Shown: positions 1 to 23,113 of the stretch, piece after piece
How the letters are laid out: each line of letters opens with the position of its first letter
How positions within the stretch are numbered: the stretch's first letter is position 1
DNA from: a virus
Reading direction: 5' to 3' (one strand)
Virus record (IMG/VR): IMGVR_UViG_3300010430_000470
Coordinates: 1-23,113 of that record
DNA length: 23,113 nt
Translations under genes and position numbers: made by a program
The notes under the pieces: generated by a model
The model's input: only the letters and a program-made list of their open reading frames with translations
Told to the model about the DNA's origin: nothing
Database searches by the model: none

Positions 1-34
1 AGTTTCTAGATCAGCTGACTGGTTGTTTAATGCG

Positions 35-256
35 TTAGCAATCTTCGTATTCATTTTTGGGTTCTATCCTCTTTGATTCTGGTTTATTTAGGCGTTTAAC
101 GCTGCCCGGGGCATTTTCACGAATGACGTGCATGGCTTTAACGCCCATGTTTGATTTAATCCATTTACCGTTTTTGTAAACTTGCATTGAGTTGTTAGCT
201 ATTCGTCGATAAAAGCGGCCACGGATTACATATTCGGCTTCTTTTGGTGCGTTCAT
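35..256 (-). CDS. hypothetical small early-left protein (73 aa)
   Basis: A basic 73-residue protein that I do not recognise. It is hydrophilic, without a membrane segment, and rich in Lys/Arg with the segment VYKNGKWIKS near the middle. The frame extends upstream to a TTG at 268, but the ATG at 254-256 is chosen because it follows the stop of the preceding 21-aa ORF by a single base, as expected of coupled genes. It is the last complete gene seen in the leftward operon from PL; positions 1-34 hold no further start. Function unknown; a nucleic-acid-binding role would be speculation from its charge alone. Confidence 0.6.
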   Translation of the reverse strand: MNAPKEAEYVIRGRFYRRIANNSMQVYKNGKWIKSNMGVKAMHVIRENAPGSVKRLNKPESKRIEPKNEYEDC

Positions 257-257
257 T

Positions 258-323
258 TCAGTAACCAAATAAAATGTGGTCAGCTAAAATGGCGATGATT
301 AAAAATGATAATATTGACATCAT
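258..323 (-). CDS. tiny hydrophobic peptide (21 aa), possible membrane miniprotein
   Basis: Reading leftward, the stop TAA of the 57-aa gene is followed after one base by ATG-ATG, which opens a 21-codon frame ending in TGA one base before the ATG of the 73-aa gene. GTGGAG lies about 8 bases upstream of the start. The product is almost entirely hydrophobic (FLIIAILADHILFGY at its end), long enough for one membrane span. The exact fit between two neighbours, the Shine-Dalgarno-like site and the amino acid composition support a real gene. It may act as a membrane peptide or simply as a coupling cistron. Confidence 0.5.
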   Translation of the reverse strand: MMSILSFLIIAILADHILFGY

Positions 324-324
324 G

Positions 325-498
325 TTATTGCTCCACCGGCTCGTACCAGCCGAGTTTTTGTTTTGTTTCTTCAATTCCATTACTGCGTTCGTTTGCGTGT
401 TTACGTGGTCCGTCTTTTTCATGCCATTCACCCAGGCGTTTATTGTTGGGCTTAGGTATTACGGTGGTAAGGTTTTCTTTAGTTAGAAATTCAATCAT
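325..498 (-). CDS. hypothetical early-left protein (57 aa)
   Basis: A short charged protein starting MIEFLTKENL and ending GWYEPVEQ. It has a good ribosome binding site (AGAGGTGA, about 6 bases before the ATG), and its ATG overlaps the TGA of the upstream 142-aa gene by four bases (495-498). Plus-strand frames over this stretch are shadows of it. No recognised domain. The stop is one base from the start of the 21-aa hydrophobic ORF. Its existence is well supported by the binding site and coupling; its role is unknown. Confidence 0.65.
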   Translation of the reverse strand: MIEFLTKENLTTVIPKPNNKRLGEWHEKDGPRKHANERSNGIEETKQKLGWYEPVEQ

Positions 499-923
499 TG
501 CGTCACCTCTTTTGTTTTCTGTGTTCTAATCTCAAAAAAGCCCTCTAATTCAGGATTTAGCCTCATGATCAACCTGGCGTAATAGGGGGAATAGTTGTTA
601 TCCAGCATGAATCTGGATGCGTCCTTTGTTTTTAGGATGTACTTATGCCGGACAATATGGAAAAACCCGCGCAATGAGTATTTATTAACACCGACGGCCT
701 TTAAGTCTTTGGCCATGCTGGTTAGCTTCTCTAATACCCACGGATTGCTGTTGTGGAAGTCGCAGAATGCTTCATAACTCGATGGCGCGCTGTCATCTTG
801 ACGCATAGCCACCAGTTCGCTTAATTTGATATCGCCATAGCCTAAAACTTTAATTCCATCTTTGGTGGCGATAACGGCTTCTTGTTTGTCTGCGTTAAGT
901 TTTGCGGCCACTGTATTGTTCAT
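495..923 (-). CDS. conserved phage protein of unknown function (142 aa)
   Basis: The second half follows a pattern I associate with a widespread phage hypothetical family: a FCDFHNSNPWVLEKL block (compare the family's FHxxNPxVyxxL), then a helix with KAVGVNKYSLRGFFHIVR, then NNYSPYYARLIMRLNPEL followed by GFFEIR. The N-terminal 45 residues are variable. The family usually sits in early or accessory operons of temperate phages and has no established function. The start ATG overlaps the stop of the 143-aa gene upstream by four bases, and the stop overlaps the 57-aa gene in the same way, so the three are translationally coupled. Confidence 0.8.
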   Translation of the reverse strand: MNNTVAAKLNADKQEAVIATKDGIKVLGYGDIKLSELVAMRQDDSAPSSYEAFCDFHNSNPWVLEKLTSMAKDLKAVGVNKYSLRGFFHIVRHKYILKTKDASRFMLDNNYSPYYARLIMRLNPELEGFFEIRTQKTKEVTQ

Positions 924-1351
924 AGCTTTCCACCTGTTGGGCTTTTAAAGCCTTTTAGATCACTGTAATACTCATGGTATTTAGTTGGCATCTGCCAGTT
1001 AGAGATATCCAAGTTAGTGAATGAGTGTTTAACAACGAACTGAAGGTCATCGGCCGGCATTTCGACGGTCACCATTTGTTGTTGTGGTTTTTCATTAAAG
1101 AAGTCCATGGTAAGTGGTTGGCCGAAGTGGTATTCGGGTTCCGGGTCGGTGCTGAAGTGAATCCACCCGTCGCCTGTTAGTGTCATTGTTTTATTTTTAG
1201 TAAAAACAAGCTTCTTCTCGGCCTCATTACGCCAACTGATCAACGGTTTATATCCGATTTCAAGCGCCTTATCTAATACAGCCAGGTTCACTCTGTAATC
1301 ATCACGGATGTCGTAGATGTAGGATTTGAATTGTTTTTGTTTTTGTGTCAT
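920..1351 (-). CDS. hypothetical first gene of the PL operon (143 aa)
   Basis: First gene after PL; its ATG lies only about 24 bases downstream of the predicted transcription start. It begins with a polar Gln/Lys run (MTQKQKQFKS) and contains a Trp/Pro-rich body without membrane segments. In lambda this position holds the antiterminator N, but the protein is not Arg-rich at its N-terminus and is longer than N, so I do not call it N. No clear Shine-Dalgarno sequence precedes the ATG. It ends with a four-base overlap on the 142-aa gene. Function unrecognised. Confidence 0.75.
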   Translation of the reverse strand: MTQKQKQFKSYIYDIRDDYRVNLAVLDKALEIGYKPLISWRNEAEKKLVFTKNKTMTLTGDGWIHFSTDPEPEYHFGQPLTMDFFNEKPQQQMVTVEMPADDLQFVVKHSFTNLDISNWQMPTKYHEYYSDLKGFKSPTGGKL

Positions 1352-1365
1352 TTCGGCTAATAAAT

Positions 1366-1432
1366 GTAATTTGTGTTACGAATATTAAACCAACGTAACT
1401 TTAGTGTCAACTTTAAATGTAATAAAAGTTAC
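1366..1432. promoter_or_regulatory. left operator cluster (three repressor sites)
   Basis: Three 14-bp dyads fit GTAAY-N4-GTTAC: 1366-1379 (GTAAT-TTGT-GTTAC), 1395-1408 (GTAAC-TTTA-GTGTC, one imperfect half) and 1419-1432 (GTAAT-AAAA-GTTAC). The middle site overlaps the -35 of PL, the first covers its transcription start, and the third lies upstream towards the rightward lipoprotein gene. The same motif recurs three times at PR, so these are inferred CI/Cro operators equivalent to lambda oL. Confidence 0.85.
1382..1410 (-). promoter_or_regulatory. PL early-left promoter
   Basis: On the minus strand, TTGACA (1405-1410) and TAATAT (1382-1387) are separated by exactly 17 bases, a near-perfect sigma-70 promoter firing leftward into the 143-aa gene. 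The predicted start is near 1375, inside the first operator, and the -35 overlaps the second operator, so repressor binding should block it directly. Confidence 0.9.
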
Positions 1433-1473
1433 ATTAAATCTTAGATACAATATGAATAGGCTATAGGAGATTT

Positions 1474-1836
1474 ATGATGAGGATTTTTATATTATGTTTT
1501 TGTTTATTCATCACCGGCTGCACTAATGAAAAAGAGCTGTTATATGATGCGTGCTTAAAAGAAGGGCGGCAATATCATCGAGACATTGGATCATTCCCAT
1601 TCTTAACCGATGGGCGGAAGGCTGATGATGTGGTTAAAGAGAAATGTAAAAGGTCACCACACATTTATGGTGAGGTTTCTTATGATCATTCTAAAATAAA
1701 GCACAACTATTGGGTTTATTTAGGGTTGGGTATACCATTGGGTTTGTTTTTGTTGGCGCTTATCATGCCTGTTAAAACCCATAAAAGAGAAGATGTAATT
1801 AAAATGATGGAAGATGAAAAGGATAATGAATCATGA
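1474..1836 (+). CDS. lipoprotein with C-terminal membrane segment (120 aa)
   Basis: The first 16 residues form a lipoprotein signal with lipobox ITGC (Cys16 would be lipidated). The mature part carries two further cysteines (27 and 58), a soluble stretch, then a predicted membrane helix at about 79-99 (WVYLGLGIPLGLFLLALIMP) and a charged tail. A signal plus a second anchor is unusual. AGGAG lies 5-9 bases before the ATG. It is transcribed rightward, divergent from PL, and overlaps the next gene by ATGA, so the two probably form a pair. Position between PL and the repressor suggests expression in the lysogen, for instance as a superinfection-exclusion or conversion gene; this is inference. Confidence 0.75.
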   Translation: MMRIFILCFCLFITGCTNEKELLYDACLKEGRQYHRDIGSFPFLTDGRKADDVVKEKCKRSPHIYGEVSYDHSKIKHNYWVYLGLGIPLGLFLLALIMPVKTHKREDVIKMMEDEKDNES

Positions 1837-2231
1837 ACACCACCGGAGTTGTTGTTATTGCAGTGCTTTTATTAATTGCTATTTTAGCTATAGTTTATGG
1901 GTTAAAAAGTGATCATAAAAATAGTAACAATAAACAGGGCCTTAATAACAATAATCAAGATGAAAAACTTAATGATATAAGTGGCCTTGCTGGTTTCTTA
2001 GCCTGGTTAAATCTAATTGGTGGCACTTTTGGTTTTATATATTACACATTTATTAAAGTGTTGGAGTTAGGTGATTTAAAGGTTAGGGCAAGCAGAACGG
2101 TTATAGAACAGATTCAGGCAGCTCAAGTGAGTTCTGTGTTTTTAGGAATTAGTTTACTTCTTGCAGGGTTGACGCTTTTTGTCATTATTCAACTGTTGCG
2201 TGGAATTTACCGGAATAGTCGGGTTAAATAA
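1833..2231 (+). CDS. three-helix membrane protein (132 aa)
   Basis: Predicted membrane segments lie at about 4-23, 51-73 and 98-122; between the first two is an Asn-rich polar linker with NNKQGLNNNN. The GLAGFLAWLNLIGG segment is loosely like the GGWL start of DUF2569-type inner-membrane proteins, but I would not assign the family. It is coupled by ATGA to the upstream lipoprotein gene, and the pair ends before a fresh promoter at 2265. A membrane complex of the two products at the inner membrane is plausible. The gene is AT-rich compared with the structural genes, which fits a separately acquired cassette. Confidence 0.7.
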   Translation: MNTTGVVVIAVLLLIAILAIVYGLKSDHKNSNNKQGLNNNNQDEKLNDISGLAGFLAWLNLIGGTFGFIYYTFIKVLELGDLKVRASRTVIEQIQAAQVSSVFLGISLLLAGLTLFVIIQLLRGIYRNSRVK

Positions 2232-2264
2232 ACTTTCAATCAGTTAACATAAGTTTAACTTAGA

Positions 2265-2293
2265 TTGAGATTTTGAAACTTAATTACTATAAT
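2265..2293 (+). promoter_or_regulatory. sigma-70 promoter for the DUF2335 gene pair
   Basis: TTGAGA (2265-2270) and TATAAT (2288-2293) with a 17-base spacer, about 45 bases before the 60-aa gene. It carries no copy of the CI operator motif, so it should be active in the lysogen. An inverted repeat AGTTAA/TTAACT (2242-2247, 2255-2260) lies just upstream and may bind a regulator or end the previous transcript. Confidence 0.75.
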
Positions 2294-2344
2294 GGTGCCT
2301 AAAAATATAATAATAAAATCAGTACTAATTTTTGGAGTTAATAG

Positions 2345-2527
2345 ATGAAACGTTTTAAGAGTTTTTGGACGGGATTTGCAAGTATTCTTGTGCTTTTCCC
2401 CTCTAGTGATGTTTCCCATAGTCAATCGGTAGTGGAATTGATGGATAAGAGCTGGCGCCAAGTGGGTGATTCTATGCGTGATTCCAATAAGTCATATGTC
2501 AAAAGAAAAAGACAAAGAGCCGCCTAA
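2345..2527 (+). CDS. small protein preceding DUF2335 gene (60 aa)
   Basis: Begins MKRFKSFWTGFASILVLFPS, a basic N-terminus and a hydrophobic stretch that could be a short membrane segment, followed by a polar helix (DKSWRQVGDSMRD) and a very basic end (KRKRQRAA). GGAG is placed about 9 bases before the ATG. Its 3' end overlaps the start of the DUF2335 gene by 32 bases in another frame, implying coupled translation. I believe similar small proteins precede DUF2335 genes in other prophages, but I cannot verify this here. Function unknown; perhaps a partner of the DUF2335 protein. Confidence 0.65.
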   Translation: MKRFKSFWTGFASILVLFPSSDVSHSQSVVELMDKSWRQVGDSMRDSNKSYVKRKRQRAA

Positions 2528-2927
2528 AGAGGTTCTTGATGTCGATTATGACATTACGGATGCAGTAGGAAGCAAACCGCCGGAGACTGCACAACTCCAA
2601 TCAGTCATGTTTTCGCAACATGAAGGCCCATTACCTCATCCTCAAATATATTCAGAATACGAGAAGGTTCTTCCTGGTGCCGCTGAAAAATTAATGCAAA
2701 TGTCATTAGAATCACATCAGCACATCATGTTTTGCGAAAAAGAAACAATTAAGAATGACTATAAGCTCAAAACCCGTGGCCAAAGATTCGGAATGTCTTC
2801 GGTTTTTCTTGCATTTGTGACATCAGGGCTTCTGGGGTTTTTTAATCATCCTACTGCAGCATCAATTATAGGTGGTGCTACTTTGGTATCTATTGTTGCA
2901 ATTTTTATTACCGGGCGTTCAAAATAA
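2496..2927 (+). CDS. DUF2335 membrane protein (143 aa)
   Basis: Diagnostic DUF2335 features are visible: SQHEGPLPHPQI followed by YEKVLPGAAEKLMQM (family pattern H-x-G-x-lPhP, then Ye-i-PGaA) and a helix ending in charged residues, then two membrane segments at about 100-118 and 122-140. The family consists of small predicted membrane proteins frequent in prophages and has no established function. A GTG at 2466 would add ten residues, but the ATG at 2496 starts directly before the charged MSKEKDKEPP and is preferred. It ends inside a large stem-loop that separates it from the convergent repressor gene. A role in exclusion or lysogenic conversion is inference from position. Confidence 0.85.
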   Translation: MSKEKDKEPPKEVLDVDYDITDAVGSKPPETAQLQSVMFSQHEGPLPHPQIYSEYEKVLPGAAEKLMQMSLESHQHIMFCEKETIKNDYKLKTRGQRFGMSSVFLAFVTSGLLGFFNHPTAASIIGGATLVSIVAIFITGRSK

Positions 2928-2999
2928 AGGTCGCCTGACTCCCGCTAACACCCATGGACTGCAATAGTCGGGTTCACTGTACATCGGTCGGCGACCTTT
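2926..2999. terminator. large structured stem between convergent genes
   Basis: AAAGGTCGCC (2926-2935) pairs perfectly with GGCGACCTTT (2990-2999). The 54-base interior can fold again through TGA-CT-CCCG (2936-2944) with CGGG-TTCA (2969-2976). The outer stem flanked by A and T residues could act as a bidirectional terminator, but the loop is far larger than in ordinary terminators. A small structured RNA is the alternative. Confidence 0.5.
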
Positions 3000-3049
3000 A
3001 ACGTCCATTATCCTTACCGGTGCCGTTAAGTTCAATCGATATATTCTGA

Positions 3050-3070
3050 TAGTGATGTCAATAATCACTA
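3050..3070 (-). terminator. hairpin just after the repressor gene
   Basis: TAGTGAT (3050-3056) and ATCACTA (3064-3070) form a 7-bp stem with a 7-base loop, five bases beyond the repressor stop codon on the minus strand. There is no clear T-run, so it may protect the mRNA end rather than terminate. Confidence 0.35.
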
Positions 3071-3074
3071 CATG

Positions 3075-3758
3075 CTATGGTAATTTCACCGGTCTAAAAT
3101 CAATCACTTTACCAATTATGCGAAATTCACCAAAAAATTTCGGGTAGTCTGCGTTTAGTGGGTTTAGGTAGGGTCTGGCGCCGTCGTACTTCAGCTGCTT
3201 AAATGTGACTGAATCGGCACCGTTTTCTTTAGCGATGACAAAAACACCATCTGCTGTGTCGCCACACTGATCGGGGTCAATGATAATAATACTTCCAGGT
3301 GGGAATGAATAGGGTCCTGATGTGGTGGTCATCGATTCACCGATTACTTTGAGGGCGTATGTCAGTGGCGATACACGCTCATAGGTTGCCACCTTTTCTA
3401 TTTCATCCACATCAGTTTCTACTTCTGCCGGGTGGTAGTCACCTGCCTGAACCCATGAAATTATGGGGATCATATGGGCTTCTGAGTAGATGGTTTCTTC
3501 TGTATTATCACCTACATAATAAATCTTTGGGCTATCTTCCATGATCATTTCATGTCCGAAATAAATATAATCAGGTGTTGTTTTTAGTATCTTGCAAAGT
3601 TTAGTTATATATTCACCTTTTGGGTGGGAATATAGGTCGCCTTGTGATTCCCATTTGCTCACTGCAACACGGCTAACACCTATTAAGTCAGCTAGTTCCT
3701 GCTGCGTTAATTTTATATTTTTGCGCAGGGTCTTAATTCTTTTGCCTGGTTCATTCAT
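3075..3758 (-). CDS. cI: CI-like repressor with S24 autocleavage domain (227 aa)
   Basis: The N-terminal helix-turn-helix of the HTH_3/XRE type spans about residues 18-37 (LTQQELADLIGVSRVAVSKW). The C-terminal LexA/CI S24 peptidase domain shows the cleavage site region WVQAGD (cleavage expected between Ala105 and Gly106), the catalytic serine in GESM (Ser142) and the general-base lysine in FKQL (Lys187). It maintains lysogeny by binding the GTAAY-N4-GTTAC operators and is expected to self-cleave on RecA filaments after DNA damage. A TTG at 3764 could add two residues; the ATG at 3758 is preferred. It is divergent from cro across the PR operators and convergent with the DUF2335 gene. All catalytic positions are intact. 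Confidence 0.95.
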   Translation of the reverse strand: MNEPGKRIKTLRKNIKLTQQELADLIGVSRVAVSKWESQGDLYSHPKGEYITKLCKILKTTPDYIYFGHEMIMEDSPKIYYVGDNTEETIYSEAHMIPIISWVQAGDYHPAEVETDVDEIEKVATYERVSPLTYALKVIGESMTTTSGPYSFPPGSIIIIDPDQCGDTADGVFVIAKENGADSVTFKQLKYDGARPYLNPLNADYPKFFGEFRIIGKVIDFRPVKLP

Positions 3759-3764
3759 AGCCAA

Positions 3765-3770
3765 ATAATA
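3765..3770 (-). promoter_or_regulatory. candidate PRM -10 for cI
   Basis: Minus-strand TATTAT lies seven bases before the cI ATG, with no recognisable -35 at the right distance (ACACAA at 3788-3793, inside the operator at 3783-3796). This is what an activator-dependent maintenance promoter would look like, and it would start transcription at or next to the ATG, giving a leaderless message as in lambda. Inference only. Confidence 0.35.
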
Positions 3771-3782
3771 AACTTATGTTAC

Positions 3783-3860
3783 GTAACTTGTGTTATTTTC
3801 TATTGACTAAATATGTTACTTTCGTTACTATTCAGAAAAATATATGATAACTAAAGTTAC
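3783..3860. promoter_or_regulatory. right operator cluster (three repressor sites)
   Basis: Three dyads of the same family as at PL: 3783-3796 (GTAAC-TTGT-GTTAT), 3815-3828 (GTTAC-TTTC-GTTAC, one half altered) and 3847-3860 (ATAAC-TAAA-GTTAC). Their centres are exactly 32 bp apart. The first lies beside the cI start, the second in the PR spacer and -10, and the third ends two bases before the cro ATG. They correspond to lambda oR; a GTTACGTAAC palindrome (3778-3787) overlaps the first. Confidence 0.85.
3803..3831 (+). promoter_or_regulatory. PR early-right promoter
   Basis: TTGACT (3803-3808) and TACTAT (3826-3831) with a 17-base spacer, directed at cro. The second operator overlaps spacer and -10 and the third covers the 5' leader. 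The predicted start near 3838 leaves a leader of about 25 bases without a clear Shine-Dalgarno sequence. Confidence 0.85.
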
Positions 3861-3862
3861 TA

Positions 3863-4051
3863 ATGTTAAAAAAAGACGTGATTGAATACTTCGGCGGCAC
3901 AATGAAGACCGCTGAGAAGTTAAACATAAAACATCCTGCTGTGTCGAAATGGGGTAAACATATACCCGAACTCCGCGCCTATCAAATTGAAAAATTAACC
4001 GGGGGCCAGTTAAAGGCCGGCGATTACTCCAAAATTCAAAATGGAGTTTAA
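3863..4051 (+). CDS. cro: Cro repressor, P22 Cro type (62 aa)
   Basis: Matches the small Cro family of P22-type phages: N-terminal KKDVIEYFGG, helix-turn-helix at about 14-32 (KTAEKLNIKHPAVSKW), then the family signature IPELRAYQIEKLTGGQL. It binds the operators to shut down early transcription and repressor synthesis during lytic growth. First gene of the PR transcript, opposite to cI. The ATG lies two bases after an operator dyad, so Cro bound there would cover its own start region. Length is normal for the family. Confidence 0.93.
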   Translation: MLKKDVIEYFGGTMKTAEKLNIKHPAVSKWGKHIPELRAYQIEKLTGGQLKAGDYSKIQNGV

Positions 4052-4055
4052 AGCC

Positions 4056-4262
4056 ATGTCCCTCGATCGTAAGTCCATCCACACCAAAATCAGCCCAGAC
4101 CTGCATAAGCAGTTGTCTGTGATGGCCGAGTTCGAGAACAAACCGATGGCTGAACTGGCTGCTTTGATGCTTGAGAAGATGATTGTTGCTGAGTTTCATG
4201 ATTACAGAATAGCATTTGAACGTATGAAAAAGGCGGGAATGATGGGGAAGGTGGGGGATTGA
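4056..4262 (+). CDS. ribbon-helix-helix regulator in the cII position (68 aa)
   Basis: After a short basic start, SIHTKISPDLHKQLSVMAEF looks like the strand and first helix of an Arc/CopG ribbon-helix-helix fold, followed by a second helix (PMAELAALMLEKMIV). The C-terminal tail is helical and basic. In lambda the gene after cro is cII, a helix-turn-helix activator; this protein occupies that place with a different fold. An ATG at 4041 is in frame, but GGAG at 4043-4046 is at the right distance only for the ATG at 4056. Its TGA shares a base with the next start (TGATG, 4260-4264). Likely a DNA-binding early regulator; targets unknown. Confidence 0.8.
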   Translation: MSLDRKSIHTKISPDLHKQLSVMAEFENKPMAELAALMLEKMIVAEFHDYRIAFERMKKAGMMGKVGD

Positions 4263-4882
4263 TGGGGAATTTATTAATCAATGGAAAGTGCGTACCGGCG
4301 AGCGAACTCACCGGCACGACTATTTTTCAAAGTTTACAGGCAACTATCAATGATGCCACTGCATTAATTAAAAATGCTGTGGCAAATACGATGGCTGCCA
4401 CGTTTACTTTGATTTCGAGCGTCTTTTTGGATTTCATGATGAGTCCTCAAAGGCACCCGGAGCTCCGAGCGTTAAAATTCTCGGACTTCTATACCGCGTC
4501 AATTAAACGCGGTTGGAGTGAGCGGTTAACGCGTATGGCATCACTCCGTCAGGGCGGTTGTTCTCTGCAACACGTGCTTTCGGCACGTCTGTACAAAACA
4601 GATAGCAAAAAATCCGCCCCTTTAGCCGCCCTGCCACGGGCAACAAGCGGGGTGGCTACCCGCACTTTTATCTTATCACAATTATGTGAACCGGCTCTGG
4701 TCGATGGCCGTGTAATAAATATCGACTCTGCGCGGGTTTTTCCTCCCTCTCCCTGCGCATCTTTAAGCCCTGGCACAGATAGTCGTCAGGGCTTGTTTTT
4801 ATTGCTCCAAGGTTATGCCTTGATTATGGCCGTCACCGCATCTATGGCGGCCTTTTTTTTAGTTAACGGTCAATTATTATGA
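4262..4882 (+). CDS. unusual structured ORF, possibly Ash-like (206 aa)
   Basis: A 206-codon frame that begins at TGATG with the upstream gene (GGGGGA Shine-Dalgarno before it) and ends by ATGA overlap with the replication gene, so it is bracketed by coupling signals. The N-terminal third looks like real protein (SLQATINDATALIKNAV followed by TMAATFTLISSVF, hydrophobic). From about residue 70 on, the DNA is dominated by inverted repeats and two intrinsic terminators, and the peptide is Arg/Ser/Leu/Pro-rich as in conceptual translations of structured RNA. Its place, and an ending rich in GYALIMAV/AAFFLVNG, recall Ash-family phage ORFs, but this is memory of a style, not a match. It may be a gene, an RNA region, or both. 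Confidence 0.5.
   Translation: MGNLLINGKCVPASELTGTTIFQSLQATINDATALIKNAVANTMAATFTLISSVFLDFMMSPQRHPELRALKFSDFYTASIKRGWSERLTRMASLRQGGCSLQHVLSARLYKTDSKKSAPLAALPRATSGVATRTFILSQLCEPALVDGRVINIDSARVFPPSPCASLSPGTDSRQGLFLLLQGYALIMAVTASMAAFFLVNGQLL
4464..4663 (+). ncRNA. dense hairpin region, candidate regulatory RNA
   Basis: Successive perfect stems: TCCGAG/CTCGGA (4464-4469, 4480-4485); ACCGCGT/ACGCGGT (4493-4499, 4507-4513); GGAGTG/CACTCC (4515-4520, 4542-4547) around an inner GCG/CGC; then CAGGGCGG (4550-4557) with CCGCCCTG (4626-4633) closing an 84-base domain that contains ACGTGC/GCACGT with loop TTTCG (4572-4588) and TCTGT/ACAGA (4588-4602); and GCGGG/CCCGC (4647-4651, 4659-4663). A closing stem with two inner hairpins and a length near 80 is suggestive of a C4-type antisense RNA of P1/P4-like immunity regions; this is a hypothesis. 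Confidence 0.4.
4765..4800 (+). terminator. intrinsic terminator 1 inside the ORF
   Basis: AAGCCCTG (4765-4772) pairs with CAGGGCTT (4787-4794), 8 bp without mismatch, followed by GTTTTT. A canonical rho-independent terminator for PR transcripts. Confidence 0.85.
4828..4860 (+). terminator. intrinsic terminator 2 before the replication gene
   Basis: GGCCGTCA (4828-4835) pairs with TGGCGGCC (4845-4852; one G-U pair) and is followed directly by eight T residues (4853-4860). It lies 18 bases before the replication gene ATG. A small CAAGG/CCTTG hairpin (4808-4822) sits between the two terminators. Confidence 0.88.
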
Positions 4883-5508
4883 GTAAGAAGTTTGTTGCTC
4901 TTGAGTGGGAATTTATACGTGATAAATCTACCACGATGCAGGAGAAATTAGTTATGGCAGAAATAGCGCAATTATCATCAATGGAAAAAGGGTGTTTCGC
5001 TGGAAATGGTCATTTTGCGAAGCTTCTGGGTGTTAAGAAAACAGCCATTTCACGGACGATATCAAGCCTTGAAAAAAAGGGATTTATTACCTCTGAAATT
5101 ACCCCAGGAAGCCGGAATAAAGAGCGTGTGATTACTATTAACAAAATGTTATCAGGTGATAACAAAATGTTATCGCAACCGATAACAAAATGTTTAGAGA
5201 CTAAAGGTAATAACACAAGTATTAATAATACAGTTAATAAAAAAAATACAAAAAAAGTTTTTAAAAAGCCGTCGGTAGAAGAATTAAAAAGCTACTGCCA
5301 AGAAAAATGTTTGTCTGTTGATTGTGAATACTTCTTTTATCACTACGAAGCAAATGGATGGAAGGTCGGAAAGGCGCCGATGAGGGACTGGAAAGCCACG
5401 CTAAAAAACTGGCATCGCAGGCAAGGAAAATTTAAAACCGGCACCAGTCAAAAACAAATCAAGGATAAAGAATTCAAGTCATCACCACCACCGGAGTGGG
5501 CGTTATGA
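4879..5508 (+). CDS. replication initiator, O-like, with internal origin (209 aa)
   Basis: The N-terminal half has a winged-helix/MarR-like region (about 45-80: FAKLLGVKKTAISRTISSLEKKGFI), typical of phage replication proteins that bind iterons. A Lys/Asn-rich linker follows. The C-terminal domain at about 130-180 holds EYFFYHYEANGWKVGK and MRDWKATLKNWHRR, the pattern of DnaT/DnaD-like phage replication proteins. Together with the DnaC-like gene immediately downstream (ATGA overlap at 5505-5508), it should recruit the host DnaB helicase to the origin. Codons at about 87-106 encode iterons, giving the repetitive peptide NKMLSGDNKMLSQ. The start overlaps the preceding ORF by ATGA. Confidence 0.88.
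   Translation: MSKKFVALEWEFIRDKSTTMQEKLVMAEIAQLSSMEKGCFAGNGHFAKLLGVKKTAISRTISSLEKKGFITSEITPGSRNKERVITINKMLSGDNKMLSQPITKCLETKGNNTSINNTVNKKNTKKVFKKPSVEELKSYCQEKCLSVDCEYFFYHYEANGWKVGKAPMRDWKATLKNWHRRQGKFKTGTSQKQIKDKEFKSSPPPEWAL
5139..5270 (+). other. phage replication origin: three iterons plus AT-rich region
   Basis: TAACAAAATGTTATC occurs at 5139-5153 and 5160-5174, and a third partial copy (TAACAAAATGTT) at 5183-5194, spaced 21 and 23 bp, about two helical turns. Each is itself a dyad (GATAAC...GTTATC). Directly after them, 5206-5265 is almost pure A/T, a likely unwinding element. Iterons inside the initiator gene followed by an AT-rich stretch is the lambda ori design (lambda has four iterons). 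Confidence 0.85.
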
Positions 5509-6269
5509 GTGAAGCGATGGAAAACTACAAGGTGCCGGCTGTTGAACAGCGTGAGATTGATGGCAGATGTACTAAGCATGGACCATTCACAGCAAAGCAA
5601 ACTCTGTTTAACCGCAAATGGATGGGTGGCCGGTGCCCTAAGTGCGAAAAAGACAATAACTCAAACGATGTGGAGAAGCTTCGTAAATTAAGCGAAGCGG
5701 CCAAGTTAGCGAAAATTCCAAAGCGGTTTAAATCAGCTTCGTTCAATGGTTATCAGGTTGAAGATGATAATTCTATGCAACGGTTCGCTTATGCTACGGT
5801 TAAGAAATATGCTGATAACTGGAAGTCACGGTTGGAGGCTGGCGGTGGTTTGACCTTATTCGGTAAATGCGGCACCGGTAAGACACACTTAGTCTGTGCC
5901 CTGGCTAATCACATCATTCAATCTGGTGGTGCCGGGGTGGTGTATCGTGCTGTGTATGACGTAGTGAAGTCAGTGAAGTCTACATGGGCCCGTGATAGCC
6001 AGATGTCGGAAGCCGAAGCAATTAATAATTTCGTTAAGCCTGATTTTTTAATCATTGATGAGGTTGGGGTTCAATTTGGAAGCGAAGCTGAGCGTTTAAT
6101 CTTATTCGAGATACTTAATCGCCGGTATGAGAATGTGAAGCCGACAATAATCGTCAGTAACTTAGATGATGAAGAATTAACCAAGTGCCTGGGTGAGCGG
6201 GTTATTGATCGTCTGAAGGAGGGTGGTGGAGCCCGGATTGGGTTCAGCTGGGGGAGCTATAGGAAATGA
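5505..6269 (+). CDS. DnaC-like helicase loader ATPase (254 aa)
   Basis: AAA+ ATPase of the DnaC/IstB type. A zinc-ribbon-like N-terminus has Cys22, His25, Cys44 and Cys47 (RCTKHG and RCPKC). Walker A is GKCGTGKTHL (Lys126, Thr127), Walker B is FLIIDE (181-186), sensor-type VSNL is at 218-220, and conserved arginines lie in GERVIDRL. It should load the host replicative helicase at the phage origin together with the upstream initiator. The ATG at 5505 overlaps the previous stop and has GGAG about 10 bases upstream; the in-frame GTG at 5496 is less likely. The stop overlaps the next gene by ATGA. Length is close to E. coli DnaC (245). Confidence 0.93.
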   Translation: MSEAMENYKVPAVEQREIDGRCTKHGPFTAKQTLFNRKWMGGRCPKCEKDNNSNDVEKLRKLSEAAKLAKIPKRFKSASFNGYQVEDDNSMQRFAYATVKKYADNWKSRLEAGGGLTLFGKCGTGKTHLVCALANHIIQSGGAGVVYRAVYDVVKSVKSTWARDSQMSEAEAINNFVKPDFLIIDEVGVQFGSEAERLILFEILNRRYENVKPTIIVSNLDDEELTKCLGERVIDRLKEGGGARIGFSWGSYRK

Positions 6270-6466
6270 GAGCACGAGACAGACACTTAAACACAATTCA
6301 TTTAATCAGAGAGGCTTTAAGTCAAGGGCCTAAGAATATTGAGCAGATACATGAAGCGACCGGTGTTCACCGGATAACAATCATTGAGCGGCTTGCTGAT
6401 GCTGAGTGTTGGGGAATCGTTAGTCGTGATGATGAAATGTTTAGCTTAGTTCAGGTGGTTTCATGA
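6266..6466 (+). CDS. small helix-turn-helix protein (66 aa)
   Basis: After a basic start the sequence has three short helices, of which IEQIHEATGVHRITIIERLADAE reads as a helix-turn-helix, followed by WGIVSRDDEMFSLV as a likely beta wing. This is the plan of a minimal winged-helix DNA-binding domain. It is coupled by ATGA to both neighbours in the replication operon, where similar small proteins are common. Target and role are not visible. Confidence 0.75.
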   Translation: MRARDRHLNTIHLIREALSQGPKNIEQIHEATGVHRITIIERLADAECWGIVSRDDEMFSLVQVVS

Positions 6467-6735
6467 ACCCCTACAAATGGAAGTACCTCACCCCTTACCA
6501 GCGCATTAGATACAAGCTGAAACAGGAATTAAAAAAAGATAAGCCCGGGTTCTGGTGCCGCTTAAAGATTATGTGGTATCGACAGCTTATTGAGCAGATA
6601 CGGTTTAACCAGTTCACCAAAAACGTACACAACCCCGATTTACACTTAAAACCACATCAGGAGATAAACAATGATCATCTTACTAGTTTTAATTCAGATT
6701 TACAGTCACACAGCGCAAAACATCGAAGCCGATAG
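6463..6735 (+). CDS. hypothetical basic protein (90 aa)
   Basis: An Arg/Lys/Trp/Tyr-rich N-terminal half (YQRIRYKLKQELKKDKPG, then WCRLKIMWYRQLIEQIRF) predicts two amphipathic basic helices. The C-terminal third is polar and low in conservation signals, and its DNA overlaps the next gene by 65 bases, so it may be a dispensable extension. The start overlaps the preceding TGA by ATGA. Not recognised; could bind nucleic acid by charge. Confidence 0.65.
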   Translation: MNPYKWKYLTPYQRIRYKLKQELKKDKPGFWCRLKIMWYRQLIEQIRFNQFTKNVHNPDLHLKPHQEINNDHLTSFNSDLQSHSAKHRSR

Positions 6736-6832
6736 CCGGTGCCGAAACACGCCTGATATCGATTATCAGATAAATAACCAGATCGTTTGCTTACCTACTG
6801 ATTTGATTTATCGGGATGGGTTTGAGTTATGA
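6671..6832 (+). CDS. small protein with N-terminal signal or anchor (53 aa)
   Basis: A 53-residue frame with an excellent ribosome binding site (AGGAG, 7 bases before the ATG). The N-terminus MIILLVLIQIYSHTAQNIEA looks like a signal peptide cleavable near TAQ, followed by a short mature part with two cysteines that could form a disulfide in the periplasm. It starts inside the 90-aa gene in another frame and ends in an ATGA overlap with the next membrane protein. Family not recognised. Confidence 0.7.
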   Translation: MIILLVLIQIYSHTAQNIEADSRCRNTPDIDYQINNQIVCLPTDLIYRDGFEL

Positions 6833-7002
6833 GTACAAGTACATTCACAAGCATTCTGTTGTTGATATTTATCACTTTGAAACTGACAGGTCATATTACT
6901 TGGTCTTGGTGGTGGGTGTTTGCTCCTGTGTGGATGCCTTTGGTCATTGCTTTGGCTGGCCTATTGTTTCTATTTATTGTTAAAGAGTTTAATCGATTAT
7001 GA
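6829..7002 (+). CDS. small TMEM185-like membrane protein (57 aa)
   Basis: Two membrane segments surround the motif LKLTGHITWSWWWVFAPVWMPL, which I recognise from short phage and bacterial membrane proteins annotated as transmembrane Fragile-X-F-associated (TMEM185-like). These have no known function but recur in early regions of temperate phages. It begins and ends with ATGA overlaps, confirming the boundaries. Likely an inner-membrane protein. Confidence 0.78.
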   Translation: MSTSTFTSILLLIFITLKLTGHITWSWWWVFAPVWMPLVIALAGLLFLFIVKEFNRL

Positions 7003-7181
7003 GTAAGGATAAATTAAAGCCGTGCCCTTTCTGCGGTTCTCATTAAGTTGATTTGGTTAAAGATGGTGAGCATGTGTTTGCGTGTTGCGGGCGGTGTTGT
7101 GCATGTACGCGTTATGTTCATCATGATGATCGCGCTATCGAATTATGGAATAAGCGGGATGGTGGCGGTAGTGAGTGTTGA
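6999..7181 (+). pseudogene. Lar-like zinc protein interrupted by in-frame TAA
   Basis: The frame begins MSKDKLKPCPFCGSH, meets TAA at 7044-7046, and continues without another stop as VDLVKDGEHVFACCGRC and then RAIELWNKRDGGGSEC to TGA at 7179-7181. This is the full pattern of Lar-family restriction-alleviation proteins (LKPCPFCG, a second CxxC, then AI-x-WN-R). A Glu (GAA) would be usual at the stop position, so one G-to-T change explains it. The start is coupled to the upstream gene by ATGA. Either an inactivated gene, a readthrough case or a sequencing error. The family relieves host type I restriction. Confidence 0.8.
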
Positions 7182-7356
7182 TGATATGTTGAACTGGGTG
7201 AAATTAGAGCATCCAGATGCGCGGGTTAGGCCGGATAAGGAAGGGAATATGTTTTTACACTTTGGACGGATTCATCGTAGAACGATTGCGATGTTTAGGT
7301 CTGATGATGCTGAGCGTCTTAAGGAGCTGGCTGATTTGTATGGACCAAAAGACTGA
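7171..7356 (+). CDS. hypothetical protein (61 aa)
   Basis: Starts at GTG 7171 (MSVDDMLNWVKLEHPDARV) or at the internal ATG 7186; the GTG is preferred because it preserves the short overlap with the preceding frame and has purine-rich sequence before it. The protein reads as an alpha/beta fold with VRPDKEGNMFLHFGR as a beta hairpin and SDDAERLKELADLYGP as a terminal helix. Not recognised. The stop overlaps the next gene by 17 bases in another frame. Confidence 0.6.
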   Translation: MSVDDMLNWVKLEHPDARVRPDKEGNMFLHFGRIHRRTIAMFRSDDAERLKELADLYGPKD

Positions 7357-7534
7357 AGATTATCGACGTGAATGTGAAGCCAGAGAGTGGATTAAGCGTG
7401 GATATTCGACACCGGCAAGGATTAAGCAGTTAAGAAAACGAATTACTGATCAGCGGGGTGCCGATGCTGCTGATGAATTAATTATCGAAATGAGAAAGCA
7501 ATGGCAGTTATTAAAAAAGACAAACGTGTTTTAG
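7340..7534 (+). CDS. small phage protein of the DUF7696 style (64 aa)
   Basis: Begins MDQKTEDYRRECEAREWIKRG and continues with a basic helix containing RKRITDQRGADAADEL, a pattern I associate with small phage proteins (YRRQCEAR followed by a K-RG-EAA segment, DUF7696). All-helical, hydrophilic, cytoplasmic, function unknown. It starts inside the 61-aa gene and its 3' end overlaps the HNH gene by 34 bases. Frame and length are clear; the family name is from memory. Confidence 0.65.
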   Translation: MDQKTEDYRRECEAREWIKRGYSTPARIKQLRKRITDQRGADAADELIIEMRKQWQLLKKTNVF

Positions 7535-7902
7535 CGCCAAAGTATCTAGACTTTGTAAGAACCCTTACATGCTCTGCATGTGGCAGTCCTGAAGTTAATC
7601 CACACCATGTAATAGGGCATGGCTTTAGTGGCGGCGCTTTGAAGCCTGATGATTACCTGACTATCCCTTTATGTAATAAACATCACACCGGTGACGAGGG
7701 CGTGCATCGGGGTCATAAGTCGTGGGAGTTTCAGTTCGGTTCGCAACTTAACTTTTGTGTTGAAGCATTGTTACTCGCTTATGTTCAGAAAGTTATTAGT
7801 AAGGATGTTGCGATTGAGTACCTGGGGATTATTGAGGATAAGGTTGGTACAGGGTGTGTCGATGGGGTTATTAACGATGTTTTAAGGCAGTTGGGCGTAT
7901 GA
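7501..7902 (+). CDS. HNH-type recombination nuclease, Ref/DUF968-like (133 aa)
   Basis: Zinc and HNH motifs are in order: Cys24 and Cys27 (CSACG), His35-His36 (NPHHVIGHG), Cys58 (PLCNKHH) and His61-His62. The rest, HRGHKSWEFQFGSQLNF, matches the C-terminal helix of phage HNH proteins of the Ref, YbcO and DUF968 group, found in the nin-like region of lambdoid phages and linked to recombination. The probable activity is metal-dependent endonuclease. It overlaps the upstream gene by 34 bases and the VRR-NUC gene by ATGA. Which of the related families it belongs to is not settled. Confidence 0.82.
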   Translation: MAVIKKDKRVLAPKYLDFVRTLTCSACGSPEVNPHHVIGHGFSGGALKPDDYLTIPLCNKHHTGDEGVHRGHKSWEFQFGSQLNFCVEALLLAYVQKVISKDVAIEYLGIIEDKVGTGCVDGVINDVLRQLGV

Positions 7903-8273
7903 GTGAGAGTGCCCATCAAAAAGCTGTTGTGCAGTTCTTCAGGATGCAGTGGCCGAATGAGGTGATTTTTGCGGTGCCGAATGGGTCGTGGTTGGCCGGT
8001 GATAGTGTACAGCGAGCGAAGCAGATGAAACGGATGAAGGCTGAGGGTCTTGAGCCTGGCATCCTTGATTTGGTAGTCCCGGTGCCGGCTTTGCATTGGC
8101 ATGGGTTATTTATTGAGATGAAGGACCTGGGTAAAACAGCTTCAAGCTTATCTAAGAATCAAAAGAAGATGATGTATTATCTAAGCGAGCAAGGTTACCG
8201 AGTGGAATGGTCAGCCGGTTCCGATAAGGCTATCAGTATATTAAAAGAGTATATGGATTATGCTGGAAAGTAA
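7899..8273 (+). CDS. VRR-NUC domain nuclease (124 aa)
   Basis: The VRR-NUC fold (PD-(D/E)XK superfamily) is visible along the whole length: AVPNGS at 25-30, KAEGLEPGILDLVV with Asp57, FIEMK with Glu73 and Lys75, then SKNQKK with Gln88 and GYRVEW. Stand-alone phage VRR-NUC proteins of this size are thought to be structure-specific nucleases, perhaps resolving branched DNA before packaging, a role played in lambda by Rap. Coupled to the HNH gene by ATGA and overlapping the next gene by 14 bases. The catalytic residues are all present. Confidence 0.9.
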   Translation: MSESAHQKAVVQFFRMQWPNEVIFAVPNGSWLAGDSVQRAKQMKRMKAEGLEPGILDLVVPVPALHWHGLFIEMKDLGKTASSLSKNQKKMMYYLSEQGYRVEWSAGSDKAISILKEYMDYAGK

Positions 8274-8715
8274 GTTGACGTCTTTATCACTTCAATCAAT
8301 TAAAGATATCGGTCTGTTTATTAGTAGTACTAAATCAGGCAGTGATTGTTACCGCAATGATGTGTTAGCCGCATTGGCAGTGGCCGGTGGCGATGATGTG
8401 TTTAGTGTTGAGATATTACTGGAGTTGGTTATTGGCCAGGGTGATAAGCTGGTTATATCATCAGAACTTATTGATCGTGCCAGGCGGTTTGGTTATCGTG
8501 ATGTTGGTGAAATCGCCGAAGCAATTTATAATTCCCTGTTATTGGTGGTTAGGCAAAAAGGTCGGCTATCTTATAGAGCCGGTGCCGCTTTGTTGGATTG
8601 TAGTGATAAGACGTACAAAAATAAGTACGCTGGGTTCATTAATGCCCAGGTCGATGACATTACGATTAAGATGGCCCGGGTGGTTAACTATGTGTATGAT
8701 TATCTAAATGGATAA
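8260..8715 (+). CDS. probable late antiterminator, Q-like by position (151 aa)
   Basis: Last gene of the early-right operon, directly before a late promoter-terminator unit, which is the place of Q in lambdoid phages. The sequence is alpha-helical, and its C-terminal 50 residues contain GRLSYRAGAALLDCSDKTYKNKY, which could be a helix-turn-helix with a Tyr-rich recognition helix. I do not see the cysteine zinc motif of lambda Q, so it would be one of the diverged Q groups. The assignment rests on position and on the PR'-tR' structure that follows; a different regulator is possible. The start overlaps the VRR-NUC gene by 14 bases. Confidence 0.6.
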   Translation: MLESKLTSLSLQSIKDIGLFISSTKSGSDCYRNDVLAALAVAGGDDVFSVEILLELVIGQGDKLVISSELIDRARRFGYRDVGEIAEAIYNSLLLVVRQKGRLSYRAGAALLDCSDKTYKNKYAGFINAQVDDITIKMARVVNYVYDYLNG

Positions 8716-8739
8716 TTTTTCTTTAAATATCCAAAAAAT

Positions 8740-8768
8740 TAGACATTCCGCACTTTTTACCCTATAAT
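8740..8768 (+). promoter_or_regulatory. late promoter PR'
   Basis: TAGACA (8740-8745) and TATAAT (8763-8768) with a 17-base spacer, within a 110-base gap between the antiterminator and endolysin genes. Transcription would start near 8775 and meet a terminator about 20 bases later. AATACT at 8781-8786 could act as a -10-like pause element in the early transcribed region, as in other Q-dependent promoters. Confidence 0.85.
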
Positions 8769-8791
8769 TACCACTGTCGAATACTGACTTT

Positions 8792-8817
8792 AAACCTGCC
8801 ATCCGGCGGGTTTTTTT
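8792..8817 (+). terminator. late terminator tR'
   Basis: Stem of about nine pairs: AAACCTGCC (8792-8800), loop ATCC, GGCGGGTTT (8805-8813), running into a seven-T tail (8811-8817). It lies immediately before the endolysin, so unmodified polymerase from PR' would make only a leader of roughly 40 bases. Confidence 0.9.
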
Positions 8818-8825
8818 ATGCCTGA

Positions 8826-9287
8826 ATGAAAAACTACCTCGTCATGATAGATCGTTTGATCAGTGATGAGGGTTATCGTGTGCGCGCTTATAAGGACACC
8901 ATGGGTGTATGGACTATTGGATATGGTTCTACTCGGTTATACACGCGGGGGCTTAAATCATATCCTGTTTCTAAAGATACAGCCGATATGCCGAGGTGGG
9001 AAGCCCGGCGCAATCTAATCATTTATGTCGATACTGCTATTCAAATTGCTCGTGAGTTCGTAAAGAACTTTGATGATATTGGTGAGGTGCGGCAGTGCGC
9101 TTTAACAATGATGGCTTATCAGATGGGGTATGGGCTACATGAGTTCGATAACACCCGCTTCTTTATCGAAAATGGCGCGTATGGTGCCGCTGCTGATGAA
9201 ATGCTTGATAGCTTATGGGGAACAACACAATCACCAGAACGCGCTAAGCGTACATCATTAATCTTCAAGAATAACGAGTGGATATGA
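8826..9287 (+). CDS. endolysin, T4-type lysozyme GH24 (153 aa)
   Basis: The GH24 muramidase catalytic triad is in place: Glu15 (SDEGYRVRAYKD), Asp24 and Thr30 (MGVWTIGYGST), with the family spacing. It hydrolyses the N-acetylmuramic acid to N-acetylglucosamine bond of peptidoglycan. No signal or SAR segment at the N-terminus, so export relies on the holin. Length is as in P22 and T4 lysozymes (about 150-165). The ATG is unusual in lacking a Shine-Dalgarno sequence: the T-run of the terminator stands before it, and a three-codon cistron (ATG CCT GAA TGA, 8818-8829) overlaps its start. The stop overlaps the next gene by ATGA. Confidence 0.95.
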   Translation: MKNYLVMIDRLISDEGYRVRAYKDTMGVWTIGYGSTRLYTRGLKSYPVSKDTADMPRWEARRNLIIYVDTAIQIAREFVKNFDDIGEVRQCALTMMAYQMGYGLHEFDNTRFFIENGAYGAAADEMLDSLWGTTQSPERAKRTSLIFKNNEWI

Positions 9288-9505
9288 GTACATTATTAAT
9301 TATTGCCATGCTTCCGATGTGGTTGATTGGTTTGGTTGTTTTCTTTTACCTGGTAAAACCAATTGATAAGAAGATTCAGAATAACACCGGCTTTGATGTG
9401 TCTAATCGTATCAATCGATTACGTGCCTTATGGTTTGTTATCACACGACCATGGGGACTGGTTGGACACTGGCCGTGGTTGAAGAATGATGAAGGTGACT
9501 TATGA
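9284..9505 (+). CDS. small membrane protein in lysis cassette (73 aa)
   Basis: One strong membrane segment at about 3-26 (LLIIAMLPMWLIGLVVFFYL) followed by a basic cytoplasmic part with two Trp-rich patches. A GTG at 9278 is in frame, but the ATG at 9284 gives the usual ATGA coupling with the endolysin. Its place between endolysin and holin suggests a lysis accessory such as an antiholin, but the sequence does not prove this. The stop is coupled to the holin gene. Confidence 0.7.
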   Translation: MSTLLIIAMLPMWLIGLVVFFYLVKPIDKKIQNNTGFDVSNRINRLRALWFVITRPWGLVGHWPWLKNDEGDL

Positions 9506-9717
9506 GTGAGCAAATGAAAACAATGTGGGCGGCTGTTAAAGCAGCTTTCCCAATGCTTATGACATTATGGGTTATGGCTCTTGTCACATTCTTGGTTGTC
9601 AGACTTGCGGATAAGGAATTGTTAGTTGCGGCAAACCCAGTTCTTTTAGGCTTAATTGGCTCAATAATCACTGCTGCTTTCGTGGTGGTCCATTGGTGGT
9701 TTAAGAATAAGAAATGA
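9502..9717 (+). CDS. putative holin (71 aa)
   Basis: Two membrane helices at about 15-35 (AFPMLMTLWVMALVTFLVV) and 44-65 (NPVLLGLIGSIITAAFVVVHWWF), separated by a short polar turn, with a basic C-terminus (KNKK). This matches small class II holins, which form the inner-membrane lesion that releases the endolysin. Located between the endolysin and the spanins and coupled by ATGA on both sides. The assignment depends on topology and context, since holins share little sequence. Confidence 0.75.
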   Translation: MSEQMKTMWAAVKAAFPMLMTLWVMALVTFLVVRLADKELLVAANPVLLGLIGSIITAAFVVVHWWFKNKK

Positions 9718-10121
9718 AGTACATCACTATAAAGTCGCTGGGTGTTATATCAGCGGGTTTATTCGTTGCTCTTGTTGTCTCAGTGTCCTATGCACTGATT
9801 AAACGGTCTGACGTTAAGGTGGCTGAAGCTAATAATGAATCATTAAAGATGCAACTTACAAATGCTAAAAACGCCAACAAATCTAATTTAAAAACAATAG
9901 CATCACTTCAAGATGCAAACAGACAATGTGTGCTTGAACGCGAAGCTAACTCCAATGCTAACGAAAGTGAATTAAAAGCACATCAGGCACGCATTGCTTT
10001 AATCAGTAAAGACTATGAACAATTACAAGTTAGGCTCAATGCGCTCGGTGGCTGCGCTAATATGCGTATTGGTGCTGATGTTGTCAGGATGCTACAAGAC
10101 GCGGACAATCGTAGAGACTGA
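9714..10121 (+). CDS. Rz: Rz-like inner-membrane spanin (135 aa)
   Basis: An N-terminal membrane anchor at about 9-28 (GVISAGLFVALVVSVSYALI) is followed by a long helical, coiled-coil-like periplasmic region rich in Ala, Asn, Gln and Lys, as in i-spanins. It carries an outer-membrane partner gene embedded in its 3' end in the +1 frame, which is the hallmark of the Rz/Rz1 pair. Together they disrupt the outer membrane in the final lysis step. The start is coupled to the holin stop by ATGA. Confidence 0.88.
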   Translation: MKYITIKSLGVISAGLFVALVVSVSYALIKRSDVKVAEANNESLKMQLTNAKNANKSNLKTIASLQDANRQCVLEREANSNANESELKAHQARIALISKDYEQLQVRLNALGGCANMRIGADVVRMLQDADNRRD

Positions 10122-10311
10122 GCAAGTACCGGTTTATGTACCGCAGTCTATTGATATAGATCCCTCACTGCTTACTTGCTTTAAAACCCCGATTAATGAG
10201 ACTGACACATGGTCAGATGCGTTGCTTAAGATTAACAAGGCGTACACCATTTGTGCTGACAAAGTAACAAGAATCAAACACATTTATGAACTTCGATCGG
10301 AACAACATTGA
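10039..10311 (+). CDS. Rz1: Rz1-like outer-membrane spanin lipoprotein (90 aa)
   Basis: The signal peptide ends in lipobox LSGC (Cys18), after which the short mature protein has a Pro-containing stretch (VPVYVPQSI) and two further Cys residues. It begins within Rz in the +1 frame and extends 190 bases beyond its end, an overlapped rather than fully embedded arrangement. An in-frame ATG at 10015 would add eight polar residues before the signal; the ATG at 10039 fits a lipoprotein better. It should pair with Rz across the periplasm. The mature part is longer than in lambda Rz1. Confidence 0.88.
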   Translation: MRSVAALICVLVLMLSGCYKTRTIVETEQVPVYVPQSIDIDPSLLTCFKTPINETDTWSDALLKINKAYTICADKVTRIKHIYELRSEQH

Positions 10312-10519
10312 ACATGCTCACATTAGGATTGATACTGTCGAGCAGGTACAGGAAAACATGAGCACTTTAGTTGAAAGCCATGATCAGTGGCAGAAAAACA
10401 AAGACAGAAGTCTTGAGAAAATCAAAAACTGGATTATCGGTGGTGTCATCGTTTATGTGGCTAACACCGTGGGTATCATTGACCTTGCGCAGATATTTAT
10501 ATCACACATCGTCAAATAA
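10286..10519 (+). CDS. small coiled-coil membrane protein, XhlA-like (77 aa)
   Basis: An amphipathic helical N-terminal half (IRIDTVEQVQENMSTLVESH, then EKIKNW) is followed by one membrane segment at about 50-72. The plan, polar helix then C-terminal anchor, resembles haemolysin XhlA-type proteins that assist holins. It overlaps the Rz1 gene by 26 bases and is the last gene before cos. The family assignment is tentative. Confidence 0.62.
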   Translation: MNFDRNNIEHAHIRIDTVEQVQENMSTLVESHDQWQKNKDRSLEKIKNWIIGGVIVYVANTVGIIDLAQIFISHIVK

Positions 10520-10523
10520 AAGC

Positions 10524-10585
10524 GGGTCCTTTCTGGGGCCTTGCTTACGGGGGCTGGCGAGTGCGAGATTCCGCTAGATTTATGG
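10524..10585 (+). other. lambda-type cos site
   Basis: GGGTCCTTTCTGG (10524-10536) is nearly identical to the lambda cosQ core, which as I recall it reads GGGTCCTTTCCGG. Eight bases further, TTACGGGGG (10545-10553) corresponds to the lambda TTACGGGG at cosN, followed by a GC-rich stretch and GCTAGATTTATG (10573-10584; lambda has GCTATTTATG). The order cosQ-cosN, the position between the lysis genes and the small terminase, and the gpA-type terminase all agree. The nick positions are not determined; by analogy a 12-base cohesive end would begin near 10550. Confidence 0.82.
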
Positions 10586-10610
10586 TGCCATAGGTTGTTG
10601 TTGTTTTGTT

Positions 10611-11138
10611 ATGAAAGTTAGGAAGTCAGAACCGGTACTGTTCAATAAGACCCAGTCTGCTGCATTTTTTCAGGTCAGCACCCAGGCTTTTTCTGCCTGG
10701 GATGTGGAGCCAGTCAAAAAGTCTGGCCGTGAAGTCTTTTACGACTTACGTGAACTGGTGGCCTATCGGCATGAGAATCCAGACGATGAAGATGGTGAGT
10801 TAAACCTAACTGAAGAACGCGCAAAGCTTACTAAAGAGCAAAGAATCAAAACAAACCTTGAGCGTAAACAGCTTGAAGGGAAATTAATGGATGTTGATTT
10901 CGTTGTGTTGAATTACACGAAAATGGCTACCGCCCTTCGACAGAAATTATTATCAACCCCCACCAAATTAGCCAAGGACTTAACAAATATAAGTAAGCCA
11001 GCCGAAGTGCAGCAGATACTTAAAGACCACATACAAGAAGTATTGACAGAAATATCAAGTGAGCAATTTTCAGCAGATATCGGAATTGATGTCGACCGCA
11101 CGCTTGCGAAGCTTGAAGCAATGCAAGCCACCTCCTGA
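10611..11138 (+). CDS. terminase small subunit, Nu1-like (175 aa)
   Basis: The N-terminal region (about 10-50) has NKTQSAAFFQVSTQAFSAWDVEPV, the winged-helix pattern of Nu1-type DNA packaging proteins that bind cos. A charged central helix (TEERAKLTKEQRIKTNLERK) and a C-terminal helical region for assembly with the large subunit follow. It recognises phage DNA at cos, about 60 bases upstream. Length is close to lambda Nu1 (181). No clear Shine-Dalgarno sequence precedes the ATG, which follows a T/G-rich stretch. The large subunit starts inside its 3' end. Confidence 0.88.
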   Translation: MKVRKSEPVLFNKTQSAAFFQVSTQAFSAWDVEPVKKSGREVFYDLRELVAYRHENPDDEDGELNLTEERAKLTKEQRIKTNLERKQLEGKLMDVDFVVLNYTKMATALRQKLLSTPTKLAKDLTNISKPAEVQQILKDHIQEVLTEISSEQFSADIGIDVDRTLAKLEAMQATS

Positions 11139-12921
11139 TTTAACTGTCAGTGAGTGGGCTGATGAATATCGTCGTTTATCGAGTGAATCATCATCAGAAC
11201 CCGGTCGATGGAAAACAAGCCGGGCCCCATACCAAAAAGGAATCTTAGATGCGATAAGTGATCCGGCAGTTCACACTGTTGTGGTTATGTCATCTGCTCA
11301 GGTGGGTAAGACTGAGATTATATTAAACGCCATCGGTTATTACAGCGAACAGGACCCATCGCCGATATTAATGATACAGCCAACGCTTGAAATGGCTGAA
11401 ACATTCAGTAAAGACAGATTGGCGCCGATGGTCCGAGACACTCCGGCGTTAAAAGATATCTATCCAGACGCTAAAACCCGGGGTGGTGGTAACACCATGC
11501 TTCACAAGAAGTTCACCGGTGGACACATCACCATGGCTGGTGCAAACAGCCCCGCATCACTGGCATCACGGCCGGTTCGGATTGTGCTTTTTGATGAGGT
11601 TGATCGCTATCCGGTGTCGGCCGGTACCGAGGGTGACCCGGTCGCACTTGGTACAAAACGGACAACCACCTTCTGGAACCGAAAACGCATCATAACCAGC
11701 ACCCCGACTGATGAAGGTCATAGCCGGGTATCACTAGCATATGAAGAAAGTGATCAGTGCCGGTTCCATGTTGACTGCCCACACTGTGGTGAACCGCATC
11801 ACTTAGAGTTTAAAAACCTGCAGTGGTCCAAAGACGATGAAGGCAATCACCTGGATGATGTCCACATGGTCTGTCCGGAATGCTCATGTGTTATTGAAGA
11901 AAAACATAAAAAGATCATGTTGGCTGTCGGTGAATGGGTGGCCGGTGCCGACTTTAACGGCACGGCAGGATTCCACCTTAACGAATTATACAGCCCATGG
12001 AAGTCATGGCTTGAAGTCAGGAACGACTTCTTAACAGCTCGCAAATCACCTGAAACGCTTAAAACCTTTGTGAACACATCACTTGGTGAAGTTTGGCGGG
12101 AAGATGAAGAAACGGTTGATTGGCAGGATATAGCCGCCCGCAGGGAACCCTATGGAAAAGCACTACCAGAAAAAGCCCTGGTATTAACCGCCGCTGTCGA
12201 TGTTCAGGATGACCGACTTGAATATGAAATCATGGCGTGGGGTGAAGGTGATGAGACGTGGGGCGTTAAATACGATGCTTTAACCGGTGACCCAGGCTTA
12301 CCTGAACTTTGGGAAAAATTGGAAGACGTCCTATCAATGACATTTAAGCGCCATGACGATGTGGAGTTACACATTCCGATTATGACGATTGACTCTGGTG
12401 GTCACTACACTGAACAGGTTTATAACTTCGCCCGTAAGCACAAAGGCAGAGTTTACGCGATTAAGGGAATGGCAGGTGCCGGTAAACCCATAACCGGCAG
12501 ACCCAGTAAAAACAACAAAGGCAAAGTTCATCTTTACACTGTCGGAACGGACACCGCAAAAGAATTACTTATTTTTTCAATGCTCCGGATTACAAAGACT
12601 GGTGCCGGTTACTGTCATTTCCCGGCAGAACCCGAAGCCGGTTATGACGACCGATATTTTGAGATGCTAACGAATGAAAAGTGCATCACGAAGCACAAAG
12701 CCGGTGTGCCGTACCGAGCATGGATAGCCAAAGGGCGAAATGAAGCACTGGACTGCCGGGTTTACAACATGGCAGCCAAATCGATATTAAGCCCAAATTA
12801 CGACCGGATTAAACAAAATCAGGAGCCTAAAAAGCCCGAAAAGAAAGTTAGCCATACGCAAAGAACCAGACCAAAAAACAGAAAAGCTAAATCAAATAAC
12901 TTCGCTACGAGTTGGAAATGA
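11089..12921 (+). CDS. terminase large subunit, lambda gpA family (610 aa)
   Basis: A gpA-type terminase: SEWADEYRRLSSESS near the N-terminus, ATPase Walker A SSAQVGKTE (Lys74) and Walker B VLFDEVD (about 166-172), two CxxC pairs typical of gpA (CPHC at 230-233 and CPEC near 261), and a C-terminal nuclease half with AAVDVQDDRLEYE around 365-375 and NEALDC near the end. It translocates DNA into the prohead and nicks cos. The frame opens at GTG 11059, but the ATG at 11089 is preferred because it is preceded by CGGA and leaves a shorter overlap with the small subunit; the start is uncertain. Length agrees with lambda gpA (641). Confidence 0.95.
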   Translation: MSTARLRSLKQCKPPPDLTVSEWADEYRRLSSESSSEPGRWKTSRAPYQKGILDAISDPAVHTVVVMSSAQVGKTEIILNAIGYYSEQDPSPILMIQPTLEMAETFSKDRLAPMVRDTPALKDIYPDAKTRGGGNTMLHKKFTGGHITMAGANSPASLASRPVRIVLFDEVDRYPVSAGTEGDPVALGTKRTTTFWNRKRIITSTPTDEGHSRVSLAYEESDQCRFHVDCPHCGEPHHLEFKNLQWSKDDEGNHLDDVHMVCPECSCVIEEKHKKIMLAVGEWVAGADFNGTAGFHLNELYSPWKSWLEVRNDFLTARKSPETLKTFVNTSLGEVWREDEETVDWQDIAARREPYGKALPEKALVLTAAVDVQDDRLEYEIMAWGEGDETWGVKYDALTGDPGLPELWEKLEDVLSMTFKRHDDVELHIPIMTIDSGGHYTEQVYNFARKHKGRVYAIKGMAGAGKPITGRPSKNNKGKVHLYTVGTDTAKELLIFSMLRITKTGAGYCHFPAEPEAGYDDRYFEMLTNEKCITKHKAGVPYRAWIAKGRNEALDCRVYNMAAKSILSPNYDRIKQNQEPKKPEKKVSHTQRTRPKNRKAKSNNFATSWK

Positions 12922-13451
12922 ATGTACCCAGTAAAATAACAAAAGGTGTAACGCTGAAATGGACCGAAAGCTTAACCGATTATCCTGCAAGCACCTGGAC
13001 GCTCACTTACACATTTATCTCACCTAACGACAAGCAAACAGCCATTGCCGCTGCCGATGGTGATAATTATGAAATAACGCTGGGATTTGGTGATACTGCT
13101 TTATTTAATGCTGGTCGTTATGACTGGCAGGCATTTGTTGACGATGGTACAGAGCGTTACTGTGTAGGAAGTGGCACAACTCAAGTCATTGAAGATTTTG
13201 CAAGCCAGCCGAACTATGACGGCAGAAGTCAATTACAGCAGATTGTCGATGCCATGGACGCCTATTTACTCGGCAACGCCACAGACGATCAGCAACAAGT
13301 TCGATTTAACGACCGAGAAATCCGAAAGTATGACCGTGCGGAATTGTTGCAACTGAGAAACCAGTTAAAACGCGAACTCAAGGCCGAACAAATCGAAAAC
13401 GAACTGTCTGCCGGTACCGGTAAAACTAAAATCCGCACAAGGTTTCTATGA
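12918..13451 (+). CDS. head-tail connector, gpW position (177 aa)
   Basis: A two-part protein: an N-terminal all-beta domain (about 8-95) with LKWTESLTDYPASTWTLTYTF, a motif known from connector proteins of other phages with gpA terminases, and a C-terminal helical part (about 100-170) with YDRAELLQLRNQLKRELKAE, resembling the gpW helices. It lies between terminase and portal, as gpW does in lambda, and probably seals the portal after packaging. ATGA overlaps with the terminase and portal genes. The family resemblance is from memory; the position is strong. Confidence 0.75.
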   Translation: MNVPSKITKGVTLKWTESLTDYPASTWTLTYTFISPNDKQTAIAAADGDNYEITLGFGDTALFNAGRYDWQAFVDDGTERYCVGSGTTQVIEDFASQPNYDGRSQLQQIVDAMDAYLLGNATDDQQQVRFNDREIRKYDRAELLQLRNQLKRELKAEQIENELSAGTGKTKIRTRFL

Positions 13452-14986
13452 ATCTATTTAAACGCAAGACCCGCACGACAGGCACAGCGATGGTGCCGTT
13501 TAATGAGCCTGTGGCAGACTTTCAGTTTAACATCGACATTAAAACCACTCCGGTTAAGCCAAAGCAGCGTGCCTACAATTCAGCGCAAAAAATCAGCTAT
13601 TTGCAGAACTGGGTGTCAGCACCAACAAAGCCTAACCAAGATATTAAAAACGGCTTGCTTTCATTAAGAGCCAGAAGCCGTGAAGCTGTGCAGAATAACT
13701 CATTTGTTCGCCGTTTTCTTGCATTGTGTAAATCAAACATCATCGGTGACCAGGGCTTTCAGTTTCAATCGAAAATCGCATTTCCCGACGGTAAGCCAGA
13801 CGATGCGGCCAGAAAAACAATCGAGACGGCATGGAAGGACTGGGGACAGTACGGATCGCCTGATGTAACCGGCACAAAGACCCTGCTTCAGATGTGCAAT
13901 GACTTCATACAGCAGATTTTTATGGATGGTGAGTATCTGGCGATAGAAGTTTACAACAATAACAACCCATACGGCTATCAGTTACAAGTCATCGACCCGA
14001 TGCAGCTGGACGTGCTTTACAGTGAGAATTTAACCGGTGGACGCTATATCCGCGAAAGCATCGAATATGACCGCCACGGAAAGCCACTGTATTACCACAT
14101 TCTGACCGATGATAACGCTGACTATTACAACGCCCGAACCGGTAAACATTACCAGAAAATTAAAGCAAATCGGGTTTATCACTGCTTTTTAGCTGACTTC
14201 GTTAATCAGCGGCGAGGGGTGCCGATTTTCGCCTGTTCATTGCTTCGATTGGGAATGCTTGATGGTTACACCGAAGCCGAATTAGTGGCCGCCAGATTAG
14301 GCGCCACCACCATGGGTGTCTGGTATGACAATGTTGATGGTGTCGGCTATGACGGCGACCAAAAGACAGATGATGGTGATTATGTCGCTGCGGCCAGTCC
14401 TGGCGAATTTATCAAAGCACCAAACGGAACTCGATTAGACGTTTTCGACCCAAACCACCCAAACAGCGGCTATTCACAGTTCACCAGTGACTTACTGCGT
14501 GAAATTGCATCAGGGTTAAATGTCAGTTATGCCAGCTTATCGAATAACTACTCCGATGCGAACTATTCAAGCCTGAGACAAGCAGCCATTGTTGAACAGG
14601 ATATGTGGCGTACATTTCAGCGTTGGGCTATTGATCACTTTATTGAACGCCTCTTTAAATCATGGGCCAGCCATTCACTGGCCACCGGCGCAATCACTAT
14701 AAACGGTCGCAGACCATCATTCGATGAAAACTATTACATGCCGCACAGCTGGCAACCGAAGCGGTGGCAGTGGGTTGACCCTCAAAAAGAAATGAACGCC
14801 CACACCAAGGCCATTGATTACTGCATTTCATCACCACAAGAAATCATCCGACAGAAAGGCCGCGACCCTGATGAAGTACTGGATGAAATCCGCAACTGGC
14901 AAGAACAGTTAAACACAATGGGAATTAAAACCGGTAGAGATTATGAAAAAGAACCAGAACAACAAGAACCTGATACAGAAGATTAA
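13448..14986 (+). CDS. portal protein, lambda gpB family (512 aa)
   Basis: Typical lambda-family portal: basic start, then LRARSREAVQNNSFVRRFLA (about 70-90), IGDQGFQFQS, GEYLAIEVY and LQVIDPMQLDVLYSEN in the middle, QRRGVPIFACSLLRLGMLDGY and ELVAARLGA (about 255-285), and the later NVSYASLSNNYSDANYSSLR segment. It forms the dodecameric ring at one capsid vertex through which DNA enters and to which the tail attaches. The C-terminus is acidic and its gene overlaps the capsid gene by 44 bases. Length agrees with lambda gpB (533). Confidence 0.95.
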   Translation: MNLFKRKTRTTGTAMVPFNEPVADFQFNIDIKTTPVKPKQRAYNSAQKISYLQNWVSAPTKPNQDIKNGLLSLRARSREAVQNNSFVRRFLALCKSNIIGDQGFQFQSKIAFPDGKPDDAARKTIETAWKDWGQYGSPDVTGTKTLLQMCNDFIQQIFMDGEYLAIEVYNNNNPYGYQLQVIDPMQLDVLYSENLTGGRYIRESIEYDRHGKPLYYHILTDDNADYYNARTGKHYQKIKANRVYHCFLADFVNQRRGVPIFACSLLRLGMLDGYTEAELVAARLGATTMGVWYDNVDGVGYDGDQKTDDGDYVAAASPGEFIKAPNGTRLDVFDPNHPNSGYSQFTSDLLREIASGLNVSYASLSNNYSDANYSSLRQAAIVEQDMWRTFQRWAIDHFIERLFKSWASHSLATGAITINGRRPSFDENYYMPHSWQPKRWQWVDPQKEMNAHTKAIDYCISSPQEIIRQKGRDPDEVLDEIRNWQEQLNTMGIKTGRDYEKEPEQQEPDTED

Positions 14987-16739
14987 TGAAAACGGCCCAA
15001 CAAGGGCCTTTTTAATTCAAACAAAGGATATCGACGAAGAACAGCGCACGGTGCCGTTGGCATTCTCAAGCGAAGAACCCTATGAGCGTTGGTTCGGATA
15101 TGAGATTTTAGACCACTCACCTGACAGTGTCGATTTATCCAGATTAAACAACTCAGCACCGATATTAAGCGATCATGATCATCGCACCCAAATCGGTGTC
15201 GTTGTACCCGGTACCGCAAAAGTAGAAAGCGACAAGAAAGGTCGTTTAATGGCGCGGTTCGGTTCGAGCGAAAAAGCGAAACAAGAGTTTCAAGACGTCA
15301 TTGATGGCATCAGAACCAAAGTCTCGGTGGGTTACCGGGTGTTAGAGATGGTTCTTGATGGCGAAAAAGACGGGATTGAATCTTATCGAGTAACAAAATG
15401 GCAACCGCATGAAGTATCGCTTGTAAGTGTGCCCGCTGACGATGGTGTCGGCGTAGGCCGTGATTTTCACAACAAACCAGAGATTAAAACTATGAGTAAA
15501 GAAGAAATCAAAGAAGAAAAAGACACGGTTGATGTGGCTGCCGTAGAAACAAGAGCCCGAAAAGAAGCCCAACAGCTGTTTCAGTCGATTTATCAATTCC
15601 GCGACAAGATGGCTGAAAAAGGCGTTGATGTTTCCGATTTGGCAAACGAAGCAATCGCCAAAGGCCATTCCTTTAACGACTTCCGTGCTAAAGCCTTAGA
15701 TAAAGCTTATGCCGGTGAGAAGACTGTCAGCGCGCACTTGGATTTGACCGAGAAAGAAAAGCAGAATTACAGCTTACTGCGGGCATTAAATGCCCAGGCA
15801 ACCGGCAACTGGAAAGATGCGGGATTTGAACGTGAATGTTCGGTTGAGTTAGCAGAGCGAATCGGCAAAGCACCGAATGGCTTATACATTCCGCTGGATA
15901 TCCAGATGCGCAGCCAGAATGTAGGTGTACCTGCCGATGGTGGTTACTTGGTTGAAGAGAAGTACCGCCCTGAATCGTTCATAGACATTCTGAATGATAA
16001 GTCAGTGCTGGTTAATTTAGGCGCCCGTTCAATGGGTGGGTTAATTGGTGACCAGGCTATACCGAAAAAAGACGGAGCAAGCACAGCTTACTGGGTAGAT
16101 GAAGCAGGTGATGTGACTGATAGTGATATGTCTTTTGATTTAATCAAGCTGACGCCTAAAACTGTCGGTGGAGCTATTCCAATCACCCGTCGCATGTTGA
16201 AACAAGGCTTGCCAGATGTTGAACAGTTAGCAATATCTGACATTGCAGAGCAATTAGCATTAGCCATTGATATTGCCGGATTACAAGGTGCTGCAGGTGG
16301 TGATAATCCTGTCGGTATTACCGCAACATCCGGGGTTAATACCGCAACTGTTTCAACGCCAGGACAGCCTACATGGGCAGAAATGGTTGATTTTGAAACT
16401 CAGATTGGCACAGATAACGCATTAGATGGTGACTTTAACATAGTGACCACTTCGGGTGTTATTGGCAATTTAAAAACCACTAAGAAAGACACCGGCTCTG
16501 GTATTTTCTTAATGGAAAATGGCGAAGTTAATGGCTACCGGGTACACCGTAAAAACTCCCTGACTGCAAACACAATCCTGATGGGTAAATTCAGCGATGT
16601 GTTAATCGGTTCATGGGGTGTTTTAGACGTGATGCTTGATGATGCCACTTTGGCTAAATCTGGCGGCACAGTCGTACGGGTATTCCAAGACGTGGATATT
16701 CAAGTCCGCCGTCCTGAAAGCTTCTGTAAAAACGCCTAA
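14943..16739 (+). CDS. fused HK97-type prohead protease and major capsid protein (598 aa)
   Basis: Residues 20-175 are an S78-type prohead protease: LSDHDHR (His78 or His80), TKVSVGYRV (Ser128) and HEVSLVSVPAD (Glu157), the expected catalytic residues. From about 185 there is a charged coiled-coil scaffold (delta domain), and from about 300 the HK97-fold capsid begins (IPLDIQMRSQNVGVPADGG, later VGGAIPITRRMLKQ and NPVGI). In HK97 these are separate genes; here they are one frame, so the protease should release itself and the scaffold. An in-frame ATG at 15492 (Met184, MSKEEIKEEK) could also start capsid alone. The start overlaps the portal gene by 44 bases. Confidence 0.93.
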   Translation: MKKNQNNKNLIQKINENGPTRAFLIQTKDIDEEQRTVPLAFSSEEPYERWFGYEILDHSPDSVDLSRLNNSAPILSDHDHRTQIGVVVPGTAKVESDKKGRLMARFGSSEKAKQEFQDVIDGIRTKVSVGYRVLEMVLDGEKDGIESYRVTKWQPHEVSLVSVPADDGVGVGRDFHNKPEIKTMSKEEIKEEKDTVDVAAVETRARKEAQQLFQSIYQFRDKMAEKGVDVSDLANEAIAKGHSFNDFRAKALDKAYAGEKTVSAHLDLTEKEKQNYSLLRALNAQATGNWKDAGFERECSVELAERIGKAPNGLYIPLDIQMRSQNVGVPADGGYLVEEKYRPESFIDILNDKSVLVNLGARSMGGLIGDQAIPKKDGASTAYWVDEAGDVTDSDMSFDLIKLTPKTVGGAIPITRRMLKQGLPDVEQLAISDIAEQLALAIDIAGLQGAAGGDNPVGITATSGVNTATVSTPGQPTWAEMVDFETQIGTDNALDGDFNIVTTSGVIGNLKTTKKDTGSGIFLMENGEVNGYRVHRKNSLTANTILMGKFSDVLIGSWGVLDVMLDDATLAKSGGTVVRVFQDVDIQVRRPESFCKNA

Positions 16740-16764
16740 CCGCTGAACAGAATAAAGCCATTTT

Positions 16765-16791
16765 AAAAAGCCGCCACACCGCGGCTTTTTT
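16765..16791 (+). terminator. intrinsic terminator after the capsid gene
   Basis: AAAAAGCCGC (16765-16774), loop CACACC, GCGGCTTTTTT (16781-16791): a 10-bp stem with T-run, 26 bases beyond the capsid stop. It would lower expression of the downstream joining genes relative to capsid, unless late antitermination reads through. Confidence 0.88.
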
Positions 16792-16813
16792 CATTTAACC
16801 AAACAGGTGAAAC

Positions 16814-16996
16814 ATGAGTAAGAAAATCAAAGCGAAAGTATTAAGTGGTTTCGTATTAGAACCAGGTAAAGATGCCACACCCGGCGACACAGTAGAGTTA
16901 ACTGACCGCGAGTTCAGAAACTACAGCCGTCGCGGTAAAGTCGTCGAAGCAGGTTCAAAAGAAGCCAAAGCCGCTGAAAAAGAATCTAAAAAATGA
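16814..16996 (+). CDS. small head-tail region protein (60 aa)
   Basis: The sequence KAKVLSGFVLEPGKDATPGDTVELTDREFRNYSRRGKVVEA reads as a small beta-rich domain, followed by a Lys/Glu/Ala-rich tail. Short proteins with the GD-VELTD--F--L---G pattern regularly stand between capsid and joining genes in siphoviruses, without established function. GGTG lies about 6 bases before the ATG. The stop overlaps the next gene by ATGA. First gene after the terminator at 16765. Confidence 0.72.
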   Translation: MSKKIKAKVLSGFVLEPGKDATPGDTVELTDREFRNYSRRGKVVEAGSKEAKAAEKESKK

Positions 16997-17259
16997 TTGA
17001 AACCAGCGTAAGCATTGATTCGTTCCTTGCATTTGCCAAAGACGCCACATTAAATCTATCCACGGTTAAAGCAATTGTGGACAGTAACGTGGAAGTCGTC
17101 GGTGAAGATGGCGAGGTGCGCTCAATCGCTTACGCTGTTGTGATGCAAAAGCCCGTTAGCTTCGATAAAGGCGATGTTTTAACAATGGGCGCTAAATCAT
17201 ACGAACTGCAGGACATCATTGTTGATGATGACATACTGATTACAGTATCGGCACTATGA
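16993..17259 (+). CDS. head-tail joining protein (88 aa)
   Basis: A small beta-rich protein with VSFDKGDVLTMGAKSYELQDIIVDDD, the pattern of gpFII-type joining proteins (KGD---i-g-sY-v-di--Ddg). It would sit between connector and tail terminator. Coupled to neighbours by ATGA overlaps on both sides. Length is somewhat shorter than lambda gpFII (117). Assignment is by pattern and order in the morphogenesis cluster. Confidence 0.72.
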   Translation: MIETSVSIDSFLAFAKDATLNLSTVKAIVDSNVEVVGEDGEVRSIAYAVVMQKPVSFDKGDVLTMGAKSYELQDIIVDDDILITVSAL

Positions 17260-17810
17260 TTAAAGTAGATATTTCGAACCTCGAACAGCTGCGAAAGCAG
17301 TTTGATCCGGTAAAAGTCGATAAAGCTTTCTGGTCCGCACTTAAACGAACCACAGCAAAGACAAAAACCCAGGTATCAAAAGAGATTCGCAAAATCTACG
17401 CAATCAAAGCCGGTGATGTAAACAAGCATGTCCGCTCATACCGAGCGCAAGACAGTTACGTCATTGATTATTCAGGTGCACCCATACCGCTTCATAAATT
17501 TAGACCAACAGCCCGAACAGTAACGACCGCCCGAGGCGTCCGAAAGGCCGTCAGCGTTAAAGTGAAAAAAACCAAACGCCGGGGGATTGTAAAAGGTGGT
17601 TTCCAGCCGCCAAAATTCGGTGGTCCTATCTTTAAACGAACCGGTAAACCATCGGCTGGTGACCCGAGCCGTGAAGCCATAGCGAAGATGTTTACATTAT
17701 CTGTACCGCAAATGGTTAACGATTCAGTCGCCGCCAAAACATTCGATTTTATTCAAGACGAAGCAAACGACCAATTTTACCGCGCTTTTAAATTCTTTAT
17801 AAACCGATGA
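17256..17810 (+). CDS. minor tail protein Z-like (184 aa)
   Basis: Highly basic, with IRKIYAIKAGDVNKHVRSYRA near residues 45-65, then PIPLHKFRPTARTVTTARGVRKAVSVKVKK and FGGPIFKRTGKPS, the order of blocks in lambda gpZ-type minor tail proteins (I-a-dv, PL--F, then F-R). gpZ completes the tail and is needed for correct DNA positioning in the tail tube. Placed between the joining protein and the tail terminator as in lambda (FII-Z-U). Length matches gpZ (192). Confidence 0.88.
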   Translation: MIKVDISNLEQLRKQFDPVKVDKAFWSALKRTTAKTKTQVSKEIRKIYAIKAGDVNKHVRSYRAQDSYVIDYSGAPIPLHKFRPTARTVTTARGVRKAVSVKVKKTKRRGIVKGGFQPPKFGGPIFKRTGKPSAGDPSREAIAKMFTLSVPQMVNDSVAAKTFDFIQDEANDQFYRAFKFFINR

Positions 17811-18196
17811 TAACCGACCTTATAGCACACCTCACGTCTGAAACAACTTCATTCGTGACGATAGAGAACGCCCGTGATTTACAGCCCGTAAGCACACAAA
17901 GCAATGAGTTGCCAGCTTTGTTCGTGTTTCGGGGTGATTCAACACTACAGCGTTCAAACGCAGATAACCGAATCAGTCAGAGACGTGATCAGGTTATCTC
18001 ACTTTACCTGGTGTGCAGCCATAACGACGTGGAAGCCCTCGAAAACGAAATTTTCGACGCTTTGCTCGGTTGGCAATATACGGCTGATTATTCATCATTA
18101 CAAGCAATTAAAAGCGAAGTAATTAGCATCACAGGCCAGACAGTCTGGCATCAATTAGATTTTACAACCTGGAACCAATTACGAGAAACATTATGA
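17807..18196 (+). CDS. tail terminator, gpU-like (129 aa)
   Basis: An alpha/beta protein of the size of lambda gpU (131): an N-terminal helix, ELPALFVFRGDSTLQ, then QVISLYLVCSHNDVEALENEIFDALLGW and a final beta segment. gpU caps the growing tail tube and joins it to the head. The order Z, this gene, then tail tube is as in lambda (Z-U-V). ATGA couplings on both sides. Sequence motifs are weak, so the call is mostly by order and size. Confidence 0.78.
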   Translation: MITDLIAHLTSETTSFVTIENARDLQPVSTQSNELPALFVFRGDSTLQRSNADNRISQRRDQVISLYLVCSHNDVEALENEIFDALLGWQYTADYSSLQAIKSEVISITGQTVWHQLDFTTWNQLRETL

Positions 18197-18306
18197 AAAA
18201 CCCAACAAAAGGCGGGCGGTACTACAAAGTTAACGGAAAACTGTTGACTGAAAAAGAGTACAAAGCCCAGCAAAGTCAACCAAAACCAAAAGGTGACAAG
18301 AAATGA
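18193..18306 (+). CDS. very small tail-region protein (37 aa)
   Basis: A 37-codon gene with exact ATGA overlaps at both ends (18193-18196 and 18303-18306), starting MKNPTKGGRYYKVNGKLL and ending in a Lys/Gln-rich tail. Short proteins starting with a GG-Y--DG-L motif are found before tail tube genes in other phages. Its coupling bridges the tail terminator and tail tube genes. It may be a small structural or assembly factor. Confidence 0.75.
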   Translation: MKNPTKGGRYYKVNGKLLTEKEYKAQQSQPKPKGDKK

Positions 18307-19241
18307 ATTTTAATAACAAAATGATTTTGGCTAAATTACAGCCAACAGTCGATGTCGATCCAACGCCCGATGGTTCTAACGCGGTCGTATCGGAAGATTT
18401 AGACTGGACCTATTACGCCGGTAACGATATTACGCGAAATCGTGACCGATCTTATTTCGGCGCCAATTCAACTACTAAAGTCGTGCCACATACAGAGTTT
18501 GGCTTTAACGTTGAACTTTCACAAGTTGCCGCGGCTGGTGATGCACCTGCATTCGGGCCACTGTTAAGGGCTTGTGGATTTGCTGAAACGATTGATGCCG
18601 GTGTTGATGTTGAGTACACGCCTGTTTCTGATTCATTCGAAATGGTTGCAATCTACTTTATCGATGATGAAGAACAGGAGCAGAAGTCGCTTAACTGTCG
18701 GGGTACTTTTAGTATTCAAATGGATGCTGAAACCCTGCCGATGATTCAGTTCAGTGGCTTTATGGGTACCTACAATCGTCCAGTTGCGGCCGGTGCTTAC
18801 ACCATTGACACATCCGCCTGGGAAGATGCAGTACCTGTATCTAAAGGTAACACTGTAACACTTACTGTCGATGGCTATTCCGGTTGTGTAAACAGCTTTA
18901 GCGTTGATATCGGTAACACCGTGAACATTCACGACGAACCGAACTGTGCCGGCACAAGCATTAGTGCGCGTGAGGTCACCGGGCAGATTGTCATTAAAGC
19001 GCCAACACTGGCCACAAAAGACTTATTCGCAGCGGTAGAAAGCCACTCAGGATCAGTTAACACCGTGGCTATTGCTGTAGAGCATGGTGATGGTACACGG
19101 CCTAACCTTAAGATTGATATGGGTCAGGTTCAACTAAACGACATCCAGCGGGCAGACGTACGAGGTGAATTGTATTACACAATCCCATTCACGGCACTGC
19201 CCACGGATGCAGGCAATGACGAAATTAAACTAACGTTCTAA
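18303..19241 (+). CDS. major tail tube protein (312 aa)
   Basis: Almost wholly beta-rich and acidic, with ITRNRDRSYFGANSTTKVV, NVELSQVAAAGDAPAFGPLLRACGF and RGTFSIQMDAETLPMIQFSGFMGTY, the blocks of one tail tube family of siphoviruses. The position in the gpV slot, between the terminator and chaperone genes, agrees. It polymerises to form the tube through which DNA is ejected. The C-terminal 100 residues carry a further beta domain ending in YYTIPFTALP. Ends before a hairpin at 19251. Confidence 0.88.
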   Translation: MNFNNKMILAKLQPTVDVDPTPDGSNAVVSEDLDWTYYAGNDITRNRDRSYFGANSTTKVVPHTEFGFNVELSQVAAAGDAPAFGPLLRACGFAETIDAGVDVEYTPVSDSFEMVAIYFIDDEEQEQKSLNCRGTFSIQMDAETLPMIQFSGFMGTYNRPVAAGAYTIDTSAWEDAVPVSKGNTVTLTVDGYSGCVNSFSVDIGNTVNIHDEPNCAGTSISAREVTGQIVIKAPTLATKDLFAAVESHSGSVNTVAIAVEHGDGTRPNLKIDMGQVQLNDIQRADVRGELYYTIPFTALPTDAGNDEIKLTF

Positions 19242-19250
19242 TTTTGTCAG

Positions 19251-19283
19251 GGGTGCGATGTGTTGACCGTGCATCACACCCCA
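19251..19283 (+). terminator. hairpin after the tail tube gene
   Basis: GGGGTG-c-GATG (19251-19261) pairs with CATC-a-CACCCC (19273-19283), ten pairs with one internal mismatch and an 11-base loop. The nearest T-run (TTTTTCTTTT) is about 17 bases further, so it may protect the abundant tail tube mRNA or act as a weak attenuator. Confidence 0.5.
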
Positions 19284-19328
19284 GCATTTAAACGGTCATT
19301 TTTCTTTTAACGGTTATAGGAACTAAAA

Positions 19329-19691
19329 ATGAGTATATTAAAAGGTCAAAAAAACGAAGTTTGGCAAAATATCACATCGAAAATACCATCAGACGGTAAA
19401 GATATTATTGTTAACTACAAAATTAAGTACAAAAAATTAAAACGTACAGAGTATGAGTCCTTTATGGAACGTCATAATGGTAAAAACGGTAATCCAAAAT
19501 TAGAAGACGGATTACCTGACATGATTCTTGATTGGAAAATGCCGGGGCCAGATGGTGAAGATGTTCCATTCAGTAAGGAAAACTTGATTGATGGTGCATT
19601 TGAAGAAAGCTTTTACCTTATGCCAATTTCAGAAGGCTTTATCAATTTACACAATATGGCATATAAGGAGTTTAAAGCAAAAAACTCATAG
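19329..19691 (+). CDS. tail assembly chaperone G (120 aa)
   Basis: A small acidic/basic protein between tail tube and tape measure, the slot of lambda G. It has LKRTEYESFMERHNGKNG in the middle and GAFEESFYLMPISEGFINL towards the end. It ends in TAG five bases after an A-AAA-AAC slippery heptamer (19679-19685) and is the zero-frame product of a frameshift pair. It should bind the tape measure protein during tail assembly. GGTTATAGGAAC precedes the ATG and provides AGGA. Confidence 0.85.
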   Translation: MSILKGQKNEVWQNITSKIPSDGKDIIVNYKIKYKKLKRTEYESFMERHNGKNGNPKLEDGLPDMILDWKMPGPDGEDVPFSKENLIDGAFEESFYLMPISEGFINLHNMAYKEFKAKNS

Positions 19692-20050
19692 ACGCGGGTT
19701 ACTTTTGGGCTACCTATAAACCCAAAAAGGCTGATAAAGCCGCCCGCAAGTACATCACGAACCTGCCAAAGCCGTTAGCCGAAGACCCGAAACCTGAAAC
19801 CTTTGAAATACTCCACCAAAACTGGGAAATATTTGAGTTTTTCCAGATGGTGGCGAATCAATGGCGCCGGTCTGGAATGGGCGAAATAACAGCCCTCGAC
19901 TATGCTGCTTTGGCGGTTCCCCTTTCATTTTATCCAAAGAAAAAACAGAAAAAACTATTTCACGGCGTGCGCATGATTGAGCGTGGCGTGCTTAAAGGCT
20001 TAGATAAAAATGGCGAAAAATTACAAAGCAGCAATACTAATAACCGGTGA
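19329..20050 (+). CDS. tail assembly chaperone GT, -1 frameshift product (about 240 aa)
   Basis: A -1 shift at A-AAA-AAC (19679-19685) joins the first 119 residues of G to a 121-residue extension beginning LIDAGYFWATYKPKKADKAA and continuing through QWRRSGMGEITALDYAALAV to TGA... at 20048-20050. The extension contains the DUF1799-like pattern (QWR--gMG--tgLDYaa) seen in T domains. The extension frame is open from the slip site with no start codon before 19847, supporting expression only by frameshift. As in lambda, the extended form should link the tape measure to tail tube subunits. It overlaps the tape measure start by 41 bases. Confidence 0.9.
19679..19685 (+). promoter_or_regulatory. -1 programmed frameshift slippery site
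   Basis: A-AAA-AAC in the zero frame (GCA AAA AAC), the best known type of bacterial -1 heptamer. AAGGAG (19665-19670) lies eight bases upstream, placed like the internal Shine-Dalgarno stimulator of dnaX. A modest GGGTT/AACCC stem (19696-19700, 19719-19723) follows. Confidence 0.9.
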
Positions 20051-23000
20051 CAACTCCGGTGGCGTTAAAGCGATCAAAGCAACGCGTCAACAGATTGACG
20101 GCTTAAATAAATCGGTCGATAAGTCCGGAAAGTCATTTAAAAGCTACACATCCAGAACCAACGCCAGCACCAAAGCACTAAACAGCCTAAAAGAACAGGC
20201 TAAACTGGCCGCCGGTGCCGTTGGTTTAGGGTTATTAGTCAGTAAGGCCGCCAAAGCCGCTGACACAATGACGCAACTTAACGCACGCCTTGAATTAGCC
20301 ACAGATACAACCGCGCAGTTCCAAGAAGCGCAATCACGACTGATAGAAATCAGCCGAAACACCTACACCGCCATTGACACAAACGTGACTTTATATGCAC
20401 GTATGTCAATCGCAACCAAAGACCTGGCAATCGACCAGGAAACTTTATTCAGAGCAACAGAATCCCTCCAAAACTCCTTCCGTGCTTACGGCACATCCAC
20501 AGAAGAGGCCGCATCCGCCACATTACAGCTCACCCAAGCAATGGCCAAAGGCAAATTAGACGGTGATGAGTTCCGTTCTGTGATGGAAAACGCACCACTG
20601 GTGATGACCGCACTCACTAAAGAATTAAACATCACTAAAAAAGAACTATTCGAGTTCAGCCGAACCGGCCGCCTACAAGTTGAAGACCTCGTGGCCGCAC
20701 TGGCAAATTCAGCTGAAGAGTTCGCCGCACAATCCGCAAAAATCCCCCAGACTATCCAAGAAGCATTTACCGGCTTAAATCGTGAGTTTACGCTTATGGT
20801 TGGTAATGCTGATGATGCCATCAGTGCCTCTACGCTCATAACCAAATCAATTAATCTGCTGGCTAACAATCTTGAATTATTGGTCACTGGTGTTGGGTTG
20901 CGGTTACTGGCTCCCATGATTGCCCAAATCGGCGCAACTACAGCACTGGCAACAAAATCAATCGGTTTATTTGGCACTGGTTTAGTTGCTGTTAACGCTA
21001 AAGCTGCACTAACAACCAAAACCATGTCCGGACTAAATAAAGCCATGGCACTGGTTGGTGGCCCTGCTGGTCTGGCTTTACTTGGTGGCTATGCCGCTTG
21101 GCAAGGCATAAATGCCCTCATTGATGAACGAAATGAAAAACTGGATAAATTAAGCAAGTTTACTGGAAAGGCCGCCCTGGCAGTAGACAGTTTTAAAGAT
21201 TCATTATCAGGGAGCGAACAGGAAGCACAGTCATTACGAACCATGGCCAGTGAAATTGAAAACCTTAAAAACAAACTGGCCGAATTAAATAAAGAACAGG
21301 CGAAAAACTATGCCGGTGCCGAATTTGGTGCTGGGCGCATGATAGGCGGTGCCGCCACACAAAACACGCAGGATCAGATTGACACATTAAGAAACCAGAA
21401 GGATATGCTTGAAGCCATTTCATTTCTGGGGCCTAAGCTAAAGCCAGTATGGGAAGGTATAAATAATATTGCTGATGCCAGGGCTAAATCAGCACAAGCC
21501 ACCGCCGATGAAAAAGCCACACTCGAACAACAAATTGAATCAGTCGACAAATGGATAGAATCACAGGCCGAACAACTCGTATCACTCCAAAAACAAAACG
21601 AATACTTCGGTAAATCATCCGAACAGGTACTACTGCTCGAAGCGGCTAAGCAAAAAGACCTTGATACCAGCGTCAAACAGCAGAAGCGAATTGACACGGT
21701 CACCGCTGCAGTAATTAAAGAGACCAAAGCCCTCGAAGACAAAGAAAAGGCACTGGCCGCACAGAATGACGCCATCGAGCTGGCCATGGATTTAACTAAA
21801 GAATATGCCACGGATGCTGAACAATTAGCACAAATAGAATCAGCAAGAATCGAATCGATTGACCTGTTAACCGACAATCAAGAGGCGCTTGCTAAAGCTG
21901 GTATTGATTTGTCTAAAGTAATAGACAAAGTAAATAAACGAGCCAAAGAGCAAGTGACCGCCGTCAAGGGCGCAAATGACATGTGGGATGAATATTATCA
22001 GCTGATGCAAGACCTCGGCATGATTGATGAGGTTGCCTTTGAGTTTACACAAATGGAAATGGTGCTTGAAGAATTGGCCATGTCAGGTCAAATCAGCCAA
22101 GCACAATTAGACGCCCTGCGTGAGGCAATGTATCGCTATCGTGAAGCAGCAGAAGCCGGCACACAAGCACAACAACAGTTTAATCAGTCAATCAGGGGCG
22201 TAAGTGCTGACGGTGGCTTTACTTCGGACGCCTCATTCAATGACTTAATCAATCAGGGCATGACACTGGGTGATGTCTTATCAGAAGCTGGCCAAGGGTT
22301 CAGCCAAGGACTTGAGGGCGGACTTAATTCCATGAACGTCTTATTGCAAGGCGTTGAGACAATCATGGGCGTGTGGGATTCAACGGCCGGACAGGACAGT
22401 CTTGGTCGTGTGACTAACACCGCGGCAGATTTAGCCGCCAGCGGTATGTTTGGCCCAATTGCGCAAGCCGTTGGCCAAATAGCACAAACAATTAACTCGC
22501 TTACCGGCGGCCGCCTGTTTGGCACATCGTTTGAAACAGAATCACAGCGAACTAACATTGAACTTGGACAGGGTGGCTTTAGTGGCACAAATACCCTGCG
22601 AGAAGTCCGTCAGCGTTCATGGTTCCGTGGTCGAGAATGGCAAGAAACTGTCGAAGCCATTGGCTCAGACATGCAGGCATCGCTTGATGCGTTCTACAAT
22701 GAAATCCTACAAGTACGCCAAGCCGGTGCCGATGCGCTTGGCGTTACATTAAACACGCCAATTGTCACCGGGTCATATGTTGAAGAATATGATGCAGACG
22801 GCAACTTAACGCGACAAGGTTCGACATTCAACGGGCGTTTCTTTAATGAAGATTCTCAAGCGTTCCAGATACGTGCCATGGCCGAGAACATTGTTGATTT
22901 GCTTGGCAGTGCGTTTGAGCCTATCGAGCGAGAAGTAACCAGACTTGAACCAGTTTATGATGACTATGGCCGATTAATTGGTTCATTCAGCCGAACCATG

Positions 23001-23113
23001 ACAATAATGGTTAATGAAGCCGACCAATTAGCAAACCGATGGCGTCATGACGCACAACTGTTTTTAGATGGTTCGCAAATGCTTCTGGCTGCCGGTGCCG
23101 ACATATTGGATGG
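20010..23113 (+). CDS. tape measure protein, 3' end outside window (1034+ aa)
   Basis: Open from ATG 20010 to the window edge without a stop. The N-terminal domain (about 85-235) is the conserved tape measure N-terminal region: ADTMTQLNARLELATDTTAQF, SLQNSFRAYGTSTEEAASAT and AMAKGKLDGDEFRSVMENAPLV. Two hydrophobic stretches lie near 285-310 and 345-370, then long Lys/Glu/Ala/Gln-rich coiled coils (about 370-700), followed by Gly/Ser/Asn-rich segments. It sets tail length and is ejected with the DNA. The start overlaps the GT frame by 41 bases. Reading frame checked at five distant points and constant. Minus-strand frames across the gene are shadows. Confidence 0.95.
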   Translation, partial: MAKNYKAAILITGDNSGGVKAIKATRQQIDGLNKSVDKSGKSFKSYTSRTNASTKALNSLKEQAKLAAGAVGLGLLVSKAAKAADTMTQLNARLELATDTTAQFQEAQSRLIEISRNTYTAIDTNVTLYARMSIATKDLAIDQETLFRATESLQNSFRAYGTSTEEAASATLQLTQAMAKGKLDGDEFRSVMENAPLVMTALTKELNITKKELFEFSRTGRLQVEDLVAALANSAEEFAAQSAKIPQTIQEAFTGLNREFTLMVGNADDAISASTLITKSINLLANNLELLVTGVGLRLLAPMIAQIGATTALATKSIGLFGTGLVAVNAKAALTTKTMSGLNKAMALVGGPAGLALLGGYAAWQGINALIDERNEKLDKLSKFTGKAALAVDSFKDSLSGSEQEAQSLRTMASEIENLKNKLAELNKEQAKNYAGAEFGAGRMIGGAATQNTQDQIDTLRNQKDMLEAISFLGPKLKPVWEGINNIADARAKSAQATADEKATLEQQIESVDKWIESQAEQLVSLQKQNEYFGKSSEQVLLLEAAKQKDLDTSVKQQKRIDTVTAAVIKETKALEDKEKALAAQNDAIELAMDLTKEYATDAEQLAQIESARIESIDLLTDNQEALAKAGIDLSKVIDKVNKRAKEQVTAVKGANDMWDEYYQLMQDLGMIDEVAFEFTQMEMVLEELAMSGQISQAQLDALREAMYRYREAAEAGTQAQQQFNQSIRGVSADGGFTSDASFNDLINQGMTLGDVLSEAGQGFSQGLEGGLNSMNVLLQGVETIMGVWDSTAGQDSLGRVTNTAADLAASGMFGPIAQAVGQIAQTINSLTGGRLFGTSFETESQRTNIELGQGGFSGTNTLREVRQRSWFRGREWQETVEAIGSDMQASLDAFYNEILQVRQAGADALGVTLNTPIVTGSYVEEYDADGNLTRQGSTFNGRFFNEDSQAFQIRAMAENIVDLLGSAFEPIEREVTRLEPVYDDYGRLIGSFSRTMTIMVNEADQLANRWRHDAQLFLDGSQMLLAAGADILD

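Follow-up and report, generated by a model that had tools for sequence, protein, structure and literature searches.

Which kind of element occupies the stretch between the cro gene and the replication genes of an uncultured phage that, as our best guess, is temperate and lambda-like? In the window (the whole stretch of DNA analysed here, 23,113 nt, positions 1 to 23,113 of IMG/VR virus record IMGVR_UViG_3300010430_000470), this place is taken by an open reading frame (ORF) for which a sequence-only reading had proposed a dual role, namely as a coupled gene and as a structured RNA with two intrinsic terminators that could act as a switch ahead of replication. Here, we ask whether frame and fold are both real, whether they are kept in relatives, and how such an element might work. 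Its setting, which we best guess to be the rightward early operon of the phage with the element as one of its modules, is as follows.

3075-3764, minus strand: CI-type repressor gene, marking the gene order of the window
3803-3831, + strand: PR-like promoter (TTGACT-17-TACTAT, 9/12 consensus; alone not above chance and placed by its position before cro)
3863-4051, + strand: cro (P22_Cro family, PF14549, E 2e-22)
4041-4262, + strand: gene of a small Arc/HicB-like ribbon-helix-helix regulator (phrog_7146, E 4.8e-15)
4262-4882, + strand: ORF of the dual element, 206 codons, between the Arc/HicB-like regulator and rep
4879-5508, + strand: rep, replication initiation gene with a winged-helix N-terminus and a weak Shine-Dalgarno sequence of its own
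5139-5197, + strand: three iteron-like repeats TAACAAAATGTTATC inside rep
5505-6269, + strand: gene of a DnaC-like helicase loader (phrog_50, E 5e-69)

Iteron-like repeats are typical of an origin, and those inside rep probably mark the likely origin of this phage. The hairpin field itself was considered as an origin and rejected, the iteron-like repeats sitting in rep. In the only divergent relative of the element (IMGVR_UViG_3300029585_000175, hereafter L017), seven iteron-like repeats around TTCCGAAAACGGAA are likewise found inside the replication gene (L017 3294-3479).

The open reading frame

The ORF runs on the + strand for 206 codons plus stop and is joined to both neighbours in the way that had been described: it starts in the TGATG at 4260-4264, of which 4260-4262 form the stop of the preceding gene, and its end overlaps rep in the ATGA at 4879-4882. 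In 3000 dinucleotide-preserving shuffles the frame was never open, which holds equally for the ORF of L017, and the five remaining frames of 4262-4882 contain 7-17 stops each. The Shine-Dalgarno sequence of the ORF (-9.0 kcal/mol) is the best among the starts tested, that of rep being weak (-2.4 kcal/mol). Together, the strong site of the ORF and the weak one of rep would fit translational coupling in the window without proving it; the arrangement that suggests it there, with the ATGA overlap and the weak rep site, is not kept in L017.

The in-frame codon statistics lie at the low end of the range for genes of this phage, with negative values for the other frames (slight noise comes from the dnaC gene, whose frame was off by one base in the underlying table), and by this measure the ORF appears to be a weak but ordinary gene of the phage. 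No protein family was found for it in Pfam, PHROGs, or NCBIfam (E <= 5 or 10). An Ash- or Icd-like protein, which had been brought up by analogy, finds no support, the ORF being without a match in the Pfam, NCBIfam, and PHROG models. An AlphaFold model with an input of two sequences reached a mean pLDDT of 37.6 and is uninformative.

RNA structure and terminators

The field of hairpins claimed for the ORF is clearly borne out by folding: the minimum free energy of the ORF RNA is -230.2 kcal/mol as compared to -180.3 +/- 5.5 kcal/mol for dinucleotide shuffles (z -9.05; z-scores and E-values are shuffle-based in this work). When the protein was held constant and synonymous codons were permuted, the fold still stood at z -7.5 to -7.7, a value that none of 25 further gene pieces from the window reached (z -3.1 to +1.8 in the same control), and it is therefore explained neither by composition nor by the encoded protein. 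The structure includes a multi-branched domain closed by a long-range helix (4285-4292/4661-4668) of 8 Watson-Crick pairs, 3 of which are kept in L017. Its parts are listed below.

4285-4668, + strand: multi-branched RNA domain, within the ORF and conserved with L017
4291-4318, + strand: helix A (4291-4297/4312-4318), pairs identical in the window and L017
4327-4412, + strand: long hairpin B, outer stem TCAAAG/CTTTGA invariant, covariation in the inner pairs
4413-4462, + strand: hairpin C, outer TTTCG/CGRAG, inner GUCUUU/AAAGGC with one pair changed on both sides
4466-4483, + strand: hairpin D, CGAG...CTCG
4494-4512, + strand: hairpin E, CCGCGT-CAATTAA-ACGCGG in the window and CCGCAC-CAATTAA-GTGCGG in L017
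4514-4548, + strand: hairpin F, stem kept despite mostly different sequence
4562-4602, + strand: hairpin G, stem kept, four pairs changed on both sides
4617-4652, + strand: hairpin H, apex GCYCTGCYAMGRGC, covarying

Hairpin E offers the clearest covariation, its loop being invariant while two pairs are changed on both sides. The stretch ACTTTGATTTCGANCNTCTTTTTGGNTTTCAT (window 4406-4437) is near-identical in the window and L017 at every codon position, beyond what the fold needs, and may be a candidate binding site.

Downstream of this domain, and still inside the ORF, a strict scan recovered both of the intrinsic terminators that had been claimed.

4764-4802, + strand: intrinsic terminator T1, inside the ORF, found by strict scan, stem pairing probability 0.92-1.0
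4828-4860, + strand: intrinsic terminator T2, inside the ORF, found by strict scan, stem pairing probability 0.92

The stem of T1 (4764-4795) has 11 pairs (-18.0 kcal/mol) and is followed by TTTTTATTGC, that of T2 (4828-4852) has 8 pairs (-12.2 kcal/mol) and is followed by T8. Over the 23 kb, the strict scan of both strands gave only four sites, T1 and T2 and two others at 8793 and 16767 that both lie between ORFs, and shuffles of the 621-nt ORF yielded 0.018 strict terminators on average and two at once in none of 500. A generic terminator scanner missed both T1 and T2, presumably since it allows loops of 8 or fewer only. The sequence CGTCAGGGC occurs twice, at 4547-4555 (the end of hairpin F) and at 4784-4792 (the 3' arm of T1), so that T1 could pair in alternative ways.

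Conservation in a divergent relative

Relatives were sought by BLAST (phages, plasmids, and E. coli genomes), by scans of species genomes, and by protein and DNA pattern scans of IMG/VR, most of the fetched IMG/VR loci being screened with the covariance model R1. BLAST of phages, plasmids, and E. coli genomes gave no homologue of the element, and neither did 84,980 species genomes, which were scanned twice. The IMG/VR scans returned nothing beyond the near-identical contig IMGVR_UViG_3300006467_000460 and L017/L094; the sole divergent relative, L017, was reached via the terminase. Weak matches in LR745208 and Vibrio phage VP41s3 were judged to be chance, and in a further locus (L095) the DNA pattern is shared by chance and located in an unrelated gene. 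Conservation is thus read from two independent sequences only, the window and L017, both of which are metagenomic.

The ORF of L017 (1106-1576) shares 38 % amino acid identity with that of the window over 142 residues (E 8e-16) and is likewise placed between a cro-like and a replication gene. Between window positions 900-7500 and L017, the element is the only DNA similarity (71 % over 210 nt), and no homology could be detected between the cro proteins or between the rep proteins of the two phages, all of which marks the element as a conserved module within mosaic surroundings. The structural genes of the two phages share 61 % identity.

The fold is conserved along with the sequence. Over about 415 aligned columns of the two sequences, the consensus fold has a z-score of -6.8 against column shuffles, of which 0/300 were as good. 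It comprises 85 pairs that fit both sequences, 54 identical, 10 changed on one side, and 21 changed on both sides, with none broken, while 200 column-shuffled alignments gave means of 54.6 pairs and 10.6 double changes (maxima 70 and 19). The check for covariation in the stems that had been suggested for homologous regions hence comes out in favour of the fold in the one relative, L017. Folding by itself leaves the strand undecided: the same alignment, when reverse-complemented, scores z -8.9 versus -6.6 for the + strand, and without G-U pairs the energies are equal on both strands. From the direction of the genes and of the two terminators, we infer that the structured RNA is that of the + strand.

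For the reading frame, the comparison of synonymous and nonsynonymous change gave a divided picture. The distal codons 118-145 bear the mark of coding constraint, since the differences between the window and L017 are found there mainly at position 3 (20/27, versus 19/54 for positions 1 and 2; p 0.002). In codons 46-90, in which the hairpin sequences are most conserved, position 3 is not enriched for differences (p 0.33). The dN/dS ratio amounts to 0.39 overall and to 0.84 across the first 85 aligned codons, both rough figures given the uncertain alignment of codons 88-120. With the hairpins and the open frame both kept in the divergent L017, the proposal of a dual coding and RNA element gains support, and sequence comparison indicates that about 385 nt are under RNA-level and coding constraint at once. 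Conserved RNA folds this large are rarely seen within a frame that is itself under constraint.

The 3' part of the element tells a different story. The ORF of L017 has 156 codons and is separated from rep by two minus-strand genes; the stretch before rep has no significant similarity to the 3' terminator region of the window, and its folding is not unusual. T1, T2, and the overlap of ORF and rep were not found in L017 and are thus features of the window phage, outside the shared module, so that conservation of the terminators or of the rep coupling is not supported. This weakens the idea of one complete switch between cro and the replication genes, which is supported in part only: the module and its position are kept, but the terminators and the ATGA overlap are seen only in the window phage. 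This suggests that the conserved part is an RNA-plus-frame module and that the stop signals downstream of it may be interchangeable.

Comparison with known systems

The structured immunity RNAs of phages P1 and P4 had been named as models for the element, and membership in the C4 family was the first point to be settled. Neither at the gathering threshold nor at E <= 5 did Rfam give a relevant family in the element; C4 (RF01695) had no match in 4200-4950 at E <= 5 and none in L017 at E <= 1, and neither isrK (RF01394) nor the c4-a1b1 target sites (RF03163) had a match in the element region. The same Rfam search found all three in phage P4 (C4, E 2.4e-14; isrK, 4e-12; c4-a1b1, 2e-9), which speaks against C4-family membership of the element. 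Antisense duplexes to the translation starts of ORF and rep were, at best, no better than those of shuffled regions in either phage. Direct repeats join the start of the ORF to that of rep (4259-4274/4901-4916, 14/16; 4277-4287/4977-4987, 11/11); these top two matches exceed shuffles with a post hoc p of about 0.003 and are not present in L017. C4-type target sites formed by these repeats were considered and rejected, as they are missing from L017 and are not matched by any conspicuous complementary antisense segment.

As an analogy, an ORF over a structured RNA is nevertheless sound, since the C4 RNA of P4 (8420-8507) sits within the annotated cI ORF. Both systems place a structured RNA inside an ORF upstream of replication genes, and premature termination, which is part of the CI RNA control of P4, is proposed for the element as well. 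In contrast to P4, the domain of the element measures about 385 nt rather than 87, showed no a1/b1 or a2/b2 target sites, and is accompanied by intrinsic terminators within the ORF; its fold also exceeds what the protein needs (z -7.5), whereas the structure of the P4 cI ORF is no greater than its protein requires (z 0.15).

Among known systems, IsrK-orf45-anrP of Gifsy-1 comes closest in function as a precedent for combining a small RNA with a coupled ORF; there, an ORF lies over alternative RNA structures and is translationally coupled to the next gene (PMC4825925), as may hold for the element. Here, however, the next gene is a replication initiator instead of anrP, the isrK model is unmatched, and no upstream small RNA terminator was seen at the element. 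In the pyrL leader of E. coli pyrBI, a trailing ribosome prevents the hairpin of an intrinsic terminator from forming (PMC5021804). The element resembles pyrL in having intrinsic terminators, T1 and T2, within an open frame that is presumably translated, and differs by its 206 codons, its conserved multi-hairpin domain, its two terminators, and the lack of any known nucleotide sensing. GOLLD and ROOL, large ornate noncoding RNAs of bacteria and phages (PMC12286853), are similarly large and branched; unlike these, the element overlaps a constrained frame, and it matches no Rfam family.

Possible mechanism and alternative explanations

We tentatively propose that the element is a ribosome-gated read-through control for the replication genes, a reading that we regard as a real possibility though short of probable. 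Ribosomes following closely behind RNA polymerase in the ORF would prevent the hairpins of T1 and T2 from forming, and the same ribosomes would reach the start of rep, so that rep and dnaC are made. If translation were slow, blocked, or uncoupled, as the folded domain may promote, transcription would end at T1 or T2 and no rep would be produced. The conserved RNA domain would set the balance between these outcomes, either via the progress of ribosomes or by contacting RNA polymerase or a host factor, and the terminators would be the phage-specific output of the module. These steps we infer; what was found is an open frame, a conserved fold with covariation, a coding signal, and two terminators. 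Ribosome gating is put first because, in the window, the terminators lie inside a presumably translated frame and rep is without a good ribosome site. Against it stands that translation-coupled attenuation alone would have no need of a conserved fold of 385 nt and that T1, T2, and the coupling of ORF and rep appear to be absent from L017.

An unlikely competitor is a cis-acting RNA antiterminator similar to put of HK022, in which the nascent fold would bind RNA polymerase and let it pass downstream terminators, with the frame being secondary. The put RNA of the PR transcript passes intrinsic and Rho-dependent terminators without phage proteins, and putR, like the element, is located a few hundred nt downstream of PR (PMC9378689); the element would likewise be a conserved stem-loop RNA in a PR early transcript before terminators and replication genes. 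It is the RNA module, not the terminators, that the window and L017 share, and in L017, where no other + strand promoter-like site was seen before rep, rightward transcripts must cross about 1.1 kb antisense to two minus-strand genes before reaching it. Both the shared fold and this antisense crossing are better explained by put-like antitermination than by ribosome gating. However, put has two stem-loops in about 70 nt and no coding role is described for it (PMC9378689), as compared to about 385 nt and eight stems here, the covariance model R1 finds no match in HK022 28000-34000, and ribosomes in the ORF would unfold the RNA, yet the frame stays open. A processed or terminated small RNA of the C4 or IsrK type, acting in trans or on its own messenger, is rather unlikely. 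The neighbourhood upstream of replication genes and the ORF over structured RNA would be the same, the terminators would define a 3' end, and C4 within the cI ORF of P4 and IsrK-orf45-anrP (PMC4825925) provide precedents; but C4, isrK, and c4-a1b1 all go unmatched where P4 gives all three, complementarity to the starts of ORF and rep remains within shuffles in both phages, and this phage already carries a CI/Cro-type switch.

The frame could also encode a plain small phage protein, with the fold affecting only the expression or stability of its own message. The position-3 excess in codons 118-145 (p 0.002), the overall dN/dS of 0.39, and a hydrophobic stretch in the L017 protein (residues 40-58) argue for this explanation, which we nonetheless consider quite improbable in view of codons 46-90 (p 0.33), the dN/dS of 0.84 in the first 85 aligned codons, the lack of a Pfam, PHROGs, or NCBIfam family, and the AlphaFold pLDDT of 37.6 (two sequences). 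Very improbable, finally, is that the inverted repeats act as DNA, providing a site for replication or for the primosome on single-stranded DNA. The element does adjoin rep, and once G-U pairs are disallowed the two strands have the same folding energy, but in both phages the iteron-like repeats are inside rep; 20 G-U cells among the + strand consensus pairs also speak against a DNA role, without being decisive.

If ribosome gating were true, the phage would tie its commitment to replication to the translation state of the host. It would do so through an element whose sequence has been kept (71 % over 210 nt) in a place where cro and rep were exchanged, with structural genes that have diverged to 61 % identity. 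It would also be a sequence-unrelated addition to the few RNA switches of phage early operons (C4, IsrK, and put). That the element represents a new class, i. e., a multi-branched, dual-coding phage RNA of about 385 nt that serves as a portable cro-replication module in unrelated neighbourhoods and gates replication, is conceivable, if on the whole somewhat doubtful.

Mosaic surroundings of the element

In L017, minus-strand cargo genes (525-977, 1570-2199, and 2204-2650) flank the element on both sides between cro and rep, and one of them has a weak holin-like PHROG match. In the window, a minus-strand gene at 491-890 (phrog_13625, function unknown) shares 64 % identity with the L017 contig in unrelated surroundings. 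Furthermore, the window and L017 are 81 % identical over 90 nt just before the small terminase gene (window 10524-10612), as compared to 61 % in the structural genes, and this stretch is likely to be a cos site.
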